DNA of 64,000 nt from Rosistilla carotiformis (GTDB taxonomy: Bacteria > Planctomycetota > Planctomycetia > Pirellulales > Pirellulaceae). The stretch spans positions 1,612,001 to 1,676,000 of the forward strand of contig NZ_CP036348.1 of the NCBI RefSeq assembly GCF_007753095.1, given 5' to 3'. Below the pieces are notes generated by a model that did not search any database, was not told the DNA's origin, and worked only from the letters and a program-made list of their open reading frames with translations. Position 1 is the stretch's first letter. The number at the start of each line of letters is the position of its first letter. This document shows positions 1 to 64,000 of the stretch, one piece after another. A program made the position numbers and the translations under genes.

Positions 1-196
1 CGACCAGCCGTCCACCGATCCATTCCTGCAGAAAATCTCCTCCCAACGCACTCTTCCGCGGCGCTGTTTCGCGGCGGAAGTTGTTGGCTGTCGTCGCGAT
101 CAAACAAACGACCACGATCGCCAACAACGTCGCAGCACCAACCGCTCGCCTGGTCGACGGGGCTCGATTGGCGGCGGGTTGCGTCGGGGCGGTCAT
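1..196 (-). CDS. N-terminus of a membrane protein, possibly GT87/DUF2029 family (cut by window edge)
   Basis: This minus-strand reading frame starts with ATG at 196 and runs off the left edge. About 65 residues are visible: a short Pro/Arg-rich cytoplasmic start, one hydrophobic segment (ATLLAIVVVCLIATTA), and then GGDFLQEWIGGRLV. A GxDF...GR motif just after the first membrane helix is typical of DUF2029/GT87 polyprenol-linked mannosyltransferases, so that is my best guess, made from very little sequence. It is divergent from the acyltransferase-like gene at 520. No clear Shine-Dalgarno is seen. Confidence 0.45.
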   Translation of the reverse strand, partial: MTAPTQPAANRAPSTRRAVGAATLLAIVVVCLIATTANNFRRETAPRKSALGGDFLQEWIGGRLV

Positions 197-519
197 GGGT
201 TGGATCGCGGGATGGAGTGGTGCTGCAGCGAGCGGCTGCAGCGGTTCGCCGGCTCTCGCCTCACCGTCCACGGGGAATCGGCGCGATGTCGCGCCGCGTG
301 GGGCAAGGTGTTCCGGGATCGTTGACGTTATCGGAATTACGCGTTCCCTCACCGCATCGAATGCTCGAATCGGTTGGCACGGTTTTGCGGTGTCGTGTCG
401 CAATCGTCATAATCCGAATCCTCGACCATCGATCCGTTTTACAAACGCGATTTGCCAAGCTAAAAAAAGCTGCACGCCCACCGGTTCCCGTCCTCCCACT
501 GCAACGAAAGTTCCCCCTC
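197..519. other. Divergent intergenic region, no feature recognised
   Basis: This 323-bp gap separates two divergent genes. An open frame runs upstream of the DUF5009 start, but its translation (Arg/Pro-rich, no domain) does not look coding. I see no convincing promoter, hairpin or repeat. Confidence 0.5.
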
Positions 520-1833
520 ATGTCATCGACCGTGAAAAACGCGTCGTCGGATAGCTTGATGAGTCGCCTGCCGGGTTCCCAGCCGCCGAAGACGCCAGCG
601 GCTCCCGTGGCTGCCGCTTCTTCCAGACGCCTCGTCTCGCTGGACGCCTATCGCGGCTTCATCATGTTGCTGTTGGCCGCCAACGGTTTTGGGATCGCTC
701 GCTTGGCATCGTTGCCCGAATCGGCACCGATCTGGAACATCTTGGACCGCGGCATCTGGACCAACCTCGGCTGGTACTTTCATCATCCCGAATGGATCAG
801 CCAGTTCCATCGCTATGGCGTCTCGCCTTGGGATCTGATCCAACCCGCCTTCATGTTTATGGTCGGCGTCGCGATGCCCTTCTCGTTCGCTCGCCGCGAG
901 AGTTCGGGGCAATCCGATTTTTCCCGCCACATGCATGCCTTGATCCGAGCGGTGGTGTTGGTCTTGTTAGGCGTCTTCTTGCAGTCGGCCAGCCGCGATG
1001 CGACGAACTGGACCTTCGTTAACGTGCTGTCGCAGATCGGCCTGGGCTACTTCTTTGTCTACCTGATGCTGCCGCTGCGATGGGGCTGGCAAGTCGTTGC
1101 GATCGGATTGATCCTGATCGGCTACGGGCTGTTCTTCAAAGTCTACGACCTTCCGGCGAACTACGATTTCGAAGCCGTCGCGGCGACGCCGGATACCGTC
1201 TTTCAGGGAGCTTGGAAGCCATGGTCCAAAAACGCCAACATCGCGCATCAAGTCGATCTGCGGTTACTCAACGCACTGCCTCGCGATGACGAGTTTCTAT
1301 TTAACCAAGGAGGCTACGTGACCCTGAACTTCATCCCATCGATGGCCACGATGCTGTTGGGAGTCTTGTGCGGCCGGCTGTTGATCGGGCCAACCTCGCC
1401 GTGGCGCAAGTTTGGCATCTTGTTGTTGATGGCCGCGGTCACCTATGGGCTGGGGATCGCAGCGGGCGAAACGATCTGCCCGATCGTCAAACGGATCTGG
1501 ACGCCGTCCTGGACTCTCTTCAGCGGCGGCTATGTGATCGCGATGCTCGCGCTGTTTTATCTGCTGTTCGATCTACTGCCACTGCGGAAGCTCGCCTTCC
1601 CGCTGGTTGTGATCGGCGTCAATTCGCTGCTGATGTATATGATGGGCCAGTTGATTCGCGGCTGGACCGCTGGCCGAGTCGAAGCCCACTTCGGCGGTCT
1701 GTTCGAACGTGTCCTGCCGGGCGCATTCGACAGTCAAATGTGGGGCGCGTTGGTCGCTCCCATCAGTGCAATGATCGTCTTCTGGCTGATCGCCTATTGG
1801 CTGTATCGTCAGCGGATCTTCTTAAGAGTCTAA
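520..1833 (+). CDS. DUF5009 / heparan-alpha-glucosaminide acetyltransferase-like membrane protein
   Basis: This is a 437-residue polytopic membrane protein. After a ~35-residue Ser/Pro/Ala-rich tail comes the family signature RRLVSLDAYRGFIMLLL, followed by about ten hydrophobic segments and a PAFMFMVGVAMPFSF stretch. This family (DUF5009, related to HGSNAT and acyltransferase-3 proteins) is predicted to transfer acyl groups across the membrane to sugars. The substrate here is unknown. The ATG at 520 was chosen because the domain begins shortly after it, while the frame upstream (from 217) has no membrane or domain character. It stands alone, convergent with the AI-2E exporter gene. Confidence 0.8.
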   Translation: MSSTVKNASSDSLMSRLPGSQPPKTPAAPVAAASSRRLVSLDAYRGFIMLLLAANGFGIARLASLPESAPIWNILDRGIWTNLGWYFHHPEWISQFHRYGVSPWDLIQPAFMFMVGVAMPFSFARRESSGQSDFSRHMHALIRAVVLVLLGVFLQSASRDATNWTFVNVLSQIGLGYFFVYLMLPLRWGWQVVAIGLILIGYGLFFKVYDLPANYDFEAVAATPDTVFQGAWKPWSKNANIAHQVDLRLLNALPRDDEFLFNQGGYVTLNFIPSMATMLLGVLCGRLLIGPTSPWRKFGILLLMAAVTYGLGIAAGETICPIVKRIWTPSWTLFSGGYVIAMLALFYLLFDLLPLRKLAFPLVVIGVNSLLMYMMGQLIRGWTAGRVEAHFGGLFERVLPGAFDSQMWGALVAPISAMIVFWLIAYWLYRQRIFLRV

Positions 1834-1926
1834 GCGAATTGGCAATGTTATCTCCGCCTGCCTGCGGCCTGTTTGGTGACTCGTCGCCGTTGCGGCGGCG
1901 GGTGCTTCCAGCGGTGCGATACCGTT

Positions 1927-3474
1927 TTACGCGGTGGCGTTGGCGTCCGGCGACGCGGCGGCGCTTGGGTGTTGTTGGTCGATGTGCAGCAGTTCGCGAT
2001 TCAAAATTTCCAACAGCGTTTGCAGGAACACGACGATCATCGGGCCCATCAAGATTCCAATCGGTCCAAAGACCTGTACGCCCCCCAGCACACTCAATAG
2101 CGCCAACAGTGGATGCAGGTTCGATTGCCCTTTCAGCACCAGCGGTTTGATGATGTTGTCGACCATCGAAACGACGATCATCCCATAGATTCCAAGCCCG
2201 ACCGCAGCGGGCAGGTTGTCTTGCACAAACGCCAACCATAGGCAGCATGGCACCCAAACCGAAGCCGCTCCTAAGAACGGAATCAGCGCCATGAACGAGG
2301 TCAGTAGGAACAGCAGCACGATCGATTCGATCCCCGCGAAGTAATAACCGATCGTCGCCAACACGCCTTGAGCCAGAGCGCTCAAGAAGGTCGCCAACAC
2401 CACGGCTCGGCTGACCTTATCGAATTCGATCAGCAGTTCTTTTTCATACCGATCGTCCAGCGGAGACAGCGCCATGATCGTCTTGGTCATCCCTGGCCCG
2501 TCGAGCAGGAAGAAGTAGATCGAGATCGTTAGGATCATCAATCCAAACAGGGCTTTGGCGGCGAAGACCGCAGTCGCTTGCGTCACCGAAACGACGCGAG
2601 GTTGGATGAAATGGAACACTTCGCGAATCCAAGTCTCCCTTTTTTCCGGCGTCGGATTAACCGCCTGCCGGATCGGCCCCAGGAACGGTCCGCCGGAGAT
2701 CGTGTTTTTGAACTTGCCATAGTCGCGAGTGATCGAGGCGACCGCCATGTGGAAGCGATTGGCCGGGAGCAGTTCGTCCATTTCATCAGCGGTCGGATCG
2801 GTCTCGTCGGTCGCTTCGCCCACCTCGACGGCAGGCTCCACGTTTGTCGCATCGAGGCTGGCAACCGCTTCGGCAAGGTACGTATTCAGTTCGTCGATAT
2901 CGGTGGAGACTTGTTCAAAGTAGGCCGCGTGGATGCCTCCATCGCGATTGACAAGCGCTTGTTCCAGAGTGCCGAATTCGTTCCTCAACTGAGCTAACTG
3001 TTTCTCCACTTGAACATGTTCGCGCTGCAGATCGAACATCTGGTTCACTTGCATCAGACGGTCGTCGACAGCTTCCAGTTCGGTCGCGCAGGGCAACTCA
3101 AGCCCGACGGCTTTCAAGCTGCGAGCGATCGCGAGGTCGATGCTTCCCAGATTGATTTCGGTAACGATTCGCGTCGCCTGGACACTCGCCATTCCCAACA
3201 GAATGCAACCGGGCAGCAACACGATCAACAGAACCGTGGCGGTGGTCAGCGTGGCAGCGGTATGGGCGCGGCCGGGAAAGCGTTTGCTGTACCAGTCGTG
3301 CAGTGGATGGAACAGTACGACCAATAGTGCCGCGAGAAACAGCGGGATGAAGAAGTTGATCATCACGCGGTAGAACAGCAGGCTTGTCACCAGGATCACC
3401 ACGATCAAGACCGCAATCGAAATGAATCGATACATACCAAATCGCGGCAAGTCGGCGTTTTCGGAATCGGTCAT
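1927..3474 (-). CDS. AI-2E family (PerM/TqsA-like) transporter with large coiled-coil insert
   Basis: This 515-residue membrane protein has the family's N-terminal two-helix unit (residues about 15-57), a third helix near 75-97, and a C-terminal bundle with the typical GPIGILMGPMIVVFLQTLLEIL ending pattern. Family members export autoinducer-2 or act as Na+/H+ antiporters, and most have about 350 residues. The extra length is a ~185-residue soluble insert (about 100-285) between helix 3 and the next helix, rich in Glu/Gln/Leu heptads and then acidic. The ATG at 3474 gives a standard N-terminus; the frame upstream lacks family similarity. It is divergent from the gene at 3571. What it transports cannot be read from the sequence. 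Confidence 0.85.
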   Translation of the reverse strand: MTDSENADLPRFGMYRFISIAVLIVVILVTSLLFYRVMINFFIPLFLAALLVVLFHPLHDWYSKRFPGRAHTAATLTTATVLLIVLLPGCILLGMASVQATRIVTEINLGSIDLAIARSLKAVGLELPCATELEAVDDRLMQVNQMFDLQREHVQVEKQLAQLRNEFGTLEQALVNRDGGIHAAYFEQVSTDIDELNTYLAEAVASLDATNVEPAVEVGEATDETDPTADEMDELLPANRFHMAVASITRDYGKFKNTISGGPFLGPIRQAVNPTPEKRETWIREVFHFIQPRVVSVTQATAVFAAKALFGLMILTISIYFFLLDGPGMTKTIMALSPLDDRYEKELLIEFDKVSRAVVLATFLSALAQGVLATIGYYFAGIESIVLLFLLTSFMALIPFLGAASVWVPCCLWLAFVQDNLPAAVGLGIYGMIVVSMVDNIIKPLVLKGQSNLHPLLALLSVLGGVQVFGPIGILMGPMIVVFLQTLLEILNRELLHIDQQHPSAAASPDANATA

Positions 3475-3570
3475 GGTTCGGTCGTCTTCAGTTAAAGATG
3501 ATGAATCGAGTAGACTGGAATTGTCCCGTTTTACCCGCCGCATGCAACGCACTGACAGATTGATTCGCTT

Positions 3571-4698
3571 GTGAAATCCAAAAACGCCGCCGGTTCTCGA
3601 TCCCGTCCCTCTCGAAAAACGGTGCTGTTGCGAATCGCAAAGTTCGCCATCGCGCTGGCGGTTGTCGTCGGGCTGGCGCACACGATTCGATCGGCCGCCG
3701 GCGAATTGGCGGAACATCGAGATCGTATTCGCGGTGAAATCGCCGATCTTGACCAGCAACTGGAAAGCACGACCGATCCCGCCGCGCGGGCCGATCTGCA
3801 AGCGCGGCGCGAACGTTGGGTATCACAGCAGCCGCGTCTGGCGGCGATCGATTGGTGGCGAGTCGCCGCCGCTGCGGCTGTCTATTTAGCCAGCCTGTTT
3901 CCCGCCGCACTCTTCTTTCATCAAGTGCTCCGCCACATGAAGCAACACCCGCGACTGGGCGATGCCGTCCGCGCCCACATCCTCGGCCACATGGGCAAAT
4001 ACGTTCCGGGCAAAGCGATGGTTGTCGTGTTGCGGACCGGTGCGATCGCGGGGCCGAACGTTCGCGCTGGCGTTGCCGTGGTCGCTGCGTTTATCGAGAC
4101 GCTGTTGATGATGGCTGTCGGCGGGACGGTCGCGGGAGTGTTTGTCGTCTGTCTGCGGATGCCGACCGGAATCACGTTGTTGGCGATCGGCCTGGCGGCG
4201 TGCGCCGCGGTCCCGACGTTGCCTTCGCTGTTCCGGTTTGTCGTTCGCAAGATTTCCGAATCGCGATTCGGCAGCGACAAGGGGCTCGACGACGCCGGCA
4301 TCGACTGGCGTTTGATCGGCTGTGGCTGGGGCTGGATGCTGTTGATGTGGACCGCGATCGGATGGTCCTTCGCACTGCTGATCCAAGCGACGCCCGGCGC
4401 GATGGTCGACGCTTTCACGTGGCAGGATTACATGCTTGCCACTGCAGCGATCGCACTGGCGATGGTCGCCGGATTTATCTCGCTGCTGCCCGGTGGAGCG
4501 GGAGTCCGAGAGCTGGTTCTTTCAACTCTGCTGGCTCCCCGCTTTGGACTGGTCCCCGCCCTGGTCGCTGCGATCCTGGCCAGGCTTGTTTTCCTGGCGG
4601 TCGAAGTCGGCATCGGGGGCCTGTTGTGGGCCACGCGCCGGCGGACTACGCCAGGCGATCGGTCGCGATGTGATACTGAGGATCTTCCGACAGGTTGA
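3571..4698 (+). CDS. Lysylphosphatidylglycerol synthase TM region / AglD-like membrane protein
   Basis: This is a 375-residue integral membrane protein. The motif [18 protein letters not shown] (about residues 138-155), followed by several helices and [14 protein letters not shown], matches the UPF0104/AglD-like superfamily (the flippase-like part of MprF), often linked to lipid or polyprenyl-glycan handling. It lacks the MprF catalytic domain, so lysyl-PG synthesis is not implied. Between helices 1 and 2 is a ~50-residue charged, probably coiled-coil stretch. The start codon is GTG. The 3' end overlaps the convergent SulP gene by 53 bp, so neither has its own terminator there. Confidence 0.75.
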
Positions 4699-6385
4699 TC
4701 TCGACAAGATCGCCCGCCTTGTCCAACAGCGTCCGGCATTCGCTGCTCAAGTGCGTCAGATGCAAGCGTTTTCCGCAGCTTTCGTACTTTTCCGCCAGCG
4801 TGTTGATCGCTTCGAGACCCGATTGATCGTAGACCCGCGTGAAGTAGAAATCGATCACGACGTCTTCGGGATCGTTGGCGACGTCGAACAGATCTTTGAA
4901 CGACGAGACCGAAGCGAAGAACAGCGGACCGTGCAATTGATAGATCTTGCCCCCCTGTTCGTTGAGGCTGACTTCGGCCCCCAGGTGAGTCGCGTGTTGC
5001 CAGGCGAAGACCAGTGCCGAAACGATCACGCCCAGGATCACCGCCGATGCCAGATCGTGCATGAAGACGGTGTAAGCCGAGACCAGGATCATCACAAACA
5101 CGTCGCTTCGTGGCATCCGACGGACCATCTTCAACGACGCCCATTCGAACGTTCCGATCACCACCATAAACATCACGCCGACCAATGCGGCCATCGGGAT
5201 CTGTTCGATCAACGGAGCCAGGAACAAGACGAACAACAGCAGGCAGACCGCCGCGGTGATTCCCGACAGCCGGCCGCGGCCGCCGGAGTTCACGTTGATC
5301 AACGACTGGCCGATCATCGCGCAACCACCCATTCCGCCGAATAGGCCACAGACCATGTTGGCAGCTCCTTGGCCGATGCATTCGCGATTTCCTTGACCTC
5401 GTGTTTCGGTAATCTCGTCGATCAAGGTCAGCGTCATTAGCGATTCGATCAGCCCCACGCCGCACAAGACGACGGCAAACGGCAGGATGATTCGCAGCGT
5501 TTCGAAGTTCATCGGGACCATTTCGTATTCCATGAAGAACAGCCGTGGCAGGCCACCGCTGATTCCCGATTCTTCGGTTGCCGCTTCGCCAACAACCGTT
5601 GGGTCGATCGACACCGCTGTGGTCGCGGCGACGGCTTCGTCGGCGGCAGCAAAGCGGACGTTGTGCACCACGGGCATCGTCGAATCCAGTGCCATCGCGT
5701 CCGCTTTGGCTTCGGCGATCGCGGCAGCTTGGGTATTGGTTCGCAACATGTCACCAACCGTCGCCAACATATTTCCCTCGGTGTCGGCCGAGCGATTGAT
5801 CGCGATCGACAACAGCGTTACCGTCAAGATCGCGACCAGCGACGCGGGAACCGCGCGGGTCAAGCGAGGCAACAACCAGATGATGCCCATCGTCAATGCC
5901 ACCAATGCCAACATGACTCCCAAGCGAGGCCCGGTCAGATAAACCAAGTCGCCCGCAGGAGAGAGTGTTTTGAAGCTGCCCAGTTGAGCCAAGCCGATCA
6001 CGATCGCTAGACCGTTCACAAAACCGAGCATCACCGAATGCGGCACCATCCGAATCAGCTTGCCCAAGCGGCCGATGCCGATCGCGATCTGAAGCAGTCC
6101 GCAAAGGATCACGGTTGGGAACAAGTATTCGACGCCATGTTGGGCGACCAATGCGACGACGACAACGGCCATCGCACCGGTTGCACCGGAGATCATCCCC
6201 GGACGGCCGCCAAATGCAGCGGTGATCAAACCGATGAAAAATGCGGAATAGAGGCCGATCAGGGGCGAAACGCCAGCGACAAATGCAAACGCGATCGCTT
6301 CGGGAACCAAGGCCAACGCGACGGTGACGCCCGACAGGACATCGTTTTTGATAGAACTGGATTGGCGAGCAAAGAAATTGAGCAT
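4646..6385 (-). CDS. SulP family inorganic anion transporter with STAS domain
   Basis: This 579-residue SLC26/SulP transporter has an N-terminal SulP core ([35 protein letters not shown]), more helices including [20 protein letters not shown], and a C-terminal STAS domain (about 470-579, [13 protein letters not shown]). SulP proteins move sulfate, bicarbonate or other anions; the substrate is not predictable here. A ~90-residue polar, Ala/Thr-rich insert (about 200-290) interrupts the membrane domain, which is unusual. The ATG at 6385 fits the family N-terminus; an upstream in-frame ATG at 6475 would add 30 residues without family character. Confidence 0.88.
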
Positions 6386-6851
6386 TTCAAATCCAAATAG
6401 CGATCGCCAAGGGTCGATTGGTTGACATTCAGCAAGGTGCTGCAAATGCACCCAACGTCGACCATCCGCGATCAAAAAATAAGAGTACAGGGCGTCGCTG
6501 CGGTAGAACCGCCGATGCGCCGGGCCGGCAAGCCACGAGAGGCTGCGGCGTAGGATCCACCCGAGACGATGGAGAGACTGAAATATAGATCGACATTAAA
6601 TCGGGTCAACCGAGCTTTTGGGGGCCAGCAGTGGTGGGGATCTACCCCTTGCCCGAAGCCCCAGCTGCTGCAGGTAACGGCGTGCCCAGGCGTTCCGTTA
6701 GAGGAGCTTCAAGGTGCGTTGTCTGCCTTTAGCATTGCTGGCAGCGGTTTGCCCGGATTGCTTGCGGTCTTGCGAAAAATCAAAAATTAGCGAACCTTTT
6801 TCCCGTTGGGGCCGCATTGATTCGATACCCCTTTCCTCATACGATCGACGC
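6386..6851. other. 466-bp intergenic region with palindromes; possible structured RNA or leader
   Basis: This gap lies between the divergent SulP and DUF58 genes. It is GC-rich around 6600-6770 and holds several short inverted repeats, for example GGGG-ATCTA-CCCC and AACGG/CCGTT arms, plus CAGCAG/CTGCTG. Downstream is AT-rich sequence before the Bat-type operon start. No hallmark of SRP RNA (GGAAG..AGCAG), RNase P (GAGGAAAGTCC) or tmRNA was found. It may be the operon leader or a small RNA. The ORF running through it from 6714 has no domain upstream of 6852. Confidence 0.3.
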
Positions 6852-7817
6852 ATGTTACCTCGAGAGATCATCCGCCGAGTCCGCGAAATCCAAGTCCAAA
6901 CCGGGCGTCAGGTCGCCGATGTGCTGGCCGGACAATACGTCTCGGTCTTCAAAGGACGCGGCATCGAATTCGACGAAGTCCGCCCTTATGTCCCCGGCGA
7001 CGATGTCCGCACGATCGACTGGAACGTGACGGCCCGTACGGGCGAACCGTTTGTCAAACGGTATGTCGAAGAGCGCCAGCTGACGCTGATGGTGATGGCC
7101 GATGTCTCGGCCTCCCAGGACTTCGGATCGGCCACGCGGTCGAAGCGCGAAGCGACGGCGGAACTGGCCGCGCTGTTGGCTTTTTCGGCGACGCGGAACG
7201 ACGACAAGGTCGGGCTGGCCCTGTTCCACGGCGGGATCGATCAATACATTCCGCCGCGCAAGGGCCAGAAACATTCATTGCGAGTCGTCCGCGAAGTCCT
7301 TGCCCACGGCAACGTCGAAACGAAATCGGGGACCACGCCTGCCAAGCGGCCTCGTCGTTGGTTGCCCTTCGGTCGACGTCGGGCTTGGCTTCGAACGGGT
7401 CGGCAAGCGACCGATGTCGGCGGCGCGATGGAGTTCCTGATGTCGGTGACGTCGCGAAAATCGGTCTGCTTTGTGATCAGCGACTTCCTGGACGACGGCT
7501 ATTTAAAAGCGATGCAGAGTGCCAACCGAAAGCACGACGTGATCGCCGTGCTGATCACCGATCCGAAGGAGCGAGAGATTCCTAACGTCGGCATGGTCAA
7601 CGTCGCCGATCCCGAAACGGGCCGCGTCCAGCGGTACGATACCGGATCGGTCGCCTTCCGAGATCACGTCGCCGCCGCGTCCGAAGATCGAATCGATCAA
7701 CTGCGCCGTTCATTCGGAAGCTCCGGCATCGACTTCATCCACATCGACGCTTCGAAAAGCGTCGTCGATCCCTTGGTGCGGTTCTTTCGTATGCGTTCTC
7801 GGAGGATGCATCGTTGA
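6852..7817 (+). CDS. DUF58 domain-containing protein (VWA-like), first gene of Bat-type operon
   Basis: This 321-residue protein carries the DUF58 signature FKGRGIEFDEVRPYVPGDD followed by TIDWNVTARTGEPFVK, and a VWA-like MIDAS sequence DVSAS at residues 84-88. DUF58 proteins normally accompany MoxR AAA+ ATPases and the Bat (Bacteroides aerotolerance) VWA proteins in membrane complexes thought to act as chaperones or stress-response modules. The ATG at 6852 fits the family start (MLPREIIRRVREIQ). The stop overlaps the next start (TTGA, 4 bp), implying translational coupling. No MoxR gene adjoins it in this window. Confidence 0.9.
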   Translation: MLPREIIRRVREIQVQTGRQVADVLAGQYVSVFKGRGIEFDEVRPYVPGDDVRTIDWNVTARTGEPFVKRYVEERQLTLMVMADVSASQDFGSATRSKREATAELAALLAFSATRNDDKVGLALFHGGIDQYIPPRKGQKHSLRVVREVLAHGNVETKSGTTPAKRPRRWLPFGRRRAWLRTGRQATDVGGAMEFLMSVTSRKSVCFVISDFLDDGYLKAMQSANRKHDVIAVLITDPKEREIPNVGMVNVADPETGRVQRYDTGSVAFRDHVAAASEDRIDQLRRSFGSSGIDFIHIDASKSVVDPLVRFFRMRSRRMHR

Positions 7818-8869
7818 ATCGAATTACGTTTTTGTTAGCGCTCGTCGCTTTGATCGCCATCGGTTCGCTCACGCCCCGCAGCGGCTGGGCTCAACCGATC
7901 GAAAAGGTCAGCCAGTCGGGGCCGGTCTCGGTCGCGCTCTCGTTGGATCCGCCAGAGCCTTTGATCGGCGATCCGGTCACGCTGCGGATCGAGGTCCAGG
8001 CGGAACAGGATGTCGAAGTCCTAATGCCCGAATTCGGGGAAGCGTTGGACCGCTTTGCGATCGTCGACTTTGTCCCTCGCGAAGCGATCGACGATGCGGG
8101 CAAGACGATCCTATCGCAGCAATATCGGCTGCAACCGGCCGGTTCGGGTAAACAAGCGATCCCGCCGATCTTGATCGAATACGTCGACAATCGCCCCGAC
8201 CAACGGCAAGCTCCCGAGGGCTACGACGCTTACGAAATCTTGACCGACGCGATCCCCTTCACGGTGCAATCGGTCCTTCCCGACGATGTCGCCGCCGACC
8301 TGAACCCGCCGCTGGGGCGACTCGAACCGCGTCAGCCCCCAGCGCCGGCTCGCTGGCCGTGGGTGCTGGCACTGGTCGCCGTCTGCGCCGCCGCCTCGCC
8401 ATTTGCTTGGCGAGCGTATACCGATTGGCAGCGGAGACGCCGCCGCAAGAGCGCCTACGAAGTCGCGCGATGGCGGCTGGATCAACTGCTTCGCCAGCCC
8501 CGCATCTCGGCCGATGAGATCGATACGTTTTACGTCGACCTGTCGAATCTGGTCCGCCATTATTTGGAGGACCGGTTTGAACTGCGGGCTCCCGAACTGA
8601 CGACCGAAGAGTTTTTGAACTCCCTGCAAGCCTCACCCGATATGACCCGCGACCACCAATCGCTGTTGCGCGAGTTCCTCCGCCAAGCCGATCTTGTCAA
8701 GTTCGCCGGTGCGGTGCCAAGCGATGCCGACATCCAACGCAGCATCGACGCAGCCAGCCAGTTCTTGGAAGAGACTCGCGAGAACGCGCCGCTGATGGAG
8801 TTCGATCAGGACGAACCACAGCACAGCGAACCGCAGACACCTGCGGCGACGGAGGTGCGGAATGTCTGA
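7814..8869 (+). CDS. BatD-like secreted/membrane protein
   Basis: This 351-residue protein has a signal peptide (cleavage near GWAQ, residue 27) and then an Ig-like extracytoplasmic region about residues 35-155 (VALSLDPPEPLIGDPVTL is typical of the BatD 'oxygen tolerance' family). It has one membrane helix about 182-200 and a cytoplasmic helical tail with DTFYVDLSNLVRHYLEDRF, as in DUF4381/BatD partners. The start codon is TTG, overlapping the previous stop. It ends inside the next gene, with an 8-bp overlap. It probably anchors the VWA proteins to an envelope complex; this is inferred from context. Confidence 0.75.
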   Translation: MNRITFLLALVALIAIGSLTPRSGWAQPIEKVSQSGPVSVALSLDPPEPLIGDPVTLRIEVQAEQDVEVLMPEFGEALDRFAIVDFVPREAIDDAGKTILSQQYRLQPAGSGKQAIPPILIEYVDNRPDQRQAPEGYDAYEILTDAIPFTVQSVLPDDVAADLNPPLGRLEPRQPPAPARWPWVLALVAVCAAASPFAWRAYTDWQRRRRRKSAYEVARWRLDQLLRQPRISADEIDTFYVDLSNLVRHYLEDRFELRAPELTTEEFLNSLQASPDMTRDHQSLLREFLRQADLVKFAGAVPSDADIQRSIDAASQFLEETRENAPLMEFDQDEPQHSEPQTPAATEVRNV

Positions 8870-9890
8870 GATCGAATTCCGCGATCCGTGGTTGTTGCTG
8901 CTGTCGCTACTGGCTCCGCTGGTCTTTGTCTGGGCCTCGCGGCGACCGTCGATGCTTGTCTATTCGTCGTTGGCGATCCTCGATCAGGGGCCACGCAGCG
9001 TTCGTGTTCGCCTGGCAAAGCTGCCTGCGCTGCTGATGGCACTCACGTTGATCGCCCTTTCAATCGCAATCGCTGGTCCACGGACGCCCGATGCCGAAAC
9101 GCGGATCAGCCGCGAAGGGGTCGCGATCATGATGGTCGTCGATCATTCCAGTTCGATGAACGCCCGCGATCTGGTCAAAGACGATCAAAGCGTCGACCGA
9201 TTGCAGGTCGTCAAACAAGTCTTCCGCCAGTTTGTGCTGGGAGAAGAGGGGACCGCCGGAAAGGGACGCCCCGACGATACGATCGGGCTGATCGCGTTTG
9301 CTGGTTACGCCGACAGCCTCTGCCCGCTGACGTTGGACCATGGCAACCTCGTGGCGATGTTGGACGATTTGGAACTGGTCCGCCGCGAGGATGAAGATGG
9401 AACAGCGATCGGCGACGGGCTGGCACTGGCGGTCGAACGACTGCGACGGAGCGAGGCGAAGTCGCGGATCGTGATCCTGTTGACCGACGGTGTTAATAAC
9501 GCCGGGGCGATCGTACCGAAAGAGGCGGCTGAGGTCGCGGCGGCAAATGATATCAAGGTCTACAGTATCGGAGCGGGGACCAACGGGCTGGCCCCGATCC
9601 CGATGCAGGATCCGTTTGGGCGGATGCAATTGGTTCGTGCCGAGGTCGAGATCGATGAAGAGACGTTGACCGAGATCGCCGACGTCACCGGCGGTCAATA
9701 TTTCCGAGCTGTCGACATCGACGCGCTCGGCGAGATTTACGGGCAGATCGATCGCTTGGAACGGACCAAGGTGACGGAGTTTCGTTATCTGCAGTACACC
9801 GAACATTATGGCACCTTCGCTCTGCTGGGGCTGTGCCTGATGGGAACTGCGGTTGTGTTGGGATCGACGGTCTTTAGGACGCTGCCGTGA
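8862..9890 (+). CDS. VWA domain protein, BatA-like
   Basis: This 342-residue protein has two N-terminal membrane helices, a von Willebrand A domain with an intact MIDAS (DHSSS, D94) and TDGVNNAG, and a C-terminal membrane helix near 315-338. The arrangement is that of BatA. A strong Shine-Dalgarno (GGAGGTG at 8851) precedes the ATG. VWA domains bind partner proteins through a metal ion, here probably on the periplasmic face of the Bat complex. Its stop overlaps the start of the following gene. Confidence 0.88.
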   Translation: MSEIEFRDPWLLLLSLLAPLVFVWASRRPSMLVYSSLAILDQGPRSVRVRLAKLPALLMALTLIALSIAIAGPRTPDAETRISREGVAIMMVVDHSSSMNARDLVKDDQSVDRLQVVKQVFRQFVLGEEGTAGKGRPDDTIGLIAFAGYADSLCPLTLDHGNLVAMLDDLELVRREDEDGTAIGDGLALAVERLRRSEAKSRIVILLTDGVNNAGAIVPKEAAEVAAANDIKVYSIGAGTNGLAPIPMQDPFGRMQLVRAEVEIDEETLTEIADVTGGQYFRAVDIDALGEIYGQIDRLERTKVTEFRYLQYTEHYGTFALLGLCLMGTAVVLGSTVFRTLP

Positions 9891-12800
9891 TGTTGTCTGA
9901 TTTTCGTTTTGCCAATCCAGAGTGGTCCGCGGCGATTTGGATCGTCCTGGCCGCCGTTGCGGTTTTGTTGTGGCTGGACCAACGCCGCGGCGACGTCTTG
10001 TCGCGGATGTTGTCCCCGACGATGCAATCGCGATTGGTTCGCCGCCCATCGCTGCTGCGACGCTGGGCCAGTATCGGTTGCTTGGGACTGGCGGGTTTAA
10101 GCGTCGTCGTCGCGTTAATGCGGCCGCAGTGGGGACTGCATTATGTCGAGACGCCCCGCGTGGGCGCTCAGGTGATGGTCTGCTTGGACGTCAGCAAATC
10201 GATGCTCGCCGAAGACACCGCGCCGAACCGCTTGGAACGTGCCAAAGCGGAACTCGCCGACCTGCTGACCTATCTCGATGGCGACCAAGTTGGTCTGATC
10301 GCTTTTGCCGGCCGCGCCAGCGTGTTGTGCCCGCTCACCCCCGACTTCGGCTTCTTTAAGTTGATCCTCGAAGGGGCGGGCCCCAACAGCGTTGGGCGGG
10401 GCGGAACGCGGCTGGAAGAACCGATCCGCAAAGCGATCGAAGGCTTCCGCAGCGAAAGCGATGTCTCCCGATTACTGGTCCTGATCACCGATGGCGAAGA
10501 CCACGATTCGCATCCGCTGGACGCGGCTAAGGCGGCCGCCGAGCGTGGCATCAAGATTTTGGCGATCGGTCTGGGGGACGAATCGGGAAGCGAGATCCGC
10601 ATCACCGATCCGAAAACCGGTGTCCAGGAGACAGTTCGCGATGCGAACGGCGATACCGTCGTCACGCGTCTCGACGGCCAGACGCTCCGCGACATGGCGC
10701 TAGCGACGCAGGGAGCCTACATTCCCGCCGGGACTGGCGTTTTGAACCTGCAATCGATCTACGACGCCCACATCGCGCCGCTGGTCCGCGGGCAATTGGA
10801 TGATCGTGGCCGCGCCGTCCGCAACGAAGCTTTTCAGTGGGCGCTGCTGTCGGCGCTGATCTTCCTGCTGGCCGGAACGGTCTTGGCCGGCGGATCGGCT
10901 GCCGCATCGCAAACGCTCGAACTCCCTTCGCTTCCGGCCGGCCAAAAGGCTGCCGCCGCGATCGCGCTGCTGGTCGTCGGTACCTGCATGGCGGTCCCCG
11001 CTGCGGCAGCCGAGGATACTCAATCTGTGGACGATCAAGCCGTCGCCGCGCAGCCGTCGACCGACGACTCCGCGGTTGCAGCCGTTGAGGCGAGTTCGGA
11101 TTCCGATGGCGAGGCGGAGGATTCGTTGGAGGATCGCGATCCGCGTTCGCTCTACAACGAAGGGATCGAAAAGATCAAAAGCGACTTCGACGGGGCTGAG
11201 CGTCTGCTTGTGGCGGCCCGCCGCGGCGCGGGGATCGACGGCGAGCTGCGGTTTCGGGCGACCTACAACATGGGCTGGGTCGAGATCGGCCGCGCTGATG
11301 AACTACTGGAAGAGAAGCCCGCCGAATCGCTGCGGCATCTCGAATCGGCGGCCGATTGGTTTCGGATGGCGATCGGTTTGCGCGACGACGACATTCAGGC
11401 CCGGCACAATCTGGAAGTGGTTCTTCGGCGGATCTTGGAGCTGCGTGACAGCCTGGCGAATCAGGACGATCGCGACGTGACGCAGCGGATCGACGCCTTG
11501 ATCGAAGCCCAGCGAGCGGTGGTTGGCAGCGCTGTCGCCTTGGTCCAGCGGATCTCCGCGATCGACGATCCCAACGCGACCGATGCGTTTCGCAACGAGT
11601 TCCGGCAACTGGCGGTGGAGCAGCGAAAGCAATTGGCCGATGCGCAATCGTTGACCGAGGTCGCGCGGGAGGAACTGGACGTGATCGACGGCAAACCGGA
11701 AGCCGATCGAACCGACGAACAGAAGCTCCGCGCGGCTCAACTGAACAACGTCCTGCACTACGTCAATCGAGCGAACCAACGGATGGGCGGCGCTCGCAGC
11801 CAGATGCGGTTGCGTCAGGCCGAGCGGGCATTTCGGCGATCCGCTTCGGCACTGGAAGAACTGAAACGCGCCCGCGACCAGTTGCGTCAGCCTGTCGAAG
11901 TCTTGGATCAGATTCTGGCTGATGCCACGACTGCTGCGCAGGGAACCTCGCTGCTCGCCGCGGATGGCGAACGCGGATCGGCCAAGAGTCCGCTCCCTGA
12001 AGCGAGCCCCACCACGCCGGCTTGGCTGAATCAAGAATACCTTCGCGAACGCCAGCAATCGGTCAGCGAACGAACGACCGAATTGTATCAGCGCCTGAAA
12101 GCGGGAGCCGATCAGCACGCGGCCGCTCCGCAAGATCAAGCCCCCGCGGCCGACGACGAAACGGCTGCCTTCATGGAATCGCTCCGCCAGGCCCTGCCGT
12201 CGCTGGAAGCTGGCGACGCTGCGATGGAACAAGCTGTGAAGGAATTGGACATTCCCAACTATCGCGCCGCCCTGGATCAACAGCGTCAGGGAATTGAAAG
12301 TTTGAGCGATGCCCGAGAGCGGTTCCTCGATCTCCGCGGGCTGATCGAATTGACGTACGCAACGCAAACGCAGATCTCTGCCATGCTGGATCCCAGTGCC
12401 GGCTTGCCCGAGCCGCCGGAAGATCTGACGGAAGAACCACCAGCGTTGACCGAAGACGACATCGCTCAGCGGCAATCGCTGGTCGAACCGCTGCAAACGC
12501 GTAACCGCACGCGATTGGATCGCTTGTCGGAATTGATCGCTAAGCAGAAACAGACGCTCTCCGCCGCCGCGAACGCCGATCCGGCAACGCCGCCAGCCGA
12601 CGACGCGCCCGATCCTGCCGCCGAACTGCAACGCTTCGAACTCGCGACTGAGTTGGCTGGCAAAGCGAAAGACGAAATGACCAAGGTGTTGGAAACGTTG
12701 GCCAAGGTGACGGCGGAAGAAGCTGAAGTTCCGGCTGCCGAATCGAAACAGGAGGCAAAGGAAACGGCAGATACCGCGGAGACGAAAGAGGAGCCAAAGG

Positions 12801-13705
12801 AAGCTGACGAATCGAAGGAGTCTACGGAGCCGAAGGAAACTGCGGAGCCAAGCGAGTCCGAATCGGAGGACGTGGAGAAGGAAGCAGATAAAGAAGCGGA
12901 AGCTGAGAAGCTGGAGCCGATGAAAACGGAGCCTAAGAAAACGGAGAGCGAAGCTTCCGAGAAAGCTGACGCCGATGAAGCGGCGATGGAACCGCAGCCC
13001 GCGGCGAGCGAGCCGTTTGCGTTGCCAAGCGGTCACGCTCAGGCAGCGGTCGAGCATTTGGAAGCGCTCCGCCGGCTGTTCTTCTCCGTCGTCGAACATC
13101 TCCGCGAAGCCGCGATGCAGCAGGCTCAATTGAACGACGAAACCCAACAGGTTGCCGGTTTGCAGGACGATCCGGCGGCGATGCGTCGATTGGGGCCGAT
13201 CTCGTTGGAGCAAGCCGAACTGAGCAACAAGGCGCAGCAGATCGCCGACGCGTTAAAGAAGCAAGCGGAACAGTCGCCGGAGTCGCCTGCCGGCCATCAG
13301 TTGTCGCCTCAGCAGACCGAAGAATTTGAGCAGGCGGGCCAACGCTATCGCGAGGCGGCTGGATTGGTGACCGCGGGGATGCAGTCGATGCAAGCCGTTG
13401 GCGACGCGTTGACCGAAGCGGATCCACAGGTCGAAGCCGCGAGAGAGCATCAAGATGAGGCGTTGACCAAGCTGGTCGAAGCGTTGCAATTATTGCAGCC
13501 GCCGCAGTCGGATCCGAACGATCAACCGCAGGATTCGGGCGAGGATCAGCAAGAGCAACAGCCGCAGGAGTCGGACCAGGGCGAACAGCCGCAGATGGAT
13601 TCGTCTAGCTTTTTGCAGGCCGTTCGCGACCGCGAGGCCCAGCGGCGTCGCGACCAGGAACGCAGCCGACGCCTGACCCGCGAACCGGTGGCCAAGGATT
13701 GGTAG
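9890..13705 (+). CDS. BatB-BatC fusion: VWA domain, membrane segments, TPR and long coiled-coil/Glu-rich tail
   Basis: This is a 1271-residue protein. Residues 10-85 hold two membrane helices; about 95-300 is a VWA domain with MIDAS DVSKS and TDGEDHDSH (BatB-like). Helices follow at about 316-335 and 355-373, the second followed by PAAAAE, which could be signal-cleavage-like. A TPR block (about 420-515) resembles BatC. The rest is long helical and low-complexity sequence, very Glu/Lys-rich at about 940-1045, ending in a Gln/Arg-rich tail and VAKDW. BatB and BatC are usually separate genes. The ATG at 9890 shares one base with the previous stop (TGATG); GTG at 9887 is an alternative. Confidence 0.85.
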   Translation: MLSDFRFANPEWSAAIWIVLAAVAVLLWLDQRRGDVLSRMLSPTMQSRLVRRPSLLRRWASIGCLGLAGLSVVVALMRPQWGLHYVETPRVGAQVMVCLDVSKSMLAEDTAPNRLERAKAELADLLTYLDGDQVGLIAFAGRASVLCPLTPDFGFFKLILEGAGPNSVGRGGTRLEEPIRKAIEGFRSESDVSRLLVLITDGEDHDSHPLDAAKAAAERGIKILAIGLGDESGSEIRITDPKTGVQETVRDANGDTVVTRLDGQTLRDMALATQGAYIPAGTGVLNLQSIYDAHIAPLVRGQLDDRGRAVRNEAFQWALLSALIFLLAGTVLAGGSAAASQTLELPSLPAGQKAAAAIALLVVGTCMAVPAAAAEDTQSVDDQAVAAQPSTDDSAVAAVEASSDSDGEAEDSLEDRDPRSLYNEGIEKIKSDFDGAERLLVAARRGAGIDGELRFRATYNMGWVEIGRADELLEEKPAESLRHLESAADWFRMAIGLRDDDIQARHNLEVVLRRILELRDSLANQDDRDVTQRIDALIEAQRAVVGSAVALVQRISAIDDPNATDAFRNEFRQLAVEQRKQLADAQSLTEVAREELDVIDGKPEADRTDEQKLRAAQLNNVLHYVNRANQRMGGARSQMRLRQAERAFRRSASALEELKRARDQLRQPVEVLDQILADATTAAQGTSLLAADGERGSAKSPLPEASPTTPAWLNQEYLRERQQSVSERTTELYQRLKAGADQHAAAPQDQAPAADDETAAFMESLRQALPSLEAGDAAMEQAVKELDIPNYRAALDQQRQGIESLSDARERFLDLRGLIELTYATQTQISAMLDPSAGLPEPPEDLTEEPPALTEDDIAQRQSLVEPLQTRNRTRLDRLSELIAKQKQTLSAAANADPATPPADDAPDPAAELQRFELATELAGKAKDEMTKVLETLAKVTAEEAEVPAAESKQEAKETADTAETKEEPKEADESKESTEPKETAEPSESESEDVEKEADKEAEAEKLEPMKTEPKKTESEASEKADADEAAMEPQPAASEPFALPSGHAQAAVEHLEALRRLFFSVVEHLREAAMQQAQLNDETQQVAGLQDDPAAMRRLGPISLEQAELSNKAQQIADALKKQAEQSPESPAGHQLSPQQTEEFEQAGQRYREAAGLVTAGMQSMQAVGDALTEADPQVEAAREHQDEALTKLVEALQLLQPPQSDPNDQPQDSGEDQQEQQPQESDQGEQPQMDSSSFLQAVRDREAQRRRDQERSRRLTREPVAKDW

Positions 13706-13928
13706 ACGGTCGACGGCGGTTCGATTTTGGAGTCCCTGATCCGGTGTCGAAGGGTTCGCGCACCAACTGCTGAAAAAAGATCCGAAAGCATGGTTTACAG
13801 GATACCTTCATCGAATCTACAATCGGCGAAAACTTGGTGCTGTGGTTTCGCCGGATCGGCTTGGAATGGCAGCTCCCAGGGCAATGCCTTCCATCGATCT
13901 CGATGGTTTGGTTAAATAAAATCAAGCA
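13706..13928. other. Intergenic region after the Bat operon
   Basis: This region holds a 16-bp near-palindrome at 13891-13906 (CCATCGA-TC-TCGATGG) followed by TTTGGTT, a weak terminator candidate for the Bat operon. No open frame with coding character was seen. Confidence 0.35.
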
Positions 13929-13957
13929 TTGAACGATTGTTTCCGAAGTAATAAAAT
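13929..13957 (+). promoter_or_regulatory. Sigma-70-type promoter of tRNA-Leu
   Basis: TTGAAC at 13929-13934 and TAAAAT at 13952-13957 are separated by 17 bp. Transcription would begin near 13964, about 43 bases before the mature tRNA end. The fit to consensus is good, but it was found by eye. Confidence 0.6.
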
Positions 13958-14006
13958 CGGAATCCAATTGGCGTTGTGAAAATGACGCAACAGTTTTTGA
14001 AGACAT

Positions 14007-14090
14007 GCGGGCGTGGCGGAATTGGCAGACGCGCAAGATTCAGGTTCTTGTTCTCGCAAGGGAGTGGAGGTTCGATTCCTCTCGCCCGCA
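14007..14090 (+). tRNA. tRNA-Leu (anticodon CAG)
   Basis: This 84-nt tRNA has acceptor stem GCGGGCG/CGCCCGC, a D-arm with AATTGGCAGA in the loop, anticodon arm CAAGA-TTCAGGT-TCTTG giving anticodon CAG, a long class II variable arm (TCTC..GGGA), T-arm GGAGG-TTCGATT-CCTCT, and discriminator A. The 3' CCA is not encoded (CTA follows). It decodes CUG codons, frequent in this GC-rich DNA. Confidence 0.95.
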
Positions 14091-14118
14091 CTATTCTTAA
14101 ACTCTTTCTTGGTCGCAG

Positions 14119-15660
14119 ATGAAACTTGTCGTCCTCCACAATCACTTTGATCGTGGCGATGTCACGCAAGTGGTTCTAAATCATCTGCAAGCTTTGGCCG
14201 CCAGCGAGCTTCCGATCGATCGAGTGTTGTTGCTGCACGGTGGTCGCGACGCGGGCCTTTCCGATTTGCAAAGCCTTCGTTTCCCCGTCGATGCGATTTC
14301 AGTCGACGCTCTCTCGGATGATTCTTCGTCGATCGATCAGTCACAGGCTTTGACCGACCAGATCGCCCAAGCGATCACCGCTGCCGGTGGATCTCGCGAC
14401 GACACCCTGCTCCATTTTCATAACCACAGCCTCGGTGAGCACCTGTTGCTTCCCGAAGCTGTCGCCCAGCTGGCCGAAGCGGGCTGGCCGATCGTATTGC
14501 AGATCCACGATTTTGCTGAAGACTATTCGTCCGCAAACTATCAACGCTGGATCCCGTCGCTCGCTGCGCAGACGCCCGATGCGGTCGAACGCCATCTCTA
14601 TCCGCAAGCTCCCAATTTGCATTACGTCGCTGCGACGCAGCGCGATCGCAGTCTGTTGTCGTCGCTGGGCGTTGCTGATACTGCTTTGCATCGATTGCCC
14701 CCGATCGCGCCGGCGATTCTTGAAAGCCAACTCGATCAAGCGGCTGCGAAACGCAAGTTGACCGCGGCGTTGGATCTCGATGCGGACAAGCCGCTGGGGA
14801 TCTATCCGGCATGTGGCAGCCGAGCCAAGAATATCGGCGAACTGCTGCTGTGGAGTGCGGTTTGCGACGAGGCAACGTTTGCGATCGCGGCGCCCCCCAC
14901 CGATCCGATCGATCAAAAGATGTACGCGATGTGGTCGACTTTCGCCCGCAACCAGCAACTGCCGGTGCGATTCGACGCGGAGCTTGTCGAAGGTATCTCG
15001 CGAGCCGAATTGCTGGCCGCTGCCGATTTCTTGTTCACGTCGAGCGTCGCCGAAAACGGAGCGTCTGTTTTCCTGGAAGCCATGTTGGCCGGATGCCCGC
15101 TGCGAGGTCGCGACCTTCCAGCGGTGACCGACGATCTCCGCGCCGCGGGTTGTGAATTCCCCGGCCTTGCCCCGTCGCTTTCGATCCCGGCTGCTGTGAT
15201 CGGGCAATCGGCTCAGCCACAGATCTGGGAAGCCTATTGTGCCGCGTGGGGTTGGTTGCCCGACGGATTTATCGACGCCTTGGACTTGGAGTCGGTCGAT
15301 CGCGGTCCGATCGTCGGCGACATCGATTTTGCCCGTTTGCCGATCGGTCTGCAGGCGCGAGCGATCGTCGCGGCGAAATCCGATCGCAAGCTGGCTGGCC
15401 AAATTCGCGACGCCAATCCCATCATGCACGACCTGCCCGCAGCACCCGGCGACCCGCAGCCGCATCTCGCTGCCAACGCGCAGCGAGCGGCCGAAGCGTT
15501 CAACGAATCGGCGCTCGTCGATCGGTTGACGCAAATCTATCGAGCCGCCTTGCAGAGCGATCGCGATGCCGGAACGACGGCTCCCACCAGCGCCGGGCGT
15601 TTGTTCGTTCAGTTGGCCAGCTACGAAGCCTTTACGCCGTGTCGCACGATCGAATTGTGA
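14119..15660 (+). CDS. Putative glycosyltransferase (GT-B, GT4-like)
   Basis: This 513-residue cytoplasmic protein starts with an N-terminal Rossmann-like motif (KLVVLHNHFDRGDVTQVV), as in GT4 enzymes that bind the acceptor there. The C-terminal half has a DKPLGIYPACGSRAKNIGEL segment and then ELVEGISRAELLAAADFLFTSS-AENGASVFLEAML, which resembles the sugar-nucleotide-binding E-x7-E region of GT4 folds. The substrate is unknown. It begins 28 bp after tRNA-Leu and may share its transcript. No membrane segment was seen. Confidence 0.6.
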   Translation: MKLVVLHNHFDRGDVTQVVLNHLQALAASELPIDRVLLLHGGRDAGLSDLQSLRFPVDAISVDALSDDSSSIDQSQALTDQIAQAITAAGGSRDDTLLHFHNHSLGEHLLLPEAVAQLAEAGWPIVLQIHDFAEDYSSANYQRWIPSLAAQTPDAVERHLYPQAPNLHYVAATQRDRSLLSSLGVADTALHRLPPIAPAILESQLDQAAAKRKLTAALDLDADKPLGIYPACGSRAKNIGELLLWSAVCDEATFAIAAPPTDPIDQKMYAMWSTFARNQQLPVRFDAELVEGISRAELLAAADFLFTSSVAENGASVFLEAMLAGCPLRGRDLPAVTDDLRAAGCEFPGLAPSLSIPAAVIGQSAQPQIWEAYCAAWGWLPDGFIDALDLESVDRGPIVGDIDFARLPIGLQARAIVAAKSDRKLAGQIRDANPIMHDLPAAPGDPQPHLAANAQRAAEAFNESALVDRLTQIYRAALQSDRDAGTTAPTSAGRLFVQLASYEAFTPCRTIEL

Positions 15661-15695
15661 TCGCTTGACGTCACTGCGATACCGCCACCTGCACG

Positions 15696-15891
15696 GCCCT
15701 CCCCGAACCTCGCTGCGCTGGTTCGACCCTCCCATGCAAACTGCGTTTGCGGGAGGGTGAAGCGTTCCACTTCACTCGCTCGGCGGAGCCGGGAGGGTGA
15801 AACGCGATGTAAGCAGCTGTGTATTGCACCCTCTCGGGCGGAGCCTGGGAGGGTCGGAAAACGAGGGTTTAGCAAGTTTTTCGGGGAGGGC
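15696..15891. repeat. MITE-like palindromic element with 12-bp terminal inverted repeats
   Basis: Perfect 12-bp terminal inverted repeats bound this 196-bp element: GCCCTCCCCGAA at 15696-15707 and its complement at 15880-15891. Inside is a strong hairpin, ACCCTCCC-AT-GCAAAC / GTTTGC-GGGAGGGT (15726-15758), and further GGGAGGGT copies at 15791 and 15847, the last pairing with ACCCTC upstream. No target-site duplication is obvious. It sits between two + strand genes and carries no ORF of its own. Confidence 0.6.
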
Positions 15892-16050
15892 GTTACGACG
15901 GATCAAAGACCGCAGGGCACGGTTCCGCGCTTGAGCTGCCTGAAAAATTGGTCGGTGAAAACTGAAAATGCTCGAAACCGATCGGCTTGGCTGGTACTTT
16001 GGTGCCTTGAGAAAACACCTCCAATTCATTGATATCCGTGAGTTCCCAAC

Positions 16051-17262
16051 ATGCCTCGCCCCTTGATATTCGCTCTGCTTCCACTGATCTGCTGTTTGAC
16101 ATGCTTTGCCCACCGCGCCCGTGCCGATGATTCGCTTACCCTCGATCCGGCGAATTCAATCCTTCGCGGTGATTTCCAGAATGCGCGGATTCTGTTCGAA
16201 CGAGAGCATCGTGGGCACGTCGCCTTCATCGGCGGATCGATCACCGAAATGAACGGCTATCGCCCGATGGTGATGGAGTCGCTGCAGGAACGTTTTCCCG
16301 ATACCAAGTTCAAGTTCACCGACGCCGGAATTTCGTCGACCTGTTCAACGACCGGCGCCTTCCGGCTGCAACGCGATGTATTGGACAAGGGGCCCGTCGA
16401 TCTGTTTTTTGTCGAATTCGCCGTCAACGACGATCAGGACGCGATGCACTCGCGCGACGCCGCGATTCGCGGGATGGAGGGGATCATTCGCCACGCCCGA
16501 TTGCACAATCCAAACGCCGATATCGTGCTGACCTACTTTGTGAATCCGGGAATGTTGGCCACGTCGCAGCAGCAGAAAACTCCGCTCTCGATCGCCGCTC
16601 ATGAAGCGGTTGCCGAACATTATAAGATCCCCGCGATTCGACTGGCTCGACAGGTTGCCAGCAGCATCTCCGCGGGCGATCTCAGCTGGGAAGTTTACGG
16701 TGGCACGCATCCCAAACCGGCGGGAAATCGGATCGCCGCTGATCTGATCGACCAATTGATGGATGTCGCTTGGAAAGGTGACAGGAATGCAAAGGGCGCG
16801 AACATCATGCCTCATCCGTTGCCCGAGCCGATGGATGTGGACAGCTACTTCCGCGGCCGATTGTTGGACGTCGCTGACGCCGATCTGACGGCAAAAGCGA
16901 CGGTCAAGATTCCCGGTTGGGATGCGATTCCCGGGGGCAAGCGAAGCCGCTTCACCAGCGAACGGCTGTTGTGTCTGGAGGGTGCGGGAGCGGAATGCTC
17001 GTTGAAATTCAGCGGCACGGCGATCGGAGCTTATGTGTTGGCGGGACCCGATGCGGCAACGGTCGAAGTGAGTATCGACGGCGGCGCTTTCCAGCCGGTC
17101 GAACTCTACCACCATCACAGCAAAGGGCTGCACTACCCGCGGACAGTGATGTTCGCCACCGATTTAAGGAACGACTCGCATCAGATCAAATTGAGAGTTG
17201 CTGCGTCGCCGGAGCATCCCGAACGGCAGGTCGCGCGGATCTTAAACTTCGTCGCCAATTGA
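16051..17262 (+). CDS. Secreted SGNH/GDSL-family hydrolase
   Basis: This 403-residue protein has a signal peptide (cleavage after HRARA, about residue 25). The SGNH domain shows block I GGSIT with nucleophile Ser63, an AGISST segment, VEFAVNDD (block III Asn) and GGTHPKPAGN (block V, catalytic Asp replaced by Thr, His kept; about residues 219-228). A C-terminal ~140-residue jelly-roll-like region (LLCLEGAGAECSLKFSGTAI) may bind carbohydrate. It probably deacetylates or esterolyses a polysaccharide outside the cytoplasm. It is convergent with arsJ, 26 bp apart. Confidence 0.8.
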   Translation: MPRPLIFALLPLICCLTCFAHRARADDSLTLDPANSILRGDFQNARILFEREHRGHVAFIGGSITEMNGYRPMVMESLQERFPDTKFKFTDAGISSTCSTTGAFRLQRDVLDKGPVDLFFVEFAVNDDQDAMHSRDAAIRGMEGIIRHARLHNPNADIVLTYFVNPGMLATSQQQKTPLSIAAHEAVAEHYKIPAIRLARQVASSISAGDLSWEVYGGTHPKPAGNRIAADLIDQLMDVAWKGDRNAKGANIMPHPLPEPMDVDSYFRGRLLDVADADLTAKATVKIPGWDAIPGGKRSRFTSERLLCLEGAGAECSLKFSGTAIGAYVLAGPDAATVEVSIDGGAFQPVELYHHHSKGLHYPRTVMFATDLRNDSHQIKLRVAASPEHPERQVARILNFVAN

Positions 17263-17288
17263 TCTGGTTTGGATTGTTTTGCCACGAA

Positions 17289-18518
17289 CTAGCCGGCGAC
17301 CTCAGGGATCGGGGACCGCTGTGCGACGGGCAGGTAGAGCGTTAGCGCAGCGGCGGCCAGCACCAGCGCGGTCGAGGTCCATAGGCATCCGGGCAATCCG
17401 CCGACCAGAAACATCACGCCCGACAAAAGCGTTCCGACTAGCCGACCGCAGGCGTTGGCCATGTAGTAGAAGCCGACGTTTAAGGCGACTTTGTCGGAGT
17501 CGGTGTAGGCGAGGATGAGGTAAGACTGAACCGATGAATTGACGGCGAACACAAATCCGAAAACGGTGAGTCCGATCAGGATGCTGGCCGACGGATGGAA
17601 GTTCATTTGGATCGCAAGGGACAGCAACAGCGAGACCAGAAACAGCGCGAAGCCCCAGGTCTGAGCAGCGCGGGCGGCGCCGGCTGATCGGTTGATGAAT
17701 CGAGGGGCCGACGCCTGCACGATTCCATATCCGATCACCCAAGCAGCCAGGAAGCCGCCGACTCCGGCATCGCTCCAACCGAGCTGCGATGCGAGGAAGA
17801 CGGGCAGACCGACGACGAACCAAACATCGCGTGCTCCAAACAGGAAGAACCTCGCGAACGATAGGATGTTGATCTCGCGGCTCTTGGAGAACAGCTCGCG
17901 AAACTTGACCTTCGCCTTGGTCTTCCCCATATCCGCTTTTAGCATGGCGGCCGATAGTACCAGCACCACCGCCAACGCGGCGGCCATCGCCCGCAGCGAT
18001 GGGGCGAACCCAAGCCACTGCAGCAGCACGCCGCCGAGCAGGAAGCCGAACCCTTTGAGTGCGTTTTTGCTGCCGGTGAGGATGGCGACCCATTTGAACA
18101 ACCGCGACTCGGTCTCCGCCGCATCGCTCCCCTGTACGATCAGCTTGACCGCGCTTTTGGAGCTCATCTTCGTCAGATCTTTCGCCACCCCGGAGATCGC
18201 TTGGCTGGTCATCACATAAGCGACCGAAAGCCATGCGACCCAGTCCTGTTGGACAAACGAAAGCATCGTCAGGGCGACGATCTGCGACGCCAAGCCGGCA
18301 AACAGCGTCACGCGCAGGCCGTATCGTGCGGCGATCCAGCCGCCGAACAGATTGGTGATGATGCCGCAGAATTCGTACAGCAGGAAGAGGAACGCGAGGT
18401 TGACTGGAGAGTAGCCAAGCTGGTGAAAGTGCAGCAGCACCAACATCCGCAAGGCGCCATCGGTCAGCGTGAATCCCCAGTAGGCGGCCGTCACTAGGCC
18501 GTAGCTCTTCTTGTCCAT
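17289..18518 (-). CDS. arsJ: Organoarsenical efflux permease ArsJ (MFS)
   Basis: This 409-residue, 12-helix MFS protein begins SYGLVTAAYWGFTLTDGALR and contains SGVAKDLTKMSSKSAVK, both diagnostic of ArsJ. ArsJ exports 1-arseno-3-phosphoglycerate, made from arsenate by the partner GAPDH; the compound breaks down outside, so the pair gives arsenate resistance without reduction. It is the last gene of arsR-gapdh-arsJ, 33 bp after gapdh. I chose ATG 18518, which matches the family N-terminus; an in-frame GTG at 18536 would add six residues. Confidence 0.9.
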   Translation of the reverse strand: MDKKSYGLVTAAYWGFTLTDGALRMLVLLHFHQLGYSPVNLAFLFLLYEFCGIITNLFGGWIAARYGLRVTLFAGLASQIVALTMLSFVQQDWVAWLSVAYVMTSQAISGVAKDLTKMSSKSAVKLIVQGSDAAETESRLFKWVAILTGSKNALKGFGFLLGGVLLQWLGFAPSLRAMAAALAVVLVLSAAMLKADMGKTKAKVKFRELFSKSREINILSFARFFLFGARDVWFVVGLPVFLASQLGWSDAGVGGFLAAWVIGYGIVQASAPRFINRSAGAARAAQTWGFALFLVSLLLSLAIQMNFHPSASILIGLTVFGFVFAVNSSVQSYLILAYTDSDKVALNVGFYYMANACGRLVGTLLSGVMFLVGGLPGCLWTSTALVLAAAALTLYLPVAQRSPIPEVAG

Positions 18519-18551
18519 ATCGCTCGTTCCATCCACTTGAGGTGCGTGCCG

Positions 18552-19577
18552 CTACGCCGGTTGATTCGCTGGCAAACGGTTGGCAACTTTCTTTACCAAC
18601 TCCATCATCCGGTTGGCGTATCCAACCTCGTTGTCGTACCAAACGAGAATCTTCACCATCGTCTCATCGATCATCATCGTCGACGGACCGTCGACAATTC
18701 CCGAGCGGACGTCATTGACGTAATCGGCCGAGACGAGCGGTTTGGACTCAAACCCCAAAATCCCTTGCAGCGTGCTTTGGGAAGCTTCTCGCAGCAATGA
18801 ATTCACCTCTTCCGCAGTCGACGGTCGTTGCAGCTCGAACACGCAATCGGTCAACGAAGAGCTCAACAACGGCACGCGAACCGCCAACCCGTTCAGCTTC
18901 CCTTCCAGTTCTGGGTAGATCATCGTGATCGCTTTTGCGGAACCGGTAGTGGTTGGGATCAGCGAGTTCAAGGCGGAACGTGCGCGCCGCAGGTCGACGT
19001 GGGGCGCGTCGACGATGACCTGCGTATTGGTGACGTCGTGCAGTGTTGTGATCACGCCATGCTTGATCCCAATCTGTTCGTGGACCACTTTGACGACCGG
19101 AGCCAGGCAGTTCGTGGTGCAGGACGCCGCGGTCAACAGATGGTGTTCGTCAGGATTGTAGAGGTGGTCGTTGCATCCCATCACAACGTTCAACGCACCC
19201 TCTTTCACTGGCGCGGCGACGACAACTTTCTGAACACCCTGTTCGAAGTAGGGGGCCAGCGTTTCGGGAGTGCGGAATTTCCCCGAGCTTTCGACGACGA
19301 TGTCGACGCCCATGTCGCGCCATGGCACTTCGCCCGGCGTGCTGTAGCTGGAGAAGCCGACGCGCTTGCCATCGACATGGATGGCGTCGTCGGACGAATC
19401 GATCTCTCCACCCCAACGGCCATGGACCGTGTCGAATTCCAGCAGATGCGCCGCGGCGACGGCGCCTCCTTTGACTTCGTTGACGTGAACGATCTCGAAG
19501 TCGGGCCAATCCCAAGCGGCGCGAAAACCGAGCCGTCCCATTCGACCAAATCCGTTGATTCCAATTCGGATACTCAT
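18552..19577 (-). CDS. ArsJ-associated glyceraldehyde-3-phosphate dehydrogenase
   Basis: This 341-residue GAPDH has the NAD-binding [14 protein letters not shown] start, the active-site motif [10 protein letters not shown] (Cys153), and [16 protein letters not shown] at the end. Its place between arsR and arsJ identifies it as the arsenate-detoxifying paralogue that forms 1-arseno-3-phosphoglycerate from glyceraldehyde-3-phosphate, NAD+ and arsenate. It is not proof that the enzyme lacks a glycolytic role. Its ATG overlaps the arsR stop (ATGA), so translation is likely coupled. Confidence 0.92.
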
Positions 19578-19948
19578 TTAACAGCCCCTTTTTGCGATGG
19601 CTTTTTCTTGGTGGTTTGCTTCTTCGTCGCTGTGTCGCAACTCGTTGGAGTGCACAGTTCCGGCCGCCCCTGGCAACAATCTTTGGTGAGAAATCCCATC
19701 AAGCAATTCATCCCTTGGACGTTGATTGCATAGATCACCGACCGTCCCTCTTTGTGCGAAACGACAAGTCCTGCATGCGACAGCTCCTTCAGGTGGAAGG
19801 AGAGCGTGGCCGAAGGGATGTCGAGTGTTTCGGCGATCTGACCCGCTGGTAACCCTTCGGGCCCCAGCTTGGCAAGCAACCGGAACACCTCCAGCCGCGA
19901 TTCCTGGGCGAGTGCCGATAGCGCGATGACAGCTTCTTTTATTTCCAT
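19574..19948 (-). CDS. arsR: ArsR/SmtB-family arsenic-responsive repressor
   Basis: This 124-residue winged-helix repressor has the HTH about residues 35-62 ([22 protein letters not shown]). A Cys-rich segment after the wing (Cys82, 91, 92, 99, 104, including CCQGRPELC) is a plausible As(III)-binding site located at the C-terminus instead of in the DNA-binding helix. A Lys/Thr-rich tail follows. It heads the operon and presumably represses it via the palindrome overlapping its start. Confidence 0.9.
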
Positions 19949-19983
19949 AATTCCAAATCTATGGAAATGTTGGCGCGTGTCAA
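19941..19983 (-). promoter_or_regulatory. arsR promoter and palindromic ArsR operator
   Basis: On the minus strand TTGACA (19983-19978) and TAGATT (19961-19956) are spaced by 16 bp. A perfect 9-bp inverted repeat (ATTTCCATA 19941-19949, TATGGAAAT 19960-19968, 10-bp spacer) covers the -10 box and the arsR start codon. It also contains a nested TTCCA-N6-TGGAA. Such a site would let ArsR block RNA polymerase. The expected transcription start falls at or next to the ATG (19948), so a leaderless message is possible. Confidence 0.6.
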
Positions 19984-20139
19984 TCGATAGAGGGTGGGCT
20001 TAATCAATTCTTAATCGGGCATCGGCTGGGCGTGATCGGCACCGCGGTACCGATTGAAGTTACTTTCGACTGCGATTTACGGACGCTCGACGCGATCGGC
20101 GGGTTTCGCGCCGGTGCGGCATGCAGCGGTTCAGCCGTC

Positions 20140-22536
20140 TTATTGCGGCAGAATCAAATACGGCTTGCCATCGACAACCACCAAGATCTCCGACGATTCG
20201 GTGAGATAGGGATTCATCTTCTGGCCCAGTTTATCCAGGAGACCAAAGTAGGCTTCGCTGAACTGAGTGACCTTGGTCGCCGCTTCGATCTGCTCTTTCG
20301 TTGCTTCGGCATCAACGTAGCGATCGTTCTTCAGGTAGAACGTTTTGGTCGCGATCTGTTTAACGCGAGGCAAGCTGTTGTGTGGGGCCTCGGGTCCAAC
20401 CGCCGGCGCGTTCGGCGTTGGGCTGGCGACGGAACCGCTAGCCATTCCGCCTTGGAAACGCGGACTGGTTGCGTTGCCTGCGTTGCTCCAAGTTTGTCCC
20501 AAGCTTCGGCTTGCACCGGACGCCGGCGCTGCGGGGGCAATGATCGATTGATTGGAACTTTGGATTCCACGATTCGCTTGTTTCAGCTGCGATTTAAACG
20601 AACGCTGATGGAAGGCGTCGGCTCCCGATTCGGCATGCAATCGGTGCAGTTGTACTTGAGCCAATTCGCGGCCCGCGGCGCGATCGTTCAGATCGGTCTT
20701 CTCTTCGGCCAGATAAGCGGTGTAGGGAGTCAGGATTCCATGCTTCTTCGACAGAAGAATCAATTCGTCCACCAATTCACTCTGCTCTCCATACAGATCG
20801 ATCTCGTCGATGATCTGACCGATCCGACGCGTCGCCCATAAGCGTTCGACGAAGACATTTTTCGATTCGTCGGTCTGTTTCGCAAATTTGCCATCGAAGA
20901 CGAACTCCTGCGACTCACCCTGAAAATCTCCCGTCAGCTTGATCTGCACATCGCCATCGCGGCGGTAGCGTCCCGCGATCACTAGTTGATCGCCCGAGAA
21001 GAGGTCGTAGATTTCGGAGGGATAGAGCATGCGCGTCCCTCCCTGGCGTCCATCGACGGTGATCGCCAGCTTGGCACCGGTCAGCGCCGGAGCGCCAATG
21101 CGGTCGTAGAGTTTTTTGACAACATCATCCAACGGTTCCCCCGGACGAACATACATCGTTTGACCGAAGCAGACTTCCGCCAGTTTGTCCAACAGTCGGC
21201 TGTTCACATCGTGGCCGATCCCCAAACTGAACAATCGCGTTCCAGAAGCGATTTGTTTGGACGCTTTATCGGCAATCTTCATCCCGTTTTTCTCGCCTAC
21301 GGTCGGCTGGCCATCGCTCATGAAAACCACATAAGCTGGCCCGTCGCTTCCCTTGGTCGCCGCCAAGGCTTTGCTGAGCGCGGCATCGATGTTGGTGCTG
21401 CCGCCAGCCAAAATCGAATCGATGTAATCGGTTGCGTCCTCGTGCGTTGCGGGATCGGCTGCGATCAGTTCGTTGTTGAACGTGTCGACGTCGCTATCGT
21501 AGGTGATCAGGGTGAATCGGTCTTGCGGCTTCAATTGGTCGACCACGTACCGCGACGCTCGGCGGGCTTGTTCGATCTTCTCGCCTCGCATGCTGCCACT
21601 CTTGTCGACCACGACCACGATGTTCTTGCCAACCTTGGCGTTTGCCGGATCGGACTCGGGCAGCGACGGCTGCAACAACATCAAGAAATAGCCATCTTCC
21701 TTCGGATCAGGTCGATGGGTGATCAGCGAGATCTGCAACGGGCTGTCTCCCGCTTCCCACAACACGCGAAAGTCGCTCTCGGGGACATGCTTCTTGGCCG
21801 TGTATTTGAATTCGCTGCGATGATCGTCTCGGCGATCGAAATCGACTTCGTGCGTGGGACTGTAGACGTTGCCCAGTTTTGCGTCGCTGCGGATCCGGCC
21901 GCGGATCACGATCTCTCCGATCGGTTGGCTGGTGAACTGAGTGGGTGCCAGCGGTAGCGTCCAGTCGTTCATCGAACCGCTGCGGCGGCAGATCTGCGAA
22001 TACTGTAGCGTCACCGTTCGCTCGGCTCCCGGCGGCACGGGAAAGACTTGCGTTTGGAACATTCCATGCCCAATCCACTGCACCAACGCCGGATCTTTGC
22101 TGCGCCGCACGTACCCCTCGTAGATCTCCCGCGCTTTGTCCGCTTCCAACAGCCGACCGGTCAACTCTTCGCCATCGACCATAAAAGTCATCTGATCGAT
22201 CGCTCCATCGTCGGGCAGCGGGAAGACAAATTTCACCTGTAGGGTTCGACTTGTGACATTCTTAAACGTCTGATCGACTTGTACTTGAGCGATCTGCCCC
22301 TGGATCGAAGCGTCAATTTCCAGGCGGGCGATGTTGTACAGGAAACCGGGAGTCGTCGGCTGCGGCGGCCGAGGATTCGGACTGGGCCGCCACGGCGGTC
22401 GGATTGGCCGTGGCAACCGATCGCCGATCCCAGGTTCCGATGCTATCAGCAGGCCTTGCGCCTGGGCTGGAGAGATCCAGAACAGCGTCAGGCACAGGCT
22501 GGCGCAGGTGGCGACCGTGGCAATTGTTCGCGACAT
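20140..22536 (-). CDS. Secreted VIT and VWA domain protein
   Basis: This 798-residue protein has a signal peptide (cleavage after SPAQA, about residue 26), a Pro-rich linker, and a VIT domain about 55-185 (QVQVDQTFKNVTSRTLQVKF, with AREIYEGYVRRSKDPAL). A VWA domain lies about 295-470 with MIDAS DKSGSM. A C-terminal region follows with no recognised domain. VIT-VWA proteins resemble inter-alpha-trypsin inhibitor heavy chains and likely work in the envelope. No sortase, PEP-CTERM or GlyGly anchor is present. ATG 22536 has AAAGGAACC upstream. The domain architecture is certain; the role is not. Confidence 0.85.
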   Translation of the reverse strand: MSRTIATVATCASLCLTLFWISPAQAQGLLIASEPGIGDRLPRPIRPPWRPSPNPRPPQPTTPGFLYNIARLEIDASIQGQIAQVQVDQTFKNVTSRTLQVKFVFPLPDDGAIDQMTFMVDGEELTGRLLEADKAREIYEGYVRRSKDPALVQWIGHGMFQTQVFPVPPGAERTVTLQYSQICRRSGSMNDWTLPLAPTQFTSQPIGEIVIRGRIRSDAKLGNVYSPTHEVDFDRRDDHRSEFKYTAKKHVPESDFRVLWEAGDSPLQISLITHRPDPKEDGYFLMLLQPSLPESDPANAKVGKNIVVVVDKSGSMRGEKIEQARRASRYVVDQLKPQDRFTLITYDSDVDTFNNELIAADPATHEDATDYIDSILAGGSTNIDAALSKALAATKGSDGPAYVVFMSDGQPTVGEKNGMKIADKASKQIASGTRLFSLGIGHDVNSRLLDKLAEVCFGQTMYVRPGEPLDDVVKKLYDRIGAPALTGAKLAITVDGRQGGTRMLYPSEIYDLFSGDQLVIAGRYRRDGDVQIKLTGDFQGESQEFVFDGKFAKQTDESKNVFVERLWATRRIGQIIDEIDLYGEQSELVDELILLSKKHGILTPYTAYLAEEKTDLNDRAAGRELAQVQLHRLHAESGADAFHQRSFKSQLKQANRGIQSSNQSIIAPAAPASGASRSLGQTWSNAGNATSPRFQGGMASGSVASPTPNAPAVGPEAPHNSLPRVKQIATKTFYLKNDRYVDAEATKEQIEAATKVTQFSEAYFGLLDKLGQKMNPYLTESSEILVVVDGKPYLILPQ

Positions 22537-22901
22537 GGTTTCGGTTCCTTTGATAAGCGGAAAACGACGAGTGCCCCAACGAGCGGCGGCAACGCTCGTT
22601 GTCCTAGACGCACTGGTCGCGCGGCGGTTCCCAAAAAGCCGGGTGAATTCGATTTTCAACATGTGGTACTCGGAGACGCATACGTCCGTCCGGATCGCCA
22701 GGAAGTCATCAGCTAGCGTTCCGTGTCGGATTTCCCGAACGCAAAAGAATCCTTAGCCGCCATCGCAACGGCTTCGTCCACGTGCTTCGGTTGTCGCGAC
22801 GGATTACAATTGCAGCCCCGCGCGTTCTGGTCGCTGCAACAAAGCAAATCTGTGGGATGCCCGCTTCGATGGGCTCAACCACTGAACTCTGGAGTTTCCC
22901 G
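22537..22901. other. Divergent intergenic region, no feature recognised
   Basis: This 365-bp gap lies between the VIT/VWA gene and the secreted hypothetical gene. Open frames extend in from both genes but lack coding character. I see no clear promoter, hairpin or repeat. Confidence 0.5.
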
Positions 22902-24044
22902 ATGATGTCAAATTGGCGCCGCAATGCGACTCTGTCGCCCCTCGCCTCGATCCCGCTCTGTCTATTGATGTTCCTTCAGGGAGCAACGCTCTGTGTCGGG
23001 CAGCAGCAGGACTTGGCAGCGTTCAGCAAGATCGGCCCCGAAGGAGCCGGGCACGCCGACGCGATCGCGGCGGCGAAGCGGTTGAGCCAGTTGGGCCCGG
23101 ACCGTTTGATCGACGTGTTGGCGGCGATCGAATCGGCGACGCCGTTGGGACGGAATTGGTTGCGCGTGATCGCCGCCGATATCGCTGACAACGGTCAGGT
23201 GCCGGTGCAGCCGTTGGCAGTGTTTATCAAAAACACCGATGGATCGCGCGATGCACGCTACGTCGCCTTCCGGTTATTAAAGGATGCCGACCCCGATCTC
23301 GCCGACTCGCTGGTCGACGGGATGTTAGACGATCCGAGTCTGCAGTTGCGTTACGAAGCTGTCGCCAAAGTCCTGGAAGCGGCCAAGGCAGCGGAAGGAG
23401 ATGCGCGCGTCGCACTCTATCAACAGGCATTGGAATGGGCTCGCTATCCAGGGCAGCTGACCGAGATTGCCAAGTCGCTTCGCGAGGCGGGGCACCCGGT
23501 CGACTTGGCCGCTCACATGGGCTTCATCAAGCAGTGGCAACTGGTGGCGCCGTTCGACAACACCGATGGCGTCGGCTTTGCCGCGGTCTACGCTCCTGAG
23601 AAAGAGTACCTCGAAAGTCCGCAACACACCGTTTCGCAAACCTCTTATGCGGGCAAGCTGGACAAGGTCAGCTGGCAATCGCACGCGACCGATGATGAGC
23701 TAGGGATGGTCGATCTGAATCCGATCTTCAAAAACGAAAAGGCGGCGGTTTGTTACGGCTATTTCGAAATCGAATCTCCCGCCGACCAACCTGCTCAGGT
23801 GCGTCTTGGCAGCATCGTGGCGAACAAGATCTGGGTGAACGGCGAATTGGCAACAGCCAACGAGGTCTATCACGCCCGGACGGGAGTCGATCAGTACATC
23901 GCCGACGTGCCGCTGCAAAAAGGGAAGAACACCGTCTTGGTCAAGGTTTGCCAAAACGCTCAAACCCAGTCGTGGGCTCAGGTCTGGGAGTTCCAATTGC
24001 GGATCACCGATCCCAACGGCAACCCGCTGCATTTCGAACGCTAA
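22902..24044 (+). CDS. Secreted hypothetical protein with HEAT-like N-terminus
   Basis: This 380-residue protein starts at ATG 22902, 7 nt after GGAG, with a signal peptide (about residues 1-33, ending near CVGQQ). Residues 40-190 are helical with HEAT/Armadillo-like spacing. The C-terminal part (about 200-380) contains GYFEIESPADQPAQVRLGSI and KNTVLVKVCQNAQTQSW, a beta-sandwich pattern seen where planctomycete proteins sense or bind glycans. I do not recognise a named family. No catalytic motif is evident. Confidence 0.7.
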   Translation: MMSNWRRNATLSPLASIPLCLLMFLQGATLCVGQQQDLAAFSKIGPEGAGHADAIAAAKRLSQLGPDRLIDVLAAIESATPLGRNWLRVIAADIADNGQVPVQPLAVFIKNTDGSRDARYVAFRLLKDADPDLADSLVDGMLDDPSLQLRYEAVAKVLEAAKAAEGDARVALYQQALEWARYPGQLTEIAKSLREAGHPVDLAAHMGFIKQWQLVAPFDNTDGVGFAAVYAPEKEYLESPQHTVSQTSYAGKLDKVSWQSHATDDELGMVDLNPIFKNEKAAVCYGYFEIESPADQPAQVRLGSIVANKIWVNGELATANEVYHARTGVDQYIADVPLQKGKNTVLVKVCQNAQTQSWAQVWEFQLRITDPNGNPLHFER

Positions 24045-24059
24045 GCGACGCGTTTGTCC

Positions 24060-24219
24060 CCGTAGTGGATTTTGTTGAAGATCCCTTTGCACACACCCTG
24101 TTCCGTAGTGGATCTTGTTAAAGATCCTTTTGCACGCACCCTATTCCGTAGTGGATCTTATGAAAGATCCTCGCCCCGACGTTTTTGATGCTCGACGGAT
24201 CTTTAACAAGATCCACTAC
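24060..24219. repeat. Short palindromic repeat cluster (three direct copies, one inverted)
   Basis: Copies starting CCGTAGTGGAT begin at 24060, 24103 and 24146, a 43-bp period; the third is truncated. Each contains a small hairpin of the form GGATCTT-gtt-AAGATCC. An inverted copy (GGATCTTTAACAAGATCC followed by ACTAC) lies at 24197-24219. This looks like a REP-type intergenic element. It may also act as a transcription end or mRNA stabiliser between the two + strand genes. Confidence 0.7.
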
Positions 24220-24254
24220 AATTCATCTCTCTCCCCTTTTGGGAAACCGATACG

Positions 24255-25463
24255 ATGCGAACGATCACCTTCACTGCCTGTCTGCTGTTGATTCCGATGA
24301 CCGCATGGGGCGACGACTGGTTGGGCTTCCGTGGTTTTGGCGGCCGCGCCGACTCACCGCAGTCCAATCCGCCGGCGGAGTTTTCCGCCGAAGAGGGGAA
24401 GAACATCGCCTGGCATGCAGAGACCGTCGGTCGTGGGATCGCCGGTCCGTTAGTCGTTGGCGATCTGGTGATCGCGACCAGCTGTGGCGGGATCGACGAA
24501 CGGGACATCTCGGTCGAAGCCTTTGATGCGGCCACTGGCAAACGAGTTTGGGTGCGGACGCTGTTGGCATTGGGCCGGCCGTTTACGCATCCGACCAGCG
24601 CCAACGCCGCTCCGACGCCAGCCAGCGACGGCGAGAAGATCTTTGCACTCTATAGTTCCTGCGATCTGGTCTGCTTGGATCGCGAGGGGGGAATCGTTTG
24701 GTATCGCGGGCTGGGCGTCGATCATCCCAAGACGGGGAGCGACGTCAGCATGAGCAGTTCGCCGGTGGTGATCGACGACGTGGTGATGGTTCAGTTGGAA
24801 TGCCAAGGGGATTCGTTTGTCGCAGGGTTGGACAAAAACAGCGGAAAAACGTTGTGGCATCTCGATCGGCCGCGGGTTGCCAATTTCGCTTCACCGCTTG
24901 CGGTTCCGTTGCCCAGCGGTCGGCAGGCCCTGTTCCTCTCCTGCTCTCAGTCGGCGACAATCGTCGACCCGGCCAGCGGAGAAGTGATCTGGGAGACCGA
25001 GCTCGATTGCAAGACAACACCCTCGGCTTCGGTTGCCGGATCGACGCTGGTCATCCCGACGGCCGGTCTGATCGCGTTTGATTTGACGAGCGATGCGCCG
25101 AAGCCCCTGTGGGAATCGGATCGCTTGAAAGCTCGCAGCGCCAGCCCGGTGATCTCCGGCAATCGCATCTACCTGGCTCAAGGTTCGGTCCTGGTAGCGG
25201 GCGATTTGGCTAGCGGAGACGAGATTTGGAAGCAGCGGATCAAGGGGATTGGATCGCAGTGGGCGACGCCCGTTGCCACCCAGACCGGCCTGTTTGTATT
25301 TGATGACAAAGGGAATTGCGCGGTCGTGAAAGACAACGGCGACGAAGCGGAGGTGCTGGCGGTCTCGAAGATCGACGGCCCGATGCTCGCGTCGCCAGCG
25401 GTCTCCGGCGACGCGATTTTTGCCCGCACCGAAAACGCACTTTGGAAAATTGCCACGAAATGA
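24255..25463 (+). CDS. Secreted PQQ-like beta-propeller protein
   Basis: This 402-residue protein has a signal peptide (MRTITFTACLLLIPMTAWG) followed by DDWLGFRGF, the start typical of planctomycete outer-membrane PQQ-like proteins. It has repeated propeller blades (for example VEAFDAATGKRVWVR, ASGEVIWETELD, LASGDEIWKQRI). It resembles the BamB-like/PQQ-binding family but lacks evidence of a bound cofactor or catalysis. Its stop overlaps the aroA start by 4 bp (ATGA), so the two are translationally linked, an odd partnership. Confidence 0.85.
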   Translation: MRTITFTACLLLIPMTAWGDDWLGFRGFGGRADSPQSNPPAEFSAEEGKNIAWHAETVGRGIAGPLVVGDLVIATSCGGIDERDISVEAFDAATGKRVWVRTLLALGRPFTHPTSANAAPTPASDGEKIFALYSSCDLVCLDREGGIVWYRGLGVDHPKTGSDVSMSSSPVVIDDVVMVQLECQGDSFVAGLDKNSGKTLWHLDRPRVANFASPLAVPLPSGRQALFLSCSQSATIVDPASGEVIWETELDCKTTPSASVAGSTLVIPTAGLIAFDLTSDAPKPLWESDRLKARSASPVISGNRIYLAQGSVLVAGDLASGDEIWKQRIKGIGSQWATPVATQTGLFVFDDKGNCAVVKDNGDEAEVLAVSKIDGPMLASPAVSGDAIFARTENALWKIATK

Positions 25464-26773
25464 GTGAGTCCTCGCAAACGACTGTCGAAGTTCAACCCAG
25501 CGGCCAGGTCAACGGATCGATCCGCCCGCCGGGATCCAAGAGTCTGACCAATCGGGCGCTGATCTGCGCCGCCTTGGCCCGTGGCACGACGCATCTGACT
25601 GGTGTTCTCCGCAGCGAGGATACCGAGGTGATGATCGATGCGCTGCGTCAGTTGGACGTGCGGATCGATCTCAGCCCCGATGGCCGCGTTGCCGATGTCA
25701 GCGGGATCGGCGGATCCGATGCCTCGCACAAGGCGGAGGTTTATGTCGCCAACAGCGGAACGACGATCCGGTTCCTGACGGCGATGCTCTCCGCGCTCGG
25801 CGGCAACTACCGTTTGCATGGCATCGACCGCATGCACCAGCGACCGATCGGCGATCTGTTGACGGCGATCAATCAGACCGGCGGTGGTGCCAGCAGCGAG
25901 CAAGGGGATGGATGCCCGCCGGTTCGCATCGACAGCCAGGGTTGGCAGGGGGGCAAGGTGACGGTCGGCGGGAATGTCTCCAGCCAATACCTCAGCGGAA
26001 TCATGATGGCCGCACCGTTGAGTCGCAGCCCGTTGGAAATCCACGTTGAGGGCGAACTGGTGTCGCGTCCCTACGTTGATATGACGCTGGCGGTGATTCG
26101 ATCCTTTGGCGTCGACGTGACCGAGACAACTCCGGGCGTCTTCGCGGTCCAGGCCCCCTGTGTCTACCAAGCTATCGAATATGACATCGAACCCGATGCC
26201 TCGGCGGCCAGTTATTTCTGGGCGGCTGCGGCGGTCAGCGGTGGAACGGTCAAAGTCGAAGGGCTGACGCGGGCGGCGCTGCAGGGAGACGTTGGTTTTG
26301 TCGACTGTCTGGCCAAGATGGGCTGCACCGTGACCGACGCACCCGATGGGATCACCGTCGCCGCCGGCGGCCCGCTGCGTGGGATCGATGTCGACATGAA
26401 TCAGATCAGCGACACCGTGCAAACGCTGTCGGTGGTCGCGTTGTTTGCCGAGGGGCCGACGACGATTCACGGCGTCGCGCACAACCGCTTCAAGGAGACC
26501 GATCGGATCACCGACTTGGCGACCGAGTTGCGGAAATTGGGGGCGACGATCGAAGAATTTGACGATGGTCTGAAAATTACCCCAGGACCGCCGCGAGCGG
26601 CTACACTGAAGACCTACAACGATCACCGGATGGCGATGAGCTTTGCCGTTGCGGGGCTGCGTGCCCCAGGTATCCAGATCAAAAATCCGGCCTGCACCGC
26701 CAAAACGTACCCCGAGTACTTTGCCGATCTGCAGCGACTGACCGGGCAGAGCCATCATTGGACTGCAGGCTGA
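25460..26773 (+). CDS. aroA: 3-phosphoshikimate 1-carboxyvinyltransferase (EPSP synthase)
   Basis: This 437-residue cytoplasmic enzyme of the shikimate pathway joins shikimate-3-phosphate and PEP to make EPSP. The N-terminal substrate motif GSIRPPGSKSLTNRALICAA and later NSGTTIRFLTAML, RPIGDLLTAINQTG and DVDMNQISDT, plus the C-terminal HNRFKETDRITDLATELRKL and YNDHRMAMSFAV, all match. The ATG at 25460 lies inside the propeller gene's end. The full length matches the family, and no key residue appears missing. It may be expressed only with the upstream gene. Confidence 0.96.
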   Translation: MSESSQTTVEVQPSGQVNGSIRPPGSKSLTNRALICAALARGTTHLTGVLRSEDTEVMIDALRQLDVRIDLSPDGRVADVSGIGGSDASHKAEVYVANSGTTIRFLTAMLSALGGNYRLHGIDRMHQRPIGDLLTAINQTGGGASSEQGDGCPPVRIDSQGWQGGKVTVGGNVSSQYLSGIMMAAPLSRSPLEIHVEGELVSRPYVDMTLAVIRSFGVDVTETTPGVFAVQAPCVYQAIEYDIEPDASAASYFWAAAAVSGGTVKVEGLTRAALQGDVGFVDCLAKMGCTVTDAPDGITVAAGGPLRGIDVDMNQISDTVQTLSVVALFAEGPTTIHGVAHNRFKETDRITDLATELRKLGATIEEFDDGLKITPGPPRAATLKTYNDHRMAMSFAVAGLRAPGIQIKNPACTAKTYPEYFADLQRLTGQSHHWTAG

Positions 26774-26847
26774 TCGAGGTCGTCGTTTGGACCGTCGATG
26801 CGTTCTCACGCTGTTTGAAAATTTCCCCACATCGAGAATCACAATCC

Positions 26848-28242
26848 ATGAAACCTCAACCCCATTGGCGTCGGCCGATCTTCTTCGCACTGTTTACATT
26901 TGTCACGGTTTGCAGCTTCGGTTTGACGCGATCGAGCCACGCGGCCGACACGACAACGCCGCCAAACATCGTGATGTTGATCTCCGACGATCAAGCTTGG
27001 GGCGACTACAGTTTTATGGGGCACGACGCGATCCAAACTCCCAATCTGGATCGGCTTGCCAAACAGAGCGTCTTGTTCCGGCGCGGTTATGTTCCGACCG
27101 CACTCTGCCGGCCTTCATTGCTCACCTTGATCAACGGTCGCTACGCGTCGCAACATGGCGTGACGGGAAACGATCCTTCGCCGAAATATTCCAAGCCAGG
27201 AACGCCTGAAAACGATCAACAACGCGCTCAACTGATCTCTTATCTCGACCGCTTCCCTACCGTCCCGCAGATCCTCGGCCGCGACGGCTACTTGAGCATG
27301 CAGTCGGGCAAGTGGTGGGAAGGGAACTACAAACACGGCGGGTTCACTCACGGGATGACTCGCGGTTTTCCGCAGCCCGGCGGTCGACATGGCGATGATG
27401 GACTGAAGATCGGTCGGGCTGGGATGCAACCGGTGACCGAATTTATCGACATGGCAGTCGAAGAGAAGAAGCCGTTTTATCTGTGGTACGCTCCCTTCCT
27501 GCCCCACACGCCACACAATCCGCCGAAGCGAATTTTGGACAAATACACGCAGCCCGGCCGTTCCGCGTCGGTGGCGAAATATTATGCGATGTGCGATTGG
27601 TTCGATGAGACCTGTGGCCAGGTGATCGATCATTTGGATGCGAAGGGATTGCGGGAAAATACGCTGATCGTCTACGTGACCGACAACGGTTGGATCCAAG
27701 ATCCCAACAGCTCGAAATACGCAGCGCGATCGAAGCAGACACCATACGAAGGGGGCATCCGTACGCCGATCATGTTCTCTTGGCCTGGTAAATTGAAGCC
27801 GGCCGATCGGGAGGAACTGTGCAGCAGTTTGGATATCGTGCCGACAGTCTTGGCGGCGGCGGGAGCTGACGTGCCGGCCAATCTGCCAGGGCTGAACCTG
27901 ATGCCTGAAATGACTAGCGGCGAGAAGATCGACCGCCAGCAGATCTTCGGTGAAAGCTTCGCGCACGATATCGCCGACATCGAAAATCCCGAGGCGTCGC
28001 TGCTGTTTCGCTGGTGCATCGAGGGGCGGTGGAAACTGTTGCTGACCTACGATGGCGAAGTGAATCGCTATCAATCGACCCATCCGCGGACCGAGCGGCG
28101 CCCGCAATTGTTCGATCTGATCGCCGATCCGGCAGAGGAGAAGAACCTGGCGGCGGAGAACCCAGCGGTTGTCAAGCGTCTTGCCGATGCGATCGAGGCA
28201 TGGTATCCAGTAACCCAACGTAAGACACAAACCACGTTTTAA
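26848..28242 (+). CDS. Secreted sulfatase (arylsulfatase family)
   Basis: This 464-residue protein has a signal peptide (after about 30 residues) and the metal-binding IVMLISDDQAWGDYSF motif. The formylglycine site is ALCRPSLLTLINGRY: the CxPx core is kept, but the usual arginine (CxPxR) is leucine. Downstream YVTDNGWIQDP supplies further metal ligands. It would remove sulfate esters from marine polysaccharides in the periplasm once the cysteine is converted to formylglycine. ATG 26848 is the start nearest the signal peptide. It follows aroA at 74 bp. Confidence 0.9.
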   Translation: MKPQPHWRRPIFFALFTFVTVCSFGLTRSSHAADTTTPPNIVMLISDDQAWGDYSFMGHDAIQTPNLDRLAKQSVLFRRGYVPTALCRPSLLTLINGRYASQHGVTGNDPSPKYSKPGTPENDQQRAQLISYLDRFPTVPQILGRDGYLSMQSGKWWEGNYKHGGFTHGMTRGFPQPGGRHGDDGLKIGRAGMQPVTEFIDMAVEEKKPFYLWYAPFLPHTPHNPPKRILDKYTQPGRSASVAKYYAMCDWFDETCGQVIDHLDAKGLRENTLIVYVTDNGWIQDPNSSKYAARSKQTPYEGGIRTPIMFSWPGKLKPADREELCSSLDIVPTVLAAAGADVPANLPGLNLMPEMTSGEKIDRQQIFGESFAHDIADIENPEASLLFRWCIEGRWKLLLTYDGEVNRYQSTHPRTERRPQLFDLIADPAEEKNLAAENPAVVKRLADAIEAWYPVTQRKTQTTF

Positions 28243-28336
28243 ACCAATGGTTGCCAAATCTTGATTCGTTGGGGTTGTGTGCCACCGGTTCCAGCCCCGA
28301 CGACGATTCTTCGGTCCTTTTCTTTTTAGAGACCAA

Positions 28337-28359
28337 GCAGTCCCGCCGGGCGGGACTGC
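28337..28359. repeat. Perfect 10-bp palindrome upstream of queA
   Basis: GCAGTCCCGC-CGG-GCGGGACTGC is a perfect hairpin lying in the 182-bp gap before queA. There is no T-tract, so a terminator is unlikely. It may be a small dispersed palindrome. Confidence 0.5.
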
Positions 28360-28424
28360 GCCAGAACTTGGCCAGGGCGGCACCCCAACGCAGCCAACGG
28401 AAGCCTCCAGCCAAGCCAAGTCCT

Positions 28425-29477
28425 GTGAGCGAACTCGATCTCTACGATTACCAGTTGCCTCGCGAGTTGATCGCGCAACATCCGCTGTCCCAACGCGCCG
28501 ATGCCCGTTTGATGGTCGTCGACCGCCGCAGCGGATCGATCGAACATCATTACGTTCGCGATCTGCCGTCGCTGGTCGATCCGAACGACGCGATGGTCTT
28601 CAACGACAGCCGCGTGATTCCCGCGCGACTGGTCGGGTTGCGCACACAAACCGGCGGCCGTTGGCAGGGGCTGTTTGTCCGCAAAGACAATGAAACCGGG
28701 CTGTGGGAGATTCTCAGCCGGACTCGCGGCAAGCTGAAGGTGGGCGAGCAGATCACGTTGGAGGATCGCGACGCGCGACCTGTGGAGACTTTGGAAGTGA
28801 TCGCCCGGCTGCCCGACGGGCACCTCGCGGTGCGTCCCGGCAGCGACGGCGAACCGGCTGAATTGTTGGAACGCTTCGGCCGCGTGCCGCTGCCTCCCTA
28901 CATCCGCGAGGGGCAGATGGTCGATGACGACGTGAAGACCTATCAAACGGTCTTCGCTCGCGATCCCGGATCGATCGCCGCGCCAACGGCTGGGCTGCAC
29001 TTCACCCCGGAACTGCTGAAGCAATTGCAGGCCAAGGGAGTTCAATCGCATGCGGTCACGCTGCACGTCGGGATCGGCACCTTCCGCCCCGTGCAAACCG
29101 AAACGCTCGACGAGCACGAGATGCATTACGAGTGGGCCAGCATCTCCGCCGAGACAGCCGAGAAATTGAACGCCGCGCGAGCTGCTGGCGGCCGCGTTCT
29201 GGCGGTCGGGACGACTTCGGTCCGGACGCTGGAAACCGTCGCTGCCGAAAACGATCAACTGGTTGGCTGGACTGGCATGACGAATCTGTTCGTCCGCCCG
29301 CCGTACAAGTTTGGAGCTGTCGATCGCATGCTCACCAACTTCCATCTTCCCAAGAGCACGCTGTTGATGCTGGTCAGTGCCTTCGCCGGACGCGAACTGA
29401 TCATGGAAGCGTACGCCGCGGCGATTGCCGAAGAGTATCGCTTTTTCAGCTACGGCGACGCGATGCTGATTATCTAG
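28425..29477 (+). CDS. queA: S-adenosylmethionine:tRNA ribosyltransferase-isomerase
   Basis: This 350-residue enzyme of queuosine synthesis transfers the ribosyl group of SAM to preQ1 at tRNA position 34. It starts SELDLYDYQLPRELIAQHP and has FNDSRVIPARL, ETYQTVFA-like VKTYQTVFARDPGSIAAPTAGLHFT, and NFHLPKSTLLMLVSAFAG at the end, all QueA hallmarks, at the usual length. The start is GTG at 28425; the frame is open further upstream but lacks family similarity there. No good Shine-Dalgarno was seen. Confidence 0.94.
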   Translation: MSELDLYDYQLPRELIAQHPLSQRADARLMVVDRRSGSIEHHYVRDLPSLVDPNDAMVFNDSRVIPARLVGLRTQTGGRWQGLFVRKDNETGLWEILSRTRGKLKVGEQITLEDRDARPVETLEVIARLPDGHLAVRPGSDGEPAELLERFGRVPLPPYIREGQMVDDDVKTYQTVFARDPGSIAAPTAGLHFTPELLKQLQAKGVQSHAVTLHVGIGTFRPVQTETLDEHEMHYEWASISAETAEKLNAARAAGGRVLAVGTTSVRTLETVAAENDQLVGWTGMTNLFVRPPYKFGAVDRMLTNFHLPKSTLLMLVSAFAGRELIMEAYAAAIAEEYRFFSYGDAMLII

Positions 29478-29509
29478 AGACGACAAATCCAATTGTTAGG
29501 AATCATTCG

Positions 29510-30121
29510 ATGAGTACAGAAGAGCAGATCCTTGTCATCCCGACTTCGGTGATCGAAGCGTTGGGAGCGTTTGAAGGCTTTGAGCCCGACGTCGACCGCT
29601 ACCTGAAGCCGCTGTTGGCGAGCGACCAGTTGAGCTTTCAACCACGCAGCCAGATGGAAGAGGATCCGTCGTTCAAGCAATTGATTCCTTATGTCGTCTT
29701 GGAGTGGACCGATTCGGACGGCCAGGTGCATCTGTTTCGCTACACCCGTGGCAGCGGCCAAGGGGAAAAGCGATTGCACGCGAAGCGAAGCGTTGGGATC
29801 GGCGGGCACATCTCGTCGGAAGACGCCGACAGCAGCGACTTGTATCGGACCGGAATGCTGCGGGAATTGAACGAAGAACTGGTGATCGAATCGAAGTACG
29901 AAGAACAGGTCGTCGGTTTGATCTACGACCCGTCGACCGCTGTCGGCCGGGTTCACTTGGGGGTCGTCCACCTGATGAAAATGGAATCGGCCGACGTCCG
30001 GAACAACGAATCGGGGCTCGTCGATTCGGGCTTCGCACCGCTGGCGGAGCTGATCAGCCAACGCGACCATTTCGAAATCTGGTCCCAGTTGTGTCTGGAT
30101 CATTTGTATCCGCAGACCTAG
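29510..30121 (+). CDS. Nudix-like phosphoesterase
   Basis: This is a 203-residue cytoplasmic protein. The core GIGGHISSEDAD...GMLRELNEELVIE has the G-x5-E and REL-NEEL elements of the Nudix box, with about six extra residues between them, so catalysis is plausible but not certain. Planctomycete homologues are commonly called phosphoesterases. ATG 29510 follows TTAGGAATCATTCG (AGGA 9 nt upstream). It lies 32 bp after queA and probably shares its message. Confidence 0.7.
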   Translation: MSTEEQILVIPTSVIEALGAFEGFEPDVDRYLKPLLASDQLSFQPRSQMEEDPSFKQLIPYVVLEWTDSDGQVHLFRYTRGSGQGEKRLHAKRSVGIGGHISSEDADSSDLYRTGMLRELNEELVIESKYEEQVVGLIYDPSTAVGRVHLGVVHLMKMESADVRNNESGLVDSGFAPLAELISQRDHFEIWSQLCLDHLYPQT

Positions 30122-30168
30122 GAATGTTAGACTTCGGTAGTCCCCTTGTTCCTTGGAGGACTGCCGCG

Positions 30169-31230
30169 ATGGATGATGACGAATCGATTCATAATCCGCA
30201 CGATCGCTTTGTGCGGCGTTTGTTAGGCGAGCTGGATCGTGTTCGCGATCTCGTCCGTTGGCAACTGCCAGCGGAGGTTCTGGCGGAGCTGGATTTGGAG
30301 AGCATTCGACCGGCGAAGGAGTCGTTTGTCGACATCGCACTCCGCGAAGGACTCTCGGATCTGGTCTTCGATGTCAAACTGTCTCGGGGCGACGATGCTT
30401 TTGTGGTGTTGTTGTTCGAGCACAAATCGACAGCCGATCCGCAGACGATCTTCCAGGTGCTGCGATACATCGTCGGCATCAATGACCAGCGATTGCGGAG
30501 CGGTCAGCCGCTGTGCTGCGTGATTCCGCTGGTCTTCTACCACGGCCGCAGTCCTTGGAACGTTGCTCGGACCATGCAGGAACTGGTTGAATCGCCGGAG
30601 CCCCTGCGTGGTTTCGTTCCCAGTTTCACAATGCCGTTGCTCGATTTGAGCCAATGCAGCGACGAGGAATTGCGAGGCGAATCGGTATTCCTCGCTTACA
30701 TGGCGCTGCTAAAATATATCAAGCGGGATGAGCTGCCCGAGCGGTTGCCAGGAATCTTAGAGCTGTTCAGGAAACTATTGCCACCGGCGACCGCCCTTCA
30801 AAGTTTCGAAACCATCTTACGTTACATCGCTACGGGGACCGACCGCGTTACCAAGTCGCAACTGGTCACAATCGTTCAACAGGCTCTTCAAGTAGAAGGA
30901 ACATCGATCATGCCAACCGTCGCCGAACAATGGAAACAGGAAGGACGCCAGGAAGGCGAGCAGAAAGGACGCCAGGAAGGACGTCAGGAAGGACGCCAGG
31001 AAGGACGTCAGGAAGGACGTCAGGAAGGACGTCAGGAAGGACGTCAGGAAGGACGTCAGGAAGGACGTCAGGAAGGTGAGCAAAAAGGGGAATTGATCGG
31101 CCGGATTCTGGTCATGGAAGAGGTGCTCAAGCGACCTCCAACGCCCAAAGAGCAGTTGGCTGGTCAAGACTTGCAGCAGCTGCAACTCCAGGCAGACGCG
31201 CTGTATGTCGAGCTGAAAGGTCGGCAATAA
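30169..31230 (+). CDS. Rpn/YhgA-family PD-(D/E)XK nuclease with EG-repeat tail
   Basis: This 353-residue protein starts at ATG 30169 with GGAGGA 9 nt upstream. The N-terminal Rpn domain contains GLSDLVFDVKL and VVLLFEHKST, where D and E-x-K match the PD-(D/E)XK active site; QVLRYIVGI and VFYHGRSPWN are also typical. Rpn proteins are DNA nucleases linked to recombination and phage defence. The C-terminal tail has 13 units of Q-E/K-G-R/E (residues about 257-308), encoded by 12-bp DNA repeats. Older databases call this family 'putative transposase', but it is not a transposon. Confidence 0.88.
   Translation: MDDDESIHNPHDRFVRRLLGELDRVRDLVRWQLPAEVLAELDLESIRPAKESFVDIALREGLSDLVFDVKLSRGDDAFVVLLFEHKSTADPQTIFQVLRYIVGINDQRLRSGQPLCCVIPLVFYHGRSPWNVARTMQELVESPEPLRGFVPSFTMPLLDLSQCSDEELRGESVFLAYMALLKYIKRDELPERLPGILELFRKLLPPATALQSFETILRYIATGTDRVTKSQLVTIVQQALQVEGTSIMPTVAEQWKQEGRQEGEQKGRQEGRQEGRQEGRQEGRQEGRQEGRQEGRQEGRQEGEQKGELIGRILVMEEVLKRPPTPKEQLAGQDLQQLQLQADALYVELKGRQ
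30896..30909 (+). promoter_or_regulatory. Internal Shine-Dalgarno within the Rpn gene
   Basis: AAGGA (30896-30900; AGAAGGA from 30894) lies 9 nt before an in-frame ATG at 30910 inside the rpn reading frame. This is a better ribosome site than most true starts in this window, so an internal translation start is plausible. Confidence 0.55.
30910..31230 (+). CDS. Candidate intragenic antitoxin (C-terminal Rpn short form)
   Basis: Initiation at the internal ATG would give a 106-residue protein, MPTVAEQWKQEG..., identical to the last third of the Rpn protein and lacking the nuclease. In enterobacterial Rpn systems the C-terminal domain is separately translated from such a site and inhibits the full-length nuclease. 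Here the product would hold the EG repeats and the closing helix LAGQDLQQLQLQADALYVEL. Transfer of that mechanism to planctomycetes is inference. Confidence 0.5.
   Translation: MPTVAEQWKQEGRQEGEQKGRQEGRQEGRQEGRQEGRQEGRQEGRQEGRQEGRQEGEQKGELIGRILVMEEVLKRPPTPKEQLAGQDLQQLQLQADALYVELKGRQ
30937..31092 (+). repeat. 12-bp tandem repeat (13 units) inside rpn
   Basis: There are 13 consecutive 12-bp units of consensus CAGGAAGGACGT/C, encoding QEGR with a few QEGE/QKGR/QKGE variants at the ends. The central eight units are nearly identical at DNA level, implying recent slippage. Gain or loss of a unit keeps the frame. Confidence 0.95.
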
Positions 31231-31349
31231 TCGAAGGAGCGGTTTGCCTTGCTGTTCAAATGTCAAAGGTCCAGAGGACTGCAGTTCTCTAAGTCAGAGA
31301 GTGTCCCGCCGCGGAGCGTTGGGGCGTGGGTAGCATTCCCTTTCTACGG

Positions 31350-32654
31350 TTAGGCGATCATTTGATCGATCACACCGGTGCTGTCGCCGTGTTGTTGGGC
31401 GTTGACGCCGACGCCGCGCAAGAGCGTTAGCCAAGCGTTGCAGAGTGGCGTGTCCTGAGGGACGACGATGTTTTCGCCCAGCTTGATTCCCGCGCCGCCG
31501 CCAGCGATCAGGGTCGGGCAGTTCGTCAGGTCGTGGCCGGTGCGAAGGTTGCTTCCGTAAGCCAGCACGAGGTTGTCGAACAATCGGCTGCCATCGGCTT
31601 CGCGAGTCTCTTTAAGTTTATCGAGCAAGCCGGCCAGCAGCATGCTCTGCGTCGAGTCCCGTTTCTGCGAGCAGACCAGTTTCTCGCCTCGCGTCCCGTG
31701 ATAGTGACTCATGTCGTGCGGGGCGACGTTTTGGCCGATGCTGGTCAAAAGCGCCGAGACGGGTTGGCGATAGGTGATCACTCGCGTGCTGTCGGTCTGC
31801 AGCGCGGCAACCATCAGATCGTACATCAATCGGATCTCCTCGCGGCCCATCATTTCCGAAGGAGGTTGGGCCAACGGAGCCGCCGGACGCGGCCGTTCCA
31901 GCCACTGTTCGTCTTTGCTCAATCGTGTCTCGATATCGCGGATGCTTTCAAAATATTCATCCAGCTTTTTGTTGTCGTGGTTCCCCAGGCCGCGTTGCAG
32001 GCTGTGGGCATTCTCCAGAACCGTGTCGAGCACACTCTTGCGTTGAGCGATCATCGCGCGTCGTTGTTCCAGTGGCAGCGAGTCTTTGGAGAACAGGCGG
32101 TGGAAAACTTGGATCGGTTCCTTGTCGCCGCCGATCGGTTTTCCACTGGCGTCCCAGGCTAGCGACAGCCCAGGACCGTGCCCCGACCGTCCTGCCGATT
32201 CCGCGTGATCGAACTGCAGCGAAGCGAAGCGCGTGTGCATGCCAAACTCTTTGGCAGCGACCTGGTCGGCGGAGATCGTGTTGCAGAAACTCTGCCCCGG
32301 TTGGCCGTATGGGTTGGCACCGGTCAGCCACCACGTGCTCCCCGCATGCCCTTCGACTGAAAACTTGTTCCGCAGTCCCTGCACGACCGAGAAATCGGAT
32401 CGATGGCGTTCCAACGGCTTCAGCCCTAGCGGAATCTGGTAATCGGCCCCCGGCGTATTCATGTCGGGAAACCACGATTCCTCCGTCACGCCCCAGCCGA
32501 AACCCAAGAAGAGCATCCGTTTGGGCGGCGCTGCGGGCGCCGCAGCTCGGGCGAAGCGCCGGAAGCCAAACGATTCCAGGAAGGGCAACGTGACGGCAGC
32601 CGATGCGGATCGAAGGACTTGTCGCCGCGAGGGTTTTCGATTTGTAGGGAACAT
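31350..32654 (-). CDS. DUF1552 domain protein with Tat signal
   Basis: This 434-residue protein begins with SRRQVLRSASAAVTLPFLESF, a twin-arginine export signal. The remainder (MLFLGFGWGVTEESWFPD, VQGLRNKFSVEGHAGSTWWLTG, LRTGHDLTNCPTLIAGGG) matches DUF1552, an alkaline-phosphatase-like family found almost only in planctomycetes and relatives, always beside DUF1592 proteins. Its biochemical role is unknown. ATG 32654 has AAGGAT upstream and lies 19 bp after the DUF1592 stop. It is the last gene of the sigma-factor operon. Confidence 0.88.
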   Translation of the reverse strand: MFPTNRKPSRRQVLRSASAAVTLPFLESFGFRRFARAAAPAAPPKRMLFLGFGWGVTEESWFPDMNTPGADYQIPLGLKPLERHRSDFSVVQGLRNKFSVEGHAGSTWWLTGANPYGQPGQSFCNTISADQVAAKEFGMHTRFASLQFDHAESAGRSGHGPGLSLAWDASGKPIGGDKEPIQVFHRLFSKDSLPLEQRRAMIAQRKSVLDTVLENAHSLQRGLGNHDNKKLDEYFESIRDIETRLSKDEQWLERPRPAAPLAQPPSEMMGREEIRLMYDLMVAALQTDSTRVITYRQPVSALLTSIGQNVAPHDMSHYHGTRGEKLVCSQKRDSTQSMLLAGLLDKLKETREADGSRLFDNLVLAYGSNLRTGHDLTNCPTLIAGGGAGIKLGENIVVPQDTPLCNAWLTLLRGVGVNAQQHGDSTGVIDQMIA

Positions 32655-32673
32655 GGTGCGGGTTATCCTTAGG

Positions 32674-35382
32674 TTACTTCGATTGAAATTCGGTGCTTTG
32701 AACCAACGATTGAACAAACGATCGGATGGCAAAGTCGTGGTCGCCAGCTTGTCGCAGCGTCTCTTCGATCAAGCCTTCGTCGCTGAACGCCACCGGGCGC
32801 CCCAGCGCGTATTGGATCAAGGCCTCGGTGAAGCCGCGGGCAAACGCATCGTGACGCTGGGCGATCAGGTCGCGGAGTTCAAAGTAGTTCTGAAACGCTG
32901 GCCCGTTGTGCAATGCGCTCGACGGATCGATCGTCCAGCTGATTTTGCCGTCCGGTTTCGGTTTGCCGTTGTCATCGGCGGCGTGGTAACTGTCCTCGGT
33001 TCTCCAGGCGCCGACGGCGTCGAAATTTTCGAGTCCGAAACCGATCGGATCGATCTTGCGATGGCAGCTTGCGCATTGTGGCTCCTCCTGGTGGGCGAGC
33101 ACTCGTTGGCGAGTTGTCAGCGCTTGTCCGGCCAGACGAGCCAGTTGAGGAATGTTGGCCGGTGCCGGTGGCGGTGGATCGTTTAGCAGTTTTCGCAACA
33201 CCCAGACGCCTCGTTCCACCGGGCTAGTGGCGTCGCCGTTGCTGCCCATCAAATGAATCGCTGCCATCCCCAGCAATCCACCGCGTGGCGAATCGGCGGG
33301 GAGTGCGACCTTGCGGTATTCGTCACCGTGAACCCCATCGATGCCATAATAATTGGCGAGCACGGCGTTGATGACTGCATAATCGCTCTTCAGCAGATCG
33401 GTCAGTTTGCTGTTGTTTTTCAACAGCAGGCTCACGGTTTGATAGATCTCCAATCGAGCGGCTTTCCGTGTGCTGTTGTCGAATCGTGGGTGGTTTTGTT
33501 GATTGACCTCAAAGAAGTCGAGTCGTTCGAGTCCCAGCCATTGATAGGTCAATGCGTTGACGAGGTCTTCCGAACGCGGGTCGTCCAAAAGACGCGTGAC
33601 TTGTGCGGCGAGGACCTCGGGGCGATGCAATTCGTTCTTTTCGGCGAGGCCGACCAACACGTCGTCTGGCGGCGAACCCCACAAGAAATAGGCGAGTCGA
33701 TTGGCCAGTTCGCGGTCGTTCAGACGCCGTGGCTGATCGGTCGTCCGCGGCTCCGAATGGTACAAAAACATCGGCGACGCGAGCACGATCGACAGCGTCT
33801 GTTTGAGTGCATCGGGATGCTTTTCTCCCTGGCCACGGTGCCCTTCGTAGATTGCGACCAATCGATCGATATAGGACTCCGATGGCGCTACGCCACGAAA
33901 CGCTTCGGCGGCAAACTGCTTGAAGGCGACGTGCAGTTCATCGCTTGTGGGGCTGGCTGATTTGTCGTGGAATTGCAGTTTGTCGATCGCAGCGATCCCC
34001 GGCGGCTTCGGCTGGCCTGCCGTTGGGACGCGCTCAATCTCCATCCAATCGACCCACAGCGAGAACTTGCGGCCGATCCCATCGTTTTCGTCCCGTCCTT
34101 CCCGGGCAACTCGCGTCGCTTGGACCCAGTCGTCGCGGGTACCCTTTTCGCGGAGGAACAACCAACGATTGAAGCGGTCTTTGTTGGCGCGGGTCATCGT
34201 CAGCGGGAATTCCACGACTTGGGGCGATTCGATCGTCCCCGTGATCTCATGGGCGCTGAACGCTTGTTGGGACCGTGGATTGATTCCAAATTCGATGAAC
34301 CGCCGCTCGGGCGTGGCGTCGGGAGTTACTGCGGCGGCAAAGCGGACGATGTAGTTGCCGACGGGCCAGCTGAACGGAACCAGCAGGTTGATCGTCGCAT
34401 TATCCAGCACCGACGGATGTTCGTTGGAAGCCGCCAGATAGGCACCGGATTCAACCGCTGGCTGTTCTAAATAGTACTGGTGATAGGGGAGATGAAATGG
34501 GTTGAGAGCGGAGATCGCTTTGTCGGCATTGTTCTCTTCGGTTTGGAAGCCAAAGGTCTCCGGCGCGAGCACGCCGGGCAACTTCTTCCAACTGCGATAG
34601 AAGATGTGTCGATGGTTACCCAGTGGTCCCGCTCGAATCTCGGCGATGATCTCTGCATTCTCGGGCAGCTCCACCGCGGCATCGACTTGCTTTGCCCAAC
34701 GCGTCGCCCGCTCCAACGCGTCTCTTTGATCTTCGATCCGCTGGCGAACCTTTTCGGTGATCTCTTCGGTCTCAAAACGCAGCTTCTTTTCCACATCGGC
34801 CGCGGCGTCCCATTCAAACGCCTCTTCGAGCGCTTCGCGTCCCAGAGCCAGGTACTGTTCAAACTGAGTGCTCGACAGGTAGAGATCTGAACCAAAGGTG
34901 TCGAAGCGTCCGCTGGCCGTGTCGGCGGGGAGATCGTTGACCGTGATCTCGACGCCCAACAGCTCCCGCAGCGTATTGCGGTACTCGCGTCGATTCAGAC
35001 GCCGCATCGTGATCCGTCCCTTTTGGTCGGCGAGGACGCGACGCGCGGTGACCATCACGTCGGCCAAGTGGGCCAGGAAGTCGGCTTTCGCTCCTTTGTC
35101 GATCGCCGGTTCGCTCGGCGGCGGCATCTCGCCGGCGTTTAACGCGCCGAGAACCTTCTGCCAACGCGCCGCCGTCGGGTTGTCTTCGATCGACAGCGGC
35201 AGGTCGTCGACGCGGAAGGCAGCTTCCGCGTTCTCGGCTCCGTGACATGCCACGCAATGTTTTTGCAGGAGCGCGAAGTGGTCCTTCGCAATGGCGGCAA
35301 CCGGGACCTCAGCGGCGGCGACCCACGCCCCGGGCAAGCTGATTGCGATCGAAAACAGAAATGAAAGGGCGAACTTTGGCAT
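32674..35382 (-). CDS. DUF1592-type planctomycete cytochrome-like protein (DUF1587/1592/1595/1588/1585)
   Basis: This 902-residue secreted protein has a signal peptide to about residue 24, then a c-type haem site [10 protein letters not shown] (PSCyt1-like). DUF1587 follows with [16 protein letters not shown], a carbohydrate-binding-like middle part, and DUF1592/1588/1585 sections at the end, including [30 protein letters not shown] (second CxxCH) and the final [15 protein letters not shown]. Such proteins are thought to process polysaccharides with haem redox activity; direct evidence is lacking. It is transcribed after the anti-sigma gene with a 37-bp gap. Confidence 0.9.
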
Positions 35383-35419
35383 ATCGTTTGGCAGGATAGA
35401 TTGATGGTTGGTTAAGCGG

Positions 35420-36415
35420 CTAGCGCGGGTAATGCGTCAGCGAAAGCTGGATGTCGTCGATGAAGTGCCCGGCAAACGTGAGCCGCTGCCCCGAGTCGAG
35501 GTCGTCTGGACCGGCGTGGCAGATCGCGATGTGCAGCAACAAAAAATCGGCATCGGCGGGAAGCTTGATTTCACAGTTTCCCTGCTGCCACGTTGCCGGA
35601 TCGACGTCCAGCCGCCAACTCCGGTAGGCAATCGCCAAGGCGTTTCGGTTCTTCAGATCCCCGGCTAGCAGTTTCGGATTCGCAGCGGTTTGCGCGTCGA
35701 TCGCGGTCATCGAGATCACGTATCGGATCCCTTCGTCCCGCGGTTGAGGCGTGGAGTTAAATTGTGCCGTCGCCGTGGCGATCGTCACTCCACTGGCCAA
35801 CTGGGACTGGAACGATCGGAGGTCGATCAAACGATAGAGGTCTCCCCAGTGGCTGCCCGCCGGATCGGACTTCGCTTCGTAATCCGCTCGCAACATTTGC
35901 AGCATCCGATCGCCGCTGGCGGCTTGCACGTTGGATTGGTCGGCGACGACTTGGCTGAAGTCGCCACTGAATCGCCCCGGCATCGTCGGCGGACCGTTCA
36001 CGCCGGGAGTGGTTCCCGATTCGAAGTCTTCGCTGAAGAGCTGTGTTTCTGCTGGCATTTGCAAAAGTCGCGTTACCGGCCAAGCGACTCCCGTGATCAG
36101 AACTCCCAGCAGCATTCCGGTCACCAAGACGTAGGTCGATTTGCCGGGCGGAGTTATCGCCGACGCGATGCTCCATGATTCGGAGCGACGATGGACCGGA
36201 TGGGAAGCTGCCGCCGCGGTGGGGGATGGATCGTCGACAGGCCAAGCTGCCAGGGCGGCTTGAGACGCCAAGCCGCTGACTTCGGCCAGTTCCCAGAATC
36301 GTTGCCTGGCCGGTTCGGAGTGCAGCATCAGCGTTTCGAACTCGGCTTGCTCCGCTTCCGAAAGAGCATCGTCCAGGAACGACCCGATCAAACGATCGAT
36401 GTAGTCATCTTTCAT
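35420..36415 (-). CDS. FecR-type anti-sigma factor with beta-sandwich sensor domain
   Basis: This is a 331-residue protein. The N-terminus (about 1-55, MKDDYIDRLIGSFLDDALSE, LHSEPARQRFWELAEV) is the sigma-binding FecR-like region. A membrane helix lies near 95-115 (YVLVTGMLLGVLITGVAW), and an outer beta-rich domain (about 125-331, FSEDFESGTTP...FIDDIQLSL) resembles glycan-binding jelly rolls. It should hold the ECF sigma factor inactive until a signal outside is sensed. Its ATG overlaps the sigma stop (ATGA), the usual translational coupling of such pairs. Confidence 0.8.
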   Translation of the reverse strand: MKDDYIDRLIGSFLDDALSEAEQAEFETLMLHSEPARQRFWELAEVSGLASQAALAAWPVDDPSPTAAAASHPVHRRSESWSIASAITPPGKSTYVLVTGMLLGVLITGVAWPVTRLLQMPAETQLFSEDFESGTTPGVNGPPTMPGRFSGDFSQVVADQSNVQAASGDRMLQMLRADYEAKSDPAGSHWGDLYRLIDLRSFQSQLASGVTIATATAQFNSTPQPRDEGIRYVISMTAIDAQTAANPKLLAGDLKNRNALAIAYRSWRLDVDPATWQQGNCEIKLPADADFLLLHIAICHAGPDDLDSGQRLTFAGHFIDDIQLSLTHYPR

Positions 36416-36927
36416 TGCGAGCCTCCACTGGCAAGTTGCCGGTCCATGCATTCGCGCAGTGCCATTCGCGTTTTGGAGAGCGCGACGTTGATCGAATTTA
36501 CGGTTCGCGACAGGATCTCTGCGATCTGTGTGGGAGAGTGCTCGCGTTGGTAACGCAAGGAAATGATCTCGCGCGATTTGGGGGCCAGGTCGCCGAGGCA
36601 TTTGGTCAGCGCTTGCAGGCGCTCTTCGCTAGCCCAGTCGTCCGGGCACGAAGCGATCAAGGAATCGATGACATCGACGCTGCGGACGTTTGCCGCCCGC
36701 CGGGCTTCCATGAGTTTGAAACGCAGGATCGAACGACTCCAGGCGAGAAAACTGGTCTCCAGGTCGAATTCCTCCGCTTTGGCGGTGATCGTCAGGAAGG
36801 TCTCTTGGATCAAATCGTCGGCCTGGATGAAGTTGGGGCTCAGCGCGATCGCCATCGCTTTCAGCTGGGATTGATGCTGAACGAACAACTGTTGCACTTG
36901 GAGGGTATGGTCGGGGGGATGTTTCAT
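36412..36927 (-). CDS. ECF sigma-70 family RNA polymerase sigma factor
   Basis: This is a 171-residue ECF sigma factor. Region 2 (about 15-80: LKAMAIALSPNFIQADDLIQETFLTI) recognises the -10 element. Region 4 (about 115-165: LAPKSREIISLRYQREHSPTQIAEILSRTVNSINVALSKTR) binds -35. The full length is typical. It starts the operon sigma / anti-sigma / DUF1592 / DUF1552, so it probably controls its own operon and glycan-use genes elsewhere. No autoregulated promoter was convincing by eye. Confidence 0.93.
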   Translation of the reverse strand: MKHPPDHTLQVQQLFVQHQSQLKAMAIALSPNFIQADDLIQETFLTITAKAEEFDLETSFLAWSRSILRFKLMEARRAANVRSVDVIDSLIASCPDDWASEERLQALTKCLGDLAPKSREIISLRYQREHSPTQIAEILSRTVNSINVALSKTRMALRECMDRQLASGGSQ

Positions 36928-37278
36928 GGTCGCTTTCTATAACTATGACGCGACGCGCCAAAGACTTAGCCAACATTTTGCAGAAAAAATGCCGCCAAGG
37001 GGGCGTGCCGTCGCTCAGCTTGCCGTTTTGTGCGGAATCTGAGCCCGCAGCAGGCCTGGGAGAATCGTAACCAATGACGGTTGGGCAGCGTGTCGCGAGA
37101 GGCGTCGATCGCGCAGATAGCCGCCGCGGGCGGCCATTCAGGAAAAGGCTGAAGGCGTATGGCAGCAAGACCCATAGGGGGGCGAGCCTGCGCCCCATGG
37201 GATGTCTTCTTAATGTGAAGCGTCCCGTTGCGGAGAGCAGCGGGATTACTTTGTCTCGGGACCGCAGGCCCCGCGCGA
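36928..37278. other. Intergenic region between TerC and sigma operon, with a hairpin
   Basis: This 351-bp gap holds the unresolved promoter of the sigma operon at its left end. A hairpin at 37171-37201 has arms CCCAT..GGGGCG / CGCCCC..ATGGG with small bulges. No T-tract follows on either strand. No coding frame was recognised. Confidence 0.45.
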
Positions 37279-38091
37279 TCAGGCGTGCTTGCCCACTTCG
37301 GCCGCTTTCTGCGCCATCAGCTTCTTTTGGTAGCGGCCTTGAATGATGTCGACGACAACCAAAACGACAAGGACGAAGTAGAAGGTGGTCTTCTGCATCG
37401 CTTCGACGTGATAGCCGAAGAAGGCGAGATGGGCGTTGTGCCCTCCTTCGCTGACCAGCATGATGCCGACGATGAATAGGATGAACAGGCCCAACACCTC
37501 GTACATTCGATTCTTTTTCAAGAACTCCGAAACGTGGTCGGCCATCACCATCATCAACACACCGCTGATCACGATCGCAACGGCCATCACGGCGATGCTG
37601 TCGGTCAGTGCCATCGCGCTTAAGATCGAATCGAAGGAGAAGACGAGGTTCATCAGAACGATCCAAAAAATGGCCGATCCGACCGACCGCTGCGCCGACT
37701 CTTCCCCATGCCCGACCTCATGGATCGACAACATGTGATAGATCTCTTTCATCGCGGTGTAGAGAATGAAACCACCGCCGGCGATCTCGACGACGCTAGC
37801 CAGGTTGAACGCGCCAAACATCCAAGCCCCTTCGGTATCGCTGCCGATCGTCAGGAAGGGATCTTCGAACGACTTGATCGCTTTGACGACGATGTACAGC
37901 AGCACAATCCGCAACACGATCGCTAGCCCGATTCCCATCCGCCGCACCTTCTGTTGGCTCTCTTCGGCAACCCGCTTGGATTCGAGCGAGATGTACAGCA
38001 AATTGTCGAAGCCCAACACCGCTTGCAGGGCAATCAGCATCAGCAATGTCAGCAGGTTGGCCAGAGTAAATAGTTCGGTGATTGCACCCAT
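37279..38091 (-). CDS. TerC family integral membrane protein
   Basis: This is a 270-residue protein with about seven membrane helices. It has the family core ALQAVLGFDNLLYISLESKR and NLVFSFDSILSAMALTDS, whose acidic residues (D in GFDN and FSFDS) are conserved in TerC. TerC-like proteins include manganese exporters and tellurite-resistance proteins; the substrate here is not fixed by sequence. The start is ATG 38091; upstream in-frame sequence has no family match. It is divergent from lnt. Confidence 0.9.
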   Translation of the reverse strand: MGAITELFTLANLLTLLMLIALQAVLGFDNLLYISLESKRVAEESQQKVRRMGIGLAIVLRIVLLYIVVKAIKSFEDPFLTIGSDTEGAWMFGAFNLASVVEIAGGGFILYTAMKEIYHMLSIHEVGHGEESAQRSVGSAIFWIVLMNLVFSFDSILSAMALTDSIAVMAVAIVISGVLMMVMADHVSEFLKKNRMYEVLGLFILFIVGIMLVSEGGHNAHLAFFGYHVEAMQKTTFYFVLVVLVVVDIIQGRYQKKLMAQKAAEVGKHA

Positions 38092-38245
38092 CGATATCTC
38101 GCTCGCGGAATTGTGTTCAACAACTTGACGCCTAACAAACTCGCCGAGTAGGGTAGAGGCTCTGAACCGGAAAAACCAGTCCCCAGCGGCATCCATCGAC
38201 TTCCAGTGGCCGCACGCGAACAAGCGTAACGATGCCAGGAATCTC

Positions 38246-40015
38246 ATGGATGAACCGTTAACTCACCGGCAATCCCAGTTGCAGACCTGCATCGCCGGAC
38301 TGTTAGGAATGGGGCTGATGTGGCTCGCTCACCCGCCGGTCGGTTTCAGCTTTTTGGCCTGGATCGCACCGCTGCCTCTGCTGTCGCTGGTCCATCGCAA
38401 TCAACCGCTGTTCCGCCGCGATTACGTTTGTCTGTGGCTGATCGGTGCACTTTTTTGGTTTATCGCGTTGTCGGGCATTCGGCACGCCCATCCGATGCTG
38501 ATCCCCGCCTGGATCGTGTTGGCGGCGTATCTGGGCATCTACACGCCGCTGTTTGTTGGACTCACCCGCGTCGCTTGGCACGGCTGGCGGATGCCATTGG
38601 TCGTCGCCGCCCCGGCGGTCTGGATCGGTTTGGAATTGGCTCGCGGTTACGCCTTGTCCGGTTTCAACGGCGTGATGCTTGGGCACACGCAAGCCAACCT
38701 TCCCTGGATGCTGCAGATCGCCGATCTCGGTGGAACCTACGCGGTCAGCGCGGTGGTTATGTTTGTCTCCGCTGCCCTGGCGGTTTGTCTGCATTGCCGA
38801 CGGTTGGCGGGGACGGAGCTGTCGGTCGCCACGTCGCGCCGACGGCAACTGCACGCGATCCTCAACGGCACCGCGGTGCTGGCAGCGACGCTCGGTTACG
38901 GGCTGTTTCGGCTGAGAGAGGCGGAGACGGTCGTCTCGCCCGAACCGATGTTGAAGGTCGCGCTGGTGCAGCGCGACGTCGAAGCGGTCTACGAGTACAG
39001 CGAGCAGCGCGAACTGGAGACGGCACGGAAGTATTTCAGTGGTTCCCGCGATGCGGTGTCGGCCGATCCGGGAGTCCAATTGGTCGTCTGGCCCGAGTCG
39101 AGCTATACCGCTGCGATGCCGTGGCGGGTGTTGGAAGATGACTTTACGGTCCCCGCCGACGCCGGCATGACGCGGGCTGAAATCGTCGCGGGGGTTCGCG
39201 ACAGCCAAAACATGTTCCAGCGTCGAGCCGCCGATATCCAGCTGGGGCTGACGGCCGCCAGCGGGCGATCGCTGCCGCCTAGTCTGATGGTCGGCTGCAG
39301 CGTGCTGCGGTATGTCGATGGGCCGGTCCAAGTCTTCAGCGGCGTGGTCACGATCGATCCGACGGGCAAAGTCCCCGCCTGGTACGGCAAACGTCACTTG
39401 GTGATGTTTGGCGAATACATCCCGTTTGCCAATCGGTTCCCTTGGCTGTACACGGTCACACCGTTGCAGATGGGGGTCACGCCGGGAGACGCTCCGATCG
39501 TCGCGGACGTCAAAGGGGTGAAGGTGCTGCCGAGCGTCTGTTTCGAAACGATGGTGGAACGGGTGACGAACAAGCACTTGCGTCAACTGGCAGCCGAAGG
39601 GAAGCCGGCCGATCTTGTCGTCAACGTGACCAACGACGGCTGGTTCGACGATTCGGCGATCCTCGAGCACCATCGACGTTGCAGCCAATTAGTCGCCGCG
39701 GCGCATCATACGCCTGTCTTAATGGCGGCCAACGGTGGTCCAACGGTCTCGATCGACAGCAGCGGCCGAGTCGTTGGGCGTCTGCCGCACCAGGACGAAT
39801 CGTTTTTGATCGCCGATCCGCGGCAGGATCCACGCGTTTCGTTCTATCAACGCGTCGGCGACTGGCCAGCTCGCTTCGCCACGCTGTTGTGTATCTCGCT
39901 GGCGATCTCGGGTTGTCGGGGACGACGGCGACGAAAAAAGCAGTTGCCGCTGCCAAGCGTCGAATCGCCAACCGATCTGATCGGCGACGCAGGTTCGGAG
40001 CCGCCACGCGTTTAA
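38246..40015 (+). CDS. lnt: Apolipoprotein N-acyltransferase
   Basis: This is a 589-residue inner-membrane enzyme that adds the third acyl chain to lipoproteins. The N-terminal part (residues 1-225) has about seven membrane helices. The periplasmic nitrilase domain has the catalytic triad Glu284 (VVWPESSY), Lys382 (YGKRHLVMFGEY) and Cys432 (PSVCFETM). A final helix follows about 560-580 with a basic C-terminus. AGGA lies 7 nt upstream of ATG 38246. The window encodes clear lipoproteins (e.g. at 52307), which need this step. Confidence 0.93.
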   Translation: MDEPLTHRQSQLQTCIAGLLGMGLMWLAHPPVGFSFLAWIAPLPLLSLVHRNQPLFRRDYVCLWLIGALFWFIALSGIRHAHPMLIPAWIVLAAYLGIYTPLFVGLTRVAWHGWRMPLVVAAPAVWIGLELARGYALSGFNGVMLGHTQANLPWMLQIADLGGTYAVSAVVMFVSAALAVCLHCRRLAGTELSVATSRRRQLHAILNGTAVLAATLGYGLFRLREAETVVSPEPMLKVALVQRDVEAVYEYSEQRELETARKYFSGSRDAVSADPGVQLVVWPESSYTAAMPWRVLEDDFTVPADAGMTRAEIVAGVRDSQNMFQRRAADIQLGLTAASGRSLPPSLMVGCSVLRYVDGPVQVFSGVVTIDPTGKVPAWYGKRHLVMFGEYIPFANRFPWLYTVTPLQMGVTPGDAPIVADVKGVKVLPSVCFETMVERVTNKHLRQLAAEGKPADLVVNVTNDGWFDDSAILEHHRRCSQLVAAAHHTPVLMAANGGPTVSIDSSGRVVGRLPHQDESFLIADPRQDPRVSFYQRVGDWPARFATLLCISLAISGCRGRRRRKKQLPLPSVESPTDLIGDAGSEPPRV

Positions 40016-40071
40016 CCGCTATACCGTTCAACGACGGCGTTTCGGACCGTCGAAAGAATTAGCGGCGGGAT

Positions 40072-40140
40072 GTAGTGGACGAGGTTACGAGTCCCAGCGA
40101 TTTGGTCTGATGCAAAAGGACTCGTAACCTCGTCCGCTAC
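40072..40140. repeat. Inverted repeat pair with 23-bp arms
   Basis: A 23-bp left arm (40072-40094, GTAGTGGACGAGGTTACGAG then TCC) and its inverted partner (40118-40140) differ at one base; the spacer is 23 bp. The outer GTAGTGGA is shared with the element family at 24060, so both may derive from a common repeat type. It sits after lnt and before a convergent gene. Confidence 0.75.
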
Positions 40141-40167
40141 GCTTCGTTAAACGACGGCGCCCGATGG

Positions 40168-40191
40168 GGACGCGGTTAAGCAACCGCGTCC
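40168..40191. terminator. Perfect hairpin between lnt and the transglutaminase gene
   Basis: GGACGCGGTT-AAGC-AACCGCGTCC forms a 10-bp hairpin with a 4-nt loop between two convergent genes. There is no T-tract, so it would need help to terminate. It could serve both directions. Confidence 0.45.
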
Positions 40192-40216
40192 GTACGGGCG
40201 TACGGTGCGGGGCGGA

Positions 40217-43200
40217 TCAGTTGCGATTGCGGCGGAGGTCCAGCGTCATCGGGAACTCTGGATTGCACTCCTCTTTCGGCAGCGAAACCTTGCCGCCGGT
40301 GTGACCGATCTTGAAGAATCGGGCCGCGCGGCGACTCTCGGCTTCGAATGCGTTGACCGGGAAACTCGGCGAGTTCAGGCCGGTCGGATTGCTGACGTGG
40401 TACTGGCATCCGCCGATCGAACGCTTGTTCCACGAATCGACGAAGTCGAAGATCAGCGGAGAATCGACAGGGATCGTCGGGTGCAGGCAGCTTGGTGGTT
40501 GCCAAGCGCGGTAGCGGATGCCGGCGACAAATTGCCCTTCGACGCCCGTCGGATGCAACGGCACGCGACGGCCGTTGCATGTCAGCACGTGCCGCGTATC
40601 GGTCATCCCCGAGACCTTGACCTGCAGTCGTTCGACCGAGGAATCGACAAAACGAGCGGTCCCGCCGCCGGCGGCTTCTTCGCCCAACACGTACCACGGT
40701 TCGATCGCTTTCCGCAATTCGACGTGAATCGATTGTTGGGTGAATTCGCCCATCACGGGGAAGCGGAATTCTTGATGCGCCCCGAACCATTGGTGTTCGA
40801 AATCGAAGCCGCACTCGCGAAGATCGTCGACGACATCGCTGAAATCCTGCCAAACAAAATGAGGCAGCATGAAGCGATCGTGCAGTGTGGTGCTCCAGTC
40901 GACCATCTCGGTTTCGTACGGTTGTTCCCAGAATCGAGCGACCAGACCGCGGATCAGCAATTGTTGCGTCAGGCTCATGCGTGCGTGCGGTGGCATCTCG
41001 AAACCGCGGAACTCCACGAGTCCCAACCGCCCCGTCGCCGAATCGGGCGAATAAAGCTTATCGATGCAGAACTCGGCCCGATGCGTGTTGCCGGTCACAT
41101 CGACCAACAGGTGTCGGAAGATGCGATCGACCAGCCATGGCGGAGTCGTTTCGCCACGGCGAATCTGGTCGCAGGCGATCTTCAATTCGTAGATCGCGTC
41201 GGTCCGCGATTCGTCGCAGCGTGGCGCTTGGCTGGTCGGGCCGATGAACTTGCCGCTGAACAGATACGACAGCGACGGATGGTTGTGCCAGTAGCTGACG
41301 AAACTTTTCAGCAGATCGGGGCGACGCAGGAACGGGCTGTCGGCCGGTGTCTGTCCGCCCAGCACGACGTGGTTGCCGCCGCCGGTTCCGGTGTGCTGCC
41401 CGTCGAGATCGAACTTCTCGGTTCCCAATCGCGTGTGGCGCGCGTCTTCGTAGACGCCGTTGGTGATGTCGACCAATTCGGTCCAGTCTTGAGCCGGATG
41501 GACATTGACTTCGATCACGCCCGGATCGGGAGTCACTCGCATGACTTGCAATCGCGAATCGTGCGGCGGTTGGTAGCCTTCGATCGTGACCGGCGTTTCC
41601 AGTTCTTCGGCGGTCGCTTCGATCGCCGAGATCAGTTCCAAGAACGATTCCAAGCGGTCGGTCGGCGGCAGGAAGACGTGCAGCCGGCCTTCGCGTGCTT
41701 CGACGCACAGGGCCGTCGGCACGATTTGCGATTCATCAGCCACTTGCGTGTCGACCGACATGTGGTCGGGGCCACCCTGTTCGTTTCCACCCGGCGGAAT
41801 CGCTCCGTTGCTCGGCGAACCGTCCCCACCGTTCCAGCCGCTGGTGCCGTGAGCTTGCGAAGTGGGCGAACCGCCGACGGTCGCAAACTGCTGTACTGGT
41901 GTGAGGGCTTCGGTCACGTCGACCCGCATGTTCCCATGGCTGATCGCTTCGGAAACGACATGTCGCAGATGGCTTTGCCGAATCTGGTCGCTGGTTTGCA
42001 GATGGCCGACAGGTTCCATCGGGTCGCGATCGAAGAAGTCCAACGCGTGTTCGGGCTTGTCGACATAGGTCAACGATTGCAACGGCAACCGGTAGCCCAT
42101 CGGCGAATCGCCGGGCAGCAGGAACATCTCTTCGGATCGAACCTTCCACGGTCCGCTGGTCCAGTGTGGCGAATCGGTCCACCAGACATGCCGCAGCGGC
42201 AGGACAACGCCGACGGCTTGCGTGAGCCCTTGTTCGAAGATCCTCGCGATCCGCTCACGCTCTTCTTGCGACTCCAGTTTCGAATCGCGGACGTCGACGT
42301 TCGAAGGCAGACGACGTTCGCGCCACATGTAGTACATCGCGTCTTCGTAGCCGCAGGCAACGTGTTGCGGATTCGCTCCCAATCGGGTCGCCAATCGCTT
42401 CGCAAAACGCTCCGCATCTTCGGCGGTGTGGCCGTAATCGGTTTCAACGTTTGCCAACCACCGGTCATCGCGCCAGATCGGTTGGCCATCTTTACGCCAG
42501 AAGATCGCCATCGCCCATCGCGGCAGCGGTTCGCCGGGGTACCATTTGCCTTGGCCAAAGTGCAACACGCCGCCGCTGCTGAACCGCGACTTCAGCCGCA
42601 GCAACAGATCGTAAGAGAGTCCACGTTTGGTTGGCCCAACCGCGGCGGTCTGCCATTCCTCGCCATCCATATCGTCGATCGAGACGAAGGTTGGTTCGCC
42701 ACCCATCGTCAGGCGGACGTCGCCGCGCTGCAGATGTTCGTCGATCTCATGCCCCAGGGCTTCGATCCGGTTCCATTGCGAATCGCTGTAGGGGAGCGTG
42801 ACGCGCGGATCCTCGTGGATGCGCGTGACCGACATCTTGTGCTCGAACTCGACCTCGCATTCGTCCAGCGTTCCGGTGATCGGAGCGGCCGAGGTTGGTT
42901 GAGGTGTGCAGGCCAACGGGATGTGTCCCTCGCCAGCGAACAGACCGCTGGTTGGGTCCAGCCCGATCCAACCAGCGCCCGGCAGGAAGACCTCTGCCCA
43001 AGCATGCAGGTCGGTAAAGTCGACTTCGGTTCCCGAGGGACCATCCAGCGACTTCTCGTCGGCTTTTAATTGGATCAGATAACCCGAAACGAACCGCGCC
43101 GCGAAGCCGAGCTGACGCAGCAATTGGACCATCAACCAACCGCTATCGCGACACGAACCGCTGCAAAGTGTAAGGGTCTGTTCGGGCGATTGGACGCCCG

Positions 43201-43690
43201 GTTCCATGCGGAGCGTGTAGGCGATGTGGCTCTGCAGTTTGCTGTTCAGATCGACAAGGAAGTCGATCGTGCGGCGCGGCGTATAATCCAACGAGCCCAG
43301 AAACGCATGCATCTTGGGGCCTGTGGCACCACGTTGCAGGTAGGGCCGCAGCTCTTCGAGCGATTCGGCGTCGTAGCTGAACGGATATTCGGTCGCTTCG
43401 GGTTCCAGAAAGAAGTCGAACGGATTGACGACCGTCATCGTGGCGACGACGTCGACTTCGACTTTAAATTCTTTGACCTGTTCGTTGAAGACGCATCGAG
43501 CCAGGTAGTTGCCGAAGGGATCCTGTTGCCAGTTCAGATAGTGGTCTGCTGGAGTGACCTTCAACGAATAACTGTTGATCGGAGTCCGGCTGTGGGCGGC
43601 CGGCCGCAAACGAATTACTTGCGGCCCCAGATTGATCGTGCGGTCGTATCGATAGATGGTTTGGTGGTTAAGAGAAACACGGATGGTCAT
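40217..43690 (-). CDS. Transglutaminase-DUF2126 protein
   Basis: This 1157-residue protein has an N-terminal beta region (RVSLNHQTIYRYDRTINLGPQVIRLRP) and a transglutaminase-like cysteine peptidase domain with Cys180 (LCSGSCRDSGWL), His229 (DLHAWAEVFLPG) and Asp245 (GLDPTSG). A long DUF2126 region follows to the end (for example TMGGEPTFVSIDDMDG, and GNHVVLGGQTPADSPFLRRPDLL). With the two upstream genes it forms a conserved set proposed to make and cut small peptides, or to modify peptides by amide bonds. No signal peptide was seen. Length and catalytic residues are intact. Confidence 0.92.
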   Translation of the reverse strand: MTIRVSLNHQTIYRYDRTINLGPQVIRLRPAAHSRTPINSYSLKVTPADHYLNWQQDPFGNYLARCVFNEQVKEFKVEVDVVATMTVVNPFDFFLEPEATEYPFSYDAESLEELRPYLQRGATGPKMHAFLGSLDYTPRRTIDFLVDLNSKLQSHIAYTLRMEPGVQSPEQTLTLCSGSCRDSGWLMVQLLRQLGFAARFVSGYLIQLKADEKSLDGPSGTEVDFTDLHAWAEVFLPGAGWIGLDPTSGLFAGEGHIPLACTPQPTSAAPITGTLDECEVEFEHKMSVTRIHEDPRVTLPYSDSQWNRIEALGHEIDEHLQRGDVRLTMGGEPTFVSIDDMDGEEWQTAAVGPTKRGLSYDLLLRLKSRFSSGGVLHFGQGKWYPGEPLPRWAMAIFWRKDGQPIWRDDRWLANVETDYGHTAEDAERFAKRLATRLGANPQHVACGYEDAMYYMWRERRLPSNVDVRDSKLESQEERERIARIFEQGLTQAVGVVLPLRHVWWTDSPHWTSGPWKVRSEEMFLLPGDSPMGYRLPLQSLTYVDKPEHALDFFDRDPMEPVGHLQTSDQIRQSHLRHVVSEAISHGNMRVDVTEALTPVQQFATVGGSPTSQAHGTSGWNGGDGSPSNGAIPPGGNEQGGPDHMSVDTQVADESQIVPTALCVEAREGRLHVFLPPTDRLESFLELISAIEATAEELETPVTIEGYQPPHDSRLQVMRVTPDPGVIEVNVHPAQDWTELVDITNGVYEDARHTRLGTEKFDLDGQHTGTGGGNHVVLGGQTPADSPFLRRPDLLKSFVSYWHNHPSLSYLFSGKFIGPTSQAPRCDESRTDAIYELKIACDQIRRGETTPPWLVDRIFRHLLVDVTGNTHRAEFCIDKLYSPDSATGRLGLVEFRGFEMPPHARMSLTQQLLIRGLVARFWEQPYETEMVDWSTTLHDRFMLPHFVWQDFSDVVDDLRECGFDFEHQWFGAHQEFRFPVMGEFTQQSIHVELRKAIEPWYVLGEEAAGGGTARFVDSSVERLQVKVSGMTDTRHVLTCNGRRVPLHPTGVEGQFVAGIRYRAWQPPSCLHPTIPVDSPLIFDFVDSWNKRSIGGCQYHVSNPTGLNSPSFPVNAFEAESRRAARFFKIGHTGGKVSLPKEECNPEFPMTLDLRRNRN

Positions 43691-43868
43691 GAGCGGCCTA
43701 GCCTAGGTGTTGACATGCAGTCATGGAAACTCGCGCATCCGTGTCTCTCGAATTCCGAAAAACGGTTGATATAAATAGATCAAGCGTCGATTCATCCAAG
43801 AACCGAAACAGATGCGATTACCGGCGACGCAACGTCGCTTACGAGTTCCGCCAAACAACGCAACGACA

Positions 43869-44825
43869 TTACTCTACACGCATCGGCACCGTGAAAAAGT
43901 CTTCGTGAATCGCATTTCCGACATTATTAACGCGCGTCTGGAAGTCGTCGATAAATTCGTGCATTCCCTGATCAATGATTTCTTCGATACTCATGTAATC
44001 GAATTCCGAACTTAATCGACCGATCAGCTGTTCCGACCTCAAGCGGAAGGTTCCGGGGCGGCTGCCGGTGATTTCCATCAGCGAATGTTGGGCACCGATC
44101 AAGCAAAACCGGATCGAACGGGGAAAATGGCGATCGAGGATCAAGAACTTCGCCACGTTGTTCGGTTCGATCGCGCCATAGACGCGGCGGTACATCTCCA
44201 ACGCGCTATTGGAACGCAGCAGTGCCGACCATCGGACAACATCCAACGAGGTGCCGATGTCTTCGGCTTTGGGCAGCAGCAAATAGTACTGCACGTCGGC
44301 GATTCGCGAGATCTTGTCGGCGCGTTCCAACAGGCGTCCCAGACGCAGGAAATGCCATGCCTCGCCGTGCGACATCGTCGTGTAGGTGGTGCCTACAAGG
44401 GTGTGGCTCGCGTTGCGGACTTCGGTGCAAAAGCTGACCGGATCGTACAAGATGCTGCTGTCATTGACGGCGTTTCTTAGCATCAAATAGAAACGATTGA
44501 CGTGTTCCCACATCGGGCTGGTGATCGTTTCGCGGATCGTTCGGGCGTTTTCTCTCGCCGACATCACGCACGACATGATCGAATTGGGGTTGTCACGATC
44601 GAAGGCCAAGAACTTCAGCACGTTCTCGCGAGAGGCGGTGTCGTAGCTCTTTTTGAACAGATCGTAGTCGCCGGTGGTGTAGACCAACGGTTCCCATTGA
44701 TTCACAAAGGGGCTGCCATCGCCCAGGGTTAGGTTGTAGTTGACATCGATAAAACGCGCCACGTTTTCAGCGCGTTCGACCATTCGGCTCAACCAATAAA
44801 CGGAGTTTGCAACGCGACTTAACAT
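43869..44825 (-). CDS. Alpha-E domain protein (DUF403)
   Basis: This 318-residue all-helical cytoplasmic protein has the family start MLSRVANSVYWLSRMVERAENVARFIDV and, later, RSIRFCLIGAQHSL. Alpha-E proteins lie almost always between a circularly permuted ATP-grasp enzyme and a transglutaminase, as here, and are predicted partners in amide-bond formation. The biochemical function is not shown. It lies 178 bp upstream of the transglutaminase gene. Confidence 0.9.
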   Translation of the reverse strand: MLSRVANSVYWLSRMVERAENVARFIDVNYNLTLGDGSPFVNQWEPLVYTTGDYDLFKKSYDTASRENVLKFLAFDRDNPNSIMSCVMSARENARTIRETITSPMWEHVNRFYLMLRNAVNDSSILYDPVSFCTEVRNASHTLVGTTYTTMSHGEAWHFLRLGRLLERADKISRIADVQYYLLLPKAEDIGTSLDVVRWSALLRSNSALEMYRRVYGAIEPNNVAKFLILDRHFPRSIRFCLIGAQHSLMEITGSRPGTFRLRSEQLIGRLSSEFDYMSIEEIIDQGMHEFIDDFQTRVNNVGNAIHEDFFTVPMRVE

Positions 44826-44979
44826 GATTGCAGTGCCTCATGATTAAGCGGGAACGTTGGTACACAGGGAGACGTCCCCGATGCGCCGGGGAACGCCGAT
44901 CGAACGATATAAAAACTCACTTTTCCGCCACTTTCGAATTTTGGATCTTATTGCACGATTGAAGAGGACAGCGTCGTTT

Positions 44980-45011
44980 CGCCCCATCACGCGGTGGAAG
45001 CGTGATGGGCG
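44980..45011. repeat. Strong hairpin between ATP-grasp and alpha-E genes
   Basis: CCCATCACGC (44983-44992) and GCGTGATGGG (45000-45009) pair perfectly over a 7-nt loop, with flanking GC extending the stem. It lies between two genes of one operon and has no T-tract, so it could be an mRNA processing or attenuation point. Confidence 0.6.
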
Positions 45012-45023
45012 AATCCAAGGCTT

Positions 45024-46547
45024 CTAGGATTGACTTTGCGATTGGGATTGTTCGCCTTCGGAGTCCGTCGCGGTCGACTGCGGCGGTTCCTGGGGGGCCT
45101 GGGATGAATTCTCGTCGATTACCCAGGTATCTTTGCTTCCGCCGCCTTGCGATGAGTTGACGATCATGGAACCTTCGGTCAATGCGACCCGGGTTAACCC
45201 CCCCGGCATCACGTAGATGTCTTCGCCACACAAAACGAAGGGACGCAGGTCGACATGCCGTGGTTGCAGGCGGTCGCCCACCAGCGTTGGCACGGTCGAC
45301 AGGTTTAACATCGGCTGGGCGATGTAGTTTCGTGGGTTGGCATTGATCAATTCGACGTACTTTGCCTGTTCTTCCGACGTCGATTGCGGGCCCATCAAAA
45401 TTCCGTACCCACCCGATTCATTGGTCGGTTTGACCACCAGTTTGTCGAGGTTGGCGAGCACGTGCTGGCGGTGTTTGGGGTCGGAGCAGACATAGGTGGG
45501 AACGTTCTGCAGGATGGCGTCTTCGTCCAGGTAATACTTAATGATTTCCGGGACGTAGGCGTAGATCGCTTTATCGTCTGCGACGCCAGTGCCCGGTGCG
45601 TTGGCAAGTGTCACGCGGCCGGCGCGGTAGACGTCGATCAGCCCCGGCACGCCTAGGCACGAATCTTTACGGAAACATTTAGGATCCAAGAAATCGTCGT
45701 CGATACGCCGATAGATCACGTCGACACGTTGCAGACCTTGAGTGGTTCGCATGTGGACATAGCCGTTTTCGACGACAAGGTCGGAGCCTTGCACCAGCTG
45801 GATTCCCATCTGTTGAGCAAGGAACGTGTGCTCGTAATAGGCGGAGTTGTACGACCCCGGAGTCAGCACGACGGCTGTTGGGGCGATCGTTCCCGGAGGG
45901 GCGCATTGCAGCAGCGTCTTGAGCAATTGTTCGGAATACTCTTCGACAGGTCGCACCGCGATCCCTTCGAAGACTTGCGGAAACGTCCGCTTCATCACCT
46001 CGCGATTTTCCAGCACGTAGGAGACACCCGACGGGCAGCGGAGATTGTCTTCCAAGACATAGATCGTGCCATCGGCATCGCGGACCAGGTCGACGCCCGA
46101 GATGTGACACCAGACCTTTTTGGCTGGGCTGAAGCCACGCATCTGAGGTCGTAGCGTTCCCGCCGAAGCGAGCAGATCCTCTGGTATCACTTTGTCGTGC
46201 AGGATGTCCTGTTCGTTATAGATGTCGTCCAGGAACAAGTTCAAAGCGCGGATGCGTTGTTTCAGTCCCGCTTCGACCTGGGTCCATTCATTGCCATCGA
46301 TGATTCGCGGCAGCACGTCAAAGGGCCAGACCTTCTCGCGGCCATCGGCGTGACCGTAGACGTTAAATGTGATGCCCATGTTGCGGAGCGCGTGTTCGGC
46401 AGACGTTTGCCGTCGGCCCAGTTCGCCCGTCTGCAGGTTCCCAAGCTTCTTGGCGTAACTGGCACAACACCCACGGGCCTCTCCGTTGGTGGTGAACATT
46501 TCGTCGTACGCACCGTCGGATGGATAGGTTTCTAATTCGTTAATCAC
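45024..46547 (-). CDS. Circularly permuted type 2 ATP-grasp protein (DUF404/DUF407)
   Basis: This is a 507-residue cytoplasmic enzyme. Motifs include [42 protein letters not shown] (split by function; NLRCPSG is the family hallmark), [22 protein letters not shown], and [18 protein letters not shown] for nucleotide binding. Its C-terminal tail ([12 protein letters not shown]) is a Ser/Gln repeat. ATP-grasp enzymes join carboxylates to amines using ATP. The start is GTG at 46547 with GAGG 6 nt upstream. It is the first gene of the peptide-synthesis operon. Confidence 0.9.
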
Positions 46548-47078
46548 GTCGCCTCACATGTCGATTTAAAAAGAGATTCCGAAAGCGTAGCAAATCACAT
46601 GCCATTCCCAATTGCGTTAGCAATTGCAGGTCGGGATACGGCGGCTGACTACAATCTAGGCGTTGTAGGCCTGGAAAGTAAGCAGGCCTTTTCTGCTGCC
46701 ACACGCCCAACGTCCGGGGGACACGTGGAAGGTGGTCGGTGGCGACGAAGCAACGAGGGCCGGTGGTAAGTTGTTCGTACTGCTGTGAGTTTGCCAGTTG
46801 TTCCGAGGATGCTGTGGCTTCCGACTGTAGCTTGCCCGATTTGCTGATTTGACAAAAACGGGGGGGTTATAAGCAATCGAGGATTGTTCCACAGCCGAAT
46901 TCCAACTGGTGAACGCTTGCATGTTGCTCTTAAAGGACATCGGGCACTCAACAACAATTGGGTCACGAATCGCCCTCTAATCGTGATGTCGTCGCGTCCA
47001 AACGCGAAACGCACGAAGCATTTCAATGGACTGCGATCGCCGCGATGCGATCGGCAACTGGTTAGAAGGAGTCTAACA
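46548..47078. other. 531-bp intergenic region with hairpins, possible leader or RNA
   Basis: This region separates two divergent genes. It holds hairpins CAATTGC-GTTA-GCAATTG (46609-46626) and AGGCCTG-N9-CAGGCCT (46667-46689, followed by TTTTC), and GC-rich pairing around 46690-46735. TTGACA at 46849-46854 is followed by TTATAA at 46867-46872, but the spacing (12 bp) is too short for a normal promoter. A strong Shine-Dalgarno lies at the right end. No coding frame was recognised. Confidence 0.35.
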
Positions 47079-48830
47079 GTGAGAACCAACATTATTCGAA
47101 GTATGCTCTTGATACTTCCATTCAGCTTGGGCAGCGTCGCTCAGGCGCAGTACGGCGGTTATTCGGCATCGGCTTATAATAGCTATTCGGCTCAACCAAG
47201 CGCGGTCCCGGTTCACCCAAGTTTGCAGGCGCAGCAGACTCCGGCGTACCAAGCTTCGCCAACCTACGCGACGCAACAACCGAATTACGCTGCACCACGG
47301 CCGGGCTACGCCGCTCCACAGCCAGGCTACGCTTCTCCGCAAGCCAATTACAGCTACCAACCGCCGCAACCCTATCGCACCGTTGCCCAGCACGGTGGCG
47401 GCTACGAATCGATTGCCGCGCCGCAGCCGACCAATGCGGTCATGCAGGGCGGGCATGCTCCCGAGCAGGTGCTGACTCCGGAAAGTTATCCCGCCACGGG
47501 ACAACCGATGTCGCAATCGATGCACTACCCATCGGGTGACCCCGGGTGTTCGACCTGCAACCAATCGGTAGGCAGCGGCGCGACCTACAGCTACAGCCAA
47601 CCGAACGTTTACGTACAAGCGGCCAGCGCTCCGTCGTGTGGTGGTAGCTGCGAAACGGTCAGCAGCTGCGGTCCAGCCTGCTATCAGGCACCCGTCGCCC
47701 TGAGCCCTTGGTTCGGCGGCGTGAGCATGTTGTTCTTGACCCGCGACGACAACTACGATCGTCCATTGGTCTTCGACGACGCGATGCCTTCGACAACCCG
47801 CTTGTCGGCACGCGATGCGGAACTCGATTTCGCCCTCGGATACGATGTCACCGTCGGTCGCTACTTGGGATGTGGTCAGTACGCCGTTTCGGCAACCTGG
47901 TTGCACATCGAAAACGATGAAGCGGATCAATCGATCATGCCTCCTGCGGCTGGCGGCTATCGTGCCAACTTCCGCAACTGGGACCGCATCTACTTCGATC
48001 AGAACAACGACGGGATGCACACCGATTCGGGCATGCCCGCGACCGACGAAAGCGTCTACGCGCACTTCGATCGTGCGGAAAGCTACCGCGTGCGACGCGA
48101 TGCTTCGTACTACGGTTTGGAATTGAATCTGACCGGCTTCGGCATCGGTGGCGCCGCTCGAGCAGGACGTCCCGATTGCGGTGGCGGCAGCTGTGGCAGC
48201 GATCCCTGCTGCCCCACCGGTTGCGGTGGTATGTGCGGTCCAATGATTCCAGCTTGCGGTGCTCGGTTGCAAATGAGCTGGACGACTGGCCTGCGTTGGT
48301 TCCACTTCGAAGACGCGATGTCCTTCAGTGCTCGCACCGAACGTTACCCCGCGGCACCTGCGATGATCGAGACGGTCGCCTACGATGTCGACGCTGAAAA
48401 CGAACTGTTCGGTTGGCAGTTTGGGGGCAATCTATCTTATTGCGTGGGCCGCCGAACCAGCCTGTACGCAGGCGGTAAGATCGGTTGGTACGCTAACGAT
48501 GCCTCGCTTCGTCAACGTTTCCATTCGGAAAGCATGCCAGCGCGTGTAACCGACAACGGAGCCTATCCATCGTTCGCAAACCAATCGGTATCTCGCGAAT
48601 ACAGCGACACCGTGCTGGCGACCTTGGCCGAAATCGACCTTGGCATCGGATACCGAATCTGCGATTGTTGGACCCTTCGCGGTGGCTATCGCGTGTTGGC
48701 TGCCGGTGGTGTTGCCACAGCGATCGACAACATCTCGGAAAACCCAGCCAACCTGGGAGCTCAGAACGTTTGGGCTGACAGCAACCTCGTCCTGCACGGT
48801 GGTTACGTTGGTGTAGATTACAACTGGTAG
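47079..48830 (+). CDS. BBP7-like outer-membrane beta-barrel protein
   Basis: This is a 583-residue secreted protein. The GTG start at 47079 is 7 nt after AAGGAG and begins a signal peptide ending near AQAQ. A low-complexity Pro/Tyr/Gln region (about 25-115) has repeats like YAAPRPGYAAPQPGYASPQ. The barrel follows (WFGGVSMLFLTRDDNYDRP..., FALGYDVTVGRYLGC, LQMSWTTGLRWFHFED, GGNLSYCVGRRTSLYAGGKIGWY), ending in YVGVDYNW with an aromatic final residue as outer-membrane barrels do. Cys-rich loops (SSCGPACY, CGSDPCCPTGCGGMCGP) are notable. This family (planctomycete porin-like BBP7) has an unknown substrate. Confidence 0.8.
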   Translation: MRTNIIRSMLLILPFSLGSVAQAQYGGYSASAYNSYSAQPSAVPVHPSLQAQQTPAYQASPTYATQQPNYAAPRPGYAAPQPGYASPQANYSYQPPQPYRTVAQHGGGYESIAAPQPTNAVMQGGHAPEQVLTPESYPATGQPMSQSMHYPSGDPGCSTCNQSVGSGATYSYSQPNVYVQAASAPSCGGSCETVSSCGPACYQAPVALSPWFGGVSMLFLTRDDNYDRPLVFDDAMPSTTRLSARDAELDFALGYDVTVGRYLGCGQYAVSATWLHIENDEADQSIMPPAAGGYRANFRNWDRIYFDQNNDGMHTDSGMPATDESVYAHFDRAESYRVRRDASYYGLELNLTGFGIGGAARAGRPDCGGGSCGSDPCCPTGCGGMCGPMIPACGARLQMSWTTGLRWFHFEDAMSFSARTERYPAAPAMIETVAYDVDAENELFGWQFGGNLSYCVGRRTSLYAGGKIGWYANDASLRQRFHSESMPARVTDNGAYPSFANQSVSREYSDTVLATLAEIDLGIGYRICDCWTLRGGYRVLAAGGVATAIDNISENPANLGAQNVWADSNLVLHGGYVGVDYNW

Positions 48831-48913
48831 CGATTTCGATCGTTGCCAATGGCGATGACCGGCGCGCTAATGTGGGACTCGTTCCACCACAGTGCGCCGC
48901 CGCTGCAAGAAGA

Positions 48914-48948
48914 CCTCGCGTTACCAACTTGGTAACGCGAGGTTTTTT
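48914..48948 (+). terminator. Intrinsic terminator of the barrel gene
   Basis: A perfect 12-bp stem (CCTCGCGTTACC / GGTAACGCGAGG) with a 5-nt loop is followed directly by TTTTTT. It is the clearest Rho-independent terminator in the window. Confidence 0.95.
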
Positions 48949-48984
48949 CGTTTTCCAACGGCATCCGCCGCGATTGTTTACGTG

Positions 48985-50505
48985 TCAGTCGTGGGACAGC
49001 GGATGCGGGCTGTCGACGACCCGCGTGGGCCGTTGGCTCTGCTGTAGCAAGCGTTCCAGGCGATCGATCATTTCCGGTTCGAGAACGTGTTCGATCGCAT
49101 CGGCCGACCGGTCCACTTGGCTCGGTGCGCTTTCGGCGTGCGTGATCAGGTACATCTCCCACAACCGATGTTCATGCGTCAGCCGAGCCGCTTCGTGATA
49201 GCCCGACTTGTTGACTTTGATCTGTTGATTGGGCAGTTGGACCAACAGCCCCGCTTCGTCCGCTTTGCGGATCCCGTGCTTTAGTCGCCGCATCGTCCAG
49301 CTGCGCAGCCGAAGCAGGTCGTCGAGCGAAACCGACGGGATCGGATCGCCGCTCTCGGGCCCCTGGTAACCTCTCGATTCCAGCAGTTCGTAGATCCCAC
49401 GCATCAGGTGCTGGCGTTCGATCGAGCTGTTCAACCGCCAACGCCGCACCCAGCGTGGCAGAAGCCCACGCGCGGGGCCCAGCATCATGCTGAACAAAAA
49501 CAACGCGGTCGCCACCAGCACGATCATCGCGCCGGAGGGGAGTTGCGGGAAGAGCGCACTGGTCGCCGAGCCCAGCATCCCGCTGATCGCTCCCAAGCCG
49601 GAGGCCAGCAAAACCATGCGGGTCAATTGATGCGTCCAGAACCTCGCCGCGGCCGCTGGGGTGACTAACAACGCGATCACCAAAATCAATCCAACCGCTT
49701 GCAGGCCCACGATCGTGACCACGACGACCAACAGCATTAAGATCCCGTCCAACAGCGTGACCGAATAGCCTTCGCTGCCCGCAAATCCGTCGTCGAAGCA
49801 GAGCAGTTTCAGCTCTTTGAAGAGAGCGAAACAGACGAGACAGGAGACAAACCCGGTGCCGCCGATCAACCATGCGTCGCTGGGGAGCATCGACGCGGTC
49901 TTGCCGTAGATAAACGATTCCAGCCCCGCCGAATGGCCGCTTTCCATCTGTTGGATCACGCCCAACACCGCCACTCCCGCACCGAAGAAGACCGACAGCA
50001 CAACGCCCAACGCGGTGTCTTCGCTCAATCGGGTCAGCGAACGGATAAAGACGATCCCGGCAACTCCGATCAGCCCCGTCACCGCGGCCCCCAACAACAG
50101 CACCGGCAGCGATTTGCCATCGAAGCCAAGCTGTGTGGCGACGATAAAGGCGAGCCCGATCCCGGGCAGCGTCGCGTGGCTGAGCGCGTCTCCCATCAAA
50201 GCCCGTTTCCGCAGCAGCGTGAAACTGCCGATCGTGCCGGCCGCCAATCCCAACAGCGTCGTCCCTAACACGACGACACGTGTGTTGTGATCTTGCAAAA
50301 AGATGACCCGCCGCCATTGTTCGGTCGAGGGCCAGCCGAGTTCGCGGTTGGCCAAGGATCGCATCGCCGCAGGTTCTTGCCCCACCGCGGTGCTGCTGGC
50401 GATCAAGCTGCAGGCCGCGATCAGCAGCAACGCAAATCGGATCCAGCAACCGACGAGGCCGCGGGACCAGCGAAGCACGCGTTGCGGAAACCGTTGCCTG
50501 GACAT
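48985..50505 (-). CDS. Metal ABC permease fused to a DtxR-type repressor (YtgCR-like)
   Basis: This is a 506-residue protein. After an N-terminal signal-like helix (about 23-43) and a polar stretch, residues 75-345 form a MntB/ZnuB-type permease (RALMGDALSHATLPGIGLAF, VGLILVIALLVTPAAAARFW). A DtxR-type winged helix follows (about 361-432, MRRLKHGIRKADEAGLLVQL) and then a metal/dimer domain (about 438-490, HEHRLWEMYL and AIEHVLEPEM, keeping a Glu-His pair). Such a fusion is known in Chlamydia (YtgCR), where the repressor half is released. The ATG shares one base with the ATPase stop. A second permease gene is absent. Confidence 0.9.
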   Translation of the reverse strand: MSRQRFPQRVLRWSRGLVGCWIRFALLLIAACSLIASSTAVGQEPAAMRSLANRELGWPSTEQWRRVIFLQDHNTRVVVLGTTLLGLAAGTIGSFTLLRKRALMGDALSHATLPGIGLAFIVATQLGFDGKSLPVLLLGAAVTGLIGVAGIVFIRSLTRLSEDTALGVVLSVFFGAGVAVLGVIQQMESGHSAGLESFIYGKTASMLPSDAWLIGGTGFVSCLVCFALFKELKLLCFDDGFAGSEGYSVTLLDGILMLLVVVVTIVGLQAVGLILVIALLVTPAAAARFWTHQLTRMVLLASGLGAISGMLGSATSALFPQLPSGAMIVLVATALFLFSMMLGPARGLLPRWVRRWRLNSSIERQHLMRGIYELLESRGYQGPESGDPIPSVSLDDLLRLRSWTMRRLKHGIRKADEAGLLVQLPNQQIKVNKSGYHEAARLTHEHRLWEMYLITHAESAPSQVDRSADAIEHVLEPEMIDRLERLLQQSQRPTRVVDSPHPLSHD

Positions 50506-51293
50506 CACTGTTGCACTCGCCGAATCGCCTCGGAAGCTTCGTCCAACAACGTCAGTCGACCGCCGTACGCCTTGGTCAGATTCTGTTCGGTGAAGGTCGT
50601 TTTGGTCGGCCCGTGCGCGACCACACGCATGTTCAACAGCACGACGTAATCGAAATAGTCGGCGACGGTTTGCAGGTCGTGGTGGATCACGAGGACCGTT
50701 TTGCCGCGAGCCCGCATCTCTTGCAAGATGCTCAAGATCGCTCGTTCGGTCGACGCATCGACCGCGGCGAACGGTTCGTCCATCAGATACAAATCGGCGT
50801 CTTGAACCAACGCCCGGGCCAGGAAGGTCCGCTGTTGTTGGCCTCCCGACAGCTGGCTGATCTGCCGCTTAGCCAGATCGGCGATTCCGACGCGGTCCAA
50901 TGCTTCGAGTGCCGCTTGGCGATGCTTGCGGCGAACCGGCAGGCACCATCCGATCTGGCCATACAGCCCCATCGTGACGACGTCCAAGGCGTCGACGGGG
51001 AAGTCCCAATCGACGCTCTCACGCTGCGGAACGTAGGCGACGCGGTGGCGGTTCTTGTCGTAAGGCTTTCCAAAAACGAGCACCCGCCCGGAGGCTCGCG
51101 GCACCAGATCCATCGCCGCTTTGATCAACGTGCTCTTCCCCGCGCCATTGGGGCCAACGACGCCGATCAATTGCCCTTTGGGAAAGTCGACGCAGATGTC
51201 CCAGATCACGGGCTTGCGATGGTAGGCAACGGTCAAATCATAGATCGACAGCGGGATCTGGTCGTTGGCGGTCGATTCGAGCGGTTGGTTCAT
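50505..51293 (-). CDS. Metal ABC transporter ATP-binding protein
   Basis: This 262-residue ATPase has Walker A GPNGAGKST (residues 47-55), signature LSGGQQQR, Walker B DLYLMDEP and an H-loop (IHHDL). It is of the zinc/manganese/iron type (MntA/YtgB-like: YVPQRESVDWDFPV is typical). It powers the permease coded next and takes up metal delivered by the lipoprotein from the gene upstream. The gap to the SBP gene is 30 bp. Confidence 0.94.
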   Translation of the reverse strand: MNQPLESTANDQIPLSIYDLTVAYHRKPVIWDICVDFPKGQLIGVVGPNGAGKSTLIKAAMDLVPRASGRVLVFGKPYDKNRHRVAYVPQRESVDWDFPVDALDVVTMGLYGQIGWCLPVRRKHRQAALEALDRVGIADLAKRQISQLSGGQQQRTFLARALVQDADLYLMDEPFAAVDASTERAILSILQEMRARGKTVLVIHHDLQTVADYFDYVVLLNMRVVAHGPTKTTFTEQNLTKAYGGRLTLLDEASEAIRRVQQ

Positions 51294-51323
51294 GTTAGTG
51301 CTTCTAGTCGCCGTCGCCGGCGA

Positions 51324-52307
51324 TCATTCGCTGAGCTTTCCATTCAGACCGCGCTCCGGGGCATCGCCCCCCAAAGCACGCACCACGCGCGTGATATTGT
51401 GATCCATCATCCCGACATAGGTTCCTTCGTAGCTGCCCGCGGTTCCCATCGCATCGGAGAACAGTTCGCCACCAATCTTAACCTCTTGGCCGCGCGATGC
51501 GGCGCCGTTGACCAAAGCTTCGATGTTTTTTCGCGGTACGCTGCTTTCGACAAAGACCGCCTGGACCTTCTTTTCGATCAACAGATCGACGAGCCCATTG
51601 ATCCGTTGCAGCCCCGCCTCCGACTCAGTCGACAGCCCTTGGACCCCTAACACCTGCAGATCATAAGCTCTGCCAAAGTAGTTGAACGCATCGTGCGAGG
51701 TGACCAGGATGCGGTTCTCTTCCGGGATCGTCTGCATGCTCCGCAGCCCGTAGTCGTGCAGTTCGCTCAGCTGCTGCTTGTATTCCACCGCGTTGACCTG
51801 GAAGGTGTCTGCGTGTTCGGGATCGAATTCGGTCAACCCTTTGCGGACCACTTCGATGCATTGGCTCCAGGCCTGGATGTCGTTCCAGACGTGCGGATCG
51901 AAGTGCCCTTGAGCGTCTTCGGGTTCCAACAGGTACGATTTATCGATCGCTTCGGTGACCGCCCAGACCGGCTTGCTGCTTCCGGCGCGGACCAGGGTGT
52001 CTCCCATTTTCCCTTCCAGCATCAGCCCGCTGTAGAAGACGACATCGGACCCAAGGATCGATTGCACATCATCGCGGGTCGGTTTGTAGAGGTGTGGGTC
52101 GGTTCCCGGCCCCAACAGTTGCACGACCTCGACCTGATCGCCGCCGACATTTCGGGCGAGATCGGCGACCATTCCGGTCGTCGTCAGCACGCGAATCGGA
52201 CGCGATGGATCGCGCCGCGTCGGCGTCGCCGTTTCGGTCGACCGATCGCAACCAACGATCGCAACGATCAGCAGCATCCACGATCCAAGAATTCGATCGA
52301 ACTTCAT
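51324..52307 (-). CDS. Metal-binding lipoprotein of an ABC transporter (TroA/MntC-type)
   Basis: This is a 327-residue solute-binding protein with lipobox VAIVGC at Cys20, to be modified and anchored. Metal ligands likely sit in TDPHLYKP, GHFDPHVWNDI, TSHDAFNYFGRAYDL and the following Glu/Asp segment, as in TroA-family zinc/manganese/iron receptors. It is the first gene of the metal uptake operon, so its upstream region probably holds the regulator site. I found none by eye. Confidence 0.92.
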   Translation of the reverse strand: MKFDRILGSWMLLIVAIVGCDRSTETATPTRRDPSRPIRVLTTTGMVADLARNVGGDQVEVVQLLGPGTDPHLYKPTRDDVQSILGSDVVFYSGLMLEGKMGDTLVRAGSSKPVWAVTEAIDKSYLLEPEDAQGHFDPHVWNDIQAWSQCIEVVRKGLTEFDPEHADTFQVNAVEYKQQLSELHDYGLRSMQTIPEENRILVTSHDAFNYFGRAYDLQVLGVQGLSTESEAGLQRINGLVDLLIEKKVQAVFVESSVPRKNIEALVNGAASRGQEVKIGGELFSDAMGTAGSYEGTYVGMMDHNITRVVRALGGDAPERGLNGKLSE

Positions 52308-52404
52308 TCCCTGCGATTCCCAAAAGGAGACAATTTGTAGCCTGTGCTAACTTTTTCCCGATTGTAATCGTCCGGTTCGGCGCGTCCCAGGGGGCAATGC
52401 GTCG

Positions 52405-53925
52405 CTAGCGGATCAGGGGCAGCTCTTCCAGCGGCGGCGGCGCGTCGGCTTGTCGCATCGACTGGATAGCGTATGCCGATCGGATCGCAGCCAGATCGGC
52501 CGCGTCGCGCGACTCCAAAAGCAGCGAGAGGACGTTGTCGACGAAGATCGGATGACGAGTCAGTCCCAGGTGGTCGCTCGGGATAAACGTCTTGCTGTTC
52601 CAAGCGATCGGGTAGATCCGCGGGACCGGTTGCTGACCCGGCAGTTCTTCCACCATGATCGCGCTGGTCCGGGTGACGGTCCCATCGCCGGCGGCCATGT
52701 AGGGGAATTCAAAATCGCCGGTATCCATGTCGACCACCATCTTCTCGACCGTTGGTTCTGAGCTGCCGGCAAACAGATGCAGCTGCAATCCGGGGGGAGG
52801 CGTCGCCGGAAGATCCAACGCCGCGTGCAATTTCTTGGCGCGGATCAGGCACTTGCGGCGGTGTTCGTTGGCGATACGCACTCGCGTCTCGCGGTCGGGT
52901 GCGTCGGGCAACATCGCTTGCAGCAATTCGTCTTGGTCGGGCGCGGTTAGGCCCCATTCCAATTCTTCCCAAACCGTCGGATCAAACAGATCGATCGTCT
53001 TGCTGGGATCTTGCTTTTGTACAACCAACCCGGTTCGCGTTCGCGGCAACAACTGGTAGACCGCCGGCATCGTTCCCAAGACCGCGGGTGGATAGATCGG
53101 CAGGAAGGAGGAGAACTTGCTGCCGGCCAGCAGCTCCTTGAGCGTGAGCGTCGAGCCTTGGTTGGGCGGTGCGATCATGATCGCCCGCTCCACGTATTTG
53201 GCTCCCTCCCACGTAAGCTCTGGCAGCGACCCATCCTCCGGCAACGGTTGCGTTCCGTATCGCAGGTAGTATCGCAACACCAAGCTGCCCATCGAGTGGG
53301 CGACGATGTCGAATTTGATGTCGGGGTTGTCGATGCCGAAGCGACGCTTTGAGTTCTCTTGCGAGATCGCCGCTTGTTGTTGGATGAATTCGTGCAACAG
53401 CACCACGCTTTCGGTGATGTCGCGTCGCCAATCGAAATCGAACTGGAAGCAGTTGTAGTGATCGTCGGCGTATTGGACTTCCTCGCGCGACGGATCGCGA
53501 TACCCACCCACACCCAACGTGACGAGAATGTCTTCGTAAGCGTTGACTTGAATCGGGATTCCGAGAAAGCGGATCTTCAACCGGTCCAACGGTCCGTCGG
53601 AAACGACGTTGTCGCGGAGCGATGCGAGCGGAGCCCCTTCGACCATCGGAGATGCTAGCAAAGCAGCGATCTCGGGATCGTTCGGGTTCGTCGACCGAGA
53701 ATCGATCGTTCCCCAAACGACGCGTCGCGACTCCGCTTCGACCAACCGCGAGCCCAAAATTCCAGGGATCACGATCACGGGATTGCGTTCGTAATCGGGG
53801 GCTTGGGCAAGCGAATCGTAGATATTTCCCAAGTCTTTCGCCGATCGTTTCCCCGCGCAGCCGATCGCCCCGATCAGACAGCCGAGGCTGACGATGAGAC
53901 TCCGGTAGCGTGGTGACAACAGCAT
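52405..53925 (-). CDS. LCAT-like alpha/beta hydrolase lipoprotein
   Basis: This 506-residue protein has a short lipoprotein-type signal (SLGC or AIGC near residues 15-23). The hydrolase fold shows the oxyanion start NPVIVIPGILGSRLVE, nucleophile elbow AHSMGS, an acid in AAGDGTVTRTS, and HLGLTRHPIF as the catalytic His. LCAT/PDAT enzymes move acyl chains between lipids. The substrate here is unknown. It stands alone, 97 bp from the metal uptake operon. Confidence 0.75.
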   Translation of the reverse strand: MLLSPRYRSLIVSLGCLIGAIGCAGKRSAKDLGNIYDSLAQAPDYERNPVIVIPGILGSRLVEAESRRVVWGTIDSRSTNPNDPEIAALLASPMVEGAPLASLRDNVVSDGPLDRLKIRFLGIPIQVNAYEDILVTLGVGGYRDPSREEVQYADDHYNCFQFDFDWRRDITESVVLLHEFIQQQAAISQENSKRRFGIDNPDIKFDIVAHSMGSLVLRYYLRYGTQPLPEDGSLPELTWEGAKYVERAIMIAPPNQGSTLTLKELLAGSKFSSFLPIYPPAVLGTMPAVYQLLPRTRTGLVVQKQDPSKTIDLFDPTVWEELEWGLTAPDQDELLQAMLPDAPDRETRVRIANEHRRKCLIRAKKLHAALDLPATPPPGLQLHLFAGSSEPTVEKMVVDMDTGDFEFPYMAAGDGTVTRTSAIMVEELPGQQPVPRIYPIAWNSKTFIPSDHLGLTRHPIFVDNVLSLLLESRDAADLAAIRSAYAIQSMRQADAPPPLEELPLIR

Positions 53926-53950
53926 CCGTGCAATTGCAATCCGGTGAGGG

Positions 53951-53989
53951 AAAAAATGGTGTACGGAGGTTAACAGAATTCAACCTCCG
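53951..53989 (-). terminator. Possible Rho-independent terminator downstream of the PH-like gene
   Basis: On the minus strand an 8-bp stem (CGGAGGTT / AACCTCCG, 10-nt loop) is followed after 7 nt by TTTTTT. The gap before the T-tract makes this weaker than the terminator at 48914. Confidence 0.4.
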
Positions 53990-54054
53990 GGCAGGACCCC
54001 AATTCGCCGGCATCGCCAAGTAAACTGCAATGCTCGCAAATAGAGCGAGATGGC

Positions 54055-54537
54055 TCACCTGCCTCCGTTCACTCCGCATCGCGACTGCAAGAAATCCGCC
54101 AATCGCTCGGCGTCGTCGCTACCGACTCGCAGCGTCCCTCGCCGCATCTGAATCACAACGCATTGCCGTCCCCACAGATTCCAGACCCAGCCCCCGCGGG
54201 GACTGAAGTGGATTCCCCAGCCATCCATCACCGTCGTCCGGCCGATCTGGGCGTTGACGATTTGGTCGTATCGGACCGATCGGCGAAAGGTCGGCAGCGG
54301 GCCGAAGCGGATCGAAACCCGGTCCCCTTCATCTTCGACAGTCAAATGATGAAACGAAGCGGCGAGCCACAGCATCGCCAGGCTGACGATGGGGAACAGC
54401 CACTGCAGCACCGGCATCTCGCGGGTCAGCCAGGCGGCCAACCCGAGCGGAATGCATAACAAATACAATCCCCAGCACAGCGGCGCGTGCTGGGTGTGCC
54501 GGTAGGTCGTCGCCCGGTTTCGGTTCTCGGAAGCCAT
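54055..54537 (-). CDS. Membrane protein with PH-like domain
   Basis: This 160-residue protein has two hydrophobic segments (about 18-36 and 43-61) followed by a beta-rich region (HLTVEDEGDRVSIRFGPLPTFRRSVRYDQIV) that resembles bacterial pleckstrin-homology domains (bPH2). Its ATG at 54537 lies 66 bp after the uvrA stop, so it may be read on the same message. The function is unknown. Confidence 0.55.
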   Translation of the reverse strand: MASENRNRATTYRHTQHAPLCWGLYLLCIPLGLAAWLTREMPVLQWLFPIVSLAMLWLAASFHHLTVEDEGDRVSIRFGPLPTFRRSVRYDQIVNAQIGRTTVMDGWGIHFSPRGGWVWNLWGRQCVVIQMRRGTLRVGSDDAERLADFLQSRCGVNGGR

Positions 54538-54603
54538 CGCACTACCTTTTTTAAGTGAGCAATCGGCCGGTCCTCGGTCGCGGGCGATATCGATCGACCG
54601 CCG

Positions 54604-57600
54604 CTAGCTGCCGACCGTTTTGTCCCAGTGGTTCTTGAGGAATTTGTCGAACGGTTCAGCATTCAACTTTTCGTCGTTCCAGAACTCAAAGGTGACTTTG
54701 ATGTCCCCCTTGGTTCGGGCGGGCGGCTTAATCCCCAGTTTACCCAACGCGACGCAATCGATTGCTTGATGCGGTCCGTCGACCGTGATCCGCAGATTCA
54801 TTGGATCTTTGGTTTCGATCTCGCACCAGGAGTGATTTTGTCCCGCGGGGCGGACGTTGATCTTTTCGGGCGAACCAAATTCAACGCTCTCCTCGCCGGC
54901 AAAGGCGATGATTTTATCGAGCAATTTGTCGACTAATTCCAACGGCCAGTCGGGCTTTTCGCCTTCGGGGAAACCTTTTTCGAGCGTGTGCCATTTGCGA
55001 CCCAGGACGCGCCACGGGCTCATCGCATCGAGCTTCTCTTCGACTTCCTTTTCGGCTTGCAGCGCGGCCTGCCGCGTTCGAGCGACTTCGACCTTCGATG
55101 GTCCATCCTCAGGCCCGCGCCAGCTGGGGCGGCTGATCTGCGGCTTGGTCCGCGTTTCGTGGACAAAGACCTTGGCATACGCAGCGATCGCTTCGTCCAA
55201 GAAGTGCCAGAACTCGGGACGATCCATCTCTTCAAACTTGACGAATCGGATCTCGATCTCTTGGAACTTCGGATCGGTGTGGACGCGCACCCGCGGTTCG
55301 TTGCTGTAGGCCGGAATGTCTTCCATTTGGTTCAGCGTCGGCAGCGGCAGCCGTCGCGGCAGATCGTCTTTGTTAAACGTCCCCTTGGGAACACGCAGCT
55401 TCAGCTTCATCCACCACGATTCGGAGGTGAACAAGTGCATGAACCAGGGCCGGCTAGCGATCGGGCCTTTGACTTCGACGATGTTGCGGTGGTTGAAGTT
55501 GATCGGTTCGAAGCAGTCGGCCTCTTCCATCCGTTGGACGATCGGAAGCACCATCTTCTCTTCCCACGAGACGGGATCGCCGGCGTTGTCGACCAGTTCG
55601 GTCGTGTGCCATTTGCGGCCATCTTCTTCCCAGGGCATCTTCGCCCCTTCGCCGATCACGGGAGCGGCCTGCTCGCGCTCGAACTGTTCCAACGCCGCGG
55701 CGTGCGGATCGAATTCGTCACGATGTTCGTAGGGGCCCGCTTCGATCACCGGCGCCAAGAACTCACCGGTATAGCTGCGCAGCGGTTTCGTTTTGGCTCG
55801 CGACTTTTTCCCCGCGACAGCGTATTCGCTCAGCTGTTCGGGCGTTCCGGCGAAGACCAACTGGCCCCCTTCGGCTCCCGCTTCGGGACCGATGTCCAAG
55901 ATCCAGTCGGCAGCTTTGATGATGTCCAGGTTGTGTTCGATCACCAGCACGGTATTGCCGACGTCGACCAGACGCTGCAGAACGTTCAGCAGTTTGGCGA
56001 TGTCGTCGAAGTGCAAACCGGTCGTCGGTTCGTCCAACAGATACAACGTCCGCCCGGTGTCGGGACGGGCCAATTCGGCAGCCAGTTTAATCCGCTGGGC
56101 TTCACCACCGGAGAGCGTTGGTGCACTTTGGCCGAGGGTGACGTAATCGAGTCCGACGTCGCAGATCATTTGCAGGATCCGCGTGATCTTCGGTTGGTTC
56201 TCAAACAGCCCGACGGCGTCGCCGATCGACATGTTCAAGACATCGCTGATCGAATTGCCGTGGAACTTCACTTCCAACGTTTCAGGCGTGTAACGCGAAC
56301 CGCCACATTCCTCGCACGGCACCCAGACGTCGGGCAGGAAGTGCATTTCGATCTTCCGTCCACCGGTCCCCTCGCAGACTTCGCAGCGACCGCCGGGGAC
56401 GTTGAAGCTGAACTGACGCGCCGTGTAGCCGCGAGTCTTCGCTTCGGGAACCTGCGTGTACAGATTACGGATCAGATCAAACGCGCCGGTGTACGTCGCC
56501 GGGTTGCTGCTGGGCGTGTTGCCAAGCGGGCTCTGGTCGACGCGGATCACTTTGTCGATCAAACCGATTCCGTCCAGCTTGCCGTAACGTCCCGGACGCA
56601 CGCCCGAACGATGCAGCTTGCGGGCCAGCGCGGGATACAGGATGTCATCGATCAACGAACTCTTACCACTTCCCGACGGGCCGGTCACGGCGGTGAACGT
56701 TCCCAGCGGGATGTGAACATCGATGCCGCGCAGGTTGTTCTCGCGGGCGTCGCGGATCGTGATCCATTGGCCCAGCGGTGGATAGTGCGTCGGGGCATAA
56801 TCGGCTTTGCGAGCCAATTTGCGTTCGGCCATCGTCTCGGGACGCTTGGTGCTCTTCTTCTTCACCGGCTTCGCGGCTGACGTCTCGCTTTCGGGAGCCT
56901 TGATCATCCGCCGATTCGAAGGGATCGGAATCGCTTTGGTATCGGAGATATACGGGCCGGTGACCGATGTCGGCGATTGGCCGATCTGTTCGGGACTGCC
57001 ATCCGCGACCACTTGGCCACCGTTCCGCCCCGCCTTGGGACCGAAGTCGAAGATGTGGTCGGCGCCAGCGATCACGTCCTTGTCGTGCTCGACAACTAAC
57101 AACGTGTTGCCAAGGTCCCGCAATCGATGCATCGCCGACAACAGGCGGTGGTTGTCGCGTGGGTGCAGACCGATCGTCGGTTCGTCCAAGACGTACAGTA
57201 CGCCGCACAGACCGCTGCCCAATTGGCCGGCCAGTCGAATACGTTGAGCTTCGCCACCGGAGAGTGTCGACGCTCCACGACCAATGCTCAAGTAATCCAG
57301 ACCAACATCCAACAGGAACTGGATTCGCGATCGGACCTCGCGAATAATCTCGCCGGCGATCTTCTTCTCACGCGGGTCGAGCTTCCAGGTTTTGACCGTC
57401 TCGCCCAGTCGCGATAGCGGCATGTGGACGATGTCGCCAATCGTCAGGTCGCGGAACCGGACAGCCGATGCGTCGTCGCGAAGACGCGTTCCGCCACACT
57501 CGGAGCAATCGATTTCGGCGGTGAATTTTTCCAGCTTCGCTCGCAGGGTCGGCGACAACTTCGACGCCAATTCCAGCGAGGGATAAAGACCTTTGAAGCG

Positions 57601-60600
57601 GAACTTGAACAGTACGCCCTTGGACGCACCGCTGTTAAGCGCTTCCTCCAATCGGTCGCCGCGAGTGTCGGTTCCTGCGTCCGCTTCCGCTTCCGCTTCG
57701 GCAGTGGGTCGTTTGCGTTTGGCGTTGTAGATCGTGTCGGCAACTTCGCGATCCGATTCACGCACAGCGATCCATTCGTCGCCGGTACCGTGAAAGATCA
57801 GGTTGCGTTCGCGAAGCGTCAGGTCGTCGATCGGGCGATCGATTGGAATCCCGACGTGACGTCCCAAAGCGGCCATCATTTGACGCGCGATGCTGCGTTG
57901 CAGTTTTGGCCACAAGAAGACGGCACCTTCCATCAACGACAGCCGGCGATCGCGCAACAGCGCGTCGGGGTTAGTGCCATGTTGAGTCCCCAGTCCTTCG
58001 CAGCGGCGGCAATAACCGGCGGCGCTGTTGAAGCTGAAGTGATGCGGAGTCAGCGGTTCGAAGCTGCGGCCGCAACACTCGCAGGCCAAGTGTTGGCTGT
58101 GCCGGAAGACCTTCCATTGCAGTTCGGGGCGATCTTCGTCAACGATCGCAAGGTCCATGATTCCGCCGCCGATTCCGAGCGCCAATTCGATCGATTCGGC
58201 GAGCCGGCCGCGGGTCTTCTCGCTGATCGAGACGCGGTCGACGACCAATTCGATCTTATGATTGGTCCGCATGTCGATCGTGGGGGCGTCTTGGATTGCA
58301 CTTGTGGTGCCGTCGATCCGGATCCGTTGGAATCCGTTCTCTTGCAGCTTGGCGAAGTGTTCCTTGGGATCTTCGTTGCCGCTGATCTCGATCGGGGCTA
58401 ACAGATACGCCTTGGTTCCCTCTTCTAATTGCAGCACCTTGTCGGTGATTTGGTCGGGCGTTTGCGTGCCGACTGGCTTGCTGCAATCGGGGCAGAACAT
58501 CTTGCCCAGCCGAGCCATCAGGATCCGCAGGTAATCGTAGACTTCGGTCACCGTGCCGACGGTCGAACGCGGGGAGTGCCCCATGTTCTTTTGTTCCAGC
58601 GCGACCGCGGGCGATAGGCCTTCGATCCGTTCGACGATCGGTTTTTGCATCTGGCCGATAAATTGACGTGCGTACGACGACAGGCTTTCGACATACCGAC
58701 GCTGTCCCTCGGCGTAGATCGTGTCCATCGCCAGGGACGACTTGCCGCTGCCGCTAGGGCCGCAAAAGACGCTCATCTTATCGCGCGGAACCATCGCATT
58801 GACCGATTTGAGGTTGTGCTGTTGCGCCCCTTCGACCTCGATGAATGTGGCTTCGCCACGGCGTTGGTCGGTCGCGCCATTGGTCAATTCGCTAAGCGAT
58901 TTCTCTTTGGCGTCCGCATCGACTTCGCCGTACATGAACTTCCGCATCGCGCGGCTGGTATACGAAATCTGGTTCTGAGCGACCTCTTCGGGCGTTCCCG
59001 CCGCGACCACGGTACCGCCACCAGCACCCCCTTCGGGACCGATGTCGATAATCCAGTCGGCCGTCTTGATGACGTCCAGATTGTGTTCGATCACCAAGAC
59101 GGTGTTGCCCCGTTGGACCAAGCTGTCCAAGACGCCCAGCAGCATCCGGATGTCGGCGAAGTGCAAACCGGTGGTTGGTTCGTCCAAGACGTACATCGTG
59201 CTGCCGGTCGATTTTTTCGAAAGTTCGCGCGACAGCTTGATCCGTTGCGCCTCGCCACCGGAAAGGGTCGGCGAAGGCTGGCCGAGCTTCAAATATTCCA
59301 AACCGACATCGATCAGCGTCTTCAGTTTTTCCGCCACCTTGGGAATGTTTTCGAACAACGCGTAAGCGGCTGAAACGTCCAGGTTCAAGACGTCGGAGAT
59401 CGAATGGTCCTTGAAACGAACGCTGAGCGTTTCGCGGTTGAAGCGAGCCCCTTCGCAGACCGGGCAGGTGACCCAGACATCGGCCAGGAAGTCCATGTCC
59501 AATCGCGTCGCCCCGTTGCCGTCGCACGCTTCGCAGCGACCGCCGGAAACGTTGAAACTAAAGCGACCGGGCGTGTAGCCCCGCTTCTTGGCTTCGGGCA
59601 ATTGAGCGAACAGTTTGCGGATCTCATCGAAGACCTTGACGTAGGTCGCCGGGTTGCTGCGCGGGGTGCGGCCGATCGCCGATTGGTCGATCGCGATGAC
59701 TTTGTCCAGATGCTCCAGACCGGTGATCTCATCGTGTTCTCCCCCTTCGCATTCGGCGCCGTTGAGGAATCGCCGCAGCGTCGGTTCGAGGATCCCGTTG
59801 ACCATCGAACTCTTACCGCTACCCGAAACGCCCGTCACGCAGATGAACAAGCCGACGGGGAAGTCGACGTTGATGTTCTTCAGATTGTTGTGCCGCGCAC
59901 CCAATAACCGCAACCAACGCTCGTTCGGTTCGCGGCGGTGCTCGGGCGTCGGAATCGTTTCGATACCTGCCAGGAATTGGCCGGTGATGCTCTTCTTCGC
60001 TTTGGCAAGATCTTCCAACTTACCCTGAGCGACGACATAACCGCCGTTGACACCGGGGCCAGGGCCGAAGTCGATGATCCGGTCGGCGGCGCGCATCGTG
60101 TCTTCATCGTGCTCGACGACGACCAGCGTGTTCCCCGCGTCGCGCAGCCGCAGCAGCGTTTCGATCAGGCGATCGTTATCGCGCGGGTGCAGACCAATCG
60201 ATGGCTCATCCAAGATGTAGAGTACGCCGACCAAGCCGCTGCCGATTTGGCCCGCCAAGCGAATCCGTTGCGATTCACCACCGGAGAGGGTTGGCGCGGT
60301 GCGGTTGAGGGTCAGGTATTCGAGTCCGACGCCCAACAGGAAGCCCAACCGCGTGCGGATCTCTTTGACCGCTTCGCCCGCGATCATCTGCTTCAATTCG
60401 TCCAGCTGCAGATAACCTAAGAACTTGGCGGTTTCGGAGACCGGCAGGTCGCAAAGCTCGGGCAGCGAGAGGGACGACTTTTCCATAAAGTCGGGATGGT
60501 CGGTCGCGATCCGAACCGCACCGGCTTGCGAATTCAATCGCTTGCCGTTGCACTCCGGACAGACCATCGTGTCCATGTACGTTTCGAACTGCGTCAGCTT

Positions 60601-61992
60601 GGTCTTGGCTGTCGTCTCTTTGTATTTCTCCAACAGCTCGGGAATGATTCCCGCAAACGTGCCGCCGTATTTGACTGGGCTCGCCCCGCCTCGCCAGGTG
60701 TAGGTGACGTGCAGGTCGCCGGTTCCCCACAGCCACAGGTGCTGCAGTTTCGGATCGAGTTCGCACCATGGGGTCAGCAGCATGGTGTCGGGGGGCAGTT
60801 CCATCTGCCGTTCGATCGATTCGGCGACGCCCTGGTAGATGTGACGCTTGTAGCGGCCCATCGCTTTCCAGTCGCCGACCAATTCGAAGCATCCCTTTTT
60901 GACGCTCTTCCGAGGTTCGGGGATCAACAGATCGGGTACGAAGGTGTACAGCGTTCCCAGCCCGTCGCACGATTCGCACATCCCTTGAGGGCTGTTGAAC
61001 GAAAACATCTGCGGCGTCGGCGATCGGAAACTCTTGCCGCACGAACCACACGAATACTTTGCCGAAAACAAGACATCGCGTCCGGCGGAAATCTGCGGCG
61101 GCAGCGGCGCATCGTCGTCGTCCCCTGCGGCTGCGGCAAGAGGCAATTCGACGGGGGAGTCTTCGTCGTCGAGCTCAGCTTCGTCGTCGAGATCCTCGTC
61201 CGCTTCGTTGTCGATTTCGTCGGAGGCTTCGAAGTCGTCGGGCGAAGCTTCCCAGTCGCTCTTGTCCGCTTCGTCGACAAGCCAAGCGATGATGCTGTCG
61301 TCGCCAAGTTTCATCGCCGCGTCGATCGCTTCGGCCAATCGGCCTCGCTCGCGTTCGCCCGCTGGCAGTCGATCGATCACCAGTTCGACGTTGTGTCGGC
61401 GCTGGCGGTCCAGGCTTGGCGGTTCGGCCAATTGGATCAAACGGCCGTCGACGCGAGCCCGCGCATAACCTTGCTTGCGAAGGTCTTCGAACAGGTCTTT
61501 GAATTCACCCTTTTGGCCGCGGATCAATGGAGCCAACAGCAGCAACATCGAATCGCTGGGCAATTGCATCAACCGACCCAGGATCTGTTCGCGGGTTTGC
61601 GCACTGATCTCGGTGTTGCAGCTAGGGCAATACCCGGTGCCGATCCGCGCGTACAGGACGCGCAGGAAATCGTAGATCTCGGTGATCGTACCGACGGTCG
61701 AACGCGGGTTGTTGCCCGCCGACTTCTGGCTGATCGAGATCGACGGCGAAAGCCCGCTGATCAGATCGACGTCTGGCTTGGGCATTTGCCCCATGAATTG
61801 GCGCGCATACGACGAGAGGCTTTCGACGTAACGTCGCTGCCCCTCGGCGTAGAGCGTATCGAAGGCGAGCGAGCTTTTGCCGCTGCCCGAAACGCCGGTG
61901 AAACAGATGAGTTCTCCTCGAGGCAACACAAGGTCGACGCCTTGCAAATTGTGCTCTCGAGCCCCTTTGATGATGATGTCAGTGGTTGTCAT
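54604..61992 (-). CDS. uvrA: Tandem double UvrA (excinuclease subunit A) with C-terminal extension
   Basis: This is a 2462-residue protein with two full UvrA copies, about 1-1030 and 1045-2085. Each has two ABC ATPase domains: Walker A at 33-41, 721-729, 1078-1086 and 1771-1779; signatures LSGGESQR/LSGGEAQR at 569, 910, 1577 and 1960. Each copy also keeps zinc sites (CGSC...CESC near 315-342, CEAC...CPVC 820-846; CECC...CRRC 1304-1331, CEVC...CEEC 1870-1896). A normal UvrA has about 950 residues and works as a dimer, so this resembles a covalent dimer. Copy 1 has an acidic insert (about 240-298). Residues about 2085-2462 are not UvrA. Confidence 0.93.
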   Translation of the reverse strand: MTTTDIIIKGAREHNLQGVDLVLPRGELICFTGVSGSGKSSLAFDTLYAEGQRRYVESLSSYARQFMGQMPKPDVDLISGLSPSISISQKSAGNNPRSTVGTITEIYDFLRVLYARIGTGYCPSCNTEISAQTREQILGRLMQLPSDSMLLLLAPLIRGQKGEFKDLFEDLRKQGYARARVDGRLIQLAEPPSLDRQRRHNVELVIDRLPAGERERGRLAEAIDAAMKLGDDSIIAWLVDEADKSDWEASPDDFEASDEIDNEADEDLDDEAELDDEDSPVELPLAAAAGDDDDAPLPPQISAGRDVLFSAKYSCGSCGKSFRSPTPQMFSFNSPQGMCESCDGLGTLYTFVPDLLIPEPRKSVKKGCFELVGDWKAMGRYKRHIYQGVAESIERQMELPPDTMLLTPWCELDPKLQHLWLWGTGDLHVTYTWRGGASPVKYGGTFAGIIPELLEKYKETTAKTKLTQFETYMDTMVCPECNGKRLNSQAGAVRIATDHPDFMEKSSLSLPELCDLPVSETAKFLGYLQLDELKQMIAGEAVKEIRTRLGFLLGVGLEYLTLNRTAPTLSGGESQRIRLAGQIGSGLVGVLYILDEPSIGLHPRDNDRLIETLLRLRDAGNTLVVVEHDEDTMRAADRIIDFGPGPGVNGGYVVAQGKLEDLAKAKKSITGQFLAGIETIPTPEHRREPNERWLRLLGARHNNLKNINVDFPVGLFICVTGVSGSGKSSMVNGILEPTLRRFLNGAECEGGEHDEITGLEHLDKVIAIDQSAIGRTPRSNPATYVKVFDEIRKLFAQLPEAKKRGYTPGRFSFNVSGGRCEACDGNGATRLDMDFLADVWVTCPVCEGARFNRETLSVRFKDHSISDVLNLDVSAAYALFENIPKVAEKLKTLIDVGLEYLKLGQPSPTLSGGEAQRIKLSRELSKKSTGSTMYVLDEPTTGLHFADIRMLLGVLDSLVQRGNTVLVIEHNLDVIKTADWIIDIGPEGGAGGGTVVAAGTPEEVAQNQISYTSRAMRKFMYGEVDADAKEKSLSELTNGATDQRRGEATFIEVEGAQQHNLKSVNAMVPRDKMSVFCGPSGSGKSSLAMDTIYAEGQRRYVESLSSYARQFIGQMQKPIVERIEGLSPAVALEQKNMGHSPRSTVGTVTEVYDYLRILMARLGKMFCPDCSKPVGTQTPDQITDKVLQLEEGTKAYLLAPIEISGNEDPKEHFAKLQENGFQRIRIDGTTSAIQDAPTIDMRTNHKIELVVDRVSISEKTRGRLAESIELALGIGGGIMDLAIVDEDRPELQWKVFRHSQHLACECCGRSFEPLTPHHFSFNSAAGYCRRCEGLGTQHGTNPDALLRDRRLSLMEGAVFLWPKLQRSIARQMMAALGRHVGIPIDRPIDDLTLRERNLIFHGTGDEWIAVRESDREVADTIYNAKRKRPTAEAEAEADAGTDTRGDRLEEALNSGASKGVLFKFRFKGLYPSLELASKLSPTLRAKLEKFTAEIDCSECGGTRLRDDASAVRFRDLTIGDIVHMPLSRLGETVKTWKLDPREKKIAGEIIREVRSRIQFLLDVGLDYLSIGRGASTLSGGEAQRIRLAGQLGSGLCGVLYVLDEPTIGLHPRDNHRLLSAMHRLRDLGNTLLVVEHDKDVIAGADHIFDFGPKAGRNGGQVVADGSPEQIGQSPTSVTGPYISDTKAIPIPSNRRMIKAPESETSAAKPVKKKSTKRPETMAERKLARKADYAPTHYPPLGQWITIRDARENNLRGIDVHIPLGTFTAVTGPSGSGKSSLIDDILYPALARKLHRSGVRPGRYGKLDGIGLIDKVIRVDQSPLGNTPSSNPATYTGAFDLIRNLYTQVPEAKTRGYTARQFSFNVPGGRCEVCEGTGGRKIEMHFLPDVWVPCEECGGSRYTPETLEVKFHGNSISDVLNMSIGDAVGLFENQPKITRILQMICDVGLDYVTLGQSAPTLSGGEAQRIKLAAELARPDTGRTLYLLDEPTTGLHFDDIAKLLNVLQRLVDVGNTVLVIEHNLDIIKAADWILDIGPEAGAEGGQLVFAGTPEQLSEYAVAGKKSRAKTKPLRSYTGEFLAPVIEAGPYEHRDEFDPHAAALEQFEREQAAPVIGEGAKMPWEEDGRKWHTTELVDNAGDPVSWEEKMVLPIVQRMEEADCFEPINFNHRNIVEVKGPIASRPWFMHLFTSESWWMKLKLRVPKGTFNKDDLPRRLPLPTLNQMEDIPAYSNEPRVRVHTDPKFQEIEIRFVKFEEMDRPEFWHFLDEAIAAYAKVFVHETRTKPQISRPSWRGPEDGPSKVEVARTRQAALQAEKEVEEKLDAMSPWRVLGRKWHTLEKGFPEGEKPDWPLELVDKLLDKIIAFAGEESVEFGSPEKINVRPAGQNHSWCEIETKDPMNLRITVDGPHQAIDCVALGKLGIKPPARTKGDIKVTFEFWNDEKLNAEPFDKFLKNHWDKTVGS

Positions 61993-62124
61993 ACCGCAAC
62001 ATTAGCCATCTCGTGAAACCTAGAAAAGCCCACGGGACAAGAACGTTTGTGGATGGTATGATCCGGGGTGCTTTCCCGCCCTGCGAGCCCCGCCTTCATC
62101 CTCGAGAGCTGTGTTTTAGCTATC

Positions 62125-63129
62125 ATGACGATCCCCATTGCGACCATCGACGACGTTCGAAAAGCTCAAAAAGTGATCGACCAGCACATCAGTCCCGCTC
62201 CTTTGGTGCGGTCTTATGCGTTGGAAAAGGAGCTGGCGTTGCCGCCCAGTCGCCGCGTTTGGCTGAAGGATTACGGTTGGACGCCGGTCGGATCGTTCAA
62301 GCTGCTCGGGGCGCTCAACTGGATGGCGAATCATCTGGAAGCGATCGGCGATCGTCCGGTCGCCGCTCATTCGTCGGGCAACTTCGCTTCGGGAATCTCT
62401 TTCGCCGGCATGCGCTATCAAAAGCAAGTCGTGATCGTGATGCCCGACACCGCGCCGCAGGTGAAGTTCAATCTGACCAAATCGTTTGGTGCGGAGGTCC
62501 ATACCTATGATATCTCTCGCGACCACGAGACTGGCGATCGCGATCGGTTGACGCGGGAGATCGTTCAACAGCGGCAGTGCGTCCAAGCGTCGCCGTACGA
62601 CGATCCGCATGTGATTGCTGGCAATGGCGTCGGCGGGTTGCAGATCGTCGAAGAACTGAAGCGACAGCAGCGCGGCGTTTCCCATTTTGTTTGCCAGGTC
62701 AGTGGCGGCGGCTTGATGGCGGGCCATGCCCTGGCGATCGCCGACGGTTTCCCGCAGGCAAGCATCATCGGCGTCGAACCCGAGGGGGCGGACGACTTCC
62801 GCCAATCGTTGGCCGCCGGAGAGCGGGTGCGCGTCGAGCGGCCCAGCAGTATTTGCGATGGATTGCTATCGTACGATGTCGGCGAACATAACTGGCCGAT
62901 CTTGCGACAGCATGTCGCGTCGTCGGTGACCGTCGCCGATCTGCAAACGCGGCAAGCGATGCGATGGTTATATGACAAGCACGGCCTGCGGACCGAACCG
63001 TCCGGCGCGGCGGCGACCGCGGCGCTACTGACCGGCCAGTTCTCTCCCGACGGCGAAGGAGACATCGTGCTAGTCGTCAGCGGCCGAAACGTTGACCAGC
63101 AACCATTCATGGACTGGATCGAAGTCTAA
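62125..63129 (+). CDS. PLP-dependent threonine/serine dehydratase-like protein
   Basis: This is a 334-residue fold-type II PLP enzyme. Lys59 (GSFKLLGA) binds the cofactor, SSGNFASGIS contacts the substrate carboxylate, and SGGGLMAGHALA binds the phosphate. The family covers threonine dehydratase and serine racemase; the length fits enzymes without an ACT domain, so biosynthetic IlvA feedback is not expected. Start ATG 62125; divergent from uvrA. Confidence 0.88.
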   Translation: MTIPIATIDDVRKAQKVIDQHISPAPLVRSYALEKELALPPSRRVWLKDYGWTPVGSFKLLGALNWMANHLEAIGDRPVAAHSSGNFASGISFAGMRYQKQVVIVMPDTAPQVKFNLTKSFGAEVHTYDISRDHETGDRDRLTREIVQQRQCVQASPYDDPHVIAGNGVGGLQIVEELKRQQRGVSHFVCQVSGGGLMAGHALAIADGFPQASIIGVEPEGADDFRQSLAAGERVRVERPSSICDGLLSYDVGEHNWPILRQHVASSVTVADLQTRQAMRWLYDKHGLRTEPSGAAATAALLTGQFSPDGEGDIVLVVSGRNVDQQPFMDWIEV

Positions 63130-63173
63130 CAACCGCGTTGGAGTCAAGGCTTCAGCCGACCGAGCGCATCCCA

Positions 63174-64000
63174 TCAATCCTCTTTCTCAGGATTGAGCGT
63201 CAATGCGACGTCCGGTTCCGCGTTGTCGCCACCGATTCCGCCGTCGTCGACCATGTCGACACCAACGCACCAGGCGATCGGGTAACCGTCTCGCAGAGCG
63301 TAACGAACCGGAGCGTTATCGTGCGGATCGATCGGTACGCTGGGCAGGTAGGCGGGGACCAGTTCTTCAATCGTTTGAGGGTACTCGGATTTCGCGAGCT
63401 TGTAGCGCTGGGCCGCGATCAGCACATCGGCCAGCTTGGCATAAGAATCGGCTCGCGCCCCTGCGGTGATGACAGCGTCTATGGCGGGGAAGACTAACGT
63501 TGTCAGCATGTATCGAATCCGGTTGAGTGGACTTTGGGTGGCCTCCGTCAGTTTTGTTTGAGCCGAATCAGCTGCTCGGAAACTCTCTACCCACGAGACC
63601 TGCGTCCCTTCGATGAAATCTCCCATCAGCTCGAGATACAGCGATTGATCTTCGTTCCCAAATAGCGGAAGCCCTGGAAGCTGCGTAATCTCTTCGTCCA
63701 TCAATGCTGGGTTGTCGAAGGCCAGTCTCCCTAATACCTGTTGGCCCAGGATGCTGTTGCGAACCGTCGCGAGATAATTCGTTCGCCGCGTTAATTCTTG
63801 CAGACGCTGCAGCTGGGAATCGTTCCACCGGAGATGCGGTAGCAGTTCGACGGTCGTTCGGACCGCCATGCCGTCCATGGCGATCATCACCAATTGCGAG
63901 ACCAGGACCGGATCGTTTTCGACAGCGCGGCCGATCGTGAACATCGCTTCGAGTGATTGGAGACACGCCGCAGAGTCACCCTGGTGGGCGTTCACATGGG
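63174..64000 (-). CDS. Hypothetical planctomycete protein (cut by window edge)
   Basis: This reading frame has no start before the right edge (no stop between 63996 and 64000), so the N-terminus is missing. About 275 residues are visible, mostly helical, ending with RYKLAKSEYPQTIEELVPAYLPSVPIDPHDNAPVRYAL. This 'KYPxTLxELVPxYLxxVPxDP' pattern is common at the end of planctomycete envelope proteins related to type IV pilin-like or DUF1559-adjacent families. No catalytic motif was seen. Confidence 0.6.
   Translation of the reverse strand, partial: HVNAHQGDSAACLQSLEAMFTIGRAVENDPVLVSQLVMIAMDGMAVRTTVELLPHLRWNDSQLQRLQELTRRTNYLATVRNSILGQQVLGRLAFDNPALMDEEITQLPGLPLFGNEDQSLYLELMGDFIEGTQVSWVESFRAADSAQTKLTEATQSPLNRIRYMLTTLVFPAIDAVITAGARADSYAKLADVLIAAQRYKLAKSEYPQTIEELVPAYLPSVPIDPHDNAPVRYALRDGYPIAWCVGVDMVDDGGIGGDNAEPDVALTLNPEKED

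Follow-up and report, generated by a model that had tools for sequence, protein, structure and literature searches.

The analyzed window comprises 64,000 nucleotides of the Rosistilla carotiformis genome (contig NZ_CP036348.1, positions 1,612,001 to 1,676,000), and the coordinates below refer to this stretch. It carries an rpn gene with a candidate second start inside the same reading frame, downstream of a conserved gene. The features of the locus are as follows.

29546 to 30121, plus strand: conserved left-flank gene without a Pfam or NCBIfam match; the variable stretch that bears rpn has its left edge at the stop of this gene
30155 to 30159, plus strand: GGAGG, Shine-Dalgarno (SD) sequence of the full-length ATG start (SD energy, -9.3)
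30169 to 31230, plus strand: rpn gene for a full-length, RpnL-type nuclease of 353 amino acids (PF04754, E value of 2.1e-46; TIGR01784, 62.6 bits, cutoff of 52.1)
30358 to 30426, plus strand: putative PD-(D/E)XK active-site stretch with the codons of D64, E84, and K86 (aligned columns of 114 planctomycete genes)
30896 to 30900, plus strand: AAGGA, SD sequence of the internal start, with a 9-nt spacer (SD energy, -5.7; the same in the sister-species orthologue L053)
30910 to 31230, plus strand: inferred rpnS, from an internal ATG (M248) to a 106-amino-acid C-terminal product; aligns with M244 of Escherichia coli RpnA, at which the chain of PDB entry 7TH0 starts
30937 to 31076, plus strand: 12-nt tandem repeats encoding 4-amino-acid units of the GRQE type, 11.7 copies; the units begin at residue 257, 9 residues past M248

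The original prediction of an Rpn nuclease gene at 30169 to 31230 was borne out by profile searches. The PF04754 domain (YhgA-like/Rpn) spans residues 9 to 202 of the protein and scores 158.5 bits against a Pfam cutoff of 21. Among the NCBIfam models, TIGR01784 lies above its cutoff and the RpnA model far under its own. The reading frame is intact, and so is the motif formed by D64, E84, and K86, which we take to be the putative catalytic residues of a PD-(D/E)XK-type enzyme. Across the 114 aligned planctomycete genes, the D64 column is invariant (D in 114), the E84 column contains E in 105 and D in 9, and the K86 column contains K in 57, Q in 53, V in 3, and R in 1. PADLOC returned a single weak match (SP_VI; E value of 0.025), and a phmmer search of the whole protein against the PDB yielded four weak matches, every one within the repeat region. 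At the DNA level, no relatives of 30169 to 30870 were found in the E. coli genomes searched.

The nearest known counterparts are the Rpn proteins of E. coli, as presented in a preprint by Zhong et al. (2023; PMC10327210). There, RpnA M244 is the mapped internal start of the antitoxin RpnAS, and the combined changes K240R, E241D, and M244L, which alter both the SD sequence and the Met, abolish RpnAS. The 4-amino-acid repeats begin 8 to 20 residues after the internal Met, and RpnCS no longer counteracts RpnC once a single repeat is added. The same source describes the gain and loss of rpn genes, as well as an rpn gene of Clostridioides difficile that makes RpnS from an internal start when expressed in E. 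coli.

In our alignment, M248 of the window protein coincides with RpnA M244 and with the internal Met of RpnB, RpnC, and RpnE; the first residue of the 7TH0 chain is this same M244. The window gene and its relatives share several properties with the E. coli RpnA-E/RpnS systems (PMC10327210): the PF04754 nuclease domain, an SD-bearing internal start at the homologous Met, 4-amino-acid repeats shortly past that Met (9 residues in the window gene), a repeat number that varies between close relatives, and separate rpnS copies adjoining some rpn genes. The C. difficile gene is alike by description, with an RpnS made from an internal start outside the Enterobacteria. The window protein differs from its E. 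coli counterparts in sequence, with 26% identity to RpnA and 24% to RpnC over the aligned stretch. The residue after its internal Met is P (MPT) rather than T, and its SD sequence lies in E-G codons, in a codon frame that differs from that of the K-E codons in RpnA, RpnB, and RpnE. In addition, its short form would have 106 amino acids with about 12 repeats, compared to 49 amino acids in RpnA.

Within the window gene, the start signal is unexceptional. Among the five internal in-frame ATGs (30574, 30631, 30700, 30910, and 31114), only the one at 30910 has an SD energy below -4. A mechanical selection of 34 long open reading frames (ORFs) from the window contains 281 internal ATGs, of which 20 have an SD at least as good as this one, so that a single SD-bearing ATG in a gene with five is not rare; an SD of this strength lies near the 5' end of 11 of the 34 ORFs. 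Since, in addition, 75% of the synonymous recodings of the same peptide yield an equal or better SD, the site at 30910 alone is not beyond chance, and synonymous recoding of the window gene by itself gave no signal. The end of the host 16S rRNA carries a canonical anti-SD tail. The original prediction had described an in-frame ATG at 30910 with an ideal SD 9 nt upstream, which would yield the C-terminal third of the protein. The ATG, the AAGGA at that distance, and the size of the product (106 residues, 30% of the protein) all hold, but the SD is ordinary rather than ideal: it is weaker than those of the two closest paralogues of the host (-7.9 and -8.8), and an internal TTG at 30295 reaches the same level (-5.8). 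A search for sigma-70-like internal promoters in 30000 to 31400 found none. A longer antitoxin starting between residues 178 and 247 was considered and rejected for the window gene, given that the three start codons in this interval have weak SDs (-3.0, -3.1, and -4.3).

It is the comparative evidence, not the window gene alone, that decides the case. Best matches were drawn from two sets: 392 genomes of the phylum, 56 of which have PF04754, and 149 genomes of the family, 66 of which have a match to the window protein. The resulting set contains 114 unique full-length planctomycete genes, 79 genes from named genomes, mostly Enterobacterales, and 4 genes of E. coli K-12; as the best-scoring matches listed, partly hand-picked as full-length, these relatives are a non-random draw. 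Five planctomycete genes have no repeat by a G-x3-G rule, and 20 of the remaining 109 have no ATG in the 25-residue zone before the repeat; counts out of 89 leave out both groups. An SD with an energy of -5.65 or lower precedes the ATG just upstream of the repeat in 72 of the 89 genes, compared to 9 of 136 other ATGs in the same genes. Reduction to one planctomycete gene per 60%-identity cluster leaves an SD in 37 of 44 cases at the site and in 5 of 56 at control ATGs. If any start codon with an SD of -6 or lower is accepted, one lies in the zone before the repeat in 79 of 109 genes, against 13, 17, and 22 of 109 in three control zones (12 to 20% across five zones). The original prediction had named conservation of the site in orthologues as a check, and the site is mostly kept. 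Judged by these comparisons, both the homology of the position and the pattern across the phylum go beyond chance, which the signal of the single gene does not.

Much of this conservation is expected from the encoded peptides. When ATG sites were synonymously recoded with codons drawn from the nuclease domain only, an SD of -6 or lower was expected in 51.6 of the 89 Planctomycetota genes and observed in 68, a modest excess. Among the named-genome relatives, mostly Enterobacterales, it was expected in 21.6 and observed in 64 of 72. This version of the analysis replaced a variant that also drew on repeat-region codons (79 of 109 observed at -6 or lower, 61.4 expected).

The encoded residues vary, however. 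The core of the SD is found in all three codon frames, in 38, 27, and 7 of 72 planctomycete genes, and the residues that encode it are typically E-E, E-G (as in the window gene), or R-S. On a tree of the 114 planctomycete genes, the 4 E. coli K-12 genes, and 19 of the 79 named-genome genes, at least 16 changes of SD frame are needed, with some frame calls resting on weak or ambiguous SDs. Moreover, seven genes (L159, L193, L196, L161, L197, L205, and L168) encode Val or Leu at the site, with a GTG or TTG codon and an SD of -8.1 to -12.6, which implies that the long protein does not require a Met at this position. Because the SD persists through changes of its codon frame and of the encoded residues, the start signal itself appears to be under selection. 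Three SD frames with differing residues, together with GTG and TTG starts, are hard to explain by protein function alone, and the way in which most of the examined Planctomycetota genes keep the start signal points to constraint on the RNA.

The signal is unevenly distributed over the tree. No SD-bearing start codon was found near the repeat in 18 of the 114 planctomycete genes, and a further 5 are those in which no repeat was detected. A single clade of 22 genes (support of 81) contains 13 of these 18 and 4 of these 5, and any SD-bearing start is present in only 5 of its members. In two of them, L025 and L030, the Met is kept and the SD is absent; many other members of the clade have lost both. 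A fully supported branch separates the 114 planctomycete genes from the other 23 genes of the tree, so that no recent exchange is seen between the planctomycete and the other sampled rpn sets.

Between close relatives, the length of the C-terminal region changes in whole repeats. The short form of L053, the orthologue in the sister species (G006), would have 74 amino acids compared to 106 in the window gene, a difference of exactly 8 repeat units. In four other orthologue comparisons within the genus, the repeat number differs by 2, 2, 0, and 1 units. Over codons 1 to 190, the G006 orthologue and the window gene are separated by 16 synonymous and no amino acid changes. Further downstream, synonymous differences amount to 22 of 41 in codons 191 to 238, 0 of 8 in codons 239 to 248, and 7 of 12 in codons 249 to 262. 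The quiet island at codons 239 to 248 departs from its surroundings (0 of 8 against 29 of 53; Fisher P = 0.005; longest-run shuffle, P = 0.025) on the basis of few codons. The jump in divergence near codon 190 looks like recombination, and in view of such a breakpoint the island is taken as no more than supportive.

The surroundings of the gene differ between the genus genomes as well. Conservation of the left flank extends to all three genomes examined. In G072, homology stops at 30121, the stop codon of the upstream gene, and the place has no rpn; tblastn found no rpn in the 13 kb beyond the equivalent of this position (best E value of 0.74). In G006, the sequence matches the window from 37268 onward about 0.3 kb after rpn, and the intervening 31231 to 37267 (about 6 kb) has no match in a 15-kb G006 stretch. 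These differences place the rpn gene at a variable site, which fits the rpn gain and loss described in PMC10327210. Several further observations concern the window itself. The interval 31231 to 37267 includes minus-strand ORFs at 31350 to 32732 and 32674 to 35382, and about 23 kb separate the conserved left flank of G072 from its match to 31348 to 36073. A 43-nt tandem repeat (2.6 copies, 89% matches) occupies 24060 to 24171, between two ORFs of at least 150 amino acids. In addition, about 130 to 145 nt at 40009 to 40153 have further matches at 91 to 94%, inverted in another part of the G006 stretch and also in a G072 stretch, and possibly represent a dispersed repeat.

Separate genes for the C-terminal region were sought within the fetched loci, mostly 1 to 1.5 kb on either side of rpn. 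C-terminal-only ORFs adjoin the full gene in L021, L022, L023 (two copies), L054, L181, L191, and L230. In L191 and L230, the intact ORF opens directly after the full gene, with 11 and 17 residues, respectively, ahead of the Met; the SD-bearing ATG (-8.9 and -12.4) is hence the evident start. The copies in L021, L022, L023 (both), and L054 have 51 to 58 intact residues upstream of the Met and keep an SD-ATG at the M248 position. In this upstream stretch, dN/dS is 0.12 to 0.35 in four parent-copy comparisons, and L022 shows 2 nonsynonymous and 0 synonymous changes; the changes are few in number throughout. From the Met to the motif after the repeats, five of seven copies differ from the neighboring rpn by 1 to 6 whole 4-amino-acid units (-1 in L054, +6 and +5 in L023, -6 in L022, and -1 in L191), and those of L021 and L230 are equal in length; L181, L162, and L221 were left out of this comparison. 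ORFs in L033, on the opposite strand, and in L234 were discounted as chance occurrences. The C-terminal ORF of L211 was not counted as a separate short gene either, because it forms the end of a second rpn copy that is broken up over three frames; the pair count stands at five of seven without it. This second copy lies on the minus strand downstream of the full gene, and its C-terminal part is still an open frame with an SD-ATG.

Structure prediction places the internal start, with low confidence, at the end of a linker that leads into a long helix. The full-length model (39 sequences; mean pLDDT of 73.9, about 58 to 61 around the internal start; pTM of 0.57) has a linker at residues 242 to 248 and a helix at 249 to 319, followed by two more helices. 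The model of the short form (42 sequences; mean pLDDT of 88.7; pTM of 0.49) contains helices at 4 to 74, 79 to 82, and 85 to 104. Foldseek matches of the full-length model are weak (best E value of 0.018; EndoMS, EcoO109I, and NurA at 0.4 to 0.8) and leave the nuclease fold unconfirmed by structure. For the short form, Foldseek returned nothing significant (best E value of 4.1), with 7TH0 absent among the best 25 matches listed; the likeness to 7TH0 thus rests on sequence position and predicted secondary structure.

Taken together, the gene most probably represents the Rpn type of intragenic toxin-antitoxin system in a planctomycete, with a long nuclease toxin and a short antitoxin. One frame would encode two proteins, the full-length nuclease from 30169 and the 106-residue product from 30910. 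By analogy, full-length Rpn would be a toxic DNA cutter of the PD-(D/E)XK type. The short product would start at the N terminus of the long helix built of 4-amino-acid repeats and would serve as an antitoxin that pairs with this helix in the full-length protein; the number of repeats would decide which short form fits which long form. The homology, the position of the start, its SD, and the conservation of the start signal in most relatives are seen in the sequences. Production of the short form, toxicity, neutralization, and a role in phage defense are projected from E. coli. The original prediction of a likely intragenic antitoxin is therefore supported through the RpnA M244 position and the mostly kept start signal, and neutralization is carried over by analogy.

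Several other explanations, which are not mutually exclusive and whose odds overlap, have to be weighed against this one. The gene might yield the nuclease alone, with the Met and the codons that resemble an SD kept for the protein as the start of a helix (M-P-T-I-A-E, preceded by E-G or E-E) and with the repeat helix serving only as an oligomerization arm of the nuclease. Peptides alone do predict many of the Planctomycetota SDs (51.6 of 89), the SD of the window gene is average for its peptide, and the Met comes before the predicted helix. Such an account is nevertheless improbable, as it has to accommodate an SD retained in three codon frames with different residues, the replacement of ATG by GTG and TTG with strong SDs, the excess in the named-genome relatives (64 of 72 against 21.6 expected), the intact ORFs of L191 and L230 that open just before the ATG, and the loss of RpnAS upon SD and Met changes in E. 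coli RpnA (PMC10327210).

Alternatively, the short form could be longer, with a module that begins near residue 193 to 208 as in the separate Pirellulaceae ORFs and with M248 as a secondary start. The intact 51 to 58 residues in L021, L054, L022, and both L023 copies, the dN/dS values in the four parent-copy comparisons, and the divergence jump at about codon 190 all fit such a module. Recent duplication or gene conversion would equally explain an intact stretch, however, and the changes are few, with no synonymous one in L022. The same copies retain the SD-ATG at the M248 position, and the weak SDs at residues 178 to 247 of the window gene also make a longer form quite improbable. Marginally less probable still is a system that functioned in the past but has become neutral or is decaying in this host, where the short form may be made without an antitoxin role. 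Its SD is weaker than those of the two closest paralogues, and it has 8 repeat units more than the sister orthologue; on the other hand, the frame and the D/E/K motif are intact, 190 N-terminal codons differ from the sister species by 16 synonymous and 0 amino acid changes, and the length has changed in exact 4-amino-acid units.

With the intragenic toxin-antitoxin reading preferred, the Rpn gene-within-gene design extends, by sequence evidence, from E. coli and the C. difficile gene, where experiments have established it, to a further phylum; among the matches listed in our literature searches, no paper on a planctomycete RpnS was found. Given the sequence evidence for selection on the start signal, the concealed short product deserves annotation in many planctomycete rpn genes. 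The signal-poor clade and the repeat-mismatched separate copies are natural test cases for recognition between long and short forms. Given that one extra repeat disables RpnCS in E. coli (PMC10327210), mismatched separate genes may not serve the neighboring rpn. It is conceivable, though rather doubtful, that they provide free-standing immunity against other Rpn alleles, paralogous or incoming, and that rpn is an allele-recognition system with a repeat-length code. If so, the mobile unit in Pirellulaceae would include the 51 to 58 residues upstream of the internal start.

The host genome encodes four further Rpn paralogues of the TIGR01784 type (L049 to L052), which share the NCBIfam family and the presence of repeats with the window gene. 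They differ from it in having no MPTIAE motif and a candidate start elsewhere in the alignment. L050 has no comparable MYDxRE ATG with an SD. In L049, L051, and L052, an internal ATG in a MYDxRE motif has an SD of -5.9, -5.9, and -9.5, respectively, upstream of repeats or a G-rich helix; this other branch of the Rpn family may have a second internal start at a different place.
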